Position numbers and translations under genes: made by a program. Shown piece after piece: positions 1 through 64,000 of a DNA stretch of 64,000 nucleotides (position 1 is the first letter of the stretch; each line of letters starts with the position of its first letter). The DNA lies in assembly GCF_017875315.1 (NCBI RefSeq), contig NZ_JAGGMM010000001.1:310001-374000 (forward strand), given 5' to 3'. This DNA comes from Methanomicrobium sp. W14. GTDB lineage: Archaea; Halobacteriota; Methanomicrobia; Methanomicrobiales; Methanomicrobiaceae. A model generated the notes under the pieces. It made no database searches. It was not told where the DNA came from and was given only the letters and a program-made list of their open reading frames with translations.

Positions 1-34
1 TCGGTGTTAGTCCAAAACAGTAAAATAAATTTCT

Positions 35-2107
35 GTGGATGTGTCCGATATGATGTTATCAAAGACTCAGAAAGGCCGTCTGGCACTTGTTTTATGTATT
101 GTAATCGCGGCAGCTGTATCGTACTTTTTTTGTTCTTCTTTCATTCAGCCTGAAAAATCACCGCAGGACTCTTATTTGTCCGGGGACGCCAATAAGACCG
201 CCGGCTATTGCACGGTTCAGGAAGTGCACCCGGATTATATCACAAATGAAACTATTGTTCACTTAAAAGACGACGACTTTATCAGTTTTCCCAGGGTCGG
301 GGAAGGTTTAAAAAACCGTACGGATGATTTGGGGAAATGGTATAACGGCCACAGGTTTGTCTATGACTTCAAGGGCCCGGTAGATAACATTACAAAGTTG
401 CGCAATTTATCGTGCAGAGATACGGCCGGTCAGAAATGCACACCGTTCGAATTCCCGGTAGTCTATGAATATAACGGACGGTATTTTGAAATAGGGTGCC
501 TTGCGGGTTTCGGTCACCCCTCACATTTGCTGTCGGCGGAATAATTCCCTGGTTTTCTGTGTAATTTGCGATTAGTGGCGGACTGAACGAGTTTAGTTTA
601 GATTATAATCAGTACAAACCTGAATATTCATTGGATTATAATCCTGAGAAAATGACTTTAACGGGAAGATGAAAAAAATTATTCAGGTTTTGTACTGAAG
701 GACCACCTCGCTGGTATTGCTTTAAAAGACGAACGTGCACAGGAACTGCTCAGGCACGGGGGAAAACCTGTTTCGGTTGCGGTGGTCTTTCATTCCTGCC
801 CTTTGAACAGACCATACTGCGACGAAGACCCGGAATTAATTATGGACTATAAAGGCATCAGGTTCGCATTCACCGTTGACGAGGGTGCAGGTGAACTGCT
901 CGGAGGCAACGCAAAGTTCCCTTTTGTTCAGGACTCAGGGACAAGAGCCGGAATACCGTACTCCAGGGAAAGAGACTTTTCAAATCATCTGGACTACGTA
1001 TATAACGGCAGCAGCCTGGTGATGATATACAATGAAACTTCATTCCTGTACTTCAATGAGTCCTGAAATGAAAAAAACGGCAATAATATTTTTGCGGTCG
1101 GCATTCAGGAAAAAAAGTCAGTTACTCCGATGATTTTTTTTAACCGGAGTCTGGCGTTTTATGGCTGGCAGGCAGGATTCAATACAGCAGTTGTTTATAT
1201 TTTAAAATCAATATACCCCGTTGCCGGAGAAAAAATGAATTATACAAATATATTTATTGACGGGTCACTGGACTGTATACTAGACTCTCTCATACTTACC
1301 TGCATTGTCTTTGCAGCGTTTTCAGTCCTGGTTTACCTGGTCCTGACAAGGATAAAAGATGAAAAAATACAGCTTGTCTCAGGGGTTGTCGCCGGATTCG
1401 TTCTTATTGCACTGTCCGCATTTACAGGCCGTGGGATTTTAGGCCCGGCGCTTGCTGCGGTCGGAACTTCCCTTGTAATGGTCTCGCCTGTTGTCGCCTT
1501 CCGGGACTACCTGAACAAAAAATTTGTTCTGCCTGCGGTATTTCTGGTTGCCCTGACTTATCCGGTCTACTTCATAACAACACAGTACCTGTGTGACTTT
1601 TATTACCCGTATCTCCGTGTCCTGGGAGATTTTATCGGGCCGTTAATCCTTTCGACTTCGGCGACGTCACTATTAGTGTTCGTTCAGAGGTTCTATGACA
1701 GTTTCAAAACGGATAAGCGGGCCCTTTTTCTCCTGCTCCTTTTAATCCCCGGAATCATCCTGTTTCTTCTTCCCGTTGCAGCGGCGTCGCTTTCGGTGAT
1801 GGTCCTTATGACAGTGAATGAAATAAATAAAGGCGCCCGGAAAATTTCAGGCCCGAAGGTTTTTGCAGTCATGATAGCTGCGGCTTTTTTTGTTTTTCTG
1901 CCCCTGCCTTTTCTTGCAGCCATCCCCTGCATCACGAGTCTTTTTCCGCTGTGGATTCTTACGGCTATCGCGGTCTCTCTGGTTTCGGCAGCAGTTATAT
2001 ACATCCTGAAACCAAAAATATCAGAAAAGTATGCCGAAGGAAGTGTGTTCGTTTTGGGCTTTTTCATTTCGGCGGCGCTTGTGTATTTGACTATGGTTCT
2101 TTCATAA
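35..2107 (+). pseudogene. Decayed multi-spanning membrane protein gene
   Basis: One ancestral reading frame of roughly 690 codons seems to be broken here. The first part (35-about 522) has an N-terminal membrane segment and then a soluble domain. Its frame is lost near the CACCCC run at 515-520 and continues in another frame (LTFAVGGIIPWFSV), which hits a TAA at 562-564. It then runs on (FAISGGLNEFSLDYN) to about 660, where a second shift restores the first frame. A TGA at 1064-1066 interrupts it, although the codons on both sides read through in frame (YFNES, stop, NEKNGNNIFAVG). The last part, 1130-2107, is a clean stretch of eight or so hydrophobic segments and could still be translated alone. 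No family was recognised. The frame reconstruction is direct observation; loss of function is inferred. Sequencing error at several sites is the alternative. Confidence 0.7.
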
Positions 2108-2116
2108 AAGGGGTGA

Positions 2117-2350
2117 ATGGAAAAAATGCATCAGAATATATCGGCAGACAATATCCTGACCGGAATTTTTCTTTTGATGTTGTTCCTTCTGGTCTTTTAC
2201 AGCAATATTATCGGGATGTATCCCGGACTTGAACCTGTACTGATGCTCTTCGGCCAGTTTACCGGATTTATTTTCTATGTACTGTCTTTGTTCTGCTTTG
2301 CCGGGGTTGTTCTTATGGGCCTCAGGCGTATGTCCAGAATGCAAAGGTAG
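2117..2350 (+). CDS. Small two-span membrane protein
   Basis: The product is 77 residues with two hydrophobic segments (about residues 15-35 and 45-67) and a basic C-terminus (RRMSRMQR), so it is probably a small inner-membrane protein with a cytoplasmic tail. The gene follows the decayed membrane gene by 9 bases. A GGGGTGA ribosome site directly abuts the first ATG (2117), so initiation at the fourth codon (ATG 2126, MHQNISADN) gives better spacing and may be the true start. No family was recognised. It may have been the partner of the broken upstream gene. Confidence 0.55.
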   Translation: MEKMHQNISADNILTGIFLLMLFLLVFYSNIIGMYPGLEPVLMLFGQFTGFIFYVLSLFCFAGVVLMGLRRMSRMQR

Positions 2351-2356
2351 ACAACT

Positions 2357-2554
2357 GTAGTATTACGAAATCATTTTGCACATATTAAATTCCCTAACTT
2401 TCCGCATCCATCCATAACCGGGCAACAGCCCGGAATCTTTTCCGGAAGATAACCTGTTTTCTATGTGGCTTATCACAAAAAGAGGCCCAAGGACGGGGCC
2501 GGCGGCGGGTTTTTGTCAAATATGTTACCCAAAGATAATCTGTTTCAGGACAGC
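2357..2554 (+). repeat. MITE-like dispersed element, copy A
   Basis: This is one of three copies of a non-coding element; the others are at 30489-30737 (reverse) and 40049-40277. Shared blocks include CACATATTAA, GCATCCATCCATAACC, TTCCGGAAGATAA, GGCTTATCACA, a GC-rich palindrome around GGCCC/GGGGCC, and GTCAAATrTGTTA. The ends are related in inverted orientation (GTAGTATTAC left, GGACAGCA right). It holds no open reading frame of its own and ends 82 bases before a lipoprotein start. Confidence 0.7.
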
Positions 2555-2636
2555 AAATTTGAAAAATCCGGGAGTGGTGAAGGGCAAAAAGAATATAGGG
2601 GCTCAGGCTGATATAGTCAGATTGTGTGAGCATAAT

Positions 2637-3968
2637 ATGCCTGACAATTATAATTCATATAAAATTCGGAGAACTATCTTCGCCCTTTTAATTTTGTTTT
2701 TTGTATTCTGTTTCGTCTCGGGGTGTACTGATAATCAAAAAATCGTTGCAGCAGGTGGTGCCGCAGATAACGGTCATGAAGTCCTAAGTTATGAAAATTT
2801 TTCTGTCACGGTTATAAATGCATCCGAAATGCCGAAAGCTGGTGATTTCGTAAGAGAGCACCAAAATGTTTTACGCGGCGGACCGCTCTTTGTTTCAGGA
2901 AACGTCAGTGGTCATGATATAAACATTGTCAGGGTGTGGTTTTTCAACGACAGCATCACTTTCTATGATGTTCCGGTGGGTTCAGACGGTTTATTTTCTA
3001 TAAACTTCAGCCCAGAGTGGACTGACCTGCTGCCTGACAACCTGTCGACAGTCATCCTGATAGAATACCCTGTGTCTCAGAAAGGTTTTTCGTTTGAAAA
3101 AGACCCCGTTTCCGGGAATGTCACAGGTGCAGGCGAAAAAATTTCCCGGAATCTCGTTGATAAAATCAACGGCGGCAGATATTCCCCGCTTAGTCTTACG
3201 GACTTCTTTGAGGACGGAATAAAGTCTTACGGCAACCTGTGCAGGGTGTATATTTTAAGTGGGGTCGACAACCGGATTTGGCTGGACCCGGTTGAGATAA
3301 CAGGCTCGAAGACAGCGGTCGTATCAGGAATTACAGACCTTCCTCTGGGAGCGAATTTGTCCATTACGTTTCTTACGGTAAGTTCGCACCCTACGCCACG
3401 CATTTATAATTTTTCACATGAGATTGCAGACGGAAACGCTGTAGTCGTCAGGGGTGAGGACGGCATCAACAGTTTTTCAGGCACTGTCGACATCTCGCTT
3501 CTGAACTCCGGAAAGTACATTGTGTCTGTTGATTCGGCTGACGGTCAATTCAATGCCAATGCCGCGACTTCTACAACGGTCCTGAACCTTCGGGAAAATA
3601 CATCAGAAGAAAACAGTTTTATCGACACTGATGCCCTTTCACTCCCAAAACTGGTTGCAAACGAAAGCATAAAACCTGAGATCCCGGACGGATATGAAAT
3701 TCAGATTGTCCCGCCGGGAAATTCCACTCTGAACAGTGATCTTGAGTACGGCTGGATAATGGACTTTGGCGCCGACGGGATAGTAAGGGTTTACGACAGT
3801 TCAGGCATTCAGGTCCGCTCCCTTTATTATTCAAACGAGGTCCGCCTGATTCAGGTGCCTAACGGCGCTTCGGTTGACCACGGAAGTTGTGGCAATGTCA
3901 CGCTTATAAAACTTAACGGAGAAGTGATTTTAACGAAAATTGACAGGATGAACCAGCAGAATCATTAA
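2637..3968 (+). CDS. Secreted lipoprotein of unknown function
   Basis: The 443-residue product begins with a basic stretch (YKIRR), a hydrophobic core and a lipobox-like FVSGC, placing the lipidated cysteine at residue 30 and the rest outside the cell. The remainder is polar, rich in Asn, Ser and Asp with many N-glycosylation sequons and beta-strand-like spacing, typical of archaeal surface proteins. The open frame extends upstream to 2463, but that part lies within the MITE-like element and lacks a signal sequence, so the ATG at 2637 was chosen. No family was recognised. The gene stands alone, with convergent REC-PAS downstream. Confidence 0.7.
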   Translation: MPDNYNSYKIRRTIFALLILFFVFCFVSGCTDNQKIVAAGGAADNGHEVLSYENFSVTVINASEMPKAGDFVREHQNVLRGGPLFVSGNVSGHDINIVRVWFFNDSITFYDVPVGSDGLFSINFSPEWTDLLPDNLSTVILIEYPVSQKGFSFEKDPVSGNVTGAGEKISRNLVDKINGGRYSPLSLTDFFEDGIKSYGNLCRVYILSGVDNRIWLDPVEITGSKTAVVSGITDLPLGANLSITFLTVSSHPTPRIYNFSHEIADGNAVVVRGEDGINSFSGTVDISLLNSGKYIVSVDSADGQFNANAATSTTVLNLRENTSEENSFIDTDALSLPKLVANESIKPEIPDGYEIQIVPPGNSTLNSDLEYGWIMDFGADGIVRVYDSSGIQVRSLYYSNEVRLIQVPNGASVDHGSCGNVTLIKLNGEVILTKIDRMNQQNH

Positions 3969-4017
3969 TTTTTTCAGAGTTAAACCATGAAAAATCAAAG
4001 GTAATTTTTTTTTACGG

Positions 4018-5559
4018 TTAAGTATCTCCGGAATTTTTTCTGTCGGTTATGTCCCTTGCGAAGCCGCATTCATAGTCCTGCCCTTCAAAATTCAGAAATA
4101 CTATGTTTAGTTCAACGGTTCTGACTGTCCTGTCCTCTTTTAAAACGTCTGCCTCAAATTTGAGGCAGCCGTTGTCCTTTGCCTTTTCCCAGAACTCACT
4201 GAAGCGGTCTTCCGGGAAATCCGGGGCGAAATCCGTGATTTTCAACCCAGTCAGCTCTTCTTCGGGATAGCCGTACATCCTGACCGCACTCTGGTTTGCC
4301 GCGAAAATCCTCCCGTTTTCATCGGCCCATAATATGCCGTCCGGGGCATTGTCAACGCTGAACTTTGTAAACCTCAGCAGTTTTTCCGCTTTTTTTTGTT
4401 CGGTAATATCTATAAGGGAGATTATGGTTTTGTTTGTCCCCGGAATAATTGCTCCGTTTAAAAGAGTCGTTTTGATGCTGCCGTCTTTATGGACTACCCT
4501 GCATTCATAGTTTTCCGGGACCTTTTCAGGTTCGTTTTTTAAAAGACTGTGGTACTTAAGAAGTTTTTCCCTGTCTTCTTCTGTGATGCATGGTTGCAGG
4601 TCATCGGGTTTTTTGCTTTCGTTCTTTGAAAGTCCCAAAAGATGTCTCATTTTTTCATTGGCGTTGAGGATTTGAATGTTGTCGTCGACGATCATCATTG
4701 CGGTGCCGGTATCTTCAAAGATTGTAGTGTAAAGACCTTCGGTCATTTTGAATTCTGTGACGTCACGTATTGATTCTATCGCCCCTGAGACGTTTCCTTC
4801 GGTGTCATAAAGAGGTGACGCCGTGAACCAGAAATATGTTCCGTCTCCTCCTTTGAAGTCCGGCAGAAATATTTCCGCACTTATCCTGTCTTCGCCTTCA
4901 AATTTCAGTGAGTCGTAAGAGACTTCTTTTGCGAGTTCCCTGTTGAGGACGATATCGATTAGTAAAGGGCGTTGTTTTTTGTAAAACGGAACTGAATACC
5001 TATATTCGTTTTTGCCAGTTATGTCGGATGCCATAATTCCGGTCAGGTTCTCAAGTGCTTTGTTCCATGCAATCACTTTCCCGTCTGTGTCTATTGCAAA
5101 TGTTGCGTCAGGCAGAAAATCGATGATTTCAGCCATCCTTCTTTCATGTTCGAGGATGGCTTTTTCCGCCCTTCTTTTTTTGACGGCGTGGGTGATGAAA
5201 TTCTGGAGTTCTCCGAACTGGACTTTCGGCATCCCGCCTTTCTGCAGGTAATAGTCGGCGCCTGCGTTTAGTGCTTCGATTGCCACCTCTTCTCTTCCTT
5301 TGCCGGTAAAGATGATGAACGGGATGTTGTTTCCTGTACTGCGCAGGCTTCTCAGAAATTCCAGGCCGTCTGTTTCGGGCATCTGGTAATCGGATATGAC
5401 TGCGTCATATTTGTTGCCGCTGATGAGTTTAAGCGCTTCTTTTGCGGATGTTACGGTATCTATGATAAAATCCCCGGTCCGTTCGAGATATGCTTTCGCC
5501 AAATCCAGAAGCAGCTGTTCGTCGTCGACGTATAAAAGAAAAATTTTGCTCTCTGACAT
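4018..5559 (-). CDS. Response regulator with three PAS domains, no kinase
   Basis: Residues 1-120 form a CheY-like receiver: acidic pair D12/D13, phospho-acceptor D57 (ISDYQMPETDG), T85 and K107. Three PAS sensor domains follow, at roughly 140-270 (ending with a PAC-like GAIESIRDVTEFK), 275-390 and 395-510. The protein stops after the third PAS (ARDITDRK) at 513 residues. There is no HisKA, HATPase or HTH output domain, although such archaeal proteins often continue into a histidine kinase. It probably passes signals by protein-protein contact with a separate kinase or regulator. It is a single gene with no two-component partner in the window. Confidence 0.85.
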   Translation of the reverse strand: MSESKIFLLYVDDEQLLLDLAKAYLERTGDFIIDTVTSAKEALKLISGNKYDAVISDYQMPETDGLEFLRSLRSTGNNIPFIIFTGKGREEVAIEALNAGADYYLQKGGMPKVQFGELQNFITHAVKKRRAEKAILEHERRMAEIIDFLPDATFAIDTDGKVIAWNKALENLTGIMASDITGKNEYRYSVPFYKKQRPLLIDIVLNRELAKEVSYDSLKFEGEDRISAEIFLPDFKGGDGTYFWFTASPLYDTEGNVSGAIESIRDVTEFKMTEGLYTTIFEDTGTAMMIVDDNIQILNANEKMRHLLGLSKNESKKPDDLQPCITEEDREKLLKYHSLLKNEPEKVPENYECRVVHKDGSIKTTLLNGAIIPGTNKTIISLIDITEQKKAEKLLRFTKFSVDNAPDGILWADENGRIFAANQSAVRMYGYPEEELTGLKITDFAPDFPEDRFSEFWEKAKDNGCLKFEADVLKEDRTVRTVELNIVFLNFEGQDYECGFARDITDRKNSGDT

Positions 5560-6208
5560 GTTAATCCGGTGTGACTGGCAAGGCTGTTATTCTGATAATT
5601 GACTTTAAGACAGATAAAATTTTAGTTTCGTTTAATTTATTTTATAACTGAATTTCTGCTGCAACTGTTTATCTCATATTTACCCGTTGATATTTTTCAT
5701 GATTTTGCATAAAATTTATCATAACCCTGGGAAAGGATGTGGAGGTCTGGTTTGAGAGGAACAAAACGAAAATGCCCTGCATAAATCATGTTCACGTCTA
5801 TCACCTCCCCCACCCGCCAAGTGCGAATATGGCGTCGTGGTCTCCCAAGGACGAAAAGAAAAGAGAGGCTTTGGAGGAGACGATAACGGATTTGGTTTTG
5901 GAATGCTTGGCCTTGTAGAGAGACTCTGAAAAAGTAGTGATTAAAGGATTTCTTGTACACAAGTTACTGCAAAAATGGGACTGACAGATCTACTCAGGTG
6001 AATGCAGGTTTAAGATGAATAAGAACATTAGCAAAAATATGACCCGTAGAATTTTGTAAACTGCGTTTTTATAAATAATTAAATAAAAATTTGAGAATCT
6101 ATTGAGTCTGAAAAAATATTCTTATCCGGTTAAGGAAATTAAAGTCAGAATTATTCTTTACAATCCGGTTTTTGAAAAAAATAATCGTTTTTTATAGATC
6201 ACTTTTTT
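5560..6208. other. Gene-free stretch with possible gene debris
   Basis: No convincing gene is present in this 650-base stretch. Between about 5700 and 5960 the base composition and periodicity look coding-like: a plus-strand frame reads HPPSANMASWSPKDEKKREALEE before a TAG. This might be a transposase or other gene fragment, but no family was assigned. The last 200 bases before the convergent csx gene are AT-rich with T runs that could terminate transcription. Confidence 0.35.
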
Positions 6209-7465
6209 TTAAGTGACAGGTCTGATTGAAAAAAAGAAAGCCCTGAGATCGGAATAGATTTTTAAACTTCTTACAGGAATTTTTTCTATGGGGGAAGGCT
6301 GAATTTTCATCCCACAATGGGCAATATTGTTCCTGAGATCCGTAATTGTGCCCCAAAGTCTGCAGAATGACTCTTTTTCATTATGGTGCATATTCAGAAA
6401 CTCTGAAAATTCAGGAATGCTGTCAAAATTTCCATTCCTTTTTTCACGTATCAATGCACCCATTGCTCTCTCCGAATTCCTGCGGATACCTTCATCAAGC
6501 CATTCTTTGCAGTATTTACCGTGCCAAAGAATAAGGAGAGTGACCATGAATTCACGTGCAAGGGTCATGGACTGCATAAAAAGGTTCTTTTCGTTCATCA
6601 GTCCGATTAGTTCCAGTTGTTTTTCTGCATAATCCCATGTGATATTTCCATCAGGCGGTTTTTCTGTTATATATTTCTGCAACCCTGAGATCCTGTTTTC
6701 TATCGGGTCTATAAACGGGACAAAGAATTCCAGTTCAGCTTTGACCTGATCATAATCCCGGAATACTGCATTAGCTCTTTCAAGAGAGTCGGCCGGTCTT
6801 GAAAGCCGCACGGCGATTGTGAACTTATTCAGGTTATCAGACCATTTCTGGAGTTTTTTAGGGCCCTCATTGGGATTTGCCATTTCAAGGTGTACATTTT
6901 TGTTAATTTCCTGTATAAGACCTGAAATTTTACCGGCATCAAGAGACTCGGTAAAACTGTAAGCACCTGCTATCCAGTCTGATATCGAGACAAACAAGGT
7001 AAGATCCAGAATCGGACTTGACTTGACTCCTTTCTGGTAAGTACCATAAAGCACTTTTTCTATTTCCACTTTCCCGGTTGACCGGAGGTACGATGCGATT
7101 AGGTAACTTACAAATGGAATGGACCTGAATCCGTGAGTTATATCGAAAATTATCTTATCTTCGTCATTGACTTCACCTGAAATTATTCTGAATATTTCCC
7201 AGAGTTCTTCCTCGTTCATGCAATTTGGTATCATTACATTATTTGCAATGAACTTTTTTTCAGAGCATGAAGACTCAAGATTCTCTTTTATCTGGGGGTA
7301 TGCACATTTATATGCCTCTTCAGTGGTGAATAGAACAGCCTCGTCAATTCCGGGGAAAAAATTGCATATTGCTTCTTGAATGCAGTCTGTGTTACAGGAT
7401 TTGCCGTTTAATGTATATTCCGTTTTTTCATAATTCCCTGATCCGATAAATGAAAAAAGTTTCAT
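6209..7465 (-). CDS. csx1: CARF-HEPN protein, Csx1/TM1812 family RNase
   Basis: This 418-residue protein has the TM1812-type CARF fold at its N-terminus (MKLFSFIGSGNYEKTEY, and the family signature DITHGFRSIPF near residue 110). It has a C-terminal helical HEPN domain with the catalytic R-x4-H motif (RNNIAH, about residues 378-383). In type III systems such proteins bind cyclic oligoadenylate made by Cas10 and then cut RNA non-specifically. The start codon overlaps the end of the upstream CARF gene by four bases (ATGA), so the two are co-transcribed, divergently from cas1. An intact HEPN motif together with the intact Cas10 GGDD in the same locus supports an active signalling branch. The subfamily name (Csx1 versus Csx2 or Csx20) is uncertain. 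Confidence 0.85.
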   Translation of the reverse strand: MKLFSFIGSGNYEKTEYTLNGKSCNTDCIQEAICNFFPGIDEAVLFTTEEAYKCAYPQIKENLESSCSEKKFIANNVMIPNCMNEEELWEIFRIISGEVNDEDKIIFDITHGFRSIPFVSYLIASYLRSTGKVEIEKVLYGTYQKGVKSSPILDLTLFVSISDWIAGAYSFTESLDAGKISGLIQEINKNVHLEMANPNEGPKKLQKWSDNLNKFTIAVRLSRPADSLERANAVFRDYDQVKAELEFFVPFIDPIENRISGLQKYITEKPPDGNITWDYAEKQLELIGLMNEKNLFMQSMTLAREFMVTLLILWHGKYCKEWLDEGIRRNSERAMGALIREKRNGNFDSIPEFSEFLNMHHNEKESFCRLWGTITDLRNNIAHCGMKIQPSPIEKIPVRSLKIYSDLRAFFFSIRPVT

Positions 7466-8205
7466 TTTCCAATAAGCACCTCCAGAAGAGCCTGCCCGTG
7501 AGGAGTTACCTCATAATTATTTCCGATTTTATCAAAGATTCCATGACTTACCATCAGTTCAAGGTCGGATTTTTCCATACCTGCCCCGGAATTTGAGATT
7601 GAATGAATGAGGTAAACCAGATAATCGTCGGGAAACGGAAGAGTGGGTATACGGATTATCTCATATCCTGAACGGAGGGGAAAAAGTAGTGCATCATATT
7701 CAGATTTTTTCTTTTCATAAAGACGGTCACGTGCTTCTTCATTGAGACCGAAAAATTCAAGTATGTCCTTTCTAAGGTATTCTAACCGCTCGTTTAATAC
7801 ACTGACGTTTTTATTCACAATATGGAATACGCCGTCAACCTGTAGTATCTGACCGAGCAGAGCAAGGGTAACGCATTCATTTTTTCTTCCTCCGGCACAG
7901 TTCAGGAAGATTCTGTCGCAGTTGAAGTCTTCCCGCTCCCTGCGTATATTATGGGCTGCAAGAGACATGAAGGTAAAATTTTCTTCATTGTTTGATATAT
8001 CATCAAATGAAAGTACCTCAGTATGGATTCTAAGCCAGGGATACTTTGAGGAAAGGCCTGCCGAGAGAAAATCTGCACCTGCAAGTACCATGTTGTTGTC
8101 GGTGGCTATTATGACCAGATCTGATACTGGAGCCCCGATACCGTCTATGAATGACGTTATCGCAGGCGGACTTAGTCCTAGTGGTGCTATCACTGCTGTT
8201 TTCAT
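7462..8205 (-). CDS. CARF-domain protein with C-terminal winged helix
   Basis: This 247-residue protein begins with a Rossmann-like CARF segment (TAVIAPLGLSPPAITSFIDGI, then LVIIATDNN) and has a conserved glycine-rich loop NCAGGRKNECVTLAL near residue 110, as in ligand-binding CARF or ring-nuclease proteins. The last 60 residues (KSDLELMVSHGIFDKIGNNYEVTPHGQALLEVL) look like a winged helix. It may degrade or sense cyclic oligoadenylate, or act as a CARF-type transcription regulator of the locus. The start was placed at ATG 8205, eleven bases after an AGGTGA ribosome site; a GTG at 8220 overlaps that site. It overlaps csx1 by four bases. Confidence 0.65.
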   Translation of the reverse strand: MKTAVIAPLGLSPPAITSFIDGIGAPVSDLVIIATDNNMVLAGADFLSAGLSSKYPWLRIHTEVLSFDDISNNEENFTFMSLAAHNIRREREDFNCDRIFLNCAGGRKNECVTLALLGQILQVDGVFHIVNKNVSVLNERLEYLRKDILEFFGLNEEARDRLYEKKKSEYDALLFPLRSGYEIIRIPTLPFPDDYLVYLIHSISNSGAGMEKSDLELMVSHGIFDKIGNNYEVTPHGQALLEVLIGK

Positions 8206-8286
8206 AGAATATTCATTCACCTGTATTGTGAATTGTAGGGTTTTTTAATTGATAAATTTATATTGCTGATCAAAACAGGTGACAGA

Positions 8287-9273
8287 ATGGACTTAGTTAT
8301 CAACGGTTACGGGGCTGTTCTCATGAAAAAAAGCAACAGATTTGTTGTAGAATGCAATGGAGAGAAAGAAGAGATTTCAACAGAGGATGTGGATCAGATT
8401 GTTATCTGCGATAGCGCAGTGGTGAGTACAGCGGCCCTTGCATGTGCTTCAGAAAGAGGTATAGATCTGGTTGTTATGAAAAAATCCGGACTTCCTGAAT
8501 GCAGAGTTATTCCTGCGGATTTTGGAAAAATCGCCCGAATAAGGCGTTGTCAACTTCTGGCGTCTGAATCGGAGAATGGGTTTCTGATTATGAGGTCTAT
8601 CATCAGTGCAAAGATCGTTAATATGTCAAATCTTATCCTGACCCTCTCTAAAACGAGGGATAATGTGAAACTCAGACGCCAGAAACTGAAACTGGACTCT
8701 TTTGCAGCCAAGGCAGAGAAAATTTCATTCGAGGACGGTTATAATGCGTTGAGAGGAGCGGAAGGCGCGGCATCATCGCTTTATTTTTCAGTTCTTGGTG
8801 AAGTGATTCCAAAGACCTTTTATTCCGGGAAGAGAAGTCAGCATCCTGCGGCTGATATCTTTAATTCGTATCTCAATTACTGTTACGGTGTTCTCTATAA
8901 TGAAGTCGAAAGGGCCTGCATTTATTCCGGACTTGATCCCTGGACCGGCTTTATGCATGCTGACCGGTCCAAAAACAAGTCCTTTATATATGATTGCGTT
9001 GAGCAGTTCAGGCAACCGGTCGCAGACAGGCTTATCATCACGATGGCAGTCAGAAACCGCTTTTCTGCCGGAGATGTAGACAATTCATTTTTCCTTACCA
9101 ACATTGGGAGAAGAAAGGCTATCGGTGAAATTATTGCCCGTCTTGACGATGAAAGAACAATTCTGGGTAAAAAAACAACTTTTCGAAAAGTTATAAGGGA
9201 GAACATCAGGTTACTTGCGGGTTGCCTTGCAGAAGGTACGGAATATGTGCCTTTTACTTATAAATGGAATTAA
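8287..9273 (+). CDS. cas1: CRISPR integrase Cas1
   Basis: Cas1 is the metal-dependent endonuclease-integrase that inserts new spacers. The 328-residue protein has the expected beta N-terminal domain and helical catalytic domain, with the metal ligands E159 (RGAEGAASS), H224 (GFMHADR) and E239 (DCVEQFR). ATG 8287 was chosen because AGGTGA lies four bases upstream. An earlier in-frame start at 8263 would include the ribosome site. It runs divergently from the CARF pair across an 81-base promoter region and is followed by cas2 after 13 bases. All catalytic residues are intact. Confidence 0.95.
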   Translation: MDLVINGYGAVLMKKSNRFVVECNGEKEEISTEDVDQIVICDSAVVSTAALACASERGIDLVVMKKSGLPECRVIPADFGKIARIRRCQLLASESENGFLIMRSIISAKIVNMSNLILTLSKTRDNVKLRRQKLKLDSFAAKAEKISFEDGYNALRGAEGAASSLYFSVLGEVIPKTFYSGKRSQHPAADIFNSYLNYCYGVLYNEVERACIYSGLDPWTGFMHADRSKNKSFIYDCVEQFRQPVADRLIITMAVRNRFSAGDVDNSFFLTNIGRRKAIGEIIARLDDERTILGKKTTFRKVIRENIRLLAGCLAEGTEYVPFTYKWN

Positions 9274-9286
9274 AGGAGCAGTTATA

Positions 9287-9592
9287 ATGTTTATCTGGGT
9301 TATGTATGATATTGGCGATACTCATGTGAGGACAAAAATTAGCGAAGATTGCAGGGATTTTGGTCTTGAGCGTTTTCAGAAAAGTGTGTTTTTCGGTGAG
9401 GCGACGGACGGATTAATGCAAAGACTTGCAGAAACACTGAAATCCAGAATGAAGGAAAGGGATGAGGAAAGAAAATCAGACAGTATTCTTGTATTTACTA
9501 TGTGTAAATCCTGCCTTGAGAAGAAGATCGTTATCGGAAAGAGGTTCAACGAGGACGATTACAGAAAGAAAAACTGCCTTATCATTGGGTAA
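9287..9592 (+). CDS. cas2: CRISPR adaptation protein Cas2
   Basis: This 101-residue Cas2 has the ferredoxin-like fold start FIWVMYDIGDTHVRTKI, with the conserved aspartate at residue 8 after the first strand. It forms the Cas1-Cas2 spacer integration complex. AAGGAG lies about eight bases before ATG 9287; the open frame extending back into cas1 is not used. The C-terminus is longer and more basic than in the smallest Cas2 proteins. The leader and the first CRISPR array follow directly, the usual order for adaptation modules. Confidence 0.93.
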   Translation: MFIWVMYDIGDTHVRTKISEDCRDFGLERFQKSVFFGEATDGLMQRLAETLKSRMKERDEERKSDSILVFTMCKSCLEKKIVIGKRFNEDDYRKKNCLIIG

Positions 9593-9849
9593 TTGCCGCA
9601 AAAACCCTCAGGTAGATTTGGACGAAGAAATAGTTGGTGAAATATTTCCGGTTACTAAAGGAAATACAGAAAAATACAATGGACTGGTTCATAAATCGGT
9701 TTTTTTGTATCTCTCAAAGACGATATATTGAAATATGAAAAGTATGTCTTTAAATACCCGGTTCTGAAAAACCAACATGCCTTTTATATATGTCTGAGTT
9801 GATCTCTTAACTGCAAAGGTATTTGCCAGATCAGGACAGATTTGATGCC
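9593..9849 (+). promoter_or_regulatory. CRISPR leader of array 1
   Basis: This AT-rich, gene-free stretch lies between cas2 and the first repeat. A TATA element TTTATATA sits at 9783-9790, 67 bases before the repeat. The bases just before the repeat (AGGACAGATTTGATGCC) match those before array 2, and the TATA-to-repeat distance is the same there, which marks this as a conserved leader-promoter. Confidence 0.75.
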
Positions 9850-10268
9850 GTTGCAGAATGTATTCCAACAAAACAAGGATTGCAACTACATAATAACCGT
9901 TGTGTGTATTTGTATCGTTATGCTCCCAGTTGCAGAATGTATTCCAACAAAACAAGGATTGCAACGGCACTATTGCAGCCTTTCCATCCCGGATTGATTC
10001 AGTTGCAGAATGTATTCCAACAAAACAAGGATTGCAACAACTCATTTTTCCGGGGATCATAACGTACAGGGATATAGTCGTGTTGCAGAATGTATTCCAA
10101 CAAAACAAGGATTGCAACTTTATGTTCTGATTGTTATTCCGGATAGTATAATCAGGAAGTTGCAGAATGTATTCCAACAAAACAAGGATTGCAACAATAT
10201 CCTCTCTGTTTCAGCCATGTGCAAATTTCAAGTTGCAGAATGTATTCCAACAAAACAAGGATTGCAAC
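9850..10268 (+). CRISPR. CRISPR array 1, six repeats and five spacers
   Basis: Six identical 37-bp repeats start at 9850, 9929, 10002, 10082, 10159 and 10232. Each begins GTTGCAGAATGTATTCC and ends GGATTGCAAC. The spacers are 42, 36, 43, 40 and 36 bp. The final ATTGCAAC matches the usual 8-nt crRNA 5' handle of type I and III systems, so transcription should run on the plus strand from the leader on the left. The last repeat is not degenerate. Confidence 0.98.
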
Positions 10269-10846
10269 AACTTGGCCTCGTTAGCCTTGAATGCCTGACT
10301 GAACGTTAAATAAGTATAGAATATATCCCAATGAAAATAAAAATTGAAATCCCCTGGGCTACATCTTTAATTATTCATTTTCTGTGGTATGATAGATTCT
10401 ACTAAACTAAGGTTCTATGAATAATGCAGTCAGGAGAATGGGGTGCAGAAAAATTATGAAGCGGACTCCTGGCGCCGTGCAGGTATTCCTGTTTCGGTTA
10501 TAATACTGAATTGCTGTTCTTTTGTATGGCCCGCATGGTATTATCCAAAATCTTTATATCTTCAAAAATCAAAACAGATTTTATACCATAGCTTGTGCTG
10601 TGGGACTATGCTTTTTACAGACTGTTTTCTGACCGTATAACCGACAATTCTGATATTTTTTCAGGACACGGCAGAGGATTAAAATGTTTACTTTAGTTAC
10701 GCTTTTCAATAAAGTGTAACTGCAAAATTCTGACTGCATAGCCGGAAAAATATTAAATCCGCATTTTTATTCTGACTAGATTCTGAAAATCAATTATTCA
10801 GATTTCTTCGTTTTATGGCGGAAATTAGGGTATAACAGGTGAGACC
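10269..10846. other. Gene-free stretch after array 1
   Basis: No supported gene lies in these 578 bases. A 65-codon frame at 10443 has poor composition and no ribosome site and was not accepted. The stretch is AT-rich and probably contains the promoter of the following lipoprotein gene. Confidence 0.4.
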
Positions 10847-11608
10847 ATGGAAAAATTTGTAAATTGTGATATTGAAAAAAAGGGACCTGTTAAAAAAGCA
10901 GGCAGAATATTAAAAAAACGTCTGTTTGTTTTTGCTATGGCAGCAGTCCTTCTGATGACTGTTATTATGACATCAGGCTGCGTTCAAATGACTGAAAATG
11001 TCAGAGTATCATCAGATGCAACGATAAATTACATAAAACTGACAATAACAACAAATCCGGCAATATATAGTCTGATTTCCGAGAATTGCAAAAAAGAGGG
11101 CTATTCAAATCTTCAGGAATATATTAAAGCGAAGAACCCCGACATATCGTATTCTGAAGACTGGAGCGGCGATGAAGTGACAATAACAACGGAACTAAAG
11201 AACGGAACGTGGACTCCTTTACCCGACAGTAAACGCATTATTACTGATGACGGAAGTACTATCACGTACATTGACAATACTTTCGTAAGTGAAAACAATG
11301 AGTTGGAAAAATACAGCTCTTCACAGTATTTCTTACTATACAATGCCATGATGGATTCAGTCAAAATTGATTTATATCTTGAAATGCCCGCCGAAATAAT
11401 AGATTCAAATGCTCAGTACGTCGACGACAACAAGGCGGAGTGGCACCTTGGCGGAACGACATTCTCAAGTACGCCGATATATGCTAAAAGCAAAAAAGGC
11501 TTTGTACTGTCGCCTGAGACAATAATTATCGCAGGATGCATTATCTTCATCATTGCAGTGGCGGCGGTTGTGTTGAGGAGAAGGTATAGAAAAAGAGAAT
11601 ATTATTAA
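10847..11608 (+). CDS. Lipoprotein with C-terminal membrane anchor
   Basis: The 253-residue product has a basic N-region, a hydrophobic signal segment (residues 24-43) and a lipobox-like MTSGC with the cysteine at 45. An extracellular domain of about 180 residues follows, with alternating Thr/Ile strands, then a C-terminal transmembrane helix (about 224-243) and an RRRYRKRE stop-transfer tail. The fold was not recognised. It resembles archaeal surface lipoproteins rather than a Cas protein, yet it sits between array 1 and cas10. AGGTGA lies a few bases before ATG. Whether it belongs to the CRISPR locus or merely interrupts it cannot be told from one genome. Confidence 0.7.
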   Translation: MEKFVNCDIEKKGPVKKAGRILKKRLFVFAMAAVLLMTVIMTSGCVQMTENVRVSSDATINYIKLTITTNPAIYSLISENCKKEGYSNLQEYIKAKNPDISYSEDWSGDEVTITTELKNGTWTPLPDSKRIITDDGSTITYIDNTFVSENNELEKYSSSQYFLLYNAMMDSVKIDLYLEMPAEIIDSNAQYVDDNKAEWHLGGTTFSSTPIYAKSKKGFVLSPETIIIAGCIIFIIAVAAVVLRRRYRKREYY

Positions 11609-11777
11609 AATCAGGTCGATAAGACCACTTGAAATTTTTTTCCGGTTGTATGAAAAAGCCAAAAACCGGAGTAAGAATACAAATTAAAAAAATCTCTTAA
11701 AATTACTTTTGATAGCTCGTAAAATGATGGAATTATGTACATTTTCATAAAAAAAGACAAATAGTTAGGTTTAAGGT

Positions 11778-14270
11778 ATGAAAAAAAGATTATCAACTGT
11801 GGACGAGACAGAGATTAACAGGATAGTAACTGCAGCTCTGTTCCATGATATTGGTAAGTTCAGCCAGCGGGCCGGAGAAGGACTGACCGGCAAATACGAA
11901 GCCTTTAACGAGGAAAAGTATGGCAAAAACGGGGCGCACGCCAAATGGAGCGCTCAGTTCATTAATCAATACTTCCCTGATGTTATAGTTGAAGACCTCG
12001 TCCTTTGTCATCATAATCCTGCCGCATCTGCTTCAAAGAACTATGCAAAGATCATTCAGGATGCAGACCGTCTCTCTTCGGCAATGGACCGAAGAGAGAG
12101 GAAAGATAAAGAAAAGGGCGATGTCAGGAAAGAACCGTTAAAAAGCATTTTTCCATCCATCGGAAAAAAGAATGAGACTGGGACTGACAATGCGATGTAC
12201 TACCCGGTTTCAGAACTTGATCTTAGTGAGAATATATTTCCAAAAAGTCTGGATGAAATTAAAAGGTATAACTATACATTCAGAGAACAGTATAAAAGGC
12301 TCTGGAAAGGATTTACGGAACAATGCAGAAATCTGGACAAAAAACCCGATGTCGGGACAACCCTTGCTCTTCTGAAGAGATATACTTCCAAGATTCCATC
12401 CGCAGTATATGTCAATGATCCGGATATCCCGTTGTTTGACCATTCAAAGACAACCGCCGCTATTGCACATGCACTTGCAGCGTCCAGCGATAAAACCCGG
12501 CCGTACCTCCTTATTCAGGGGGACATCTCCGGGATTCAGGACTTCATATTTAATGTGGTCACACCCGAGGATGCACGGAAAAAAATGGCGAAAAGGCTTA
12601 GGGGAAGATCCTTCTGGCTTGTATTGTTTTCAGATGCCATAGTCACAGAAATTTGCAGAGAACTGACACTGACGCCGGTATCGGTGCTATGGGACACTGG
12701 CGGAAAATTTGTAATCCTAGCACCGAACACCCCTGAAAATCGTGACATGGTTGAAAAGCTTGCGGCAAAAGTCAACAGGGAGCTCCTTCAGAAATTCGGA
12801 GGAAGGATATATCTTGCAACAGGACTTGTCGATGCCGGAAAGGACGATATACGTGAATTCCAAACAACACTTAGAAGACTTACTGAAGAAGTGGCAAAAA
12901 AGAAGTCACAAAAATTTCTTGACTGCGGAATAAGATTTGAACCTGTCGGGCAGAACGCGTCAATTAAAAAGTTTTGTCCTGTCTGCGGAAGCTTACTTGA
13001 CGATCAAGATCACTGCCGGTCCTGTCTGGTTCATGATTATATCGGGACAAAAATTGCAGGGTCTGAATATCTAGTCAGGAGAAGGGATGCATCTCTGCCG
13101 GTTTCATATAGAGACTACGGTCTGAATGTTTCTTATGATCTCATAAAAGCAGAAAAAAAAGTTTATGACAGCAATACAGATGTTTTTTCGTTAAACAGTA
13201 CTGATTTCACAGTGAAAGGTAAAGGAGAGAGAGGATTCAGGTTTATCGGAAATACTGTCCCGAAGTACAATAAGGAGATCCTTACTTTCAGTGATATAGC
13301 AAAGCTTTCAAAAGGGGCACCAAAACTGGGAATTCTGAAAGCAGATGTAGACAACCTGGGGAAACTTTTTGCATTTGGAATTCCTGAAAATGACAGAAGT
13401 ATTTCAAGAATTCATACATTCAGCGATCAGCTCCAGCTTTTCTTTGCAGGATACCTGAACAGAATCTGTGAAGAGTTCTGTGTTTATCATGATCTTTGTT
13501 CCGAATGCGCTGAAAAGTTCAGAAACGATATTATAAAGATAACCCGTGAGAGAGAAGACGGCGGAAAACCCCAGAAATTTGAATTTTACAGGCTTTCAAA
13601 AGATGAAAAACCCTGTGAGAAATGTTTGGGTAAAAAGATTCCTGCCGTATATATCACATATTCTGGCGGGGACGATCTCCTGATAATTGCACCGTGGGAC
13701 ATCGCATTAGAGCTTGCCGGAAAAATATATTCTGAATTCAGGCGTTTTACATGTGAAAATCCTGTGATTACACTTTCTGCGGGAGTTGAGATAACTTCTC
13801 CCAGACTGCCGATCTCCCGTGGGGTTGCATATGCCGACATGCGTCTTGAGAATGCTAAAGAGAATGGAAAAAACAGGATTTCAGTCTTCGACGAATGCCT
13901 GATCTGGAAAGATGAAGAACTGACTTCCCATGAAAAGAGCTATTTCAGGGTTATTGAGACTGCAAGAGATCTTGAAGATGCAGTTTGCCTAAATAAGGTG
14001 TCCAGAGGGATGATCTATTCCTTCCTGAGGCTGTGGAATCAGACATGGGGTGATACTACTAAAACCGGGTGCACCTTTGAGAATGCGATGAATGCAAGAG
14101 TGAACAGGAAACGGTTCGTGCCTCACCTGAAGTATATGATGAAACGCAATATCAGGGACACTGCGGTAAGAAGTGAAGTCGAAAAATTGATCTCGCCTGA
14201 TATGTTTGGGTGGATCAAACTGCCTGTCTACTGGACAAGCCTTAGAATGAGAAAGAGAGAGGAGATGTGA
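11778..14270 (+). CDS. cas10: Cas10/Csm1, type III-A signature subunit
   Basis: Cas10 is the large subunit of the Csm complex. It cuts ssDNA with its HD domain and makes cyclic oligoadenylate with its palm domains when target RNA binds. At 830 residues it has an N-terminal HD domain (LFHDIGKFSQRA, H23/D24), a first palm, a zinc site CPVCG...CRSC near 400-416, a second Cys-rich motif (CSECAEKF, CEKC) near 575-615, and an intact cyclase motif GGDD at 630-633 within YITYSGGDDLLII. Both activities are therefore predicted. It is followed by csm2 after four bases and heads the effector operon. Confidence 0.95.
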   Translation: MKKRLSTVDETEINRIVTAALFHDIGKFSQRAGEGLTGKYEAFNEEKYGKNGAHAKWSAQFINQYFPDVIVEDLVLCHHNPAASASKNYAKIIQDADRLSSAMDRRERKDKEKGDVRKEPLKSIFPSIGKKNETGTDNAMYYPVSELDLSENIFPKSLDEIKRYNYTFREQYKRLWKGFTEQCRNLDKKPDVGTTLALLKRYTSKIPSAVYVNDPDIPLFDHSKTTAAIAHALAASSDKTRPYLLIQGDISGIQDFIFNVVTPEDARKKMAKRLRGRSFWLVLFSDAIVTEICRELTLTPVSVLWDTGGKFVILAPNTPENRDMVEKLAAKVNRELLQKFGGRIYLATGLVDAGKDDIREFQTTLRRLTEEVAKKKSQKFLDCGIRFEPVGQNASIKKFCPVCGSLLDDQDHCRSCLVHDYIGTKIAGSEYLVRRRDASLPVSYRDYGLNVSYDLIKAEKKVYDSNTDVFSLNSTDFTVKGKGERGFRFIGNTVPKYNKEILTFSDIAKLSKGAPKLGILKADVDNLGKLFAFGIPENDRSISRIHTFSDQLQLFFAGYLNRICEEFCVYHDLCSECAEKFRNDIIKITREREDGGKPQKFEFYRLSKDEKPCEKCLGKKIPAVYITYSGGDDLLIIAPWDIALELAGKIYSEFRRFTCENPVITLSAGVEITSPRLPISRGVAYADMRLENAKENGKNRISVFDECLIWKDEELTSHEKSYFRVIETARDLEDAVCLNKVSRGMIYSFLRLWNQTWGDTTKTGCTFENAMNARVNRKRFVPHLKYMMKRNIRDTAVRSEVEKLISPDMFGWIKLPVYWTSLRMRKREEM

Positions 14271-14274
14271 AGAG

Positions 14275-14763
14275 ATGAGTTATGAAAGATCGAGATATAA
14301 AAATGAGTATGAACCAAAACAAAATTCCAGACGTGGGAATAGTGAATTTGAGGATATTCTTAAGCCGCTTAAAGAAGCTCCTGATCTGGGTTCCATCTCG
14401 ATTGAGGATATTGCAAAGCCGGACGGGATTGCTGAAAAAGTTGCAAAACAGCTTAAATCCAACAGATCAGAGCTGAATCCAACGCAGCTCCGAAAATATT
14501 TTGACAGTATCATTAAGATTCAGGAAAAGATCTCAGAATCCGGCTGGGAGTCTGCAAAATCCGGCTACTATATGCTCTATCCCACACTTGCGTATGCAAA
14601 AGGAAGAAAGACGATTCCCGGAGATTTCTATAATTTCTGTACTTTATGTCTCGATAAAATCCCTTCTAAAACTGGAGATCAGGCTTCTGCAGAAAATTTC
14701 AAAAAATTCGTATCGGTTATGGAATCGCTGGTTGCATACTCCAAGTATTATGAGAAGGAGTGA
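14275..14763 (+). CDS. csm2: Csm2, small subunit of the Csm complex
   Basis: This 162-residue helical protein carries the Csm2 pattern: a basic, disordered first 30 residues, then ELNPTQLRKYFDSI (the family TQLRKF-like motif, about residues 64-77) and YPTLAYAKGRK. Csm2 lines the crRNA-target duplex in the small-subunit filament. The order cas10-csm2-csm3 is standard for type III-A. GAGATG precedes the start, and csm3 follows five bases after its stop. Confidence 0.92.
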   Translation: MSYERSRYKNEYEPKQNSRRGNSEFEDILKPLKEAPDLGSISIEDIAKPDGIAEKVAKQLKSNRSELNPTQLRKYFDSIIKIQEKISESGWESAKSGYYMLYPTLAYAKGRKTIPGDFYNFCTLCLDKIPSKTGDQASAENFKKFVSVMESLVAYSKYYEKE

Positions 14764-14768
14764 ATGAA

Positions 14769-15497
14769 ATGGATTTTAAGAGAAACTATCTGATAAAAGG
14801 AAAGATTAACTGCAAAACAGGCATTCATATCGGAGGGATAGCCGAATCCATAAAGATCGGCGGTACTGATTCTCCGGTTGTAATTGACAGGATATCAGGA
14901 CTGCCCTATATTCCCGGTTCATCCATAAAAGGAAAGATGAGATCTCTTCTTGAACAGAGAAACATGGATAAATGGGGAGGAAAAAACGGAGGGGTTCATA
15001 ATTGTGATAAGGAAGACTGTGACCTCTGTGTAACCTTCGGGCGTGGAGCAAAGGACGGGTTTTTGTCAGGTCCGACCAGGCTTATAGTGAGGGATTCTTT
15101 CCCTGACGTTGCCACTAAGGATCTATGGGAATCCAAAGAGGATATCATGCACGGGACAGAAGTGAAAGGAGAAAATTTCCTGAATCGGATTTCTTCAGCG
15201 GCAACTCCAAGATTTATCGAGCGTGTGCCCGCCGGTTCAAAATTTGATTTTGAAATGATCTTTTCAGAGTATGAAGAGAAGGATAAGGAAAGACTGAAGA
15301 TCATCTTTGAAGCGATGGACATGCTTGAGGACAACTATCTGGGAGCGTCCGGTTCAAGGGGGTATGGGAAGATAAGTTTTGAAGATGTGGAACTTCTCGA
15401 AAAGACTAAGGACTCATATATAGAAGGCAGGGACTGGACAACAGTCAAGTCAGCAGAAGGAAAGAGCAGAGTGCGTGAGATCAGGCAGGCGCTTTAA
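14769..15497 (+). CDS. csm3: Csm3, backbone RAMP and target RNA nuclease
   Basis: Csm3 is the Cas7-type backbone subunit that cuts target RNA every six bases. The 242-residue product has CKTGIHIGG, then GGTDSPVVID with the catalytic aspartate at residue 34, GLPYIPGSSIKGKMRSLLE (the glycine-rich RAMP loop), and GASGSRGYGKISF at the C-terminal end. AAGGAG at 14755-14760 lies eight bases before ATG 14769. A GTG at 14760 overlaps that site and was not chosen. RNA cleavage should be intact because the aspartate is present. Confidence 0.94.
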   Translation: MDFKRNYLIKGKINCKTGIHIGGIAESIKIGGTDSPVVIDRISGLPYIPGSSIKGKMRSLLEQRNMDKWGGKNGGVHNCDKEDCDLCVTFGRGAKDGFLSGPTRLIVRDSFPDVATKDLWESKEDIMHGTEVKGENFLNRISSAATPRFIERVPAGSKFDFEMIFSEYEEKDKERLKIIFEAMDMLEDNYLGASGSRGYGKISFEDVELLEKTKDSYIEGRDWTTVKSAEGKSRVREIRQAL

Positions 15498-15523
15498 ATT
15501 CCGATAATTTTGGAAGTGGCGCA

Positions 15524-16459
15524 ATGTATGCAGTATACATATATCCTGAATCGCTTTTTCCGTCAAGCATCCCGTCTAATACAATATTCGGAGCACTATG
15601 CAGTGCATTTTCAGAGTTAGGCTTTGATGTGGATGGATTGCTGAGTTGTTATCCTGACAATCCGCCGTTTCTTATGTCTTCTGGCATACCGTGTGAGAAG
15701 AGAGACAACGGGTCAGTTGTGCACTTCTTCCCTATGCCGAAAATTCCATCTGCGAAGATACCTGATGAAAGTAATTTCGACGCATTCAAAAAGTTCAAAA
15801 AAGTGAGGTTCCTCCACGAGGATATTTTTCTGAAGCTTTCGAAAGGCGAACTGAAGTCCGCCGGAATCATGAACTTTGAAAAGGAATACTGTATTAAATC
15901 CTCAGGGATTCTTATCCCTAAAGGTGATGATTTCCATCGGGAGCAGTTAGCGGCAGATGTGCCGCATAATCAGATCAACAGGATGTCTTCTGAATCTGAA
16001 CAGTTCTTCTATTCAGAGGGCTGTTTTTACAAAGAAGGAAGCGGCTTTTGTATATTGGTTGATCTCATTGATGATTCATGGAAGGATAAAATAAATGCCG
16101 GGTTTTCTTTCCTGAAAGACAGGGGAATAGGAAAAGAGATCTCAGTTGGAGGAGGATCTTTTGAGATTGAATTCGGTGAATACACACTCCCTGAGGTTGA
16201 AACAGAGTATCTGACATCAATATCACGTTATCTGCCCGAGGATATTGAACAGTTCAATGGCGGGATATGGTATGATCCTGTAACTATTCATGGCAGAAGT
16301 ACGGACGGTTTTATGAAAAAACAGGTTATAATGCTAAAAGAAGGTTCTGTATTCAGGAATACAGGGAAAAAGTATTATGGATCTGTTGCAATGGTAAGGG
16401 AAAACCCACCGGTTGTTGAATACGGTATGGCCTTTACAGTTCCATGGGGAGGGATTTAA
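15524..16459 (+). CDS. csm4: Csm4, crRNA 5'-handle binding RAMP
   Basis: This 311-residue Cas5-like RAMP opens with MYAVYIYPESLFPSSIPSNTIFGALCSAF, the usual Csm4 start, in which the loop after the first strand recognises the crRNA handle. It ends with MVRENPPVVEYGMAFTVPW. Csm4 anchors Cas10 to the backbone. The glycine-rich segment ISVGGGSFEIEF is near residue 205. It overlaps csm5 by one base (TAATG), indicating translational coupling. Confidence 0.88.
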   Translation: MYAVYIYPESLFPSSIPSNTIFGALCSAFSELGFDVDGLLSCYPDNPPFLMSSGIPCEKRDNGSVVHFFPMPKIPSAKIPDESNFDAFKKFKKVRFLHEDIFLKLSKGELKSAGIMNFEKEYCIKSSGILIPKGDDFHREQLAADVPHNQINRMSSESEQFFYSEGCFYKEGSGFCILVDLIDDSWKDKINAGFSFLKDRGIGKEISVGGGSFEIEFGEYTLPEVETEYLTSISRYLPEDIEQFNGGIWYDPVTIHGRSTDGFMKKQVIMLKEGSVFRNTGKKYYGSVAMVRENPPVVEYGMAFTVPWGGI

Positions 16460-17637
16460 TGACGGAACTAATGGTCAGGACATTAACACCTGTACACATC
16501 GGGACAGGACAGGTTTATACGCCTTACGAATTTGTCTTTCATAAAGGTACAAAATCAGGTAAAAATTTTGTTGCAAGGGTTGATATGGATAAGTTTTACC
16601 GCTCGCTCAGTGAAGATAAAAAATCCGTATATATCAACAGGGTGAGATCAGATAATGATTTCACCCTTGAAAGATTTTTCAGGGACGAGCGGATAGATAA
16701 TCTAAAAGATGTTTTCAGGTATCTTGCCGAGAGAACGGGTGCAATACTGCCGAACAATATTAAAGATATTCGTGAATGTATAAAAACAGCAGATATTGCA
16801 TATATTCCCGGATCCAGCATCAAAGGTGCGGTCAGGACGGCACTTCTGTGGAAGTATTTCTCCAGAAGATCTGATGAATTGGTTCAAAAACTCAGTTCTG
16901 AAATTAGTGACCGGACTAATAGGAAACGAATCGGAAAGAATCTGACTGATAATGTATTTTCGTATCAACACGAAAGGAGATACGACCCTAGAAATGATAT
17001 AATGAAATTTTTGCTGGTGTCGGATTTTATGCCCGAAAAAAATAATCGCATCTCAGTTCAGAGTATCAAAACGTGGTCGCTTGGTAGGCAGGGTATGGCT
17101 CAAAAAGATTTTCCTGTTTATGCTGAATGCATAAAAAAAGGTTCCGCTTTCAGTGGAAGTATATCCGTTTCGGACCAGTTCAATGCTGTAAAAGCTGATG
17201 ATAGAAAACAAATTGAAGAGAAATTTGAATCTTTCGGGCTTCAGGATTTTTATGATGGGGAAAATCTGGTTTCAGAAATAAAAAATGTTGTATCTGAGTT
17301 CAACAGGGCCGCTTTTGAAAAGGAGTCTCACCTGCTGGAAAAGATTCGGATAAAAGAATCAGAGTATGATATGATCCTCAGAAAAAATCTGAATACTATC
17401 AAAAGCCGGATGGATAATGGAAATCTGATCCGGGTCGGTTTTGGGACAGGTACTCTTTATCAGACAATAATGGGGATTGTGGAGGATAATGACCCTGATC
17501 TGTTTGCAAAAATTGTAACTGATCTGAAACTTGGAAAATATCCCCGGCAATATGATGGTTTGGAAATTTCCCCTCCTTATCCCAAGAGTGTAGAGATTAC
17601 AATGTCATACACACCTGCGGGGTGGATGGAATGGTAA
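16459..17637 (+). CDS. csm5: Csm5, 3'-end capping RAMP
   Basis: Csm5 caps the 3' side of the Csm backbone and helps crRNA maturation. The 392-residue product starts MTELMVRTLTPVHIGTGQVYTPYEF, contains the RAMP loop YIPGSSIKGAVRTALLWKYF near residue 120 and ends with RVGFGTGTLYQTIMG plus PKSVEITMSYTPAGWMEW. The start was set at ATG 16459, overlapping the csm4 stop; five extra codons upstream (GRDL) would lie inside csm4. A central insert of about 100 residues rich in Glu and Lys is usual for this variable subunit. Confidence 0.9.
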   Translation: MTELMVRTLTPVHIGTGQVYTPYEFVFHKGTKSGKNFVARVDMDKFYRSLSEDKKSVYINRVRSDNDFTLERFFRDERIDNLKDVFRYLAERTGAILPNNIKDIRECIKTADIAYIPGSSIKGAVRTALLWKYFSRRSDELVQKLSSEISDRTNRKRIGKNLTDNVFSYQHERRYDPRNDIMKFLLVSDFMPEKNNRISVQSIKTWSLGRQGMAQKDFPVYAECIKKGSAFSGSISVSDQFNAVKADDRKQIEEKFESFGLQDFYDGENLVSEIKNVVSEFNRAAFEKESHLLEKIRIKESEYDMILRKNLNTIKSRMDNGNLIRVGFGTGTLYQTIMGIVEDNDPDLFAKIVTDLKLGKYPRQYDGLEISPPYPKSVEITMSYTPAGWMEW

Positions 17638-17655
17638 ACAGAACCCGGAGATCCG

Positions 17656-18324
17656 ATGAAATATAAGACGCTTTATCTGGTCCTTAAAACCGACAGACCT
17701 GTGAAGGAGGAGGCTACTCAGCTTAGAGGTTATATAGGGAATGTCTTCTCCGAATACCCGGTACTTCATAACCATATGGGTTCTCCTGTCCTGACCTACC
17801 CGCGTGTGCAGTATAAGATGGTAGGAAAAACTCCTTCCATTTTTGGTATAGAAGAAGGTGCGGATGTCATAAAGAAAATATCCGGGGAGATAAATGAGCT
17901 TGATCTGCTGGGGAGCAGATATGAGGTTACTAAAAGAACAATTCATGAAAGATCGGTTGATATAGATATCACCCCCAAGCCTGTCAGCTACAGGTTTCTT
18001 TCTCCATGGCTTGCACTTAACTCAAAGAATTATGAGAGTTATAATAAGATTTCCGACTGGAAGAAGAGAAAGGAATTTCTAAACAAAATCCTGACGGGCA
18101 ATATACTCTCGATGGCAAAAGGGCTTGGCATTGTTGTCGAGAACCGACTGTATGTTCATTCGAAAATCGATTCTGTTCAGACACGCTACAAAAGTGTAGG
18201 TATGACTGGATTTACGGGGGAGTTCAGAGTAAATTTCTCCCTTCCTGAATACTGTGGTCTTGGAAAAGGAGTATCACAGGGTTTTGGTGCTCTCCGCGTG
18301 GAAAATCACAACCTTTTGGAATGA
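17656..18324 (+). CDS. cas6: Cas6-family pre-crRNA endoribonuclease
   Basis: The 222-residue RAMP protein ends with the Cas6-type glycine-rich loop GLGKGVSQGFGALRV. Its N-terminal half has a histidine-bearing segment (YPVLHNHMGSPVLTYPRVQYK) that could hold the catalytic base. Cas6 cuts the repeat eight bases from its 3' end to give the ATTGCAAC or ATTTCAAC handle. It is the last gene of the effector operon, 18 bases after csm5, and the second array follows. It diverges from the classic two-RAMP Cas6 in sequence, so the subfamily is uncertain. Confidence 0.8.
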   Translation: MKYKTLYLVLKTDRPVKEEATQLRGYIGNVFSEYPVLHNHMGSPVLTYPRVQYKMVGKTPSIFGIEEGADVIKKISGEINELDLLGSRYEVTKRTIHERSVDIDITPKPVSYRFLSPWLALNSKNYESYNKISDWKKRKEFLNKILTGNILSMAKGLGIVVENRLYVHSKIDSVQTRYKSVGMTGFTGEFRVNFSLPEYCGLGKGVSQGFGALRVENHNLLE

Positions 18325-18460
18325 GGAAAGGAGCAACTTTTTTATACAGAAAGTATGCCCTTATAAACAGAGATCTGAGATCCTGTCATTCCCTTTATAT
18401 ATCACTGAAAAAAGCACGAAGGTAAATGACCATTTGTCTTATTCAGGCAAATTTGATGCG
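18325..18460 (+). promoter_or_regulatory. CRISPR leader of array 2
   Basis: A TATA element TTTATATA lies at 18394-18401, exactly 67 bases before the first repeat, as in array 1. The bases next to the repeat (TCAGGCAAATTTGATGCG) also match leader 1. The rest is diverged. The cas6 stop lies at its left edge. Confidence 0.7.
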
Positions 18461-18572
18461 GTTGCAGAATTAATTCCATTAAAACAAGGATTTCAACGGA
18501 ACCCCCCCCAAGAAATGGTAGATCAATCTGATGGAGTTGCAGAATTAATTCCATTAAAACAAGGATTTCAAC
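18461..18572 (+). CRISPR. CRISPR array 2, two repeats and one spacer
   Basis: Two identical 37-bp repeats at 18461-18497 and 18536-18572 flank one 38-bp spacer. The repeat begins GTTGCAGAATTAATTCC and ends GGATTTCAAC. It differs from the array 1 repeat at five positions (11, 12, 19, 20 and 33), so it is a related but distinct type. The handle would be ATTTCAAC. A conserved leader is present upstream. Confidence 0.93.
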
Positions 18573-18593
18573 AACAAATGGAATTACTGATAG

Positions 18594-19223
18594 ATGGTCG
18601 AGATTACTATACTTCTTGGAGTAATTGGTATACTACTTACCATAATTGTCACATTTACCTTTTATGAGATACAGAGACGACAGAGTATAAAACAACTCAA
18701 CTATCAAAAAGAACAATTTGAGGCAATTCTTTTAATAATCAGAGCGACGTTAGAAAAAATGAGCATTGTGGAAATGAATTCACAAAGAACCGAATATATT
18801 GAAAAAAGTGTTGCAGGAGTCTCTGAAACGTTCAGAAGCTTAAATCAGATCGACCAGTTGACTGGAAAAAAAGTATTATGGGTCGATGATCATCCCGAAT
18901 GGAATCATTATGAAAGAATTGCATTCGAGGTTCTAGGCATTGGGATCACGTGTAGTTTAAGTACAGATGACGCCTTAGCCCAATTAAAAACAGGAAACAT
19001 TGATTTAATAATCTCAGATGTCTTTTCAGATGTAGGAATAGCAAAAGGTTTTGAATTATTGCATAAAGTAAAAGCGATTAATTCACAAATACCAGTTGTG
19101 TTTTATACAGGACATGTCACCGACGAATTGGCGGACGAAGCAAAAAAATTAGGTGCGTATGGAATCGAGGATATACCTGCCAGATTATCCGGTACCGTTC
19201 TTAAAGTTCTACTAAAAATTTAA
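18594..19223 (+). CDS. Membrane-anchored receiver-domain protein
   Basis: The 209-residue product has one N-terminal transmembrane helix (residues 3-23), a helical linker likely to form a coiled coil (25-85) and a C-terminal CheY-like receiver (92-209). The receiver has the acidic pair D98/D99 (VLWVDDHPEW), phospho-acceptor D142 (LIISDVFSD) and T172, but the usual lysine-proline of strand five is replaced by IEDIPA. Phosphorylation switching may thus be altered. The gene begins 21 bases after the last CRISPR repeat, and its composition is more AT-rich than the cas genes. It could be an accessory part of the defence locus or a recent neighbour; no effector domain is visible. Confidence 0.75.
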   Translation: MVEITILLGVIGILLTIIVTFTFYEIQRRQSIKQLNYQKEQFEAILLIIRATLEKMSIVEMNSQRTEYIEKSVAGVSETFRSLNQIDQLTGKKVLWVDDHPEWNHYERIAFEVLGIGITCSLSTDDALAQLKTGNIDLIISDVFSDVGIAKGFELLHKVKAINSQIPVVFYTGHVTDELADEAKKLGAYGIEDIPARLSGTVLKVLLKI

Positions 19224-19226
19224 TTT

Positions 19227-19541
19227 ATGAGGGAATCGATGAAATTGAGTCTTCTCGTGGGATTTAAATGAGAAATATCGCACGACGGGGTCGATAGCAA
19301 CCGCGAGAGCTACACAGTAAAGATCGTCTTCGAAGACGATACGGCAGAACAGGCCGGAATGCTTTCCGTCAAGTGCTCCAGTGTTTCTTCAATGAGCAGT
19401 GCTGCCGTCGCAATCCTGGCCGCTTTTGAGACTTGGGCCGACACCGTGACTGACCCCCCAACTGAAAAAAACGGGCCAGTCAGAAATTTAACACAGACCC
19501 TTTGTGCCCGCATAACAGATTTATTATTGCAGAAATCGTAA
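19227..19541 (+). pseudogene. Interrupted short reading frame of unknown origin
   Basis: An ATG at 19227 opens MRESMKLSLLVGFK and meets TGA at 19269-19271. The same frame then continues for 90 codons with protein-like composition (SHDGVDSNRESYTVKIVFED, then AAVAILAAFETWADTV) up to the stop at 19541. No good start exists after the TGA before the internal ATG at 19359. It was not recognised. Either the gene is broken by the TGA or only the piece from 19359 is translated. It lies between the REC protein and the HicBA pair. Confidence 0.4.
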
Positions 19542-19610
19542 TAGTACATTACCGGAAAAAAGTTTAACATATAATAAGTTATAACCTCAAAAGAGGTGAA
19601 ATCAGGTTTT

Positions 19611-19823
19611 ATGAAATTCAGAGTCATCATAGAAATGGACGAAGACGGAATTTTTGTCGCCGAATGCCCGTCCCTTCCGGGCTGCATATCCCAAGGAAAA
19701 ACCAGGGCCGAAGCACTTGAAAACATAAAAGACGCTGCAAAAGGGTACCTGGAAAGCCTGAAGAAACACAATGAACCTATTCCCCCGTCAATATATGAAG
19801 AAACCGTAGAAATAAGCGCCTGA
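19611..19823 (+). CDS. hicB: HicB-family antitoxin
   Basis: The 70-residue protein is a compact HicB fold: MKFRVIIEMDEDGIFVAECPSLPGCISQGKTRAEALENIKDAAKGYLES, the classic degraded-RNase-H strand and helix pattern. It has no C-terminal DNA-binding domain, so any autoregulation must involve the short tail or a separate protein. It neutralises HicA by binding. A GAGGTGA ribosome site lies 11 bases before ATG 19611; the upstream GTG at 19596 falls inside it. hicA starts three bases after the stop, so the order is antitoxin first. Confidence 0.9.
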   Translation: MKFRVIIEMDEDGIFVAECPSLPGCISQGKTRAEALENIKDAAKGYLESLKKHNEPIPPSIYEETVEISA

Positions 19824-19826
19824 TAT

Positions 19827-20051
19827 ATGCCAAAATTACCTGTACTATCCTACATTGAAGTAATAAAGGCACTAAATAAAATCGGTTACGAAATCGACCA
19901 TCAGACCGGCAGCCATATAATTCTGAGGCAGGATACAGAACCTTATCGAAGGCTTACCATTCCAAACCACAAGGAAATTTCAAAAGGAACGATAAACAGC
20001 ATCATCAGACAGGCAGGGCTAACAAGAGACGAATTTATAAAACTATTATAG
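19827..20051 (+). CDS. hicA: HicA-family mRNA interferase toxin
   Basis: The 74-residue toxin has the dsRBD-like HicA fold with the catalytic histidine in DHQTGSHIILRQD (about residue 31) and ends with ISKGTINSIIRQAGLTRDEFIKLL, the conserved C-terminal helix. HicA cuts mRNA when freed from HicB. Both genes look intact. The pair sits beside the CRISPR locus in a patch that also holds gene remnants. Confidence 0.92.
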   Translation: MPKLPVLSYIEVIKALNKIGYEIDHQTGSHIILRQDTEPYRRLTIPNHKEISKGTINSIIRQAGLTRDEFIKLL

Positions 20052-20498
20052 CCTTCATAAGATATTTCGAGCCTTGTATATTCGTTGCAAAAACTGGTAT
20101 GATTGGCGCAGCCAATCATGCCTGGTTCCTGAAAATTCCAACGTGATTTTCATGGTAAGAACCTGGGAAAAAAGTTATTTCACTATTCATCCCGGGATAC
20201 GCCCTGTCTTTTTCAGTCAGGCGGTACTTTTGTTTCGGGCCGCTGGGCTTTTTCCGGAATTGTCATCTCAATCAGACCTTCTTCAAGAGCGGGATGCATA
20301 TAATTGTCCCTGAATGTCTTTCAGTGCTTAATATCCGGGACTATTTTGTAAATTCAAGTGTAATTATTTAGTAAAAATCAATCATGAAATCTTAATTTTT
20401 TATGATTAAATAGAGAAAAATTATTCCCTTGACAGGAACAATAGCAGAGTATAGTTTTTAAGAAAACTCAAAAGAGAACAGATACCATCTGTAAATAT
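20052..20498. other. Gap holding a gene remnant, otherwise empty
   Basis: Apart from the minus-strand remnant at 20190-20320, no gene is seen. An inverted repeat (ATGATTGGC/GCCAATCAT near 20098-20119) may be a terminator for hicBA. The right part is AT-rich and precedes tRNA-Glu in convergent orientation. Confidence 0.4.
20190..20320 (-). pseudogene. C-terminal remnant of a Fic/AlbA-type (RecG-C-like) protein
   Basis: On the minus strand, after a TGA at 20321-20323, an open frame reads FRDNYMHPALEEGLIEM, then TIPEKPSGPKQKYRLTEKD. This is the characteristic winged-helix C-terminus found in many Fic-domain and Schlafen/AlbA_2 ATP-binding proteins (pattern ..L..GLIEMTIP.KP.S..QKYRLT..G). Nothing of the N-terminal domains is left. 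It marks an earlier accessory gene in this spot. Confidence 0.6.
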
Positions 20499-20571
20499 GC
20501 TGATATGGGGATTCGAACCCCAGTCGCAGGAGTGAGAGTCCTGCATGATTGGCCGACTACACTATATCAGC
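20499..20571 (-). tRNA. tRNA-Glu (CTC)
   Basis: Read on the minus strand, a 73-nt cloverleaf has acceptor GCTGATA/TATCAGC and anticodon stem CAGGA/TCCTG. The loop CTCTCAC gives anticodon CTC (Glu, codon GAG). The T-arm is GGGGTTCGAATCCCC. CCA is not encoded. It stands between the accessory patch and the trp operon. Confidence 0.95.
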
Positions 20572-20998
20572 TTAAAATTGTGTATATTAAGTTGTCAGAA
20601 TTACTACTTAAAGTTTGATAATCGGGTTTAATAGTCCCTCAGTTTAAAAATCCGAAAAATATTCTCTTTTTTAGCATTTCTTTTGGCATCTTTGCATGCT
20701 TACATCTTTTTGGCAAATGTAACCTTCATAAATCTATATCATCCCGCCGCCGTAAAAGACCTTTAAAAAAAGTGGAAAAAGTGAACCTAAAAAGAAGTAA
20801 AAAAAGTGAACCCTTTATTTTTTATTTTTACCGGCATAATTTCCAGTTAATTCCCGGTATTACCTGCCTGACTTTGCCGGGGCACACAAATCATAAATTA
20901 ATCATATATTAATCATAAACAGTTGCCAGGATACCCCGCATACCAGTTGTCTGTCCGCGTCCGCCGGTTCACTATTGTTCACTGAATGTTGTTCACTG
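20572..20998. other. Gene-free stretch with AGTGAAC/GTTCACT repeats
   Basis: No gene is present. AGTGAAC occurs at 20780-20786 and 20805-20811, and its reverse complement GTTCACT at 20967-20973, 20977-20983 and 20991-20997, right at the 3' end of trpA. The two groups could pair in the trp transcript and, with the nearby T and A runs, may form a terminator or a protein-binding region. Confidence 0.5.
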
Positions 20999-21889
20999 TC
21001 ATCTCATTACGTTTTTCATTGCGTCCTTCATCGATTTTACGTACTCCGAAAGCTCATTGCACATTTCTTCCGTCTCTTTGTCTTTTTCCTTCCCGTCTGT
21101 GACTGTCATTTCGTTGCCGTTTGCACCGTCTTTGGATTCCCCGTTGCATTTCCCGCTGAACTTCTCTATTATTGAAACGATTGCACTCCCTACGATGACT
21201 CCGTCCGCACCGTGTCCGACAATCTCCTCTGCATGCTCAGGCTTTGATATACCGAAACCGACGGCTACAGGGACACTCGTCTTCGCTTCGACTTTTTCAA
21301 GAAGCGGGAAAGCCTTCTCTGACACTTCCGCCCTCTGGCCCGTAACGCCGAGAGTGGACACAAGGTACACAAAACCCGACGCCATTTCAACGATTTTGTC
21401 AAGCCTCTCATCAGAAGTCGTCTGCGTCACAAGAAATATCTGGGCAATCCCCGTCCTTTTCGAAGCCTTCAGAGCAGGCCCCGATTCCTCCGGAGGCATG
21501 TCGACGATAAGTATCCCGTCAACACCCGCCTCCTTTGCCTCGTCGTAGAACCTGTCGACACCTCTCCTGAAGACAATGTTGCAGTAGACCAGAAACACCA
21601 GCGGGACATCGGAAAACTTTCTTATCTCCCTTACGACCTCGAAAACTCCGTCAACTGTAATTCCCGCATCAAGGGCCCTTTTGTCGGCCTTCTGTATTAC
21701 CGGTCCGTCCGCGACCGGGTCTGAAAAGGGGACGCCAAGTTCAAGGACATCGCAGCCGCCTCTGACCAAGGCCTTCGCGGCAATAACCGACTCCTTTACA
21801 GACGGGTCTCCCGCAACGGTGTACGCAACAAAGCCCTTATTTTCAAAAGCCTTCGCAAGTCTTGTTTTTCCGCACAGATCAGCCTTCAT
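20999..21889 (-). CDS. trpA: Tryptophan synthase alpha chain
   Basis: TrpA cleaves indole-3-glycerol phosphate to indole. The (beta/alpha)8 barrel shows the catalytic glutamate in [19 protein letters not shown], an aspartate in [26 protein letters not shown] and the phosphate loops VGFGIS and GVIVGSAIV. The start was set at ATG 21889, which overlaps the trpB stop (ATGA); the longer frame lies inside trpB. An Asn/Lys/Glu-rich tail of about 40 residues follows the barrel, longer than usual. It is the last gene of the trp operon. Confidence 0.95.
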
Positions 21890-23064
21890 AGGTTTCCTCC
21901 CGTCATCTCTGAGACCTGGGATACGTCCTTGTCCCCTCTTCCCGAAAGGCATATCACCACGATATCGTCTTTGTCGAACTCGTCCCTGTTCTTGAGGACA
22001 TAGGACACAGCATGCGAAGACTCAAGAGCGGGGATAATCCCTTCTGTCCTTGAAAGATACGAAAACGCCTCCAGGACTTCCGGGTCCATCGCGTATGAGT
22101 ACTCCACCCTTTTCAGCTCTTTCAACATACTGTGCTCAGGCCCGACTCCGGGGTAGTCAAGCCCCGCCGAAACAGAGTGCGTCCCCTGGACCTGACCGTC
22201 ATTGTCCTGGATTAAGTAAGACAGGGCGCCGTGCAGAACACCCGGGGCTCCAGTGTTGAGCGTTGCACCGTTTTCCCCCGGCTTCATACTTTTTCCTCCC
22301 GCCTCGACGCCTATCATCCTGACGTCGTCGTTTATCATCGGGTAGAACATCCCGATTGCATTTGAGCCGCCGCCGACGCATGCGACAAGTGCGTCAGGAA
22401 GTCTTCCCTCCTTTTCAAGACACTGCCTCCTCGTCTCCTTTCCGATTACAGACTGAAAGTCCCTGACGATTTCGGGGAACGGGTGCGGGCCGACTACTGA
22501 TCCTATCAGGTAGTGGGTGTATTCGACAGTCTTTGACCATTCCCTCAAAGCCTCGTTCGTCGCGTCCTTGAGAGTCTTCGTCCCCGACGACACAGGGTGC
22601 ACCTTTGCGCCCATAAGCTCCATCCTGAAAACGTTGAGTTTCTGCCTCTCGCAGTCCTCCTCGCCCATGAACACTTCAACGGGAAGACCGAGGACGGCGC
22701 CCGCGATTGCTGTTGCAACACCGTGCTGCCCTGCGCCGGTCTCAGCGATAAGGCGCTTTTTTCCCATAGCCTTTGCAAGAATCGCCTGGCCCAGAGTGTT
22801 GTTCAGCTTGTGGGCGCCTCCGTGGACAAGGTCTTCACGTTTCAGGTAGACTTTGCATCCACAGTCGTCCGACATGTTTTTGCAGAAAGTAAGAGGTGTC
22901 TCTCTTCCCGCGTAGTCAGTAAGATAATAATTAAGTTCGGACTTGAATTTCTCATCGTCTTTCAGCCGTCCGTATTCCGATTCAAGTTCGTATAAAGCCG
23001 CCATTAAAGTTTCGGGGACGAACCTCCCGCCGAACTTTCCGTAGTAACCTGTTTTTTCCGCCAA
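21886..23064 (-). CDS. trpB: Tryptophan synthase beta chain
   Basis: TrpB condenses indole with serine using pyridoxal phosphate. The 392-residue protein carries the PLP lysine in [10 protein letters not shown] (near residue 89), [13 protein letters not shown] and the phosphate-binding [12 protein letters not shown], and ends with [13 protein letters not shown]. It is the TrpB1 type that pairs with TrpA, in agreement with the four-base overlap with trpA. Three bases separate it from trpF. Confidence 0.97.
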
Positions 23065-23067
23065 GGT

Positions 23068-23640
23068 TCAGACCTCCCTGCATATTTTGATAAATTGTCT
23101 TATTTTTTCCCTGTCCTTGATGCCCTTTGACTTCTCGACGCCTGAAGAGACGTCGACCGCACACGGCGAGACGTCTTTTATCGCCTCTCTCACGTTTTCA
23201 GGCGTAAGTCCGCCTGCAAGGATGACCGGCACCTGTGAATTCCTGGATACTTCCGCCGCGAAATTTTTGTCGTAGGCTATCCCCTTACCGCTGCTCTTAT
23301 CGATTACGACCGCATCGCAGGGCATGTCCCTGAAGCTTTCATCCGACACCGCCCTGTAGACCTTCGTTTTAATGTCTTTGGAAACTTTGAGCCCTTCCGG
23401 GACCTGGACCGCCGAAGGCTTGAGTGAGAGTATGATGCCGATGTCTTCGGGGTTTTTTGTATCAGTGACACAAATCTTTTCGGTGTTCGGGCCAAGTGCA
23501 TCGAATATTTCCCTTGCATGCTTTATGGAGACGTTTCTGGGGGATTCGGAGCAGACGATGACTCCAACGGCATCGGCCCCTTCCTCCTCGGCGATAAGAG
23601 CGTCTCTGACCGTCGTTATTCCGCACACCTTTACGCGAAT
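23068..23640 (-). CDS. trpF: Phosphoribosylanthranilate isomerase, possible ATT start
   Basis: TrpF performs the Amadori rearrangement of phosphoribosylanthranilate. The barrel shows VKVCGITTVRDAL (catalytic cysteine), GVIVCSESPRNV, LAGGLTPENV and VDVSSGVEKSKGIKD, the last being the phosphate-binding end of the family. The start is unusual. The family begins one to three residues before VKVCGIT, but no ATG, GTG or TTG is placed there. A strong GGAGG is followed by TGTATT, which would start at ATT 23640. The nearest alternative is GTG 23628, which removes part of strand one. The long upstream frame lies inside trpC. It overlaps trpC by ten bases if ATT is used. Confidence 0.88.
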   Translation of the reverse strand: MRVKVCGITTVRDALIAEEEGADAVGVIVCSESPRNVSIKHAREIFDALGPNTEKICVTDTKNPEDIGIILSLKPSAVQVPEGLKVSKDIKTKVYRAVSDESFRDMPCDAVVIDKSSGKGIAYDKNFAAEVSRNSQVPVILAGGLTPENVREAIKDVSPCAVDVSSGVEKSKGIKDREKIRQFIKICREV

Positions 23641-24398
23641 ACAACCCCCTCCAGTGTTTTCTGCGGGTCCTTTGATTTCATAAGGGCTGTCCCGATGAGA
23701 AACCCGTCGCAGAAACTTTTCAGCTCCCCGATGTCGGCGGGTGTTTTTATTCCGCTCTCTGAAATTACGGTTACGCCCGCGTTTTGAAGCGTCTCCGAAA
23801 TCTTTTTTGTCGCGTCTGTGTCGACTGTCATATCCTTCAGGTTGCGGTTGTTTATCCCGCAGAGTTCTGCACCGCACCGCAGTGCGAATTCAGCCTCGTC
23901 AGTTGTTCTCGTCTCGACCAGGGGCTCGACTGAAAGCGTTTTGCAGACCTCGATAAAGTCCGCAAGTTTATTTTTGAGGACACCTGATATCAGGAGGACC
24001 GAGTCGGCCTTAAGGGAGTACGCCTCGTAGATCTGCTTTTCGTCGACGATGAAGTCCTTTCTCAATACCGGAAGACCTGTTTTTGATTTGACCAGCGCAA
24101 TGTTTTCGTTTCCGCCTTTGAAGAAGAACGGCTCGGTCAGGACAGAGACTGCACATGCACCGCCTTTTTCGTAGGCTGCGGCAATTTCTGCGGGTGTTTT
24201 GGCTGAGCCCAGCGAATCGTCCGAAGGTGTCCTGTACTTTATTTCGGCGATTACTGCGTTTTTTATGCCTTTGCAGTTTCTGACTGCATCACACAGGTTT
24301 TTCGCCGAGTATTTCTCCTCCTGCGAGGATTTGATTATATCAGCAGGAATTTCAGCCGCCCTTTTTCTGGAAAGTGCACAGATATCGTCGAGGATCAT
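23631..24398 (-). CDS. trpC: Indole-3-glycerol phosphate synthase
   Basis: TrpC closes the indole ring. The 255-residue barrel shows NAVIAEIKYRTPS (catalytic lysine), LPVLRKDFIVDEKQIYEAY, VLLISGVL, EPLVETRTTDEAEFAL, CGINNRNLKDMTVD and VISESGIKT. All are family signatures. The start overlaps the trpD stop by four bases (ATGA). It is a stand-alone enzyme, not fused with trpF. Confidence 0.97.
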   Translation of the reverse strand: MILDDICALSRKRAAEIPADIIKSSQEEKYSAKNLCDAVRNCKGIKNAVIAEIKYRTPSDDSLGSAKTPAEIAAAYEKGGACAVSVLTEPFFFKGGNENIALVKSKTGLPVLRKDFIVDEKQIYEAYSLKADSVLLISGVLKNKLADFIEVCKTLSVEPLVETRTTDEAEFALRCGAELCGINNRNLKDMTVDTDATKKISETLQNAGVTVISESGIKTPADIGELKSFCDGFLIGTALMKSKDPQKTLEGVVFA

Positions 24399-25414
24399 TT
24401 CCTGCCTCCTGAAAGAAGGATGAGGTTGTCAAGTTTTTCAAGTGCGTTGCCTGAGTCGATGGACTTCTCTGCCAGTTTTATGCCTGCCTCTATATTTCCG
24501 GCCTTTTCGCCGAGGTAGACCGCTGCACCTGCGTTTAAAATTACGATGTCCCTTTTCGGCCCGTCGTCCTCACCTTTGAGGACGGACTTTATTATTTCCG
24601 CGTTTTTGGCAGGGTCTGCTCCTTTAATCTGTTCCGGTGAAGCCGGACTGAAGCCAAAGGATTCCGGGTCAAGCTGATATGTTTTTATCTCTCCGTTTCT
24701 TAGTTCCGAGACAGTAGTATGCCCTGTCGTCGTTATCTCGTCGTAGCCGTCGCCGTTGACAACCATCGCCCTTTTTGTACCGAGGATGTTCAGAACTTCA
24801 GCGATTTTTCCGGTGAGAGTTTCGTCGTAGACTCCAAGGAGCTGTGCGTCTGCACCGGCGGGGTTTGAAAGGGGGCCGATTACGTTGAAAAAACTTCTTA
24901 TCCCGATTTCCTTTCTTGCCCTGCCTGCGTATTTCATCGCAGGATGGTGTGCCTGTGCGAACAGAAATCCAATCCCGTTCTTCTCGAGAATTTCCGGGAC
25001 TTTTGAGGGGGCGATGTCAATTCTGACGCCCAGAGCCTCCAGAACGTCGGCCGAGCCGCATTTGCTGCTGACACCCCTGTTACCGTGCTTTACGACGGTG
25101 GCACCTGCACCTGCTGCAACGAAGGCTGTGGCAGTGCTGATGTTGAAAGTGTCTTTTCCGTCTCCGCCGGTCCCGCATGTGTCGACAAGCGCTCCCTTGA
25201 CATTCGGTTTTATATTGACAGCGTTGTCTCTCATAACGTGCGCAAACGCCGCAATTTCGGTGCTTGTCTCGCCCTTCATTCTGAGTGCTGTAAGAAACGC
25301 TCCTATCTGACTGTCTGATGCGTTTCCGGTCATTATTTCAGTCATGGCCTCTTCAGCCTCTTCGAAGCTGAGGTCATTTCTGAAGACGGCCTTTCTGATG
25401 TATTCTGATATCAT
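24395..25414 (-). CDS. trpD: Anthranilate phosphoribosyltransferase
   Basis: TrpD joins anthranilate to PRPP. The 339-residue protein has the PRPP loop VDTCGTGGDGKDTFNISTATAF, KHGNRGVSSKCGSADVLEALG, FFNVIGPLSNPA and VVNGDGYDEITTTG. It is of normal length and not fused to trpG. It starts one base into the trpG stop (TGATG overlap) and overlaps trpC, so translation is coupled throughout. Confidence 0.97.
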   Translation of the reverse strand: MISEYIRKAVFRNDLSFEEAEEAMTEIMTGNASDSQIGAFLTALRMKGETSTEIAAFAHVMRDNAVNIKPNVKGALVDTCGTGGDGKDTFNISTATAFVAAGAGATVVKHGNRGVSSKCGSADVLEALGVRIDIAPSKVPEILEKNGIGFLFAQAHHPAMKYAGRARKEIGIRSFFNVIGPLSNPAGADAQLLGVYDETLTGKIAEVLNILGTKRAMVVNGDGYDEITTTGHTTVSELRNGEIKTYQLDPESFGFSPASPEQIKGADPAKNAEIIKSVLKGEDDGPKRDIVILNAGAAVYLGEKAGNIEAGIKLAEKSIDSGNALEKLDNLILLSGGRK

Positions 25415-25989
25415 CAGAACGCCTCCGGTTCAAGAAAATTTTTCATGATTTTGTCCCCTGATTTCGTCATGACGCTTTCAGGGTGAAACTGAAGCCCTAA
25501 TACCGGGTATTTCGTGTGCGATACCGCCATTATCATGTTGTCGTCGCAGCTCCTCGCCGTAACGCGGAGGCAGTCGGGAAGTGAACTTTCGTCCGCTGCA
25601 AGGGAATGGTATCTCGTTGCGGTAAACGGCCCTGTTATCCCTTTGAAGATTCCTGCATCCTCGTGTTTTATCTCCGACGTCATCCCGTGAACGGGTCTTC
25701 CCGTCCTCACGACCTTTCCGCCGAAGAAATGACATATCGCCTGGTGCCCCAGGCATATCCCAAGTGTCGGGATGTCCTTTGAATATTCCTTAAGCACTTC
25801 AAGACACAGCTTAGAATTTTCAGGCTTTCCCGGTCCGGGCGAAAGGACAATCCTTTCGAATTCGTAAATGTCGGGCAAATCCTCTCTGCGGTCGTTTTTG
25901 ACGACAAAAGGTTCTGCACCAAGGTGTCCTATCTGCTGGCAGAGGTTGTACGTGAAGCTGTCGTAGCAGTCGACTACAAGGACTTTCAT
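25414..25989 (-). CDS. trpG: Anthranilate synthase glutaminase subunit
   Basis: TrpG supplies ammonia from glutamine to TrpE. The 191-residue class-I amidotransferase shows MKVLVVDCYDSFTYNL, RIVLSPGPGKPE, the nucleophile cysteine in PTLGICLGHQAI and the catalytic His/Glu in LQFHPESVMT. The start was set at ATG 25989, overlapping the trpE stop by four bases. The long extra frame upstream is an antisense-free overlap with trpE of improbable composition. Confidence 0.96.
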   Translation of the reverse strand: MKVLVVDCYDSFTYNLCQQIGHLGAEPFVVKNDRREDLPDIYEFERIVLSPGPGKPENSKLCLEVLKEYSKDIPTLGICLGHQAICHFFGGKVVRTGRPVHGMTSEIKHEDAGIFKGITGPFTATRYHSLAADESSLPDCLRVTARSCDDNMIMAVSHTKYPVLGLQFHPESVMTKSGDKIMKNFLEPEAF

Positions 25990-27524
25990 AAGAGGTCTCC
26001 TGCCGACTCGATTGCGCTTCTCATGCTTGCGGCCTTGTTTTCGGCCTCCTGAAATTCCGATTCGGGCACCGAGCCTGCGACGATTCCTGCCCCTGACTGG
26101 AAGTACGCTTTTTTGTCTTTTACCACGACCGTCCTTATCGTGATTGCAAAGTCTATGTTCTCGTTGAGCCCGATGTAGCCTGCCGCACCTGCGTAAAGAC
26201 CTCTTCTTTTGTGTTCGAGTTCCTCTATTATCTGCATGGCACGGATTTTCGGAGCGCCTGAGACCGTCCCTGCCGGAAAGCATGACATGAAAGCGTCTAT
26301 CGAGTTTTTTTTGTCCAACAGGACGCCTTCGACTGTTGAAACCATATGCTGGACGTGGGAGAACTTTTCGACCGACATAAAGTCCGTGACCCTGACACTC
26401 CCGTATTTTGAGACTCTCCCGATGTCGTTTCTTGAGAGGTCGACTAACATCAGGTGTTCGGCACGCTCTTTTTTGTCGGTTACAAGGTCTTTTTCAAGCT
26501 GGATGTCCTCTTCTTCTGTCCTGCCGCGTTTTCTTGTGCCGGCGATGGGGACTGACGAGATGTTTCTGCCCTTGACTCTTACAAGCATCTCCGGGCTTGC
26601 CCCTACGACCTGCCTTTCGGAAAAGTCCATGAAGTACATGTAAGGGCTGGGGTTGATTCTTCTCATCTGCCTGTAGATAAGGTACGGGTCGCCGGGAAAG
26701 TCACATTCGCACCCTCTTGACACGACCACCTGAAATATGTCGCCGTCGAGGATGTACTCGCGGGCCTTTCTGACCATCTCCTCATACTGCTTTTCTGATA
26801 CATCCGAGCTGTAGGTGATTTTTTTCTGCCCCCCTCCACCTAAAAGACCATTTTCATTTTCTTTTTTTGATAAACCCAAAGCCGCACCGAGAATTTTTTT
26901 CTCTGTCGACTCAATCACAGCGACTGCTTTTTCGTACTCCGGGTCCGGGTCTTTTTTGCCGTCACCGGTAACGAATGTGAGAAATGTCAGGTTTTTCCTG
27001 ATGTGGTCGAAGATGACGAAGACCTTCGGCATCATGAATTCTGCAAGAGGAAAGCCGGCTTGTGTGTCCGGGTTCACCGGGATATCGTTTGCCTTCAGTG
27101 CAAAGTCGTACGAAAAATATCCGGTGAAACCTCCCGAATATCCGGGGATGTCAGGGACTTCGTATTCAAACGATTTTAAAATCCCGTATATTGAATCTGC
27201 ACAGAGTTTTGAGCCCTCAAATTTGTCTGCCGGGTTGAACTCTCCTGTCATTTTTATTTCCGGGCCGGCTGTTATATGAAGCAGAACGCCTGTCCCTATG
27301 ACCGAGTATCCGGCATTTTTATGTGTCCCTTCAATCGACTCAAGAAGAAATCCATATTTCTCCCTGACCGCTTCATACGCAGAAGCGGGGTCCGTTCCGG
27401 GGTCTTTGATTGTCCTGTAGACCGGGACCAGGGAATTTTCTTTGAGGTTTTTCTTTATAGTCCGGAACTTTTCAAAGGAAGGTTTTGCGTAAGAACATCT
27501 CTTATGGTCTATGCCAGTCTCCAT
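25986..27524 (-). CDS. trpE: Anthranilate synthase component I
   Basis: TrpE converts chorismate and ammonia to anthranilate. The 512-residue protein contains FLLESIEGTHKNAGYSVIG, the LLES element that binds feedback tryptophan, and the chorismate domain with GDIFQVVVSRG, DFSERQVVGASPEMLVR, PIAGTRKRG, HLMLVDLSRNDIGRV, FPAGTVSGAPKIRAMQII and YFQSGAGIVAGSVPE. Start ATG 27524 follows a GGTGAT ribosome site; the frame back to 27605 runs through the promoter. It is the first gene of the trp operon, behind two TGTACA boxes. Confidence 0.96.
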   Translation of the reverse strand: METGIDHKRCSYAKPSFEKFRTIKKNLKENSLVPVYRTIKDPGTDPASAYEAVREKYGFLLESIEGTHKNAGYSVIGTGVLLHITAGPEIKMTGEFNPADKFEGSKLCADSIYGILKSFEYEVPDIPGYSGGFTGYFSYDFALKANDIPVNPDTQAGFPLAEFMMPKVFVIFDHIRKNLTFLTFVTGDGKKDPDPEYEKAVAVIESTEKKILGAALGLSKKENENGLLGGGGQKKITYSSDVSEKQYEEMVRKAREYILDGDIFQVVVSRGCECDFPGDPYLIYRQMRRINPSPYMYFMDFSERQVVGASPEMLVRVKGRNISSVPIAGTRKRGRTEEEDIQLEKDLVTDKKERAEHLMLVDLSRNDIGRVSKYGSVRVTDFMSVEKFSHVQHMVSTVEGVLLDKKNSIDAFMSCFPAGTVSGAPKIRAMQIIEELEHKRRGLYAGAAGYIGLNENIDFAITIRTVVVKDKKAYFQSGAGIVAGSVPESEFQEAENKAASMRSAIESAGDLL

Positions 27525-27566
27525 TCCACCGGCATCACCGTCCGTTTTTTTGTAATAATTATCATA

Positions 27567-27614
27567 GTATACAATACTTGTTGCATTTTGTACATATATA
27601 TACATTATTGTACA
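27567..27614 (-). promoter_or_regulatory. trp promoter with paired TGTACA boxes
   Basis: Two perfect TGTACA palindromes, at 27589-27594 and 27609-27614, are 20 bases apart and bracket a TATA-like TATATATA. A related GTATACT lies at 27567. TGTACA is the half of the TRP box bound by the repressor TrpY in Methanothermobacter. Location, spacing and the operon downstream suggest tryptophan-responsive repression. No trpY gene is seen in the window. Confidence 0.65.
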
Positions 27615-27912
27615 AGATTAATTAAAATGGCTGGCCGGACCTGAACCGGCTTGTTCTTTAGCGCCCGCCTGCATGTTTTTGTACTGTGTTTTTACGGGGC
27701 AGAATACCACAGCGGGCAGGTTGCACTTTTTAAATAAAAGTCGCTCATACGCGCATATTTTGGCTGGTCTCTGGTGCCCAAAGACTGGCATATGCAGTTT
27801 TTACCCTGCCAAATCACTATTTTTTCCGGATTTCATGTGTTTTTTTTACGTTTGCATAAAATTTCTGCATTACCAATAAGTACCAGTTAAACTCCATCTA
27901 TAACAGCACAAT
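27615..27912. other. Divergent gap with a GC-rich inverted repeat
   Basis: No gene is seen. GCCCGCCTGC at 27663-27672 can pair with GCGGGCAGG at 27712-27720 around a loop of about 40 bases; next to it, GGCCGGACCTGAACCGGCTT forms a short stem with a T-arm-like loop. The fragments do not add up to a tRNA. They may be a structured RNA or a terminator between the trp operon and the GTPase gene. Confidence 0.4.
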
Positions 27913-29025
27913 ATGACTTCCATTGAAGAAGAAATTAAAGCAATTGAAGACGAGATCTCGAAAACAAAATACAATAAAGCCACTTCACATCATATTGGAA
28001 GACTTAAGGCCAAACTTGCGAAGATAAAGGATGATGCGGTAGCAAGGGCCATGGCCTCAGCCGGGGGAGGAGAAGGATATTCGGTCAAAAAGTCCGGCGA
28101 CGGGACTGTCGTCCTTGTAGGATTCCCGTCTGTCGGTAAGTCAACACTTTTAAACAGGCTTACGGGAGCCGAGAGCGAGACCGCAGGATATGCATTTACG
28201 ACCCTGACCGTAGTCCCCGGTGCTATGGAGCATAAGGGTGCAAACATCCAGATCCTCGATATACCCGGTCTTATTGCAGGAGCCGCCATGGGCAAGGGGC
28301 GTGGAAAGGAGGTAATAGGTGTCGTCAGAAATGCAGACCTCATTCTTCTTCTCGGAGACGTCTACAACGAGAAGCATATAAATGTCCTTATACACGAGCT
28401 TTACGACGCCGGAATAAGGCTCAACAAAGAAAAACCTGATATAACGATAAAAAAATCATCAAACGGCGGGATAAGGTTTAACACTGTAGGCAAAGCAGGG
28501 CTTGACCTTGAGGAAATCCGTGCGATACTTGGTGAAAACAGAATCGTAAACGCCGACGTCCTGACACGCGGTGAAGTTACACAGGACGACTTTATAGACG
28601 CGATGCTTGGAAACAGGGTGTATATCCCTGCATTCTTCGCAGTCAACAAAGTGGACCTTGTAGACGAGGAGAGAAGGCAGGAAATAATTGTAAGTGTCAC
28701 CGAAAGGTTCGGGAACCCTCCGATTATGCTTTCTGCACACAGCGGCTACAATATAGAACTTTTAAAGGACGAAATCTACGACGAACTCGGCTTCATCAGA
28801 ATTTATCTGAAACCTTTCGGCGGAAAGGCCGACATGGAAGAGCCTCTCATCATAAGGAAACCTGCAACTGTCGAGTCCGTGTGCAACAAGCTCCACCGTG
28901 ACTTTGTCGAAAAATTCAGGTATGCCAAAGTGTGGGGTGACTCCGTAAAGCATGACGCACAGCGTGTAGGTCTTTCGCACACTCTTGAAGACGAGGACAT
29001 CCTGACGATTGTTACTAGAGCATGA
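27913..29025 (+). CDS. DRG/Rbg-type GTPase with TGS domain
   Basis: This is the archaeal homologue of developmentally regulated GTP-binding proteins of the OBG-HflX superfamily, which act on ribosomes. The 370 residues comprise an N-terminal basic helix-turn-helix (HIGRLKAKLAKIKDD), a G domain with G1 GFPSVGKST (70-78), an effector threonine in YAFTTLTVVPG, G3 DIPGLI, G4 NKVD (near 248) and an inserted S5D2-like segment. The C-terminal TGS domain ends HTLEDEDILTIVTR. It stands alone, divergent from the trp operon. Confidence 0.93.
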   Translation: MTSIEEEIKAIEDEISKTKYNKATSHHIGRLKAKLAKIKDDAVARAMASAGGGEGYSVKKSGDGTVVLVGFPSVGKSTLLNRLTGAESETAGYAFTTLTVVPGAMEHKGANIQILDIPGLIAGAAMGKGRGKEVIGVVRNADLILLLGDVYNEKHINVLIHELYDAGIRLNKEKPDITIKKSSNGGIRFNTVGKAGLDLEEIRAILGENRIVNADVLTRGEVTQDDFIDAMLGNRVYIPAFFAVNKVDLVDEERRQEIIVSVTERFGNPPIMLSAHSGYNIELLKDEIYDELGFIRIYLKPFGGKADMEEPLIIRKPATVESVCNKLHRDFVEKFRYAKVWGDSVKHDAQRVGLSHTLEDEDILTIVTRA

Positions 29026-29101
29026 TTTTATCTAAACAGGGATCGGAAATTCTGTTCTCTGGTTAAAGATTAAAAAATGTTTTTTTCGATAATTTTATTT
29101 T

Positions 29102-30211
29102 TCAGGTGAGGACTTTTCTTATCTCTTTTAAGGGTGCGTCGGTTTTTAGTCCTGTCCCCGCGTAGTGGACTCTCGACGCCTTATAGCCGGCATCTTTCAG
29201 GCGTTGTATGACGGTTTCTATTGCTACAGGGGAAACGCCCCAGAACTTGCTTAACACATGGTAATCATAGAATGTCGGTGTTGAAAGCTCGTTTTTGCAG
29301 GTATCGAGAAGTTTTTCTATTTTTTTTTCTGTCCCAAGCTCAGAGTCCTTAATTTTTTCCTGCATGGACTCAATTGTCTCTCTACTGCTTACGGGCCCAA
29401 GCCACATGGGTCCTGCGGCCGTCATTCTTGCACCGCATTCAGGGCATATGTGTGTTTTTGGGACAAGGCCCGCCTCTTCAGTCCTGAAGGGGCACTTCGG
29501 ACACTGGTGAATAAATCCTATGTTTTCCATAGTTTTGTCGGCTTTTCCTGCACCGTAGGAAAGTTTCAGGTAAAGCCTTACGAAGTGTTCCCGTGCAAAT
29601 GAAAAGAGTGGTTCAACTCCCCTGTCGTATTTTACTATCTCTCTTACTGCATAGCCGAGAAGTATCCTCAGTCCCGTCTCGCTGTGGTACTCGTTGTTAA
29701 GTGGCCTTGCAAAGTATCTTCTCATGCCCGCCTTTAAGTGCGAACCACAAAGAGGAGCCGTGTCGGTTGCGGTTATAAAAAGATATTTTTTTGCACACCC
29801 TGCTGCAGCATTCAGAAAAGGCGCCGGTGAACCGAAGGGGTCGATGTCGACCGCGTCGAACCTCCTTTCGTGCATGATTACGTTGGCGTCGCAGTTCGTG
29901 ACTTCTATGTCCGGAGCATAGGTCTCTTTGTTGTATTCCAGAAGAGGTATTGCATCGGGGCTTTTATCGTTTACCGTCGCGTGTATCCCGCATTCGTTTG
30001 ACACCCTGACGCCGCGTGAACCGGTTGCGCTCATTGCGTCAAGATAGGTCTGCGCATCCAGACATTTTAACACCAGAATAGTCGTATCCCTGTTTATTTC
30101 CATTCTTTTGTTGAAGAACACAGGAGCACTTGCCGGAGGAAAATTCTGTTTTTCATCAAGTACCGGAACCAGAAACCTGGTTTTGCCTTCTTTTACTTCG
30201 ACAAGTTCCAT
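29102..30211 (-). CDS. trm1: tRNA (guanine(26)-N2)-dimethyltransferase Trm1
   Basis: Trm1 methylates G26 of tRNAs with SAM. The protein shows EGKTRFLVP and APVFFNKRMEINRDTTILVLK at the start, SATGSRGVRVSNE (SAM loop), FDAVDIDPFGSPAPFLNAA (catalytic region, DPFG) and a C-terminal zinc site CPKCPF...CPECGARM. The family usually starts just before the EVKEGKT segment, which favours ATG 30211 (369 residues). ATG 30232 is also possible, and a frame to 30268 exists. No ribosome site separates them. tRNA-Arg lies divergently next door. Confidence 0.93.
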   Translation of the reverse strand: MELVEVKEGKTRFLVPVLDEKQNFPPASAPVFFNKRMEINRDTTILVLKCLDAQTYLDAMSATGSRGVRVSNECGIHATVNDKSPDAIPLLEYNKETYAPDIEVTNCDANVIMHERRFDAVDIDPFGSPAPFLNAAAGCAKKYLFITATDTAPLCGSHLKAGMRRYFARPLNNEYHSETGLRILLGYAVREIVKYDRGVEPLFSFAREHFVRLYLKLSYGAGKADKTMENIGFIHQCPKCPFRTEEAGLVPKTHICPECGARMTAAGPMWLGPVSSRETIESMQEKIKDSELGTEKKIEKLLDTCKNELSTPTFYDYHVLSKFWGVSPVAIETVIQRLKDAGYKASRVHYAGTGLKTDAPLKEIRKVLT

Positions 30212-30364
30212 CAATACAATTGTGCTTTCCATTAAAATGATATTTGTCATTTTTAAGCGGACACCCACCGTCCGCGTTAAAAATTGTCGCAGTTATCTCA
30301 GGCATTTTTAGGAAATATTATAGCTTATACTGCACAACTCATATAGGCGCAAAACCGCACCCGT

Positions 30365-30439
30365 GGGCTTGTGGCCTAGCCTGGATATGGCGTTAGCCTC
30401 CTAAGCTAAAAGTCGGGGGTCCGAATCCCCCCAAGCCCG
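30365..30439 (+). tRNA. tRNA-Arg (CCT)
   Basis: A 75-nt cloverleaf has acceptor GGGCTTG/CAAGCCC and anticodon stem TTAGC/GCTAA. The loop CTCCTAA gives anticodon CCT (Arg, AGG). The T-arm is GGGGGTCCGAATCCCCC. CCA is not encoded. A MITE-like element begins 50 bases downstream. Confidence 0.95.
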
Positions 30440-30488
30440 TTTTTCGTTTTTTAAAATGATTTTTTTCTGAATAAGTTCCTAAAAGATT

Positions 30489-30737
30489 GCAGTATCCCGA
30501 TTCATTTGAAGCATTATATGCCCGGAGAGCTTTATTAAATGGACCGGAACAGTTCTGTATGGGATAACACATTTGACAACCCCCCGCCGCCGGGCGGTGA
30601 GGCCCCGGCCTGGGGGGCTTCTTATTGTGATAAGCCGCTCAGGGGATAGTTTATCTTCCGGAACAGATTCTGAACTGTTGCCCGGTTATGGATGGATGCA
30701 GAAAGTTAATCTGTGCAAAATAATTTTGGGATAGCAC
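30489..30737 (-). repeat. MITE-like dispersed element, copy B
   Basis: This is the reverse-oriented copy of the element at 2357 and 40049. Its ends are imperfect inverted repeats (GCAGTATCCCGATTCATTTG on the left, GTGCTATCCCAAAATTATTT on the complementary right). AAAAGATT occurs directly left of it (30481-30488) and again four bases right of it (30742-30749), which looks like a target-site duplication. The core holds CCCGCCGCCGGGCGG and GGCCCCGGCCTGGGGGGC palindromes. It has no ORF. Confidence 0.75.
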
Positions 30738-30782
30738 ACTTAAAAGATTATTTCCCATTTAAGAGAGAAAACTGTTGCAGGA

Positions 30783-31625
30783 ATGCTGAAAGGGTATATT
30801 GACATAACACGTCCGGGAAACTCTGTAGTTGCCGGTTTTGCGGTTTTACTCGGAGTAATTATTGCAACGGGGACAATCTCTTATAAATCTCTAATTCTTA
30901 TTCCCATAGTTGCCCTGATAACCGCAGCTGGAAATACCATAAACGATTACTGCGACAGGGATATCGATGCTGTCAACAGGCCGAAGAGACCTATCCCTTC
31001 GGGAACTGTTTCGCCTCACGGAGCACTTGTTTTCAGTGCTGTACTGTTTCTGGCTGGGATTTTCATCTCATTTTTTGCAAACCTTATCTGTTTTTTGATT
31101 GCGGTCTTCAACTCGTTTCTCCTAGTGGTATATGCGAAGAAACTTAAATCTCTCCCGCTTGTCGGAAACGTTGCGGTGTCCTACCTTTCAGCGAGCATAT
31201 TTCTTTTCGGCGGTGCTATTTTTGGTATCGCAGGTCTTTTGCAGAATGCTGTGGTCTTTTCGATAACGTTTTTTGCAATGCTTTCGCGTGAACTCCTAAA
31301 GGACGCAGAGGACATAGAAGGGGACAAAAAGGGAGGTGCAAAGACACTTCCTATGTATATCGGCGTCAAAAAAACCGGAGGATTAAGTCTTATACTTGTT
31401 CTGACTGGAGTTTGTATTAGTCTTCTTCCGCTTTTCAGGTTCTGGGGGCCGTACTACCTTGTGATGATAATAATAGCGGATGCGGTTATCGTTGCAGCAG
31501 CATTCAAAGGTTTCATGTCTGATGATTCGGTCTCACTGGTGCGCTCAGGTTCGACGTCCCTTCTGAAGAAAGGTATGTTTCTTGCACTGCTCATATTTCT
31601 GGTTTCAGCTGTACTATTTGGATAA
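30783..31625 (+). CDS. Digeranylgeranylglyceryl phosphate synthase (UbiA family)
   Basis: This UbiA-type prenyltransferase adds the second geranylgeranyl chain in archaeal membrane lipid synthesis. The 280-residue protein has about eight transmembrane helices and the two aspartate-rich motifs: NDYCDRDIDAVNRPKRPIPSG (54-74) and DAEDIEGDKKGGAKTLP (near 180). The first motif, with NRPKRPIPSG, is the DGGGP synthase form. It is a single gene, with a bactofilin-like gene 35 bases downstream that may share its transcript. Confidence 0.9.
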   Translation: MLKGYIDITRPGNSVVAGFAVLLGVIIATGTISYKSLILIPIVALITAAGNTINDYCDRDIDAVNRPKRPIPSGTVSPHGALVFSAVLFLAGIFISFFANLICFLIAVFNSFLLVVYAKKLKSLPLVGNVAVSYLSASIFLFGGAIFGIAGLLQNAVVFSITFFAMLSRELLKDAEDIEGDKKGGAKTLPMYIGVKKTGGLSLILVLTGVCISLLPLFRFWGPYYLVMIIIADAVIVAAAFKGFMSDDSVSLVRSGSTSLLKKGMFLALLIFLVSAVLFG

Positions 31626-31660
31626 AAATTATATTCTATTGGCCAGAATCTCATTTAGCA

Positions 31661-32083
31661 ATGAAAATCTACAGGGATGGGGACACATTCATCGCCCCCA
31701 AGGGTTCCTACTTTGATGGTAATGTTAAGATATGCGGCAATTTTATTGTCCCGCCCCGCACTCATTTCTGGGGCCAGCTTGCAGTCGACGGAATGCTTGA
31801 GTTGGGTCCGTATTCTTCGGTCAGGTCGAAAGTCACATGCAGGAGTGCCGTCATTGGCTCAAATGTAAACATAGGTGGTCCGGTAAACGTTGAAGGGGAC
31901 ATAACGGTGTGTGATAATGCGGTTCTTCCCCTGATAAATGCAGGTGGTGACGTAATGATACGCCCCGGCGTTGAAACGGGTGACGTGAAAAGCGGAGGGA
32001 CCATCTATATTTACGGCAAAGTGAAGTCAGGCAAACTTCTGGGAAAACAGGTCAAAGTTTTAAGAGACCCGAATATGGAGTAA
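31661..32083 (+). CDS. Bactofilin-like polymer-forming protein
   Basis: The 140-residue product is nearly all short beta strands with regularly spaced Gly, Val and Ile (GNVKICGNFIVPPRTHFWGQ, then SNVNIGGPVNVEGDITV, GTIYIYGKVKSGKLLG), the pattern of a right-handed beta-solenoid as in bactofilins. There is no signal peptide or membrane segment. Such proteins form filaments or scaffolds; the role in archaea is not established. It may be co-transcribed with the lipid gene upstream. Confidence 0.7.
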   Translation: MKIYRDGDTFIAPKGSYFDGNVKICGNFIVPPRTHFWGQLAVDGMLELGPYSSVRSKVTCRSAVIGSNVNIGGPVNVEGDITVCDNAVLPLINAGGDVMIRPGVETGDVKSGGTIYIYGKVKSGKLLGKQVKVLRDPNME

Positions 32084-32089
32084 GACTGA

Positions 32090-32758
32090 CTAATTTTCTG
32101 AGCCGCAGCCAAGGGTTGCAACGTCCATCAGGTCGTTCCAGTTGAGTATTGTCTCGACACACCCGTCTTTTAGTGTAACAACACCCATACCTGTCAGATT
32201 TATTTTATCAAGAAGTTCCAGGCCTTCTCTTACTTCTATTATGCAACCTACTCCTATAACCGCCTCCGGCCTGTACTTTTTAACCATCCGCTTAATCAGG
32301 GTGGAACCCGGAGCAATCCATACTTTATACCCCATTCTCTCAAGAATGTCGATATGTGCACCGATTTCGCACCTCCCGCACCTCCTGCAGATAAGACCTT
32401 CGGGGGTGAGGTTTGCAGGGCATGATGCACTCCTGAGGCACTGGGGGAGAAAAACTGCTCTTTTTTCAGGAGGGATTTCCGAAAAGGCTGTCAGGTTCAT
32501 CGCATTATGAAGCCTTATCGAAAACGCCGTAAGTTCCTTGTCATCAAGTCCGAAGAACTTGCACAGTCCTTTTGCCATACCCTCGCTTATGGTAATGCCG
32601 GATTTTACAAGTCGCGGGAAATAGAAATGCCCCTTTTTAATTGAATAGAATGAGAGTGCCACGACAATCGTGGAAAAAATTAAAAAGCCTGCAATCAGGA
32701 TTACAGCTATCTCTCCTATTGTAAACATCAGCTGTTCCCAGAGTGTTGCAGATATCAT
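32090..32758 (-). CDS. DUF116 membrane protein
   Basis: The 222-residue protein starts with a transmembrane helix (about 10-36) and then the DUF116 core, with a cysteine set (CLRSASCPA, CRRCGRCEIG) that may bind metal, and GYKVWIAPGSTLIKRMVKKYRPEAVIGVGCIIEVREGL. The family is common in methanogens and clostridia, with unknown function. It ends seven bases from the convergent bactofilin-like gene. The cysteine pattern suggests a metal or Fe-S site on the cytoplasmic side. Confidence 0.85.
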   Translation of the reverse strand: MISATLWEQLMFTIGEIAVILIAGFLIFSTIVVALSFYSIKKGHFYFPRLVKSGITISEGMAKGLCKFFGLDDKELTAFSIRLHNAMNLTAFSEIPPEKRAVFLPQCLRSASCPANLTPEGLICRRCGRCEIGAHIDILERMGYKVWIAPGSTLIKRMVKKYRPEAVIGVGCIIEVREGLELLDKINLTGMGVVTLKDGCVETILNWNDLMDVATLGCGSEN

Positions 32759-32804
32759 TTTGTTTGACGTTATCCTATGAACTCAATATTTAAAAATCTC
32801 TTGG

Positions 32805-33839
32805 TTACGGCACCAACTCCCCTTTTAGAAAAGGGGGAGTCAATACCCCTTTTTCCGTGAATAAAGCCGTTACAAGACTCATGGGTGTCGGGTCAAACGC
32901 ATAGTTGACTGCATCTACAGAGTCGGGCATAAGCTGTTTTTTGCCGCAGAAAGCAAGCTCATCCCTGTCTCTTTTTTCTATTACGATGTCTGAAGCTGAA
33001 TGGACGTTGTCAAACGTCGAAGACGGTGCTGCGACATAAAAAGGAATTTCATGATATTTCGCGCAGACGGCATGCATGTAAGTCCCGATTTTGTTGAATA
33101 CGGCATCGTGCGTTATCCTGTCGGCGCCGACTATAACCGCGTCAATCTCTCCTCTCTGCATGAGGTATGCGGCCGTTGAATCGGTGATTGTCTTAACCGG
33201 GATTTTATCCCTTGAAAGCTCCCATGCCGTGAGGCGTGACCCCTGGAAGAGAGGTCTTGTCTCGCAGGATACAACGGAGATATCCTTTCCGGCGGCTACA
33301 GCCGACCTTATCACACCGAGAGCCGTCCCCCAGGTGTAGCACGCAAGTGCTCCGGCGTTGCAGTGGGTTAATACGGTGCATTTGTCAGGCAGGTATTTTG
33401 CTCCGAATTCACCAATGGCCCTGCACATCTTCTCGTCCTCTTCGGCGATGCCAACAGCCTCGCTGAGTGCCTTCACCCTTGCCTCTTCCGGCGTCTGTGC
33501 GTCTGAAACTGCATTCAGAACACGTTTTATTCCCCACGACAGGTTGACCGCTGTAGGTCTTGTAGCCATGAGGTAGTATGCGTCGTCTGTTACGAGCTTT
33601 AGGTAGCCGTCCATATTCTCATCGTCATGGCAGTATGTCGAAAGAGCGACACCGAATCCTCCCGCAATGCCAAGCGCCGGAGCCCCGCGTATTTCCAGGT
33701 TTTTTATGGCTTTTGCAAGCCTTTCAACGTTTTCGCATGGTATCAGCCTGTAATCGGCGGGAAGCAGAGTTTGCTCTACAAACATTATGCAGTTGTTTTC
33801 AAAGTCCCAGTATACCGTTTTGCCGTCTTTGTCGTTCAT
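32805..33839 (-). CDS. mtnA: Methylthioribose-1-phosphate isomerase (aIF2B-like family)
   Basis: MtnA converts S-methyl-5-thioribose-1-phosphate to the ribulose form in methionine salvage. The 344-residue protein has IRGAPALGIAGGFGVAL, RPTAVNLSWGIKRV, the catalytic cysteine in VLTHCNAGALACYTWGTALGV and the catalytic aspartate in VIVGADRITHDAVFNKIGTY, all MtnA features. The start at MNDKDGK was preferred over two extra codons. Related ribose-1,5-bisphosphate isomerase is an alternative, but the NLSWG segment favours MtnA. Other salvage genes are not nearby. Confidence 0.9.
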   Translation of the reverse strand: MNDKDGKTVYWDFENNCIMFVEQTLLPADYRLIPCENVERLAKAIKNLEIRGAPALGIAGGFGVALSTYCHDDENMDGYLKLVTDDAYYLMATRPTAVNLSWGIKRVLNAVSDAQTPEEARVKALSEAVGIAEEDEKMCRAIGEFGAKYLPDKCTVLTHCNAGALACYTWGTALGVIRSAVAAGKDISVVSCETRPLFQGSRLTAWELSRDKIPVKTITDSTAAYLMQRGEIDAVIVGADRITHDAVFNKIGTYMHAVCAKYHEIPFYVAAPSSTFDNVHSASDIVIEKRDRDELAFCGKKQLMPDSVDAVNYAFDPTPMSLVTALFTEKGVLTPPFLKGELVP

Positions 33840-33874
33840 AGTCATGGAATTCTCAAAAATTTTCCTGATTTTCC

Positions 33875-35155
33875 TTAGTATTTAATAGCGTCCGTGAATG
33901 CCTTCATTGCGGCCGCCTCTCCCTGCGTGACGCTGTCAGGAATGTCTTTGGGTGAAACCGCCGTTCCTGCAATGTATATTCCGGGCTTAACCGTACCCAC
34001 AGGGTTTCCCTTCATATTCTCCTGGCTGAAAAAGCCTGAGTCATCCTTTGGTATACCAAGAGCATATGCGATATCGGACGACCCCTTCGCAGGTTCCATT
34101 CCTACGGATAATACGACAATATCAGGTTTAAGTGCCAGGACTTCCGAAGTTTCCGTATTTTCGACAACTATTTCTGGTCTTTTGTCAGGGGTTTCGGATA
34201 TCTCTCCCGGAATTCCGCGGATGAACTTTATACCAAGCTCCTTTGCTCTCTGGTAGTATTCCTCGTATCCTTTGCCGTATGAGCGTATATCCATGTAAAG
34301 AATGGAAATATCAATGTCTTTGTTTTTCTCCTTTAACAGAATCGCGTTTTTTATCGCGTACATGCAGCAGACACACGAACAGTATGGCTTCTGGAGCCTC
34401 ATGTCACGCGAACCTACACACTGGATAAAAACAATGGACTTTGGATTTTTGCCGCCGGATATCGTCTTCAGTGTCCCTTCAGTTGGCCCGCTTGCACAGA
34501 TAAGCCTTTCAAATTCAAGACTTGTGATTACGTCAGGCATTTTCAGGTACCTGTATACGTTTTTTTTCCTGGCGTCAAAAATATCGAACCCGGTTGCAAC
34601 AACGATACTTGCAACTTTGAGCGTGAAATCACGTTCAAAGTCTTCTTCGTTGTGAAGGACAGCCTTAGGGCCGCAGGCGTCATAGCAAAGTCCGCAGTCT
34701 ATGCAGTGTTCACTGTCGCGTATTGCAACGTTTGGGACGACCTGGGGATGCGGCTTGTATATCGCTTTTCTTACACCGACCCCTGCATCGTATTTGTTGT
34801 AGACTTCAACCGGGCAGACATCCGAGCAGTCCCCGCACCCGTTGCATTTAAACTCGCTTACGTATCTCGGGTGCCTTGTCAGCCTGAGTTCAAAATTTCC
34901 AAGTTCTCCTGATACATCGGTAACCTCGGTCAGGGTGTACAGGGTTATATTGGGATTTCTTTGTGCGTCCACCATTTTAGGGGACAGTATACACATGGAG
35001 CAGTCATTTGTCGGGAAGGTTTTGTCAAGCTGCGACATATGACCGCCCACCGAAGGCTCCCTTTCGATAAGATGGACTTTGACACCGTGATTCGCGATGT
35101 CAAGTGCTGCCTGGATTCCTGCAACCCCGGCACCTATTACTGCGACTTCACCCAT
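33875..35155 (-). CDS. HdrA-like FAD/iron-sulfur protein
   Basis: This 426-residue flavoprotein belongs to the HdrA family (electron-bifurcating heterodisulfide reductase subunit A) but is shorter than the roughly 650-residue canonical HdrA. It shows the FAD loop VIGAGVAGIQAALD, the cysteine segment FPTNDCSMCILSPKM, two [4Fe-4S] motifs (CNGCGDCSDVCP and CIDCGLCYDACGP), FIQCVGSRDM, a cysteine cluster CSCVCCMYAIKNA and the closing GIYIAGTAVSPKDIPDSVTQGEAAAMK. No hdrB or hdrC lies here, so it may serve another redox partner. It overlaps the carbonic-anhydrase gene by eight bases and is probably coupled to it. Confidence 0.88.
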   Translation of the reverse strand: MGEVAVIGAGVAGIQAALDIANHGVKVHLIEREPSVGGHMSQLDKTFPTNDCSMCILSPKMVDAQRNPNITLYTLTEVTDVSGELGNFELRLTRHPRYVSEFKCNGCGDCSDVCPVEVYNKYDAGVGVRKAIYKPHPQVVPNVAIRDSEHCIDCGLCYDACGPKAVLHNEEDFERDFTLKVASIVVATGFDIFDARKKNVYRYLKMPDVITSLEFERLICASGPTEGTLKTISGGKNPKSIVFIQCVGSRDMRLQKPYCSCVCCMYAIKNAILLKEKNKDIDISILYMDIRSYGKGYEEYYQRAKELGIKFIRGIPGEISETPDKRPEIVVENTETSEVLALKPDIVVLSVGMEPAKGSSDIAYALGIPKDDSGFFSQENMKGNPVGTVKPGIYIAGTAVSPKDIPDSVTQGEAAAMKAFTDAIKY

Positions 35156-35639
35156 TTGAATTCTCCTTTGCAAGGTCTATGTAGACTTCGGCATTTTTTA
35201 CAATGCTTTTTTTCTGGTCCCCGTCAAGTTCACGCACTACTTTTCCGGGGACTCCCATTACAAGAGACCCCGGAGGAATGGTTTTGTTTTCAGTTACAAC
35301 CGCTCCTGCCGCAATTATTGTGTCTTCTCCTATAACAGCACCGTTGAGGATAATTGCACCCATTCCAACAAGGACCCTGTCTTTGATTGTACACCCGTGA
35401 ACAATCGCCCCATGCCCTATTGTTACGTATCTTCCTATATTTACAGGTCTTTGTTTTGAAACGTGGATGACGCAGTTGTCCTGTACATTTGACCCGTCAC
35501 CCACAGTTATTGAGTCTTTGTCAGCCCTTAATACCGCGCCGTACCAGATTCCTGTATTTTTCCCCAGATTTACATTGCCGACAATCGTTGCATTTTCGGC
35601 TATGAATGGAGTGTTGCCGGCAGAGGTATCATTACTCAT
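35148..35639 (-). CDS. Gamma-class carbonic anhydrase-like protein
   Basis: The 163-residue left-handed beta-helix shows hexapeptide turns throughout, with metal-ligand histidines in NCVIHVS and IGHGAIVHGC, as in gamma-carbonic anhydrases. It lacks the signal sequence and acidic loop of Cam and looks like the CamH/YrdA form, which may hydrate CO2 or act on other substrates. It is the first gene of the pair with hdrA-like. Confidence 0.85.
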   Translation of the reverse strand: MSNDTSAGNTPFIAENATIVGNVNLGKNTGIWYGAVLRADKDSITVGDGSNVQDNCVIHVSKQRPVNIGRYVTIGHGAIVHGCTIKDRVLVGMGAIILNGAVIGEDTIIAAGAVVTENKTIPPGSLVMGVPGKVVRELDGDQKKSIVKNAEVYIDLAKENSNG

Positions 35640-35942
35640 AATACTTTACATATTGCACTTATTCTTCAAAAGAACTTTGTGAACCTTTATTTATTCTGTA
35701 GTTTTCCGGCTTTTTAGTGAATCCTCTTGTAAAATAGTGACAGAGAGATCGATTATTCTGGAGTTATAACGTTATTTAGCTACAAATGAGCGAGAAACTC
35801 AAAATAAATGTTACAGAACACATCTATCAATCACGTGAAAGTATTTCAGGAGATTAAAAAAAGTCAGGGGGTGTCATGAATATAGCGGGCATCAAAAAAA
35901 GCAGAGAATTTTATCCGGGAAGACGTCGGTGACTAAAAAAAG
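35640..35942. other. Gene-free stretch
   Basis: No supported gene. A 23-codon frame beginning MSEKLKINVTEHIYQSRESI (from about 35786) has plausible composition but could be a remnant or chance. A short frame after GGGGTGTC at about 35877 is also unsupported. Confidence 0.3.
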
Positions 35943-37166
35943 TTAATATCTGCCTGTGTAATTTCCTGTATCATCATAACTTTCAGACCTTGGCAGCCCT
36001 ACCATATTTGCGAGCACGTCAAAGCAAGGCTTAAGAGCTTTTTTTATATCCTGCGAATAATCCCCGATGTAGATTTCCGGCAACTGAGCGATTTCTTTGT
36101 GTATTTTGACACGCCGGATAAGTTCGGGATTTCCGTTAAGGTCTTCCCATCCTGACCTGATGCTTAAACAGTAACCTTTCACGTCGATTAATGAAATAAA
36201 TATAATAAAAGGGGAATTTACGCCAACGGTCTCCAAATCATTTTTATATCCGTTTATGCCTTCCAGGATATACTTTTCAATAGCACCGGGATATAGCAGT
36301 TTTTCTGTTCCGTCTATACCTGAAATCTTTGTGCAGGCAGTTTCTATAATTCCGTTCCTGAAGTATTGAAGATAAGACGATGAATATACATTTTGAGGAT
36401 ATTTCAGATATTTCAAAAGTCCGTCTATATTATATGTGGGATCATAGCTGTTAGAGCCTAACGGAAAACTTGCAGGCCTGATATTCTCCAGCAGTGAGAG
36501 GTCATAATTCGAGTTGACGTCAAAAGCGGATATCGGTATTATATGAAGGCAAAGCTTTGGTGAATCCCCCATCGGAAATTGTATATTATCAGAGAAAATA
36601 TCAGATATCCTTTCCTGGACAAAAGATCTTATCTTTTCAGTTCTCGTCTCTGAAAGATTAAACGCGGTCCTCAGTTCATTTATGTCCATCAAATATTTCC
36701 CGTTCGGAGACCTCGTGTAAAATCTGTGGGACTCTCTGTATTTTATCCGGTACGGGCCGTCCCATCCTTTTTTGATCCTTATTATTACTGCATATTCATC
36801 CCTTGAGGTTTCGGAAATATATACGGCCTTAATTTCTACCGGAAGCCGCGGCTCTATTCCGTTGTAAATACAGTTGGTCAGTCTCTGGATGTCTTTGTCT
36901 TCACCTTCCTGAGATACGCTATATAGTGATTTCGGAAATTTTGTCCGGGAATCGCATTCGATGCCGATAATGAGGTCTCCGCCGTTTGAATTTGCGAAGG
37001 ATGAAACGTCAGCCAGAAATTCTTTTTTTTCGCCCTGGGTGTTGAGGTGGACTTCTCTTTTATACTCCAGTGATCTGTTTTCAGCAATTTTTTCGTCAAT
37101 CAAAGACTGAAGGTCCTCTCTTGTTACTTCTTCCAAAGGGATTTCGGAGATGAGGCGTGTTGGCAT
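35943..37166 (-). CDS. Schlafen/AlbA_2 ATP-binding protein
   Basis: The N-terminal 170 residues form an AlbA_2 (Schlafen) domain: SLEYKREVHLNTQGEKKEFLADVSSFANSNGGDLIIGIECD, then IKAVYISETSRDEYAVIIRIKKGWDGPYRIK and FYTRSPNGKYLMDINELRTAF. Family members bind nucleic acid or nucleotides, and some are nucleases in defence. The rest (to residue 407) is a helical/beta region of unknown fold. The usual RecG-like C-terminus (LT..G) is absent. It stands alone at the edge of an accessory patch; a role in phage defence is possible but not shown. Confidence 0.75.
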   Translation of the reverse strand: MPTRLISEIPLEEVTREDLQSLIDEKIAENRSLEYKREVHLNTQGEKKEFLADVSSFANSNGGDLIIGIECDSRTKFPKSLYSVSQEGEDKDIQRLTNCIYNGIEPRLPVEIKAVYISETSRDEYAVIIRIKKGWDGPYRIKYRESHRFYTRSPNGKYLMDINELRTAFNLSETRTEKIRSFVQERISDIFSDNIQFPMGDSPKLCLHIIPISAFDVNSNYDLSLLENIRPASFPLGSNSYDPTYNIDGLLKYLKYPQNVYSSSYLQYFRNGIIETACTKISGIDGTEKLLYPGAIEKYILEGINGYKNDLETVGVNSPFIIFISLIDVKGYCLSIRSGWEDLNGNPELIRRVKIHKEIAQLPEIYIGDYSQDIKKALKPCFDVLANMVGLPRSESYDDTGNYTGRY

Positions 37167-37243
37167 TGTGAGTAGATATGATTAAGATACGATAAAATTT
37201 TGTAAGAGCCAAAACCATTATCTCAGAAATGAAAAAATCCGTA

Positions 37244-37289
37244 GGACTGAGATGTTTTTCTGTCAGGTCTCTTCTGCATTATGTTTTTT
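37244..37289 (+). repeat. 46-bp direct repeat, left copy
   Basis: GGACTGAGATGTTTTTCTGT begins a 46-bp block that is identical to 39173-39218, in the same orientation, with weaker similarity about 15 bases beyond. The two copies flank a 1.9-kb segment with a toxin-antitoxin pair and a broken gene. Confidence 0.9.
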
Positions 37290-37380
37290 TTCGAATGAAG
37301 TCATCCTTTATCTAAACCTGATTCATGTATTGTGTTGCATGTGCTACTAAAGAATTATATAATGTTATATAATAAAGTGT

Positions 37381-37668
37381 ATGCCAATGCCTGCTGAAGC
37401 TGAGAAGAGGACCGGATACCATTCCCCGACACTGGACAGCATAAAAATGGTGGAAAATTTTATCAGAGAAAACAGCGGTGAGTTCAAAAAAACCGCTCTC
37501 TGCAAAGAACTTCCAAAACAGATGATGTACCAGACATTCATGCAGATTATTGATTACCTTCATGAATCAGACAAAATTGCGTTTGACAGCGAAGACCATG
37601 TATGCTGGATCTATAATCCTGAGGTTGTTAAGTATTACAACAACCGTGAGGACCTCAGAATAAAATGA
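37381..37668 (+). CDS. Putative antitoxin with winged-helix features
   Basis: The 95-residue protein has an N-terminal disordered part and a predicted winged helix (SIKMVENFIRENSGEFKKTA, LCKELPKQMMYQTFMQIIDY, LHESDKIAFDSEDHVCWIYNPE). It overlaps the next, toxin-like frame by four bases (ATGA), the usual antitoxin-toxin arrangement. It would bind DNA to repress its own operon and neutralise the RelE-like partner. No named antitoxin family was recognised. Confidence 0.7.
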   Translation: MPMPAEAEKRTGYHSPTLDSIKMVENFIRENSGEFKKTALCKELPKQMMYQTFMQIIDYLHESDKIAFDSEDHVCWIYNPEVVKYYNNREDLRIK

Positions 37669-38007
37669 CAGTACGTATTTTTTTTTAATGATGCAGATGT
37701 ATCAGAAAAATACAAAAAGCTTCAATGTTCATCAAATGCTGAGGATATCCGGATTTTAAAGGATCTAAATAAAGCAATTGATATTCTTGAAAAAAACCCG
37801 TTTTCCGGAATTCAAATTCCAAAACGCCTTATACCAAAAGAGTATACCAAAATATTCAGACCGGATAATCTCTGGAAATATAACATTAACAAAGCGTGGC
37901 GACTCATATACCGGGTCTCATCTGACGATGAAGGACAGATTACTCTTTTAATAGACTGGATGAATCACAAACGGTACAATAAATTATTTGGGTACAGTAC
38001 ATCATGA
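37665..38007 (+). pseudogene. RelE/ParE-like toxin, frameshifted in a T9 run
   Basis: ATG at 37665 opens MTVRIFF and stops at once because the T run at 37678-37686 has nine bases. With eight T the frame continues for about 113 codons to TGA at 38005: DADVSEKYKKL, ILKDLNKAIDILEKNPFSG, NLWKYNINKAWRLIYRV and ITLLIDWMNHKRYNKLFGY. This is a RelE/ParE-superfamily toxin pattern, ending in the typical WRLIYRV...WMNHKRYNK. The toxin is therefore inactive, or switched by slippage in the run. Confidence 0.8.
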
Positions 38008-38133
38008 AAGTCGTAAAACTGTTGTCTGTTTTTTTCAGTGGCAGACCTGAAAAGTAATCCCGTGCTGTTTGGATATGGGGGAACAGAAAAACGGTTTTAA
38101 AAAGATAAAGAATAATTTCAAAAAAAGAGGGAG

Positions 38134-38232
38134 TCAGTCGTCACCTGCAATGAAATTCGTGGAAGACATCATTTTGTTGACCATCGTCTTAAGGTTCTCC
38201 AGCTCCTTTTGATTTTCGCTGTCGGCCGGTGT
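38134..38232 (-). pseudogene. C-terminal gene fragment
   Basis: After a TAA, the minus strand reads TPADSENQKELENLKTMVNK, then MMSSTNFIAGDD and a TGA. The composition is that of a real coiled-coil protein tail, but there is no start or upstream part. It was not identified. It lies between the broken toxin and the next broken gene. Confidence 0.35.
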
Positions 38233-38386
38233 TTATGTTTATCTTCCCTTTCAGTTTTTTTCAGTCTGTTTTGTCACTTTCTAACTGGAAGTTAGGACAA
38301 CCGGGTATGGCTAGTCAAAAGAACAATCGTGCATAAGGAAAAAGAATTTTAGAATTATAAAAAATCAATTCAGTAGGATTTTAATT

Positions 38387-39139
38387 ATGAGAATATATGC
38401 ACAGGTTTCTGGGGAAGAAAGTTGTTTGGTCTGGTTGGCTGACATTTTAAAAGATAAGGACCCCAAAATTGTCAGAGAATATGATGGAAGCTATGGATTT
38501 CGTTCATCATTACTCGATAAATTTGAAAAAGATACCGATATTGCTGATGCAGCTTACGAATTAGTAAGCCGAATTAATGTTCTTCTCTCTCTATAAAAAA
38601 GATTTAATAGAGGAATTAAATTTGAAACTCTTTATTTTTTTGATGAACATCATGTCAAGCATAACATTGTATTACTCGCTGCAACAATAGATTCAACAGG
38701 ATCAGTTTCTGCAACACTCTCTGGAGGAAAAAGTATTGATTTGGAAGCTGAAAAAATAAGAAAATATTGGCATCTCATAAATTCAGATGACGAATTTGTT
38801 CTGAAAGCATTTTACTATTATAATTTAGATCACAAATCACCATTTGGGTTGTATAATATATATGAGATAATCAAAGACGATCTTAAAGACAAAGGTTATG
38901 CCGAACTCTACGATAAGAAATTAAATCTGAGATATTGTACTAAAAGAGAATGTAAGAGTTTTACAAACTCAGTAAACAGTCCCGAAGGAGTAGGTCTAGG
39001 AAATTCAAGACATGCTTCCAAGTCTAAAAAAATGTCACCCAAACTTAAAAAAATGACCGTAGAGGAGGCCGGATCTTTTCTAAACAAAATCTTTTGGAAA
39101 TGGCTTGAGGATAAATCTGAAAGTATAAAAGAAAATTAA
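38387..39139 (+). pseudogene. Unknown gene with an in-frame stop
   Basis: ATG 38387 opens a 69-codon frame (RIYAQVSGEESCLVWLADIL) ended by TAA at 38594-38596. The same frame is open on the other side for 180 codons (KRFNRGIKFETLYFFDEHHV, SGGKSIDLEAEKIRKYWHLI, DEFVLKAFYYYNLDHKSPFG) to 39139. A single 250-residue ancestral protein is the simplest reading. The downstream part may still be translated from TTG 38741. No family was recognised; the composition is AT-rich and unlike the core genes. Confidence 0.6.
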
Positions 39140-39172
39140 AACCCTAAAAGCCCATAAATAATAACGTCTGCG

Positions 39173-39218
39173 GGACTGAGATGTTTTTCTGTCAGGTCTC
39201 TTCTGCATTATGTTTTTT
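39173..39218 (+). repeat. 46-bp direct repeat, right copy
   Basis: This block is identical to 37244-37289. It starts GGACTGAGATG and ends TTCTGCATTATGTTTTTT. It closes the 1.9-kb accessory segment. Confidence 0.9.
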
Positions 39219-39374
39219 ATCGGACAAAGTCGTGGCATTTTTTTGGATTTTTTTGTGTTGGCAGTAGTGTCAGTCCGTTTTTTTGTTTTGGGAAAATACA
39301 TAATAAAATCTATACGGGTTAAAAAAGGGAAAATAAAATAACCGGCGTTTATCATTACTTCAAAAACAGAAATG

Positions 39375-39974
39375 TTATTGTTTATTTGTCTGCAAATCAA
39401 GAATCTCTTTCGGGACTTTTGCTTCTTTTAATAAAAGCAGTGCTTTATCCAGTCTTTTAATGTCTTCCATCTCAAAAGGCTTCTCAGGGCCTCTTTTATC
39501 CGGAGGACTTTCCGCCACGCTCATAGAAAATAGCTTTATCTTTTCACTTACTTTCTCTATTAAATCAGAGGACTCATTAATTTTTTTCTGGGCATCATTT
39601 ACGTAAGTGCTTAGAACTTTGTTTTCAGAATTCAGTAATTCCGCTCTGCCTTTATCTATAGCACTAAAGCTTTTTTGGGATATCAGTTCGTCCACAGTTC
39701 TGGATAACTTATTTTCAGTGTCTGCCTTACCTGATGAGCCTGATTTTTCACCAAAGAAATAACCCGTAAGAGTCATTGTAAGTCCTGTAAAAACTGCAAT
39801 AACCGACACCAGATCGCTTGCTGCTCTGATGTCTGCCAGTATCATGGCTATAGCGACAACACCTGAGATCAGCAGGCCGGTCATTGCAATATACAGACCG
39901 TAAACAGCTTTAATTCCACACTCAGAGTCATTAACCGAGTTCTGGCCCTGACCCGGATCTTTACCGTCTGTCAT
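39375..39974 (-). CDS. Two-span membrane protein with coiled coil
   Basis: The 199-residue product has two transmembrane helices (about 26-47 and 55-75) near the N-terminus. A cytoplasmic region rich in Lys, Glu and Ser follows, with heptad-like stretches (NKLSRTVDELISQKSF, NDAQKKINESSDLIEKVSEKIKLF) and a C-terminal helix (DIKRLDKALLLLKEAKVPKEIL). No family or active site was recognised. It stands alone between the accessory island and a MITE-like element. Confidence 0.65.
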   Translation of the reverse strand: MTDGKDPGQGQNSVNDSECGIKAVYGLYIAMTGLLISGVVAIAMILADIRAASDLVSVIAVFTGLTMTLTGYFFGEKSGSSGKADTENKLSRTVDELISQKSFSAIDKGRAELLNSENKVLSTYVNDAQKKINESSDLIEKVSEKIKLFSMSVAESPPDKRGPEKPFEMEDIKRLDKALLLLKEAKVPKEILDLQTNKQ

Positions 39975-40048
39975 TCATTAATCCCCCGGAATACGTATTG
40001 CAGAGGATTTGTTTGTATAAATACCTTTTTGCAGATAAATTTCAGGAC

Positions 40049-40277
40049 GTAGTATCCCGGATTCATTTTACACATATTAACTTCCCGCATCCATTCATAA
40101 TCTGGCACAGCTCAGAATATTTTCCAAAGTAACCTGTCACCTGAAGCGGGCTTATCACAATAAGAGGCCCCGAGGCCGGGGCCGGTGTGGTTGCCAAAGA
40201 TGTTACCTGGAGATTTCCGCTTAATAAAGCCATCCTGGTATAGAATGATGATGTCAAATGATTTTGGGACAGCACAA
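40049..40277 (+). repeat. MITE-like dispersed element, copy C
   Basis: This copy is in the same orientation as that at 2357. It is bounded by imperfect terminal inverted repeats: GTAGTATCCCGGATTCATTT on the left and GGGACAGCAC (complement GTGCTGTCCC) on the right. The core palindrome GGCCCCGAGGCCGGGGCC is at about 40167-40184. It has no reading frame. coaD begins 205 bases downstream. Confidence 0.75.
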
Positions 40278-40481
40278 AAGAAACCTCAGGCGTAAATTTT
40301 ATCCCGGCAAATCCCTGGGTCCGAAAGAATTAAGCATCACAAAGTCTCCTTTCAGCCTAAAGAAAAGTTTTTTGTAAATCTTTTTCACAGTGAATTTTTG
40401 CATCAGACAGCTGCCTTTGCAGTAAATCAGTGAAAAAGAAACAAAACCAATAATAGCAGTCCTGAAAAGAGGTATACTCGA

Positions 40482-40955
40482 ATGAAAGTTATGGTCGGCG
40501 GGACGTTTGATCCCCTGCATGACGGTCACAAAAAGCTTATTGACAGGTCATTTGATATAGCGGGAGAAAAAGGATGTGTAATAATAGGTCTTTCCGGCGA
40601 CGAATTTGCGCACAGGAAGTCGCATCCAATAAGGCCTTTTGAGGAGAGGAAAAAAGACCTTCTTGATTTCTTATATTCTAAAAATTATCCTGCTAAATGG
40701 AGCATAGAGGGGTTGGAGGACAGGTTCGGTTCGACTCTCAATGCTGATTTTGATGCAATAGTCGTAAGCGAGGAGACGTTTCCGACCGCTGTTGAGATAA
40801 ATAAACTCAGGAAAGAGAAAAAGATGAAAAAGGTAGATATTCACCAGATTACATGTGTTCTTGCAGAAGATGGCAGGTGGATTTCAAGCACAAGAATCTG
40901 GAAAGGTGAGATAGACTCGCACGGAAGCCTTATAGGTAGCTCCGGGGAAGATTAA
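40482..40955 (+). CDS. coaD: Archaeal phosphopantetheine adenylyltransferase
   Basis: The enzyme transfers AMP from ATP to 4'-phosphopantetheine in coenzyme A synthesis. The 157-residue nucleotidyltransferase has the adenylyl signature GGTFDPLHDGHKKLI (H13/H16), a SEETFPTAVEINKLR segment and the ISSTRIWKGEI motif. It is the archaeal (eukaryote-like) type rather than bacterial CoaD. AGAGG precedes the start. It stands alone. Confidence 0.92.
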   Translation: MKVMVGGTFDPLHDGHKKLIDRSFDIAGEKGCVIIGLSGDEFAHRKSHPIRPFEERKKDLLDFLYSKNYPAKWSIEGLEDRFGSTLNADFDAIVVSEETFPTAVEINKLRKEKKMKKVDIHQITCVLAEDGRWISSTRIWKGEIDSHGSLIGSSGED

Positions 40956-41178
40956 ATTTCTGAGCCTGCGGTCTTTTTTTGTTGCCGGCTTTTTTAAATC
41001 GCAATTGTCAGGCAGAAATACCAAAAAAAGACTCTACAGATACATTTTTCCCGTATATTTCTCTTATGGCCTCAAAAGAATAACGTTATATATAATTTAT
41101 CCTGTAAATCAGGTCACATACTTTTTGCGGCAGGCGTTTCTGGGATAAAAACCTGAAAAATGTTTAGATTATTTTAGA

Positions 41179-41655
41179 TTATATAATGTAGTCTGCGATG
41201 TCTGACGTGATTATGTTGTCACAGTACACGCAGTGAAGTGTCCCGTTGACGACTTCAAACTTCGTTTCTATAGGCTCGTCCGAGTTTGTGATGCAACCAG
41301 GGTTGGGGCACTTCACAACACCAACAAGCACCTTCGGTACTTCTACACCTACCTTTTCGACAACTTTGTAGTCCCTGATTATGTTTATCGTAGCGTTTGG
41401 AGAAATAAGCGCAATCCTGTTTACTTCTTCTTTTGATAGCTCCCGGTCAGAAATTTTAACAATGTCCTTTTTCTTAAGTGAAAGGTTTGACCTGACATTT
41501 GTCGCTATAGAGAGGGCTTCCTTCGTAAACCCGGTGACACCCAGAATTCTGAGGACTTTGAGTGCCTCTCCAGCATTTATATGATCGATTACAGTTCCGT
41601 TCTCTATCGGGCTTATAAGAAGCCCTTTTTCAGGCTTCTGTTCGTTTTTTGTCAT
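41179..41655 (-). CDS. pyrI: Aspartate carbamoyltransferase regulatory chain
   Basis: PyrI binds CTP/ATP and regulates PyrB. The 158-residue protein shows GTVIDHINAGEALKVLRILG at the N-terminal allosteric domain and the zinc domain VKCPNPGCITN...HCVYCDN with all four cysteines. It overlaps the end of pyrB by four bases (ATGA), giving the usual archaeal pyrBI pair. Confidence 0.96.
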   Translation of the reverse strand: MTKNEQKPEKGLLISPIENGTVIDHINAGEALKVLRILGVTGFTKEALSIATNVRSNLSLKKKDIVKISDRELSKEEVNRIALISPNATINIIRDYKVVEKVGVEVPKVLVGVVKCPNPGCITNSDEPIETKFEVVNGTLHCVYCDNIITSDIADYII

Positions 41656-42548
41656 AGCATAACCTCCTCAAGCATAGCCATCCTGACAGGAATTCCGTTT
41701 TCGGCCTGCCTGAAGTATTTTGCATAGGGAAGACTGTCGACACGCGGGTCTATTTCTCCTGCACGGGGGAGCGGGTGAAGGAGGATAAGATTTTCACGAA
41801 CGCCGTCTAGCGTTTTGGGAGTTATCCTGTATGAATGGGCAATCCTTGAGTAACTTGCGGAATCGGGAAATCTTTCGCGCTGAATCCTTGTCGCGTACAG
41901 CACGTCAAGGTCTTTTATTGCGTCTTCAACACTATGGTGCTCAATTATTTTCATTCCTCTTTCACTGAGCTCTTTTGAAAGCCACTGCGGAATTTCAAGT
42001 CCTTTCGGGGCTATAGTGTGAAGCCTTACGTCGTAGTTTGAAAGGGCGTATGACAGAGAGTGTGCCGTTCTGCCGTACCTCAAATCCCCTAAAAGACCTA
42101 CATCGATATTGTCAAGTGGCATATTCTCCTTTATTGTATAGAGGTCAAGAAGCGTCTGCGAGGGGTGCTGTCCCGCGCCGTCTCCGGCGTTAATTACCGG
42201 AACAGAGGAAAATTCCGACGCAAGCCTTGCCGCTCCCTCTTTAGGGTGCCTTAAGACAATCGCGTCCACATAGCTGCTTACTACGCGCACCGTATCAGCA
42301 AGGGTCTCACCTTTTGAGATGGAGCTTCCCTCGATGCTGTCAACGGTTATGGCGTCTCCTCCAAGGCGTGAAAGGGCTGAGGCAAAAGACATTCTTGTTC
42401 TGGTACTTGGTTCAAAAAAGAGAAGTGCAACGAGTTTTCCGGTCAGGGTGCGTTTGTAGCTGCCCATACTTTGGATATTATGAGCTTTTTTGAGCAAAGC
42501 GTCAATCTCATCACGTCCAAAGTCTTTGATGGATATTATATGATGCAT
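41652..42548 (-). CDS. pyrB: Aspartate carbamoyltransferase catalytic chain
   Basis: PyrB makes N-carbamoyl-aspartate in pyrimidine synthesis. The 298-residue protein has the carbamoyl-phosphate loop FFEPSTRTRMSFASA, the SKGETLADTVRVVSSYVDAIVLRHP loop, INAGDGAGQHPSQTLLDLYT and LLHPLPRAGEIDPRVD. Start ATG 42548 (MHHIISIKDFG) matches the family; a frame to 42605 would add 19 unlikely residues. Confidence 0.96.
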   Translation of the reverse strand: MHHIISIKDFGRDEIDALLKKAHNIQSMGSYKRTLTGKLVALLFFEPSTRTRMSFASALSRLGGDAITVDSIEGSSISKGETLADTVRVVSSYVDAIVLRHPKEGAARLASEFSSVPVINAGDGAGQHPSQTLLDLYTIKENMPLDNIDVGLLGDLRYGRTAHSLSYALSNYDVRLHTIAPKGLEIPQWLSKELSERGMKIIEHHSVEDAIKDLDVLYATRIQRERFPDSASYSRIAHSYRITPKTLDGVRENLILLHPLPRAGEIDPRVDSLPYAKYFRQAENGIPVRMAMLEEVML

Positions 42549-42739
42549 ATGACTGTCTAAACTTATCTGTGTTCTTCCGTGAAAAAACTGATCTGAAAAA
42601 TTCATTTTTGTAAAATCTTACAGAATAATCAAATTATATTTAACTGAAAAAAGAGCATACATTCTCATCCGGTGGGGGTATTTGCTGAAAATATACATTC
42701 CAATCATATATTAAAGAATTAAAGGGATTTATGTAGAAA

Positions 42740-43384
42740 ATGTTTATGCCAGGCCAGGGAGTACTCGGGAAAAACAGAATTGAGGCTTTAACGGACGGAG
42801 TATATGCTATAGCTCTGACTCTTGGAGTCCTTACGATAGACATATCGGAAATTCCTTCACCTGATACCCTGGACAACGGAATCTACGGTTCGCTTTCAGT
42901 CGTGTTCCCGCAGGTCTTTTACTACGCCATAGCATTTTTTGTTCTTGTCTCGTTCTGGATGGCCCACCACAGGATGATGGATTCGATAAAATATGTGGAC
43001 AATATCTTTAACTGGATGAATATGATTGTGCTGTTTTTTGTGGCACTTGTGCCCTTTACGACTGATTTTATGGGTTATTATGATGATTATGCTCTTGCAG
43101 TCGAGGTCTATGCCCTCAACCTTCTTATAATCGGACTTATCCAGACAGCTTCCTGGCATTACATCTCTTCAAAAAAAGATTATCTCAAAGACAACATTTC
43201 CTGTGATTCTCTCCTCGGCTTTAAGCTGCGTGGACTTGTATGCCCGGCGGCGTCTCTGGTTGTCATTGCGTATGCATGGCTTTTTTCACCGCAGTATGCT
43301 ACATTGCTGTTTCTCCTGATACCTGTCTTTGATGTCTTTGTAAGCAGGCACATAAAATCAGTGTGTTTTGAAAACAATGCCTGA
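42740..43384 (+). CDS. TMEM175-type potassium channel (DUF1211)
   Basis: The 214-residue membrane protein has six hydrophobic helices and the TMEM175 signature on helix one, RIEALTDGVYAIALTLGVLTID, plus FWMAHHRMMDSI between helices two and three. Prokaryotic members form tetrameric potassium channels. AAGGGA lies upstream of ATG. It stands alone, divergent from pyrB. Confidence 0.88.
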   Translation: MFMPGQGVLGKNRIEALTDGVYAIALTLGVLTIDISEIPSPDTLDNGIYGSLSVVFPQVFYYAIAFFVLVSFWMAHHRMMDSIKYVDNIFNWMNMIVLFFVALVPFTTDFMGYYDDYALAVEVYALNLLIIGLIQTASWHYISSKKDYLKDNISCDSLLGFKLRGLVCPAASLVVIAYAWLFSPQYATLLFLLIPVFDVFVSRHIKSVCFENNA

Positions 43385-43583
43385 ATATTGTTTTTGGGCG
43401 TTATGATAAACCGGGTAATTTTTTGGTTTCGGGTTAAATTCAGGAAAGTTCATTTACTTAAATTCATTTAATCTCTGCAAGTCCTGTGGAATTATAACTG
43501 TTCTAAATTAGTATAATTTATGAAGAAACATTTAAAAAAGAATTGATACGAAAATCCGCAGGTTTTGTTTTTAAAAAAATATT

Positions 43584-44309
43584 CTATTTCCTGCACACAG
43601 TTATGTATCCGGTATGGCACACGCGGGTTGACGGGCGTGTCCCCCTTTCCGTGCGCGAAAGCTCTCTTCCGATGAGTTCGTGGCAGACGACCTCGGAAAA
43701 AACCGGCTTCGCCGCGTCCATGACGTTGAAAGTCTGTTCCAGAAAAGGCGTGTAGGTTGCGAGATATCCGCCGTTTTTAAGAAGTTTATGGGCGTGCTCC
43801 ACATGCTCTTTTTCGATCTGCATGTCCAGGTGAACGATGTCGTATTCGCCGTCCGATAAAAGCACGTCTTCGGCCCTTACCTTGACATTGTCAAGTCCTG
43901 CGTCGTCAATGTTTTTCCTGCACACTTCCGCAAACTCAGGGCGTTTTTCGTATGTCACGACCATTTTCGCGATTCCACCGAAAAATATCGCCGCAACACC
44001 GCTACCCGTCCCGGCGTCAAGGACAGTGTCCTTCTTGTTCATCCCGGTATACGCGATGACTGTTCCGATGTCTTTTGGCAACATCGGTGCCCCTGTTCTT
44101 TTGGCGTATGAAAAATAGTCAACCGGTCTTGGAACAATCACCTTAAACGGCTTTTGAAGGTGCGTATATATTAAGTCCCCTGAATTAAGGCCTATCAGGT
44201 CTGAAAGATTTAAAATCCCCTTGTCGGTCGAAAATTCCTTGTCGCATGCACGGACAAAAAACTCCCGTTTCTGCCCTGACAAAAGCACCCTGTCGTTTTC
44301 CTGTATCAT
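43584..44309 (-). CDS. trmI: tRNA (adenine-N1)-methyltransferase TrmI
   Basis: TrmI methylates N1 of adenine 57/58 in the T-loop. The 241-residue protein has an N-terminal beta domain (NDRVLLSGQKREFFVRA), FSYAKRTGAPMLPKDIGTVIAYTGM, a SAM loop DTVLDAGTGSGVAAIFFGG, YDIVHLDMQ and the C-terminal substrate part. It is 21 bases after the NAC gene and probably part of the RecJ-PUA-NAC-trmI transcript. Confidence 0.9.
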   Translation of the reverse strand: MIQENDRVLLSGQKREFFVRACDKEFSTDKGILNLSDLIGLNSGDLIYTHLQKPFKVIVPRPVDYFSYAKRTGAPMLPKDIGTVIAYTGMNKKDTVLDAGTGSGVAAIFFGGIAKMVVTYEKRPEFAEVCRKNIDDAGLDNVKVRAEDVLLSDGEYDIVHLDMQIEKEHVEHAHKLLKNGGYLATYTPFLEQTFNVMDAAKPVFSEVVCHELIGRELSRTERGTRPSTRVCHTGYITVCRK

Positions 44310-44330
44310 AAAAGGTTTTATTTGATATTT

Positions 44331-44666
44331 TTATTCCGACAGTTTCAGAATTGCTTCTGCAATATCGCCTTTCGTCTCTTTAAGAGCATTAAGGGCCTCT
44401 TCGTCGGAGACGTTCGCCTGCTCCGAGACCATTTTTACATCGTCATCAGGGATTTCCGGTTCGGCCTCGACAAACTCAGGCGTCCCCTGAATCTGGTATG
44501 TGGTTGCTCCCTGCATCGTAGTTGTAACTACCTCGGCACCTTCGAAGACGTAGTTGCCCTTTTTGGTATAGACTACGACACGCTCGACATCCTCAAGCTC
44601 TTCCATCTTCATGCCGAGCTTTTTCATCATCTGTTTCATCTGTTTTGGGTTAACTCCCGGAATCAT
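44331..44666 (-). CDS. nac: Nascent polypeptide-associated complex protein
   Basis: Archaeal NAC binds nascent chains at the ribosome exit as a homodimer. The 111-residue product shows PKQMKQMMKKLGMKMEELEDVERVVVYTKKGNYVF (NAC domain) and a C-terminal UBA domain (ANVSDEEALNALKETKGDIAEAILKLSE). ATG 44666 has a GGGAG site at normal distance; TTG 44678 abuts that site. The gene starts next to the PUA gene end. Confidence 0.93.
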   Translation of the reverse strand: MIPGVNPKQMKQMMKKLGMKMEELEDVERVVVYTKKGNYVFEGAEVVTTTMQGATTYQIQGTPEFVEAEPEIPDDDVKMVSEQANVSDEEALNALKETKGDIAEAILKLSE

Positions 44667-44674
44667 TGCTTGTT

Positions 44675-45145
44675 TCAACTCCCTTTTCTAATTTGTACCG
44701 CTACACCATAATTAAATGCAGCCATTTCTTCTCCGCTCAGAAGAGCGTTTCCTGTTGCAAGAAGAAGGCCCTCTTCGTCACACACGATGACTTCGTCGCC
44801 CGACCTTATCTGTCCGTCTGCACTGACGACATGCTTTGCCATAGCGTTTTTTCCCTGTGCGATGAATTCACGTACCTCGTCTTTTATTATTACCCTGTAG
44901 TCCGGTGCCCCGAGACAGTCAAAAAGCCTCTTTGCCCCGTTCAGACTGAGGGTAAGGCGTCCGTCGCCCGCCCGAAGCGTTGCAAGCCTGTCTTCCCCCA
45001 AAAGGACGTACCTTATTCTTTTCGTAGATGACAGTTTGAAATCGCATTCTTCGGGAAAAAGGCCTTCTCCGACACCTTTCCCGAACTGGTAGTCAGCAAT
45101 TGTCCTGACGCGCTTCAGATAACTGCTCTTTAAGGATTCTGTTGA
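44675..45145 (-). CDS. PUA-domain RNA-binding protein
   Basis: The 156-residue protein ends in a PUA domain (YRVIIKDEVREFIAQGKNAMAKHVVSADGQIRSGDEVIVCDEEGLLLATGNALLSGEEM). Its N-terminal half contains TKRIRYVLLGEDRLATLRAGDGRLTLSLNGA. PUA domains bind structured RNA; the exact target is unknown. A GTG start at 45145 is inferred, which overlaps the RecJ-like gene by 53 bases; shorter forms are possible. The gene neighbours NAC and TrmI, in keeping with tRNA or ribosome work. Confidence 0.8.
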   Translation of the reverse strand, partial: STESLKSSYLKRVRTIADYQFGKGVGEGLFPEECDFKLSSTKRIRYVLLGEDRLATLRAGDGRLTLSLNGAKRLFDCLGAPDYRVIIKDEVREFIAQGKNAMAKHVVSADGQIRSGDEVIVCDEEGLLLATGNALLSGEEMAAFNYGVAVQIRKGS

Positions 45146-46493
45146 CACTTTCTGCAAACCCCTCTTCTGCACTCCTGGATATATATGCACCCGCAGCTAT
45201 TTTATGTCCTCCGCCTGCGCCGCCTATTTTCTCTGATGCTTCTATAAGTGCGGCCTGAAGGTCGATACCCGCCGCGATCATTCTTTCGTTTGTGCGCATG
45301 GAAATTTTGACGAGTTCGGGGTCGTCGGGAAGGTAGCACATAATCATTATCGGAAGTCTCCAGTTCAGTTTTGATAAAGCCATCCCCGCACCGATACCTA
45401 CGATTGTGTCAGGGAACCTGTCTCCTACATGAAGATACTGGAGATTTGAAAGCTCAGTAACCCCCGTGTCAAGGATGTACTCCATCATCTCTCTTATTAC
45501 TGACCTGTGGTGCCTGAGCATATCGCCGGCCTCCCTGTATGCTTCTCCCCTGTCTCCGCAGCAGACAAGGCTTCCTGTCTTTGGTTTTACCCATCTGCCA
45601 CATGCGTTGAGCATTGTTGCGTATTCGGATGCATTTCTCAGGGGAGTGTACTGGATTTCGTCAGGGAATATGTAGTGCTCTGCTTTCAGTCTTTCCGTGG
45701 GTTCCCCCGCGTCATGGAGGCGCAGGGCGAGTCTTCCTATAATGCTTCTCTTCTCCTCGGGCGATAAGTCCTCCCAGACACGCCATTTTCCGTTTACCTT
45801 TTTCAGGCTTATTCCTGCGTCGCACTCTATAAGTTTTCTGGCATTGTACTGGTTGTTTGTAATTCCGGGGATGTAGGGGTCGTCTGAGTACGAGAGGCAG
45901 AGGTGAAGCGGTCTCGTCGAAATTCCGTAGCAGTTGAGGTCGTCTTTTATGACCTCGATATTTCCGTATTTTACACCGTCTTCGACAATGTCCCTTGCAG
46001 GGCCTGTCAGGGCTCGGTTCTCCCTTGCCATCATATCCCCGACGTTTCCTATTACCGCAAGCTTTGCAAGGTCGGTATTGTAGTCGTCCGTCTCTTTTGC
46101 GACAAGATATCCTGTACCTGCGGCCGAGAGTTTTTCGTATCCGTATTTCAGGCCGTTGACCTGCATATATGGAGTACCGGTGTCCTGCGATACGTGGTGA
46201 TCGATTATCAGGACGTCTTTTTCCGGGATTTTTTTCTCATCCAGCAGGTTCTGCTGTCCTGCGCCGAGGTCGATAAAAATTTTCAGGCTGTCGTCGTCGG
46301 GAACGTTCTTCATCGTGAGAGGTTCTAGCTGCCTTACGAAAACCGATTTAAGACTTATTGCGCACCGTGAGACCGCCTGGCGCATAATGGCCTCACTAGT
46401 TATGCCGTCAGCATCAATATGGGAAATTATTGTAACCGATTCGGCATCCTTTATAATCTCTGCGGCTTCTTTTATGTCGCTTTCAAAAGACAT
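45093..46493 (-). CDS. RecJ-like DHH-family exonuclease
   Basis: The 466-residue protein is an archaeal RecJ/GAN homologue. It has DHH motif I SHIDADGITSEAI, an aspartate motif FIDLGAGQQN, motif III LIIDHHVSQDTG and a motif-IV-like VGDMMARENRAL. The C-terminal DHHA1 domain carries GGAGGGHKIAAGAYI. Such enzymes degrade ssDNA 5'-3' and associate with GINS/CMG in some archaea. It heads the minus-strand cluster with PUA, NAC and trmI, divergent from EFR1. Confidence 0.9.
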   Translation of the reverse strand: MSFESDIKEAAEIIKDAESVTIISHIDADGITSEAIMRQAVSRCAISLKSVFVRQLEPLTMKNVPDDDSLKIFIDLGAGQQNLLDEKKIPEKDVLIIDHHVSQDTGTPYMQVNGLKYGYEKLSAAGTGYLVAKETDDYNTDLAKLAVIGNVGDMMARENRALTGPARDIVEDGVKYGNIEVIKDDLNCYGISTRPLHLCLSYSDDPYIPGITNNQYNARKLIECDAGISLKKVNGKWRVWEDLSPEEKRSIIGRLALRLHDAGEPTERLKAEHYIFPDEIQYTPLRNASEYATMLNACGRWVKPKTGSLVCCGDRGEAYREAGDMLRHHRSVIREMMEYILDTGVTELSNLQYLHVGDRFPDTIVGIGAGMALSKLNWRLPIMIMCYLPDDPELVKISMRTNERMIAAGIDLQAALIEASEKIGGAGGGHKIAAGAYISRSAEEGFAESVNRILKEQLSEARQDNC

Positions 46494-46595
46494 CGGTATA
46501 AATGTTGGACTTGTTTGCAGATAGTAGCATCCCTAAAACCCGGTACAGTCCTGCGGCAAACATCTTAATCCCTTAAGAGCAGAATTAAGTCTCAT

Positions 46596-47435
46596 ATGGA
46601 ATCCGATGAAAAGACTGTCCTTTATTATTTCACGGGAACCGGAAATTCCCTGTGGGCGGCAAGGGAGCTTTCCAAAAATATGGATGACTGTGAAATAATC
46701 TCAATTGCGAATATCATGAAAAACAGTCCGGAATCAATAAAGCCAGATGCGACAAGGGTAGGAATCGTATGCCCCGTATATGCAGGAGGTTTTCCGGAAA
46801 TAGTTGCGGGATTTGCCGAAAAACTTGATCTTTCCGACAGCAGGTACACCTTTCTTCTGGCGACGTTTGCGGGTGCGGGCGAGAGCATATTTGCGCAGTA
46901 CAGCAAAATTCTGAAGAAAAAATCGAAAAAACTTGATGGCGGTTTTTACGTTGTTATGCCGAACAACTACGTCTGCCTGTTCGATGTCCTTCCTGAAGAC
47001 AAGGAAACAGGAACGATTGAGGCTGCCAAATCGAAAATCGAGTCTGTGGCTTCTGCGGTCCTTCTTGAAAAGAAGGAAATCCAGAAAGGGCATTATATAA
47101 CCAATTTTTTCAACCATAAATTCTATAAGAGGATGATAAAAAACCTGCACAGCATGGACTCCTCATTTTTTGCAGATGAAAGGTGCAACGGGTGCAGGAC
47201 CTGCGAGGCGGTATGCCCCGTCGGAAACATCACCGTTGAAAACGGCAATCCGGTATGGCACCACAACTGCCAGTACTGTTACGGCTGCATAAATTTCTGT
47301 CCGCGTGAGGCTATCCAGGCAGGTAAAGGTACGCAGAAAAAAGGAAGGTATCATAATCGGGAAATAACCGTCCAGGATATGATAGACCAGAGAGAAACGG
47401 CAGTGGCTGATAATGGAAGACGAGGACCTGAGTAA
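46596..47435 (+). CDS. EFR1-family flavodoxin-ferredoxin protein
   Basis: The 279-residue protein has an N-terminal flavodoxin-like domain (VLYYFTGTGNSLWAARELSK, then VGIVCPVYAGGFPEIVAGFAEKL) and two C-terminal [4Fe-4S] motifs (CNGCRTCEAVCPVGNI and CQYCYGCINFCPREAI). EFR1 proteins are putative electron carriers of unknown partner. It overlaps nnrD/E by 23 bases. Confidence 0.88.
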   Translation: MESDEKTVLYYFTGTGNSLWAARELSKNMDDCEIISIANIMKNSPESIKPDATRVGIVCPVYAGGFPEIVAGFAEKLDLSDSRYTFLLATFAGAGESIFAQYSKILKKKSKKLDGGFYVVMPNNYVCLFDVLPEDKETGTIEAAKSKIESVASAVLLEKKEIQKGHYITNFFNHKFYKRMIKNLHSMDSSFFADERCNGCRTCEAVCPVGNITVENGNPVWHHNCQYCYGCINFCPREAIQAGKGTQKKGRYHNREITVQDMIDQRETAVADNGRRGPE

Positions 47436-48813
47436 ATTCCCGAAGACCGGCATTATCAGCCCTGAAAGGATGAGGGCTGTTGACAAGAACGCAGCGGACC
47501 TGGGAGTGTCCGCACTTCAGCTTATGGAAAGCGCCGGAAAATCACTTGCGGGATGTGCCGGAGAAGGCGGACCGTCATCTGTTCTTGTACTGTGCGGCGG
47601 CGGGAACAACGGGGGAGACGGGTTTGTTGCCGCAAGGTACCTTTCGAAGATTACAGACGTCCATGTAATCTATCCGCGTGATGCGGGTTACAGCGATGAA
47701 AGTGCAAAAAATCTGAATGTCCTTGACTACTGCAAAGTGGTTATGCATCCTGTCCGCTGCCGTTCCTGGGTCCTGGAGCTGTCGCACCTGTTCAGTTCCG
47801 CCGACTGTATCGTCGACGCGATACTCGGGACGGGAGGTCACGGTGATTTAAGAGAGCCCTTTAAGACGATGGTATATCTTGCGAACTCATCGGGAGCAAA
47901 AATAATCTCGGCTGATATGCCTACACCCGGTATTCATGCCGATACCGTCTGTGCATTTCACCGCCCCAAGCAGGCAGGAAGCAAAATCTGCGATATAGGA
48001 ATCCCTGTTGAAGCCGAGATTTACACCGGTTCCGGTGACCTGACTTTAATCCCTAAAAAGAAGAGCGGTTCGCACAAGGGTGAAGGAGGGAGTGTCCTTG
48101 TAATCGGCGGAGGGCCGTACCAGGGTGCGCCTTATCTTGCTGCACTTGCGGCTTTAAGGGGCGGTGCCGATATTGTGCGGGTCGCAACTCCGAACCTTCT
48201 CCAGTACCCTGACCTGATTGTCGAAAAACTCGAAGGGGAATATATCTCCGGAAAAAGTACTGAAAAACTCATAAAACTTGCGGAAACTTCGGATTCTGTT
48301 GTGCTTGGAAACGGTCTCGGAGATAAAAGCCATAATGTTGTGCAGGAGGTATCAGGATACTGCAAAAAGGCCGTTTTTGATGCCGATTCACTGCGGCTTC
48401 CGCTTCCGTTTGCGGGTGAATCCATATACACTCCGCATTCCGGTGAGTTTGAAAGAATATCGGGTGTTAAGCCGCCTGCAAAAATTTTGGAAAGAGCAGA
48501 TGCCCTGAGAACATTTGCGCTTGACAATGGCGGTGTTTTTCTTCTTAAGGGTAAGACAGATATCGTAACAGACGGGGATAATGTGCGCTTCAACAGGAGC
48601 GGGTGCAGTGCGATGACAAAAGGAGGGACCGGGGATGTCCTTGCAGGTCTTTGCGGGGCATTATTGTGCCGGCTCGGTGCTTTTGACTCCGCATGTATTG
48701 CTGCGTATGTCAACGGGTGTGCAGGCGAGAAAGCGGCAGAAATTTATGGTGACGGTCTTAAGGCGTTAGACATAATTGATAAAATTCCGGGGATAATGTA
48801 TAGTGAGGATTGA
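47413..48813 (+). CDS. nnr: Bifunctional NAD(P)H-hydrate epimerase/dehydratase
   Basis: The enzyme repairs hydrated NAD(P)H. The N-terminal epimerase domain shows SPERMRAVDKNAADLGVSALQLMESAG and LVLCGGGNNGGDGFVAARYL. The C-terminal ADP-dependent dehydratase domain has GGSVLVIGGGPYQGAPYLAALAAL, FDADSL, YTPHSGEFERISG, LLKGKTDIV and the ADP site TKGGTGDVLAGLCG. At 466 residues it is a full-length fusion. moaC follows within three bases. Confidence 0.95.
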   Translation: MEDEDLSKFPKTGIISPERMRAVDKNAADLGVSALQLMESAGKSLAGCAGEGGPSSVLVLCGGGNNGGDGFVAARYLSKITDVHVIYPRDAGYSDESAKNLNVLDYCKVVMHPVRCRSWVLELSHLFSSADCIVDAILGTGGHGDLREPFKTMVYLANSSGAKIISADMPTPGIHADTVCAFHRPKQAGSKICDIGIPVEAEIYTGSGDLTLIPKKKSGSHKGEGGSVLVIGGGPYQGAPYLAALAALRGGADIVRVATPNLLQYPDLIVEKLEGEYISGKSTEKLIKLAETSDSVVLGNGLGDKSHNVVQEVSGYCKKAVFDADSLRLPLPFAGESIYTPHSGEFERISGVKPPAKILERADALRTFALDNGGVFLLKGKTDIVTDGDNVRFNRSGCSAMTKGGTGDVLAGLCGALLCRLGAFDSACIAAYVNGCAGEKAAEIYGDGLKALDIIDKIPGIMYSED

Positions 48814-48815
48814 GT

Positions 48816-49289
48816 ATGGCTGAATTCACACACATCAGGGACGATAAAGCGTATATGGTTGACGTCACAGGAAAACCTGACGTCGGAAGAAGTGCTGTTG
48901 CAAGCGGAAGGATATACCTTCGCGAGGAGACCATGGATGCTATAAGAAAAGGCGAAGTAATAAAGGGCAATGTCCTTGCAACGGCAAGGGTTGCAGGAAT
49001 TATGGGCGTTAAAAGGACATCTGATCTTATTCCTATGTGTCACCCTCTTCCAATCGGGGGTATCTCAATAGATTTCGAAGACGGCGGTGACGAAAACTTC
49101 ATCGAAGCCATATGCACGGTGAAGACATACGGCAAAACAGGAGTCGAAATGGAGGCCCTGACCGGAATCTCTGTAGCGCTTCTTGCAGTGTGGGACATGG
49201 TGAAGTCCGCGGAAAAGGATGAAAACGGCCAGTATCCCGAGACCGCAATAGAAGATATACATGTTGTAAAAAAGGAAAAAACTGCCTAA
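48816..49289 (+). CDS. moaC: Cyclic pyranopterin monophosphate synthase
   Basis: MoaC makes cyclic pyranopterin monophosphate for molybdopterin/tungstopterin, needed by formylmethanofuran dehydrogenase and formate dehydrogenase. The 157-residue protein shows MVDVTGKPDVGRSAVASG, TSDLIPMCHPLPIGGI (catalytic histidine), YGKTGVEMEALTGISVALLAVWDMVKS and HVVKK. ATG 48816 follows GAGG at good distance; GTG 48810 is a two-codon-longer option. Confidence 0.95.
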   Translation: MAEFTHIRDDKAYMVDVTGKPDVGRSAVASGRIYLREETMDAIRKGEVIKGNVLATARVAGIMGVKRTSDLIPMCHPLPIGGISIDFEDGGDENFIEAICTVKTYGKTGVEMEALTGISVALLAVWDMVKSAEKDENGQYPETAIEDIHVVKKEKTA

Positions 49290-49483
49290 AACACAAATTA
49301 ACCCTGACCTTTCGCAAATATTGTGTTTGTGTGCGGCCTGCCGGGCGCATCCATAAAAACCTTTTTTTCCAGTGACAGCCAATAGATAAAGAACCTTAGT
49401 GGTAATGCTTTCGGGTATGCCCTGTGGTTATAAAAGGAATGTGGCCCCAAGAAACCGGGCTGAACCTTTCAGGTGAAAAACCA
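49290..49483 (+). promoter_or_regulatory. Promoter region of the translation superoperon
   Basis: The gap has a TATA-like TTATAAAAG at about 49428, some 55 bases before eL15, and an AGGTGA ribosome site at 49471. A frame upstream (from 49424) does not fit the eL15 family start. Confidence 0.5.
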
Positions 49484-50074
49484 ATGTCAAAATCAATGTA
49501 CAGCTATGTCCGCGACGCATGGAAATGCCCGGACAAAAGTGATGTTAAAGTCCTTCTCTGGCACCGTATGCAGGAATGGCGCAAGGAAGGAAGCGTTGTA
49601 CGCGTAGAAAGACCGACAAGAATTGACCGTGCAAGAAACCTCGGTTACCGTGCGAAGCAGGGTATAATCGTTGTGCGTGTGAAGGTCCGCCGCGGAGGAC
49701 GCAGAAAGTCGCGTTATATAAGAGGACGCCGTACAGCCCGCATGGGGATGCGCCGCGCCACAATGGGCAAGAGCATCCAGAGAATTGCAGAAGAGCGTGC
49801 GACACGCAGATATGTGAACATGGAAGTCCTGAACTCCTACTGGGTAGGTGAAGACGGAAGATCGAAGTGGTATGAGGTAATTCTCGTTGACGGGAACCAC
49901 CCCGTAATCAAAAACGATTCACATCTCTGCTGGATGTCAGACAGCAAACACCGCGGCCGTGCAGAACGCGGACTTACAAGTGCCGGTGTAAAAGGCCGTG
50001 GTATGAGCAAAAAGGGCAAGGGAACAGAACATACCCGTCCAAGCATACGCTCAAACCAGAACAGAGGAAAATAA
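49484..50074 (+). CDS. rpl15e: Ribosomal protein eL15
   Basis: This is a large-subunit protein specific to archaea and eukaryotes. The 196-residue, highly basic protein begins [20 protein letters not shown], has [33 protein letters not shown], and ends [31 protein letters not shown] lies eight bases before ATG 49484. It is the first gene of a ten-gene plus-strand cluster. Confidence 0.97.
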
Positions 50075-50104
50075 TTTTCTTCTTTTTTTATAGATATTAT
50101 TACA

Positions 50105-50743
50105 ATGGTATTATCCGACGCCTGCGTATTTGTATATCCTGACGGCGATACTTCAGTCAGGAGAATGGCTCTTGAATCCAGGTACCTTGGCATAGAGAGA
50201 ATTTTATGCGCAGGTTACAGTGGCTGTAACAGCTATTCCGGGGTTTTTGTTGTCGGAGCAGTATGTCTGCGCCCGAAGGACTTCAGAAATTTTATGAGTT
50301 CTTTGAAAAAAACCGGAAGTTATGATATCATAACGGTTGCCGCAGGAGATGCCGGGCTAAACCGTTCACTTATCTCATCAGGAAGAATACATATTCTGCG
50401 CGGAATAGAGTATGCGCCAAAAAAGGCTTTTGATGATGTATGTGCCCTTAACGCAGCCGAAAAAGGTACTGCGATAGACATCAACCTGTCGTCACTTACC
50501 CGGAAAAAAGGTATTTTAAGGCAAAAGGCACTGGATTCCTTCTCTGAAATCCTTAAATTCCAAAGAAAGTTCGGGTTTTCACTGACTCTCTCTTCAGGTG
50601 CACGTTCATGCACTGAGCTCCTTTCAGTCCGTGATATGGAAAATCTCTGTGGCCTTTTCGGGATGACGGATGATGAGGTGAAGTCCGCGCTGAATTCGGT
50701 TGACAGTCTTCTTTCTCCATGCGGTCCTGTGGAGGTTATCTGA
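50105..50743 (+). CDS. rnp3: RNase P protein component 3 (p30)
   Basis: This protein subunit assists RNase P RNA in removing tRNA 5' leaders. The 212-residue TIM-barrel protein shows MALESRYLGIERILCAGYSG, NRSLISSGRIHILRGIEYAPKKAFDDV, GTAIDINLSSL and FSLTLSSGARSCTELLSVRD. It is followed by rnp2 after one base, the conserved archaeal order. Confidence 0.88.
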   Translation: MVLSDACVFVYPDGDTSVRRMALESRYLGIERILCAGYSGCNSYSGVFVVGAVCLRPKDFRNFMSSLKKTGSYDIITVAAGDAGLNRSLISSGRIHILRGIEYAPKKAFDDVCALNAAEKGTAIDINLSSLTRKKGILRQKALDSFSEILKFQRKFGFSLTLSSGARSCTELLSVRDMENLCGLFGMTDDEVKSALNSVDSLLSPCGPVEVI

Positions 50744-50744
50744 A

Positions 50745-51227
50745 ATGAAGCCGCTTCCGCCGACTCTCAGGGTTTCGAAGAGGTATGTCCTTGGCCTGTT
50801 GGTCCCTTTCGGGACCCGTCCCAACGGAAAAGACCTTTATTATGCTTTGTATGACGCTGTTGCGTCTCTTTACGGGGATAAAGGGGCATATGAAATAAGC
50901 ATGAGCGTAGTCTTTACTGATGGTGACTGGTTTGTCATGAGGTGCAGGCGGGGTCAGGAGAGAAGGCTTGAAACAGCCGCTGCAACCGTTACACGTGTTG
51001 GATCTGCAGACTGCAAAATCCGCTGTACTGCAACTTCGGGAACCATTGCAACGCTAAAAAAGAAAATTCCCAAAAAATCAGCTTTTGATGCGATGCCTGA
51101 TGTAAGAATTAATGAATCTGTGTATTCTGTGTGCCGGTTATCGCAGGAAAAGGTTGATTTATATAGAGAGGGAATAAAACACCAAGATATATTGTATTTT
51201 ACAAGAGAAGATATTGAGGAACTATAA
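50745..51227 (+). CDS. rnp2: RNase P protein component 2 (Pop5)
   Basis: Pop5 pairs with p30 in archaeal RNase P. The 160-residue product starts [20 protein letters not shown] and has [41 protein letters not shown] site precedes ATG 50745. It overlaps psmA by one base (TAATG). Confidence 0.9.
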
Positions 51228-51997
51228 TGCAGCCAATGAATGCTCAAATGGGTGGATATGACAGGGCTATTACTGTTTTCAGTCCTGATGGCCGTCTTTA
51301 CCAGGTCGAATATGCACGAGAGGCGGTGAAAAGAGGAACGACTGCTGTAGGTATAAAATGTACTGACGGGGTTGTCCTGATAGTTGACAAGCGTGTAAAT
51401 TCAAGACTTCTTGAGCAGTCTTCGATAGAGAAGATCTTCAAGATAGACGACCATATAGCAGTTGCGTCATCGGGTCTTGTAGGCGATGCACGTGCTCTTG
51501 TCGACAGGGCAAGAGTTGAATGCCAGGTAAACCGTGTGTCCTACAATGAAGCTATTGATATTGAGACTCTCTCCAAAAAGCTCTGCGACCATATGCAGAC
51601 CCTGACCCAGTACGGCGGTGCAAGGCCATACGGGACCGCACTTCTGATAGCCGGGATAAGCGACGACCAGCCGCGTCTTTTTGAAACAGATCCTTCAGGG
51701 ACTCTTCTTGAGTATAAGGCGACTTCAATCGGGACAGGACGTCCTGCTGTCATGAAGGTCTTTGAAGAGGATTACAAGGAGGATATGAAGGTTTCAGACG
51801 CAATCCCTATGGGACTCAAGGCGCTTCATGCCGCAACTGAAGGCAAGTTTGACGTGAATACCGTTGAAATCGGAATTGTATCTCTTGAAAATGCAGTTTT
51901 CAGCAGAATGAAACAGGAAGACGTCAGGGAATACGTCGACAAATTTGAAGCAGAATATTCTTCCGAAAAAACGGAAGAAAAGAATGAAGAAGAGTAA
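51227..51997 (+). CDS. psmA: 20S proteasome alpha subunit
   Basis: The alpha ring gates the 20S core. The 256-residue protein has the N-terminal gate [43 protein letters not shown] and [16 protein letters not shown], and a Glu-rich tail ([11 protein letters not shown]). No beta subunit is in the window. SBDS follows after 18 bases. Confidence 0.97.
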
Positions 51998-52015
51998 ATT
52001 AAAGGTGACATATCA

Positions 52016-52717
52016 ATGATATCTCTTGAGCAGGCAGTGGTTGCAAGGCTTGAGAGCCATGGCGAAAGGTTCGAAATCCTTGTTGACCCGGATAAGGCTG
52101 CTCTTATACGCCAGGGAGAAAATGTAAATCTCGAAGACGCTGTAGCAGCACTTTTTGTGTTTGAAAATGCCTCCAAAACTGACAAGGCATCAGATGAATC
52201 CCTGAAAAAAGCTTTTGAGACTACCGACTTTGCGACTATTGCGGAGAAGATAATAAAAAAAGGAGAGATTCACCTTACTTCCGAGCAAAGAAAGGAAATG
52301 ATTGAGAAAAAGCGCAGCCAGGTGATTACGTTTATCTCAAGAAATTCCATAAACCCGCAGACAAAACTCCCGCACCCGCCGAAAAGAATCGAGATGGCTA
52401 TGGAAGAGGCCAGGGTGAGCATAGACCCGTTCAAGCATGTAGATGAACAGGTTAAGGATGTTATAAAGGCTTTAAGGCCTATTCTGCCTATAAAATTTGC
52501 CGAAATGAGGTTTGCAGTCAGAATCCCTGCAAATTATGCGCCAAAGGCATACGGTGAAATTGCCTCCTCCACAACCCTTGAGAAGGAAGAGTGGCAGAGA
52601 GACGGGTCTTGGATATGCGTGTGCAGAATCCCTGCCGGAATTCAGGAGGAGTTCTACGATATGATAAACCGTCTTAGCAAAGGTGACGGAGAAGTGAAAA
52701 TCCTCGGTCAGGATTAG
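52016..52717 (+). CDS. sdo1: SBDS/Sdo1 ribosome maturation protein
   Basis: Archaeal SBDS helps 50S maturation. The 233-residue protein has the N-terminal SBDS fold ([21 protein letters not shown], then [50 protein letters not shown]), and ferredoxin-like C-terminal domains. In many euryarchaea the exosome genes rrp4, rrp41 and rrp42 follow here; they are absent, and eL43 comes next. Confidence 0.95.
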
Positions 52718-52778
52718 TCATCATTAATAAGGTAGTAGAAATAATATATACAGACCTAAATTTTGGGGCTTAGCAATT

Positions 52779-53069
52779 ATGGCAAATTCCAGTAAACAGA
52801 GAGCAAAAGGAAGAACAGTCGGCAGCGCAGGAAGATTTGGTCCAAGATACGGACGTTTCCTCAGAAAGCGTGTCAACGAAGTTGAAACGGTAGCAAAAGC
52901 AAAACACGTATGTCCTAACTGCGCAACAGAAGCGGTTACAAGAAAGGGCACAGGCATATGGGAATGCAAGAAATGCGGATACAAGTATGCAGGCGGTGCG
53001 TATGTCCCGCAGACGCCAAATCTTAAAGTTGCCCTTCGTACAATTGAGCGCTCGTTAATCAAAGAGTAA
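52779..53069 (+). CDS. rpl37ae: Ribosomal protein eL43 (L37Ae)
   Basis: This 96-residue zinc-ribbon ribosomal protein shows [20 protein letters not shown] and [35 protein letters not shown], with the four zinc cysteines. It is followed by rpoP. Confidence 0.97.
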
Positions 53070-53084
53070 CTGAGGTTTTAATCT

Positions 53085-53216
53085 ATGTCAGGTTATAAGT
53101 GCGCAAGGTGTAAACAGAAGGTGGATATAGACATAAATGTCCGCTGTCCATATTGCGGCCACCGTATCCTTTTCAAGGAGCGCGGCGCAGGTATAAAAAC
53201 TGTTAAAGCCAGATGA
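53085..53216 (+). CDS. rpoP: RNA polymerase subunit P (Rpo12)
   Basis: This 43-residue zinc protein is a core archaeal RNA polymerase subunit. It reads [16 protein letters not shown], then [14 protein letters not shown] and KTVKAR. Four cysteines bind zinc. It overlaps the Brix gene by four bases (ATGA). Confidence 0.95.
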
Positions 53217-53617
53217 TGGAAGTCACAACTTCGCGCAAACCTGCACCACCCCTGAGAACTTTTTCAAAGGATCTCGCCTTTTCTTTTGGGGGTCATTATT
53301 TTCCAAGAGGCAAGGCCGGAATAGAGGAAATTACGGGTGTACATGAGGATGTTCTGATAGTGTCCCGTGAAGGCCGGGATTACTCTGTTGAAATCTACCG
53401 GAACAGCTGCCCTGTTTACAGATTCCTGTTTTCTTCATATTCCGTAAAGAAAAGGGATGATAATATTCTCAGGGGTCTTGTAACCGGCAGTCAGGACGTT
53501 TTTGAAGATCTTAAAGATTATCTTAACATTTCAAAGGCTGACTGTGAGAGTTGCCTTATGAAATTTGACGGGGCGCAGGGGCGAAGATATGTCCTCAGAC
53601 TTAAAAAGGAAGGATAA
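53213..53617 (+). CDS. Brix-domain ribosome biogenesis protein
   Basis: The 134-residue protein is an archaeal Brix/Imp4-like half-domain: [29 protein letters not shown] at the start, then a beta-rich part ending [11 protein letters not shown]. Brix proteins bind rRNA during large-subunit assembly. It overlaps pcc1 by 29 bases. Confidence 0.88.
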
Positions 53618-53846
53618 GGCTGTTTTTGAATTTGAAACGCCTTATGCAAAACAGATTTACAATTCCGTGAAACCTGAAGACGACGATATGGGCCGTTCGT
53701 CATCAGGTGTTTTTCTGACAGAAAAAAACACTCTTGTCCTTTGTATTGATGCAGAGGACCTGTCTGCACTTCGTGCAGCATTAAATACATGGTTAAGACT
53801 TATTATTATTGCAGAAGAGATGCAGGAGGTAATAATAAATGAATAA
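53589..53846 (+). CDS. pcc1: KEOPS complex subunit Pcc1
   Basis: Pcc1 dimerises in the KEOPS complex that makes t6A37 in tRNA. The 85-residue protein shows AVFEFETPYAKQIYNSVKPE and LVLCIDAEDLSALRAALNTWLRLIIIAEE. ATG 53589 gives a normal-length Pcc1; the open frame to 53565 adds eight residues. It overlaps prefoldin beta by eight bases. Confidence 0.9.
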   Translation: MSSDLKRKDKAVFEFETPYAKQIYNSVKPEDDDMGRSSSGVFLTEKNTLVLCIDAEDLSALRAALNTWLRLIIIAEEMQEVIINE

Positions 53847-54213
53847 TATTCCACCGAAAGTTCAGAATCAGCTGGCAATGCTTCAGCAGGTACAGCAGCA
53901 GCTGCAGACTATTATGCAGCAGAAGGCAAGTTTCGAGATGGCGGCAAAAGAGGCAAAAAGGGCCCAGGAAGAGCTTGCCAATGCAAAGGAAGACTCAGAG
54001 GTGTACGTTACCATAGGTTCTGTTATGATGCAGAAAGACAAGGAAAGCGTTTCTACAGACCTGACTGAAAAAATCGAGACACTTGAGCTCCGTGTAAAGT
54101 CGCTTGAAAAACAGGAAAAGGCTCTTCAGACAAAGTTTGAACAGCTCCAGCAGCAGATACAGAGTGCAATGCAGGGCCAGCAGGGTGCAGGAGCACCCCC
54201 GTCTGCTAATTGA
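53839..54213 (+). CDS. pfdB: Prefoldin beta subunit
   Basis: Prefoldin beta forms with alpha a hexameric jellyfish-shaped chaperone that delivers nascent proteins to the thermosome. The 124-residue protein is two long coiled coils (IPPKVQNQLAMLQQVQQQL and IETLELRVKSLEKQEKALQTKFEQL) linked by beta hairpins (EVYVTIGSVMMQKDKESV). It is the last gene of the superoperon. Confidence 0.95.
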   Translation: MNNIPPKVQNQLAMLQQVQQQLQTIMQQKASFEMAAKEAKRAQEELANAKEDSEVYVTIGSVMMQKDKESVSTDLTEKIETLELRVKSLEKQEKALQTKFEQLQQQIQSAMQGQQGAGAPPSAN

Positions 54214-54558
54214 ACCTTTGTCAACATTTTTTTATTAAATTCATTTTCTGTTGGGAGAATTAATATATAAGCTAAGGCTCTATGTTTTTTCATAGTGTTT
54301 CTTTGACGTTTCAAATGGCGCCGCATGACGTTTTTTTCTGGTTTATTATATGTTTTTGAAAAGAATGTGCCTGAATAAATATGCGATGTCCTGAAAAACA
54401 GGCAAAAACATCAGTTATGGTTTCAAAGTATGTCTGAAGGATATTTGCCGACAAATCATTGATTAAAACCATAATATCTGTTTGAATTTAATATTATCTC
54501 TCCCGTCTCAAAAGAAAATCTTTAAAAGATTGTCCGTCCAATATAGTAGAGCACCAGA
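54214..54558. other. Gene-free stretch before tRNAs
   Basis: This AT-rich 345-base gap has a T run after the prefoldin gene that can end transcription. No gene or repeat was recognised. A TATA-like element before the tRNA genes is plausible near 54510. Confidence 0.4.
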
Positions 54559-54671
54559 CCCGCCTTAACTCAGACTGGTAGAGTGCGCGGCTGTAGTTTG
54601 GTTTGCCCGGCAATCTGTCGAGTAACTGCGCGGCTACCGCGATGTCCCCGGTTCGAATCCGGGAGGCGGGA
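54559..54671 (+). tRNA. tRNA-Tyr (GTA) with intron
   Basis: The acceptor is CCCGCCT/AGGCGGG. The anticodon arm CGCGG CTGTAG is split after position 37 by an intron of about 39 bases, and the 3' half resumes with ACCGCG. The anticodon GTA identifies Tyr. The T-arm is CCCGGTTCGAATCCGGG. The intron repeats GCGCGGCT of the exon, so its 3' end could pair with CCGCG too; the bulge-helix-bulge boundary is therefore inferred. tRNA-Asp follows. Confidence 0.92.
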
Positions 54672-54713
54672 TCTGTTTGAAACAGCTGCGGGCTGGTGTA
54701 ACCAACTGTAATT

Positions 54714-54786
54714 GCCCAGTTAGTGTAGTGGCCTATCATGCAGCCCTGTCACGGCTGCGACACGGATTCGAATTCCGTACTGGGCG
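54714..54786 (+). tRNA. tRNA-Asp (GTC)
   Basis: The 73-nt cloverleaf has acceptor GCCCAGT/ACTGGGC and anticodon stem CAGCC/GGCTG. The loop CTGTCAC gives anticodon GTC (Asp). The T-arm is ACGGATTCGAATTCCGT. Its first 18 bases and its 3' flank reappear at 60408-60442. Confidence 0.96.
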
Positions 54787-55102
54787 TATCTTTTTGTTTT
54801 TTCTTTGTAATTTTTCAGTATTTTTTGTGAATTATTAATCCTTACAGTATTCTGGATCGGTTCCGGGGTACCGGTGCACGGGTTTCGAACATGAATAACG
54901 ATTCATTGAAAACAGGATGATCTGTTTCTATGGCCGGTTTTCCTGTGCGGACGTCAATTATATCTAGAATAATTTTATAAAAAATTTTAATTAGCGAATA
55001 TTTTTTAATTCCTGGCTGTAAAACCCGTTATACGGAATAAATAATTATTCAGGCCGGTGAAAAATCCATGAAAAAATTATTATCCTGCAATTTCGGGGGA
55101 AT
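54787..55102. other. Gene-free stretch after tRNA-Asp
   Basis: No gene is seen in these 316 bases. The left flank (GTATCTTTTTGTTTTT) terminates the tRNA and is copied at 60427. The right side is AT-rich with a possible TATA element before the UvrA-like gene. Confidence 0.4.
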
Positions 55103-57544
55103 ATGAAGAATATAACGATAAAGGGTGCACGCTTACACAACCTCCGCGATGTGGACATATCCATTCCTAAGAACATGTTTGTAGTTGCGACCGGAGTCAG
55201 CGGGTCCGGAAAGTCCAGTCTTATGTTCGATATCATATTCGAGGAAGGGAGAAAGCAATATCTCCGGTCTCTGGGCATCCTTACAGGAATCGACGAAGAG
55301 GACAAGTTCGACAACATATTGGGCATCGGACCGGCGATAGCGGTTCAGCAGAATATAATCCGCCAGAGCAATCCCCGTTCGACCGTGGGCACAAGAACCG
55401 GCATTTTGAATTTGCTCGGTGTCCTTTTTGCAGGCGAAGGCAGGATCATGTGTTCTTTCTGCGGGAAACCTGTCGGAGGGGATCTGATCTGTGGAAATTG
55501 CGGCAACAGGGAAGAACGCATTCCGGCAGGCTATTTTTCATATAACGCTCCCGAAGGAATGTGCACGAGATGCTCGGGCAGGGGAGCGTATCATGAGATA
55601 AATATGGAAAAACTGGTCCCGGACAACTCGACAACACTCCTGGAGGTTTTCGATGCGGCAGGAGTGACACCCGGTTATGCAAAAATCCTGCATAAGAAAT
55701 TCGGTCCTTACCTGGAAGTCCCGTTTTCACAACTTCCCGATGAAGTGAAGGCGGAAGTGATCTACGGCCATCACGTAAGCGGGAACTCCGAAAAACGGAG
55801 TTATTGCCTGACAAGACTTTTCCAGGGCCGTCTCTACCGTGAAGGTGACGATTCGGGCGGAATTTATACGTTTTCTGAATGTCCTGAATGTCACGGGTTC
55901 CGTGTAGGAGAAGAGGCCCGGAGGGTGCTTTTAAATGGCAGGCATATAGGAGAGCTCGGTAAGATGACGATATCCGAACTGCACGAATTCCTCGAAATCC
56001 TTTCGAACGGGAATTTTTTGACGCCGTTCGGGAAGAAAATCGTTAAGGAAATACTGGGTAAAACGGATAGTCTCATCAAATCCCGCCTCGGCCATCTTTC
56101 TCTTTACAGGGAAATGCCTACACTTTCAGGGGGGGAGATACAGCGGCTCTTCCTTAACCTGCATCTTGACTCGGGGATGGATTCGCTGATCTATATTCTC
56201 GACGAACCGACGGCGGGACTGCATGAATGCGAAAAGGCCTGGCTCCTTGAGTCGATAAATTCTCTTAAGGAACTGGGGAACTCGGTTATTGTAGTGGAAC
56301 ATGACAGAAATACCATCGAAATGGCCGAACATATCATCGATATGGGACCAAAGGCGGGTACGGAAGGGGGCCGGGTCGTATACCAGGGCGATCCGGCGGG
56401 TCTGCTCCGGTGCACGGAATCCATAACTGGCCGTTATCTTTCCGGTGAAATCGCAATGCCCGCCAGAAAATCCGGCCGGAATATTCATGACGGCGAACCG
56501 GTGCCCTGCCTGACAGTAAGTCATGCCGGAACAAATAATCTTAAGGATGTGACCGTTTCGTTTCCCCTGGGAGTTCTTGTCGGAATTGCAGGCTTATCGG
56601 GAAGCGGGAAGAGTTCGCTTGTCTCCGACACCCTGATCTCTCTACTGAAAGATTATTTCCATGATGAAAGGGATAACGTGGAAATCTGCATCGATGGGGA
56701 TGAAAGGGACGATGACGAATTGCCTGCTGTTGAAACGATTGCTGAAAGAATAGGAGGTGCGGGGCAGATCTCCGGGTATGCAGAGGTCTCGCAGGCCCCG
56801 ATCGGCAGGAACACGAATTCGAATCCCGCATCATATACGGGCATATGGGATAAAATTCGCAGGCTGTTTGCCGAACAGCCGGAAGCTAAAAGGCAAAATC
56901 TCACAGCGGGCCATTTTTCGTTCAATTCCAAAGGCGCCTGTCCCGTCTGTGGAGGGAGCGGCCGCGAGAAGATCTGGCTGGGGGGCGATTTTTTTATCTA
57001 CAAAACATGCAGCGGCTGCCACGGGAAAAGGTACAATGATGATGCCCTTTCCGTTAAATACAGGAATAAAAACATCTCGGACGTTCTCGATTTGACCGTT
57101 TCGGAAGCTACGGGCATCTTTGAAGATCAGAAAGGGATCGTCTCCATCCTGAAGTTAATGGAGCGGATCGGCATGGGGTACATAAAACTGGGCCAGCCCA
57201 CTCCCACTCTCAGCGGCGGTGAAGCCCAGAGGATCAAGCTTGCGAAAGAGATCGGCAGGCGAAGAAAGGGCAATATCCTTTATGTGCTTGATGAACCTAC
57301 TACAGGCCTTAGTTCTTACGATACCGCAGGACTCATCCGGCTACTGGACGAACTTGTGGCGAAGGGGAATTCCGTCATTGTTATCGAGCACGATCCTGCG
57401 ATTCTATCCGTCTGTGACTGGATTATCGAACTCGGGCCGGGGGGAGGAGCGGAAGGGGGAAAGATTATCGCTGAGGGTTCACCTGTGTCATTGAAGAAGA
57501 ATCCGGGCTCGGTGACAGGCAGGTATCTCTTATGCGACGGGTGA
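55103..57544 (+). CDS. UvrA-like ABC ATPase (class III/UvrA2 type)
   Basis: The 813-residue protein is built like UvrA but shorter than the roughly 940-residue repair UvrA. It has Walker A GVSGSGKSSL (31-40), an internal Cys region (CSFCGKPV, CGNCGN, CTRCSGRG), signature LSGGEIQRL with Walker B IYILDEPTAGL, a second Walker A GLSGSGKSSL, a zinc site CPVCGGSG...CSGCHGKRY, and LSGGEAQRIKLAKE with LYVLDEPTTGL. Such paralogues confer antibiotic self-resistance or have unknown DNA roles. No uvrB or uvrC is present. Base composition is more GC-rich than the flanks. It overlaps nothing upstream and is followed by a serine hydrolase after two bases. Confidence 0.9.
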   Translation: MKNITIKGARLHNLRDVDISIPKNMFVVATGVSGSGKSSLMFDIIFEEGRKQYLRSLGILTGIDEEDKFDNILGIGPAIAVQQNIIRQSNPRSTVGTRTGILNLLGVLFAGEGRIMCSFCGKPVGGDLICGNCGNREERIPAGYFSYNAPEGMCTRCSGRGAYHEINMEKLVPDNSTTLLEVFDAAGVTPGYAKILHKKFGPYLEVPFSQLPDEVKAEVIYGHHVSGNSEKRSYCLTRLFQGRLYREGDDSGGIYTFSECPECHGFRVGEEARRVLLNGRHIGELGKMTISELHEFLEILSNGNFLTPFGKKIVKEILGKTDSLIKSRLGHLSLYREMPTLSGGEIQRLFLNLHLDSGMDSLIYILDEPTAGLHECEKAWLLESINSLKELGNSVIVVEHDRNTIEMAEHIIDMGPKAGTEGGRVVYQGDPAGLLRCTESITGRYLSGEIAMPARKSGRNIHDGEPVPCLTVSHAGTNNLKDVTVSFPLGVLVGIAGLSGSGKSSLVSDTLISLLKDYFHDERDNVEICIDGDERDDDELPAVETIAERIGGAGQISGYAEVSQAPIGRNTNSNPASYTGIWDKIRRLFAEQPEAKRQNLTAGHFSFNSKGACPVCGGSGREKIWLGGDFFIYKTCSGCHGKRYNDDALSVKYRNKNISDVLDLTVSEATGIFEDQKGIVSILKLMERIGMGYIKLGQPTPTLSGGEAQRIKLAKEIGRRRKGNILYVLDEPTTGLSSYDTAGLIRLLDELVAKGNSVIVIEHDPAILSVCDWIIELGPGGGAEGGKIIAEGSPVSLKKNPGSVTGRYLLCDG

Positions 57545-57546
57545 GG

Positions 57547-58584
57547 ATGGAGGACCTGAAAAGAGATTACTGGCCGACTGAAGAATGGCGGACGGCGGAC
57601 CCGGAGTCCGCAGGGATGGATCCCGGCAAACTTTTCAAACTGGATAAGGAACTGAGCTCACGTTATTCGGGCATCAAAGGGATGGTTGTGGTCAGTAAAG
57701 GCTGCATCGTCTTTGAGAGGTATAATAGAGATTTTGGCCCCGGCGATTCTCATAATGTAGCCTCGGTGACCAAAAGCGTGATCTCGGCCCTGATCGGTAT
57801 AGCTATAGACCTGGGTTATATTGAAAGCGTGAACCAGAAAGTGCTGGACTTTTTCCCTGATTACATTCCGGCGAAGAACGATTTTTTAAAACGCACGGTT
57901 ACAATAAAAGACCTCCTCACCATGACGGCCCCGTTTGCATGGAAAACGAGGAATATGAGGTATGAGCCGCTGGACAAACTTCGAAGGCAAAGGGACTGGG
58001 TCACGTTCATCCTTGACCTGATGGGCCGGGGCGGGCAGCCGGGGGAATTTCAGTATTGTATGGCAGGCCCTCATCTGCTTTCGGCAATAATTTCAGGTGC
58101 TACGGGTAAATGTGCCCGGGAGTTTGCAAACGAATATTTATTCCGGCCGGCCGGCATGAGAGAGATCCCGGATCGTTCAATGAAATCATTCGGACCGGAT
58201 GATGTTTTCGGGAAGAATGTGGAGGGCTGGATTAAAGATCCGAACGGTATCACAACAGGGGGATGGGGGCTGACACTGACTCCACGTGATATGGCCCGTT
58301 TCGGATTTTTGTACCTGAATGGCGGTTTTTGGAATGATAAACAGGTTATTTCGAAGGAGTGGGTCGATGAGTCGACGGCTATGAATTCCAACGGGTACGG
58401 CTACCTGTGGTGGCTTGGTGAAGAGAACGATCTGTTTTCATTCTCGGCTCTGGGCGCCGGCGGCAATGTTATCAGCTGTATCCCGGAAAAAGATCTCGTG
58501 GTGGCAATCGCATCCGAAATAGTAAGAAAACCGCGTGATCCCCGGTGGCTTATTGAGAACTATATTTTGTCCGCTGTTCAGTAA
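57547..58584 (+). CDS. Serine hydrolase of the beta-lactamase/class C family
   Basis: The 345-residue protein has the SxxK motif in NVASVTKSVISAL (S73, K76), a central YCMAGPHLLSAI in place of the usual YSNxG, and the C-terminal SALGAGGNVISCIPEKDLVVAIAS. No signal peptide is visible, so it is probably cytoplasmic. Substrates of the family include esters, peptides and beta-lactams; this one is unknown. The two-base spacing to uvrA-like suggests one operon. The start at ATG 57547 was chosen over a frame overlapping the upstream stop. Confidence 0.85.
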   Translation: MEDLKRDYWPTEEWRTADPESAGMDPGKLFKLDKELSSRYSGIKGMVVVSKGCIVFERYNRDFGPGDSHNVASVTKSVISALIGIAIDLGYIESVNQKVLDFFPDYIPAKNDFLKRTVTIKDLLTMTAPFAWKTRNMRYEPLDKLRRQRDWVTFILDLMGRGGQPGEFQYCMAGPHLLSAIISGATGKCAREFANEYLFRPAGMREIPDRSMKSFGPDDVFGKNVEGWIKDPNGITTGGWGLTLTPRDMARFGFLYLNGGFWNDKQVISKEWVDESTAMNSNGYGYLWWLGEENDLFSFSALGAGGNVISCIPEKDLVVAIASEIVRKPRDPRWLIENYILSAVQ

Positions 58585-58698
58585 TGCCGACTCCGGCGAC
58601 TAAATTTTGTACCTTTGGCATTCGCGTCGACGTCTCCTGTATGAATCCCTACGCTTTAATTATCCCGGCGGTGCATAATTATCCCAACGGTGTGAATA

Positions 58699-59655
58699 GT
58701 GGCGTGCGGAAAAAGAATATACAAACATCTCTTCGGTCCCGTTCCTTCGAGGAGGCTCGGGGTCTCACTCGGGATCGATCTCATTCCTCATAAGACGTGC
58801 AGCTACAACTGCATATACTGCGAGTGCGGGAGGACGACGAATCTCACCGTTGAACGCCGCGAGTATGTTCCGACTGCGGAGGTCATCGAAGAGCTGGATT
58901 CTTTCCTTTCGGAGTCTCCGCGGCTCGATTATATCACGTTCTCCGGTTCGGGCGAGCCGACACTTCACAATGGAATCGGGGAGATCACCCGTTTTATCAA
59001 GAGTAATTACCCGGGATACAGGGTCGCACTTCTCACGAACGGGAGCCTCTTTTTTGACAAGGGCGTCCGTGATGAGATGAAGGATATCGATGTGATTATC
59101 CCATCGCTGGATTCAGCCACCGAAAGTGGGTTCATGAAGATCGATCGCCCGTGCAGCTCGCTGAAGGCCGGAGACATGATCTCAGGTCTCGTGGAGCTGA
59201 AAAAGGAGTTCCCCGGCGAATTCTGGCTCGAAATCTTCGTGGTTCCGGGCCTGAACGATACGGAGGAGGAGCTTGCTGCCCTATTGGAAGCGGTGCACAG
59301 GATTTCGCCCGACAAGGTTCAGCTGAATACGCTCGACCGTCCTGGTGTCGTCGAATGGATCAGGGCGGCGACTCACGAGGAACTGGAGAGGTTCGCAGAA
59401 GGTCTTGGTTATGAGGCGACGGAGATCACCGGGAAGCCGTCGTCGAGATCGGAGATCGAGAGTTTTTCAGGTGATGCAATGGAGTGCATTATTCAGACTA
59501 TATCCCGCCGGCCCTGCACTGTCGAGGACCTCTCGTCTATTCTCGGGATGCACCAAAACGAGATCAACAAATATATCCAGCTTTTGATCGAGGAAGGACG
59601 GGTCGCGGAGAAGAGGGAGGAGCGGGGAATCTTTTTCGTTAGTGTTGAGGAATAA
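58699..59655 (+). CDS. Radical SAM protein with C-terminal helix-turn-helix
   Basis: The 318-residue protein begins KHLFGPVPSRRLGVSLGIDL, with the SAM-cluster motif CSYNCIYC at C34, C38 and C41. It continues with FSGSGEPTLHNGIGEI, ALLTNGSLFF and VVPGLNDTEEEL, the pattern of COG0731 Fe-S oxidoreductases. The last 70 residues (CTVEDLSSILGMHQNEINKYIQLLIEEGRVAEKRE) form a winged helix. The start is GTG. The role is unknown; the DNA-binding tail suggests a regulatory link. It is part of the GC-richer segment. Confidence 0.88.
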   Translation: MACGKRIYKHLFGPVPSRRLGVSLGIDLIPHKTCSYNCIYCECGRTTNLTVERREYVPTAEVIEELDSFLSESPRLDYITFSGSGEPTLHNGIGEITRFIKSNYPGYRVALLTNGSLFFDKGVRDEMKDIDVIIPSLDSATESGFMKIDRPCSSLKAGDMISGLVELKKEFPGEFWLEIFVVPGLNDTEEELAALLEAVHRISPDKVQLNTLDRPGVVEWIRAATHEELERFAEGLGYEATEITGKPSSRSEIESFSGDAMECIIQTISRRPCTVEDLSSILGMHQNEINKYIQLLIEEGRVAEKREERGIFFVSVEE

Positions 59656-59977
59656 GATCCCTAAAGATCTGTTTCAGTTCATTGACTCTCTATTAAACAA
59701 TATCAGAGAAGGGAGAGGGATTCTCCCCCTCCCTTCAACCCTCCCCCTGTGGCGATAGGTCGCCTTCGGGATGGGCAAGCATCCCTCCGGCTCCGGTTCA
59801 ACAACTTATTTTTGTCTTCCCGGCTGAGGCTACCCGGGAGGGTAGCGTCCAAGCCGGGCTATCGTAATTGCGAAGGTTTGCGAAGCGAAGAAAACCTGAG
59901 CTAGGGCTGCCTCGTAGGGGCTTATGCCCATCTTCGAATCTCTGGAGAGTCTTAATAAAAAAAAGGAAAACCAAATT
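59656..59977. other. Gene-free stretch with nested hairpins
   Basis: No gene is seen. CCCGGCT (59819-59825) pairs with AGCCGGG (59852-59858), and inside it GCTACCC (59829-59835) pairs with GGGTAGC (59840-59846), giving a compact nested hairpin. GGGAGAGG...CCCTCCC and GCGATAGGTCGC stems lie to the left. This may be a non-coding RNA or a terminator cluster for the radical SAM gene. Confidence 0.5.
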
Positions 59978-60253
59978 TTATTTCTTGTCTTTTTCCATGT
60001 ATTCCCTGATCTTCTTCTCTTCCCATTCGTCATCCATTATTTTGGAGTGCCCGAAGACATGCCATGCATGCATCAGGACAGCAAATCCCCACAAGATAGT
60101 TACCCAGAAGAACCAGTAGTCTCCGGGAGATGTTATGTAGTTGATTACAGCAAGTATTACATTTACAAAAATATACGCGGAAAGGTGAGAGTAAAACCCT
60201 TTCAGTTCTTTGACTCTTCTCTTTGCTTTCCTGTATGATTTATCATCGTCCAT
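59978..60253 (-). CDS. Small 2TM-domain protein
   Basis: The 91-residue protein is a two-helix membrane protein of the 2TM family: basic start SYRKAKRRVKELKGFYSHLSAYIFVNVILAVINY, a second span WFFWVTILWGFAVLMHAWHVF and an acidic tail (DDEWEEKKIREYMEKDKK). Related segments occur at the N-termini of LytTR regulators and histidine kinases; the role alone is unknown. It is a single gene. Confidence 0.85.
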   Translation of the reverse strand: MDDDKSYRKAKRRVKELKGFYSHLSAYIFVNVILAVINYITSPGDYWFFWVTILWGFAVLMHAWHVFGHSKIMDDEWEEKKIREYMEKDKK

Positions 60254-60407
60254 CGTTTGAAATCACTCCTTCCCTTTTTATTCCCTGTACCATGTAGATG
60301 AAACTGTTAATTATTAGATTTTTCCATGAACCAGACAGCTTTTTCCGGTTAAAATCGAAGTATTAAAAAGTTAGTGATTACAATACTGTATGTTAATTTT
60401 ACAGCAT

Positions 60408-60442
60408 GCCCAGTTAGTGTAGTGGTGTATCTTTTTGTTTTT
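60408..60442 (+). repeat. tRNA-Asp 5'-end remnant
   Basis: GCCCAGTTAGTGTAGTGG at 60408-60425 equals bases 1-18 of tRNA-Asp (54714), and GTATCTTTTTGTTTTT at 60427-60442 equals the bases after that tRNA. The middle and 3' half of the tRNA are missing. It may be an integration or deletion scar. Confidence 0.8.
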
Positions 60443-60524
60443 GCTGACTTTTGTCAACTGTTTTGCATTGATTTTTCGTTTAAAATAAAATTTTTTTCGG
60501 CTGTAAAGTTTTATCAGAGCTATT

Positions 60525-60686
60525 ATGGCGAAAAATACAGGAAAGAGTTTCAGAAGCGGCCCTGTTAAGAGTAGGTCGCAGGTCGAAAACCCGAAGACCG
60601 GGCTGTACACCAAGAGGGGGCCTGACGGCAGGTTTCAGAGCGTTAAGAAGAGCGGCGGGAAATACAAGGGTGTCAGGAGAGAATAA
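60525..60686 (+). CDS. Conserved 53-residue basic protein
   Basis: The product reads MAKNTGKSFRSGPVKSRSQV, then ENPKTGLYTKRGPDGRFQSVKK and a GGKYKGVRRE end. It is strongly basic and Gly-rich, and resembles a small widespread family seen in bacteria and archaea with a TGLWTKRD..TGKF segment. The function is unknown. It lies three bases before the HNH gene, so the two are coupled. Confidence 0.75.
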   Translation: MAKNTGKSFRSGPVKSRSQVENPKTGLYTKRGPDGRFQSVKKSGGKYKGVRRE

Positions 60687-60689
60687 AGG

Positions 60690-61091
60690 TTGGCGTATGA
60701 TTTTTTCGGGTTTGACCAGCGTACAAAGGCTAAAAAAACCCGACAGTCGCTGACTTACGCCATGAAGAAAGCCCTTAAAGAGGCCGTCGGCTACAGGTGC
60801 GAAATCTGTAAGAAGAAATATCCTGAGAGAAATTTAAAAGTTCATCATATTAATGAGACCCATAATGCGGATAATTCCAAAAACGATCTGAATACTCCGG
60901 GAAATTTACTGATAATCTGTTTGAATTGTCATGACGATGTCCGTCATAAGCTTTTCACAAAAACGGATCAGAAGAAGGTTGTCCAAAAGAGGTCAGCAGG
61001 TGCAAAAAAGAAGATTTTCAGTGCATTGAGAAAAATGACAAAGGTATACTCAGGCCCAAATGATGATAACTTATTTGACTTTGGATTTTAG
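60690..61091 (+). CDS. HNH-family nuclease
   Basis: The 133-residue protein has an HNH core: YRCEICKKKYPERNLKVHHINETHNADNSKNDLNTPGNLLIICLNCHDDVRH, with paired CxxC motifs for zinc and the catalytic HH and N. The tail is basic (KKVVQKRSAGAKKK). The start is TTG 60690, three bases after the upstream stop. It may cut DNA; a mobile or defence role is possible. Confidence 0.85.
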   Translation: MAYDFFGFDQRTKAKKTRQSLTYAMKKALKEAVGYRCEICKKKYPERNLKVHHINETHNADNSKNDLNTPGNLLIICLNCHDDVRHKLFTKTDQKKVVQKRSAGAKKKIFSALRKMTKVYSGPNDDNLFDFGF

Positions 61092-61495
61092 GAAAAGTCC
61101 TTCTTTTTCCATAATCAATGAAAGTCAAACCGGATTTCTGTTTTACATTGAGGAGACATGAAAAATGTCCCCGGGTAAACATTCACCCCTTATGAACACA
61201 AGTTTTGTATTAATTTTTCACAACCAAATTAAAAATAGTAATATTTATCTGATCTCCTGTGAAGTTTAATTTATTAATCTCATCTGTTAACGGCCGTTAT
61301 CTGCGGTCCTGATAATGTGTATGATATTATTCGTGAAGTCTTGTTTTCCTTAACCGGAGCATGCAAATCTTTTTCGGGGCAGACCTGTTATCCTGATAAT
61401 TTTTCCCGGAAGTCTTTTGCGGTCTTTTGCAGGTGGGGGGAGAAAAGTTTGTCACGATAAATACCTGTCTCTTTGAAGACCAAAGCTGTGGCCTG
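61092..61495. other. Gene-free stretch before a surface protein
   Basis: No gene is seen in these 404 bases. It is AT-rich on the left (terminator-like T run after HNH) and has no recognised repeat. The promoter of the PKD protein is likely to lie in the right part. Confidence 0.4.
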
Positions 61496-63262
61496 ATGAT
61501 AGTAATTGGAGGGGTTATTATCTGTAAGAAATGGAAGAAAATTTTTATTTTGTGTCTGGTCCTGAGTTTTTTCTTGGTCGGTGTAGTTTCGGCTGCTCGC
61601 GGGGACGGTAACGGTTCTGGATTCGGTCAGAAATTTATATCTCAAGTGATGAATGCTAATACTAATACTAAATTAGTTTCTCCTACAGGCACCGGCACCG
61701 CTGAAGATCCATATGTTTTTCATACTGGTGTTACCTATCGTGCTCCGGGTGGCTGGGCGGATGCGGCATTTGAGTTAGATGATTATGAAAGAGAAGAAAT
61801 CTCTTTCCTTTTCGATTGTCCAATGGCGAGTTGGTCTAAAGTTCAGACAACTATTTCACCATATTATATTCATAAATGTGATTGTGTAGAACAAGAAACA
61901 CATTGGTGGGGTGGGTATTATGAAGGTTCATTTAATTCTTCTATGCCGTTGTCAACGGGTAAATGTTATATTTGTCCATTGATAGGTGATACTACTTTTT
62001 ATTACGTCGTAACCGGACAAAGCAGCCCTGAAGCTTCTTTCACCGCAGCACCGACAAGCGGCCCCTGTCCGCTTACCGTTCAGTTTACCGACACTTCAAC
62101 AGGTTCTCCTACATCGTGGCTATGGGATTTTGGTGACGGTAATACATCGACAGAACAGAACCCCGTGCATGTGTATACGTCACCCGGAACATTTTATGTG
62201 AGCCTTACCGTGTCAAACGACGGCGGTAGCGATACAGTGACCAAAAACGATTTTATCACGGGAACAGCCTCTGCACCGGTTGCAGACTTTACCGGGACAC
62301 CGATGTCAGGATATGCCCCGCTGACTGTTCAGTTCACCGATACTTCCACCGGTTTTCCTACATCGTGGTCGTGGTCATTCGGTGACGGATATACGTCTAC
62401 CGGGCAGAACCCTTTGCATGTGTATGATACGCCGGGCATATACACGGTAAGTCTTACAGTGGAAAACAATTCCACAAGTGATACAGAGACAAAAGATGGG
62501 TATATTACAGTCTTGTCCCGGACGGTTAACTACTATGTCTTTGCCGATGGTGTAGGTGAATATCACGGTTACCAGAATAACACAAATCTGGGGACTGACC
62601 CGGTTGCAAGTTCACAGGAATTATACAGGCGTATGACAGACGAGGACTGCTGTCATGAATATGACGGAATAAATTACTGCTGGAATGAAAGGAGCAACCC
62701 TGTCGACGACAGCACTGGTTCGGTTTACTGGAGCAGCACAGAGTCGGCCGACACAATAGGCGCGAACAGCGCGGAATTCGCGTATCACTCAGGTCACGGC
62801 TGGAATGACGGCATACTTTTCGGGACTGCAAACCAGTATCATGAGGTATTTAGTTCAAACATGAGTTTCAGCACAGCAAAATGGGTTGTACTGGACTCAT
62901 GCAGTGTATTAAACGAGCCAACGCATGGCAACTGGGAATCGGTATTTAACGGGCTTCATATTCTTATGTCATATGATACGACGGGGTTGATAAATAGTAA
63001 TACGGGTCCGCAGTTTGTCGAAAGAATGAGAGGCGGAACGTATGGAGGAAACCCATATTTAGTAACAAAAATAAAAGAAGCATGGGAACTCACACTGAAA
63101 GATATTGTCCACAACTCAACTTATAATGGAGCATATATGTGGGCCGACCCCTGCGGGGAGGATTATCTTCCGGGATACGGACCTTTTGAAGAGCCGGTGA
63201 AAAATAACGGAAACTATATCATTCACTGGGAGGATTTTCCATGCAACTCTGAGGGGGTGTAA
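61496..63262 (+). CDS. Secreted PKD protein with caspase-like His/Cys pair
   Basis: The 588-residue product has an N-terminal signal (KKWKKIFILCLVLSFFLVGVVSA), a unique domain (about 30-175) and two PKD repeats (about 177-257 and 262-340, each with WDFGDG or WSFGDG). The C-terminal domain of about 245 residues contains FAYHSGHGWNDG (H434) and VVLDSCSVL (C469), as in clan CD cysteine peptidases (caspase, gingipain, clostripain). It may be a secreted protease, but the activity is unproven. ATG 61496 was chosen; upstream codons would not make a signal. It is followed five bases later by another secreted protein. Confidence 0.75.
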   Translation: MIVIGGVIICKKWKKIFILCLVLSFFLVGVVSAARGDGNGSGFGQKFISQVMNANTNTKLVSPTGTGTAEDPYVFHTGVTYRAPGGWADAAFELDDYEREEISFLFDCPMASWSKVQTTISPYYIHKCDCVEQETHWWGGYYEGSFNSSMPLSTGKCYICPLIGDTTFYYVVTGQSSPEASFTAAPTSGPCPLTVQFTDTSTGSPTSWLWDFGDGNTSTEQNPVHVYTSPGTFYVSLTVSNDGGSDTVTKNDFITGTASAPVADFTGTPMSGYAPLTVQFTDTSTGFPTSWSWSFGDGYTSTGQNPLHVYDTPGIYTVSLTVENNSTSDTETKDGYITVLSRTVNYYVFADGVGEYHGYQNNTNLGTDPVASSQELYRRMTDEDCCHEYDGINYCWNERSNPVDDSTGSVYWSSTESADTIGANSAEFAYHSGHGWNDGILFGTANQYHEVFSSNMSFSTAKWVVLDSCSVLNEPTHGNWESVFNGLHILMSYDTTGLINSNTGPQFVERMRGGTYGGNPYLVTKIKEAWELTLKDIVHNSTYNGAYMWADPCGEDYLPGYGPFEEPVKNNGNYIIHWEDFPCNSEGV

Positions 63263-63267
63263 GGTAA

Positions 63268-64000
63268 ATGAGAGCTAAATTAACTGCTGTTTTAATAATT
63301 TTTGCAATAGTAATTATCGGAAGTTTTGTCTTCTTATATTCTAACGGATCTGATATAAATCCTGATGAGAATGTTAGCCCTTTACAGAACACAACAATAC
63401 CTACTTCCGAATCCAGCAACGTAGCAGGCAGAGTCTCGCATAACCTTGTCCTTACTTCACCTGCAAAGGAATCTGTTGAAACCGTTATGGTTTACAAAAC
63501 AGTTCCTCCTGTTGTTAACAAAGAAGTAACACTGGAATATGCAAAAAAATTCAATGTAACTGGGAAACTACGAGACAATGCTGTAGTACAATCTGAAGAT
63601 CTGAGGTTCGGTGTGGAAATCTCTAAAAATTCAGGAAGAGTAATATACATAGATCAGGACAGACCAAATGAAAATCAGGACGCTCCACAGTATCTCCCTT
63701 CGGATGAAGAGGCAATAGAAATTGCGACAAAATTCCTGAAAGAAAAAGACCTTTATCCTGATGGTGCAGTTAACCCGTCAGTTGAGCGTGAAAATGCATA
63801 CACTGTCGGAAAAGGCGATGAGGTTTACTTTAGTCAAATCGGCGTGTGGTATCACCGTTATCTCAACGGTCTGAAGGTAAAAGGAACGCAGCTTGTGGTC
63901 TACGTCGGCGGTGGCGGAGATGTCATAGGGTATTACGCCAACTGGCGTGACTATGAACCATACAAGGAGTACCCCGTTGTATCCTCCGGCAAAGCTTTTG
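63268..64000 (+). CDS. Secreted protein of unknown function, partial
   Basis: The frame is open from ATG 63268 (after GGGGGTG) to the window end, so the gene is truncated here. The first 26 residues (RAKLTAVLIIFAIVIIGSFVF) are an uncleaved or lipoprotein-like signal. The outer domain has FLKEKDLYPDGAVNPSVERE and GVWYHRYLNGLKVKGTQLVVYV, a PepSY/YycH-like pattern of alternating strands. It is coupled to the caspase-like PKD protein and may act as its inhibitor or partner. Confidence 0.65.
   Translation, partial: MRAKLTAVLIIFAIVIIGSFVFLYSNGSDINPDENVSPLQNTTIPTSESSNVAGRVSHNLVLTSPAKESVETVMVYKTVPPVVNKEVTLEYAKKFNVTGKLRDNAVVQSEDLRFGVEISKNSGRVIYIDQDRPNENQDAPQYLPSDEEAIEIATKFLKEKDLYPDGAVNPSVERENAYTVGKGDEVYFSQIGVWYHRYLNGLKVKGTQLVVYVGGGGDVIGYYANWRDYEPYKEYPVVSSGKAF

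Follow-up and report, generated by a model that had tools for sequence, protein, structure and literature searches.

A Csx14-family CARF protein encoded beside Csx1 in a type III-A CRISPR locus of Methanomicrobium sp. W14 is a probable ring nuclease

Csx14 is described in print as a predicted ring nuclease, apparently of the Crn1 family, in a survey that limited ring nucleases to 250 aa, close to the 247 aa of the protein analyzed here (PMC12409355). The same source gives Csx16 and Csx20 as confirmed active enzymes. Csx14 itself is absent from the experimentally characterized ring nucleases in the accessible parts of PMC12669027 and PMC12409355, and no biochemical test of Csx14 was found in the literature searched. 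In the Crn1 ring nuclease Sso2081, Ser11 and Lys106 are important for cleavage and Asp75 and Arg105 chiefly for binding, and Thr10 can be dispensed with; in the Crn1 ring nuclease Sis0455, Lys106 is critical and Ser11 seemingly is not (PMC10018336). The ring nuclease Sis0811 and its orthologue Sso1393 carry a winged helix C-terminal to the CARF domain and are described as lacking a helical insert; the winged helix of Sis0811 is auto-inhibitory (PMC10018336). Csa3 transcription factors are CRISPR-associated and also join a CARF domain to a winged helix; in Csa3a, the majority of the conserved surface residues of that domain reportedly map to the putative DNA interface (PMC8699464). Finally, NE0113-type CARF proteins were predicted in 2014 to be transcription regulators (PMC4012209). 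The literature already contains both ideas, ring nuclease and regulator, as predictions made for the Csx14 family or its parent.

The window analyzed here is a 64,000-nt stretch of the Methanomicrobium sp. W14 genome. The initial annotation had placed in it a CARF protein with a winged helix beside Csx1, and each part of that description was confirmed. The csx14 gene occupies positions 7462–8205 of the minus strand and encodes a 247-aa protein consisting of a CARF domain with a helical insert and a short winged helix. The start is an ATG at 8205; an alternative GTG 15 nt upstream is possible and would yield a 252-aa form. The product scored above the curated cut-off of TIGR03642 (Csx14; 118.2 bits, cut-off 90.35), above that of PF09623 (Cas_NE0113; 73.9 bits, cut-off 23) and above the gathering cut-off of PF24744 (CARF-associated HTH; 33.5 bits, cut-off 27). 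The PADLOC model CARF5--CARF, which has 246 positions, matched residues 6–251 of the 252-aa GTG form with E 2.6e-89, well beyond chance, and the length and CARF-HTH layout of the product are as in this model. The open reading frame is a real Csx14-family gene and a largely ordinary, well-formed member. It shares with the family as defined by TIGR03642 and CARF5--CARF a score above the curated cut-off and type III linkage, and no distinguishing trait was found.

The TGA stop of csx14 (7464–7462) overlaps the ATG of csx1 (7465–7463) in an ATGA stop-start overlap. The csx1 gene (6209–7465, minus strand) codes for a 418-aa CARF-HEPN effector of the CARF2 group (TIGR02221, 100.2 bits, cut-off 76.25; PADLOC CARF2--CARF_HEPN, 3.8e-93) with a DxTHG motif and the R-x4-H motif present as RNNIAH at residue 378. 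On the plus strand lie cas1 (8287–9273, ATG at 8287; PF01867, 217.9 bits), cas2, cas10/csm1 with HD and GGDD motifs (11778–14270; TIGR02578, 581 bits; GGDD at residue 630) and, identified by profile matches, csm2, csm3, csm4, csm5 and cas6b (14275–18324). A CRISPR array with six copies of a 37-nt repeat (9850–10268) is located beside cas2, and two copies of a variant 37-nt repeat, related to that of the six-copy array, are found beside cas6b (18461–18572). Thus, cas10, csm2–5, cas6b, cas1, cas2 and the arrays all fall within 12 kb, and by its gene sequences the locus classifies as type III-A with an intact Cas10 GGDD. In the genome as a whole (2.54 Mb, 6 contigs) the only Cas10 palm match is the cas10 of the window, and a search with PF08960 for a further ring nuclease, run with a working control, gave no match. 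PF09651 and PF09620 also returned nothing, but neither did they recover their controls. With one Cas10 palm match in the genome, one HEPN effector and one Csx14, the locus would be a conveniently small test case. A 249-aa frame that lies outside the window (G000:C3:614894-615532) matched positions 3–199 of the Csa3 model with 44.8 bits (cut-off 60.2) and is possibly a distant CARF-HTH or other HTH protein.

The CARF fold anticipated in the initial annotation was found in an AlphaFold2 model of Csx14 (21 sequences; mean pLDDT 93.8, pTM 0.89). The best solved match in VIA-align was Sso2081 (7ygl; Z 20.6, rmsd 2.2, 170 residues, model residues 2–188), and Sis0455 gave similar values (7z56; Z 20.5, rmsd 2.5, 171 residues). 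The Csx14 profile had its best PDB matches to the sequences of the same two proteins (4.7e-11 to 8.3e-10). Two structures of Sis0811 matched over model residues 1–247 (7pq3, Z 16.1, rmsd 5.8, 190 residues; 7pq2, Z 15.1, rmsd 3.4, 193 residues), as did Sso1393 with Z 14.7 (3qyf; rmsd 3.5, 189 residues). Csa3 structures matched the CARF part with Z 12.4–12.7, the match to 2wte (Z 12.7, rmsd 2.8, 133 residues) covering model residues 2–190 only. The CARF core, delimited by alignment to Sso2081 and by conservation in the 21 sequences, comprises residues 2–131 (7813–8202, minus strand). It is followed by a helical insert as in Sso2081 and Sis0455, residues 132–177 (7675–7812, minus strand), delimited by the AlphaFold model, VIA-align and conservation, in which N138, E142, R145, Y163 and P176 are invariant in the 21 sequences. 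The predicted structure has the CARF fold with helical insert of the Crn1 type, and combines it with a C-terminal winged helix.

The core motifs of the CARF domain are G10-L11-S12 (motif I), D69 and G106-R107-K108 (motif II). Alignment with HMMER, using the profile of 21 sequences, paired S12, D69, R107 and K108 with Ser11, Asp75, Arg105 and Lys106 of Sso2081. D69, R107 and K108 are kept in all 21 sequences; S12 is a serine in 20 of them and a threonine in one, and G106 is a glycine in 20 and an alanine in one. The NCAGGRKNE segment (residues 102–110; 7876–7902, minus strand), earlier suggested to be a ligand-pocket loop, corresponds by this alignment and by its conservation to the motif II (GRK) loop of a predicted cA4 pocket. 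R185 is also invariant; pairing it with Sso2081 Arg172 was considered and set aside, because the sequence alignments to Sso2081 and to a Crn1-like protein end ahead of the strand concerned. The predicted active-site residues fit a Crn1-type ring nuclease without proving one.

Csx14 thus resembles Sso2081 and Sis0455 in the CARF core with helical insert (Z 20–21), the GRK of motif II, the serine of motif I and the counterpart of Asp75. It differs from them by the extra winged helix and by motif I, which reads GLS or GMS in Csx14 instead of the Crn1 GTS, so that the glycine and serine are kept and the threonine is replaced. Position 17, a glutamate in Sso2081, is a threonine or serine in Csx14 sequences, and Tyr133 of Sso2081 falls at a variable position with no conserved counterpart. 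With the NCBIfam Crn1 model NF040581, Csx14 scored 19 bits, far below the cut-off of 125, and none of 196 genomes of the phylum sample reached that cut-off; full Crn1 membership by NCBIfam is ruled out by score. In PADLOC, Csx14 belongs to CARF5, whereas Crn1 is in CARF7 and CARF_m13 (PMC12409355). The likeness to Sis0811 and Sso1393 lies in the order of domains and the full-length fold match, but Csx14 has the helical insert, was matched by neither NF040951 nor TIGR02619 at E 0.1 and scored 14.8 bits with PF09651, below the cut-off of 24.8.

We next considered relatives of the gene and their neighbors. A Csx14 protein match was obtained in 8 of 60 genomes including its own, that in G016 covering residues 142–247 only. 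Of the 392 genomes in the phylum sample, 22 scored above the TIGR03642 cut-off and 16 above that of PF24744. When the species collection was scanned using the alignment of 21 sequences, 22 loci were obtained, 20 archaeal, mostly from Methanomicrobiales or Archaeoglobales, and two bacterial (Aquificaceae, Desulfarculaceae). The neighborhood sample comprised 28 loci, the window included. It left out L071 (CARF core lost), L085 and L086 (no HTH), L087, L088 and L111 (distant), L089/L107 (cut by a contig end) and duplicate records of one contig among L090–L110; two genomes contribute two loci each, G258 (L033 and L074) and G281 (L034 and L075), and L075 includes just the C-terminal 140 residues of csx14.

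A CARF-HEPN gene directly adjoins csx14 in 20 of the 28 loci, 19 times downstream (in L068 as taken from the ORF list) and once upstream (L032). The 4-nt overlap between csx14 and the effector gene is found in 13 of the 19 downstream cases, among them L080, where the effector is fragmented. By longest ORF, the spacing is −16 nt in L079, 12 nt in L034 and L076, 6 nt in L099 and −32 nt in L109. Elsewhere in the locus a CARF-HEPN gene is present in L069 (as a fragment), L070, L081 and L101; L082 has a weak match only, and none was found on the stretches examined in L083, L098 and L102.

The partner effectors belong to three CARF groups, CARF2, CARF9 and CARF1, assigned by PADLOC for the window and eight effectors and for the rest by sequence similarity to these. 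On a tree of 29 sequences with five labels (the three effector groups, none found, and Crn1-like without HTH), 8 changes are needed compared to a minimum of 4. The starred branches force at least three changes for CARF2 and at least two for CARF1, on a tree with several weakly supported inner branches and a long branch for L109. Judging from these sequences, the partner effector has been exchanged while Csx14 stays, and since the exchange runs across CARF1, CARF2 and CARF9, three HEPN groups may answer to one second messenger.

A Cas10 palm match is present in 20 of the 22 genomes above the TIGR03642 cut-off and in 47 of the 370 others (Fisher p 5.6e-15, a value that ignores shared ancestry; both counts are taken as the same 392 genomes, whose handles agree). 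The 22 include two genomes with an HTH-less form, G062 and G162. The two with csx14 and no palm match are G272, a draft, and G097, a single contig that is 99% complete. In G097 (L072), csx14 is accompanied by a coupled CARF9-HEPN gene; the pair can therefore stand without a Cas10 detectable by the model. L072 is either an orphan pair of effector and off-switch, or its Cas10 was missed by the model.

Because of the fold, the conserved motif residues, the linkage to HEPN effectors and the co-occurrence with Cas10, we consider the Csx14 of the window to be most likely a ring nuclease of the Csx14 family. Of the two roles proposed in the initial annotation, that of a ring nuclease ending the signal is the likely one, given the Crn1-like fold, the conserved counterparts of Ser11, Asp75, Arg105 and Lys106 and the tight effector linkage. 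Upon binding of target RNA, Cas10 would make cA4, which would activate the neighboring Csx1. A Csx14 dimer would hold cA4 between its two CARF domains, with R107 and D69 binding the ring, S12 and the loop of residues 102–110 positioning the scissile phosphate and K108 steadying the intermediate. A ribose 2′-OH would then cut the ring to give A4>P and A2>P, and the resulting drop in cA4 would stop Csx1. Against this assignment stand the Crn1 score below cut-off, the GLS/GMS form of motif I, the replacement of Glu17 and the lack of a conserved counterpart of Tyr133, the presence of a second ring-nuclease-like gene in 2 of 28 loci and the lack of a Cas10 palm match in G097.

The second genes are located directly upstream of csx14. 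In L034 (6822–7571, minus strand) it codes for a CARF protein of the TIGR02619 type, and in L076 (9900–10505, minus strand) for a Crn1-like CARF protein with 50 bits, below cut-off. Neighboring pairs of predicted ring nucleases are uncommon: more than one ring nuclease is given for only 10 of 242 positive loci in PMC12409355, compared to 2 of 28 Csx14 loci here. Such pairs would be explained if Csx14 bound cyclic oligoadenylate or Csx1 without cleaving, damping the signal by holding ligand or effector. The conserved binding residues and the expression coupled with csx1 would also suit such a binder. We nevertheless regard it as unlikely, as S12 and K108, whose counterparts are important for cleavage by Sso2081, are kept, and the exchange of partners from three CARF groups argues against a dedicated protein contact.

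The other role initially proposed, a regulator of the divergent cas promoter, fared worse. Here Csx14 would act like Csa3 under control of cyclic oligoadenylate, its winged helix binding the csx14/cas1 promoter and adjusting cas1–cas2 and csx14–csx1, with no cleavage. The HTH match to PF24744 and the published prediction for NE0113-type proteins speak for it. The winged helix (residues 193–247; 7465–7629, minus strand), delimited by PF24744, the models and the fold match, consists in the AlphaFold2 model of helices 193–204 and 212–220, a two-strand wing and helix 235–245; predicted alone, it showed the same elements (mean pLDDT 83.3, pTM 0.61). A canonical winged helix-turn-helix has three helices before the wing. 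In Csx14 there are two, one short of the canonical form. Thus, the DNA-binding look attributed earlier to the C-terminal part is borne out as regards the winged-helix type, but the domain is a shortened one. The isolated domain matched DNA-binding CggR, Sso10a, PadR-like and other proteins with Z 5.4–6.7 among the best 50 matches (up to Z 6.7 for the resemblance to CggR and Sso10a), a level that is common according to the tool; the Sso10a match aligned 55 residues inside a 71-residue range. Foldseek with the isolated domain found nothing at E 0.001 or better; the top-ranked structures included DNA-binding CggR and, at E 0.56, Sis0811.

The last 53–64 residues carry a net charge of −5 in the Csx14 of the window and of −1.05 on average in 21 Csx14 proteins (range −6 to +2), compared to +2.3 for residues 131–200 of 20 Csa3 proteins, whose range of −5 to +7 makes the two groups overlap. 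Mean pairwise identity is lowest in the winged helix, at 35%; the CARF core reaches 55%, and the last strand together with the linker 64%. Csx14 gave no match to the Csa3 model TIGR01884 at E 0.1 and keeps the catalytic lysine, whereas Csa3 proteins have a full helix-turn-helix, and Csa3a is described as lacking the lysine and not cleaving cA4 (PMC8699464). Only 4 of 28 loci (the window, L065, L067 and L069) have csx14 head-to-head with cas1, a number that short contigs may hold down; in other loci, e.g. L068 and L033, csx14 is on the strand of the cas operon.

The intergenic region shared by csx14 and cas1 (8206–8286), the putative promoter region, contains a TATA-like palindrome, recognized by eye, and an imperfect inverted repeat of 18 nt with 15 of 18 positions paired (8211–8228/8271–8288). 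Neither 200 simple shuffles nor 160 stretches taken elsewhere in the window gave a repeat as strong, which would favor a regulator. However, both arms include the Shine-Dalgarno sequence CAGGTGA, one arm extending into the cas1 start codon, and the repeat was not seen in the congener L065, though the block around the TATA-like element is kept there. Across the window the repeat motif, with up to three mismatches, has four matches, two of them the arms, versus 2.2 expected, and is not enriched over chance. Visual inspection of the upstream regions of 21 homologues revealed no shared palindrome. The likeliest reading of the inverted repeat is a pair of similar ribosome-binding sites; it may alternatively be an operator private to Methanomicrobium sp. 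W14. A shared operator was rejected, the lone notable repeat holding both Shine-Dalgarno sequences and not being seen in the congener. Taken with the short, acidic and least-conserved winged helix, these data make a regulator of this promoter quite improbable. By analogy with Sis0811, the most likely role of the shortened winged helix lies in dimer packing or tuning rather than in reading DNA.

That Csx14 is regulator and cleaver in one, sensing cA4, occupying the csx14/cas1 promoter through its winged helix for as long as the ligand is bound and erasing its own signal by cleavage, is very improbable indeed, though if true, adaptation (cas1–cas2) and the Csx1 effector would be timed by one molecule. 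In the CalpL system the DNA-binding part is another protein. CalpL, a SAVED ring nuclease upstream of a transcriptional response, is the nearest arrangement found in print (PMC11417357, PMC12751052).

Several relatives of the probable ring nuclease depart from the usual architecture. L085 (10099–10656) and L086 (4383–4940) encode 186-aa Csx14-family CARF proteins that lack the winged helix and score above the TIGR03642 cut-off. In Desulfarculaceae JdFR-97, a 488-aa ORF (L111:8484-9947, plus strand) holds two tandem Csx14-like CARF stretches with 77 bits in total, below cut-off. In a 119-aa ORF of G016 (L071:9934-10290, plus strand), the CARF core is gone (about residues 6–141), but the start of Csx14, the helical insert and the winged helix persist in one frame. 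Immediately upstream are CRISPR-like repeats. The 20-kb stretch showed no cas genes and G016 has no Cas10 palm match; the ORF is probably a decaying remnant. In L069, the CARF1-HEPN gene is cut to a 169-aa fragment (11009–11515, minus strand) and csx14 and the cas operon are intact, so that the effector is broken and the presumed off-switch is kept.
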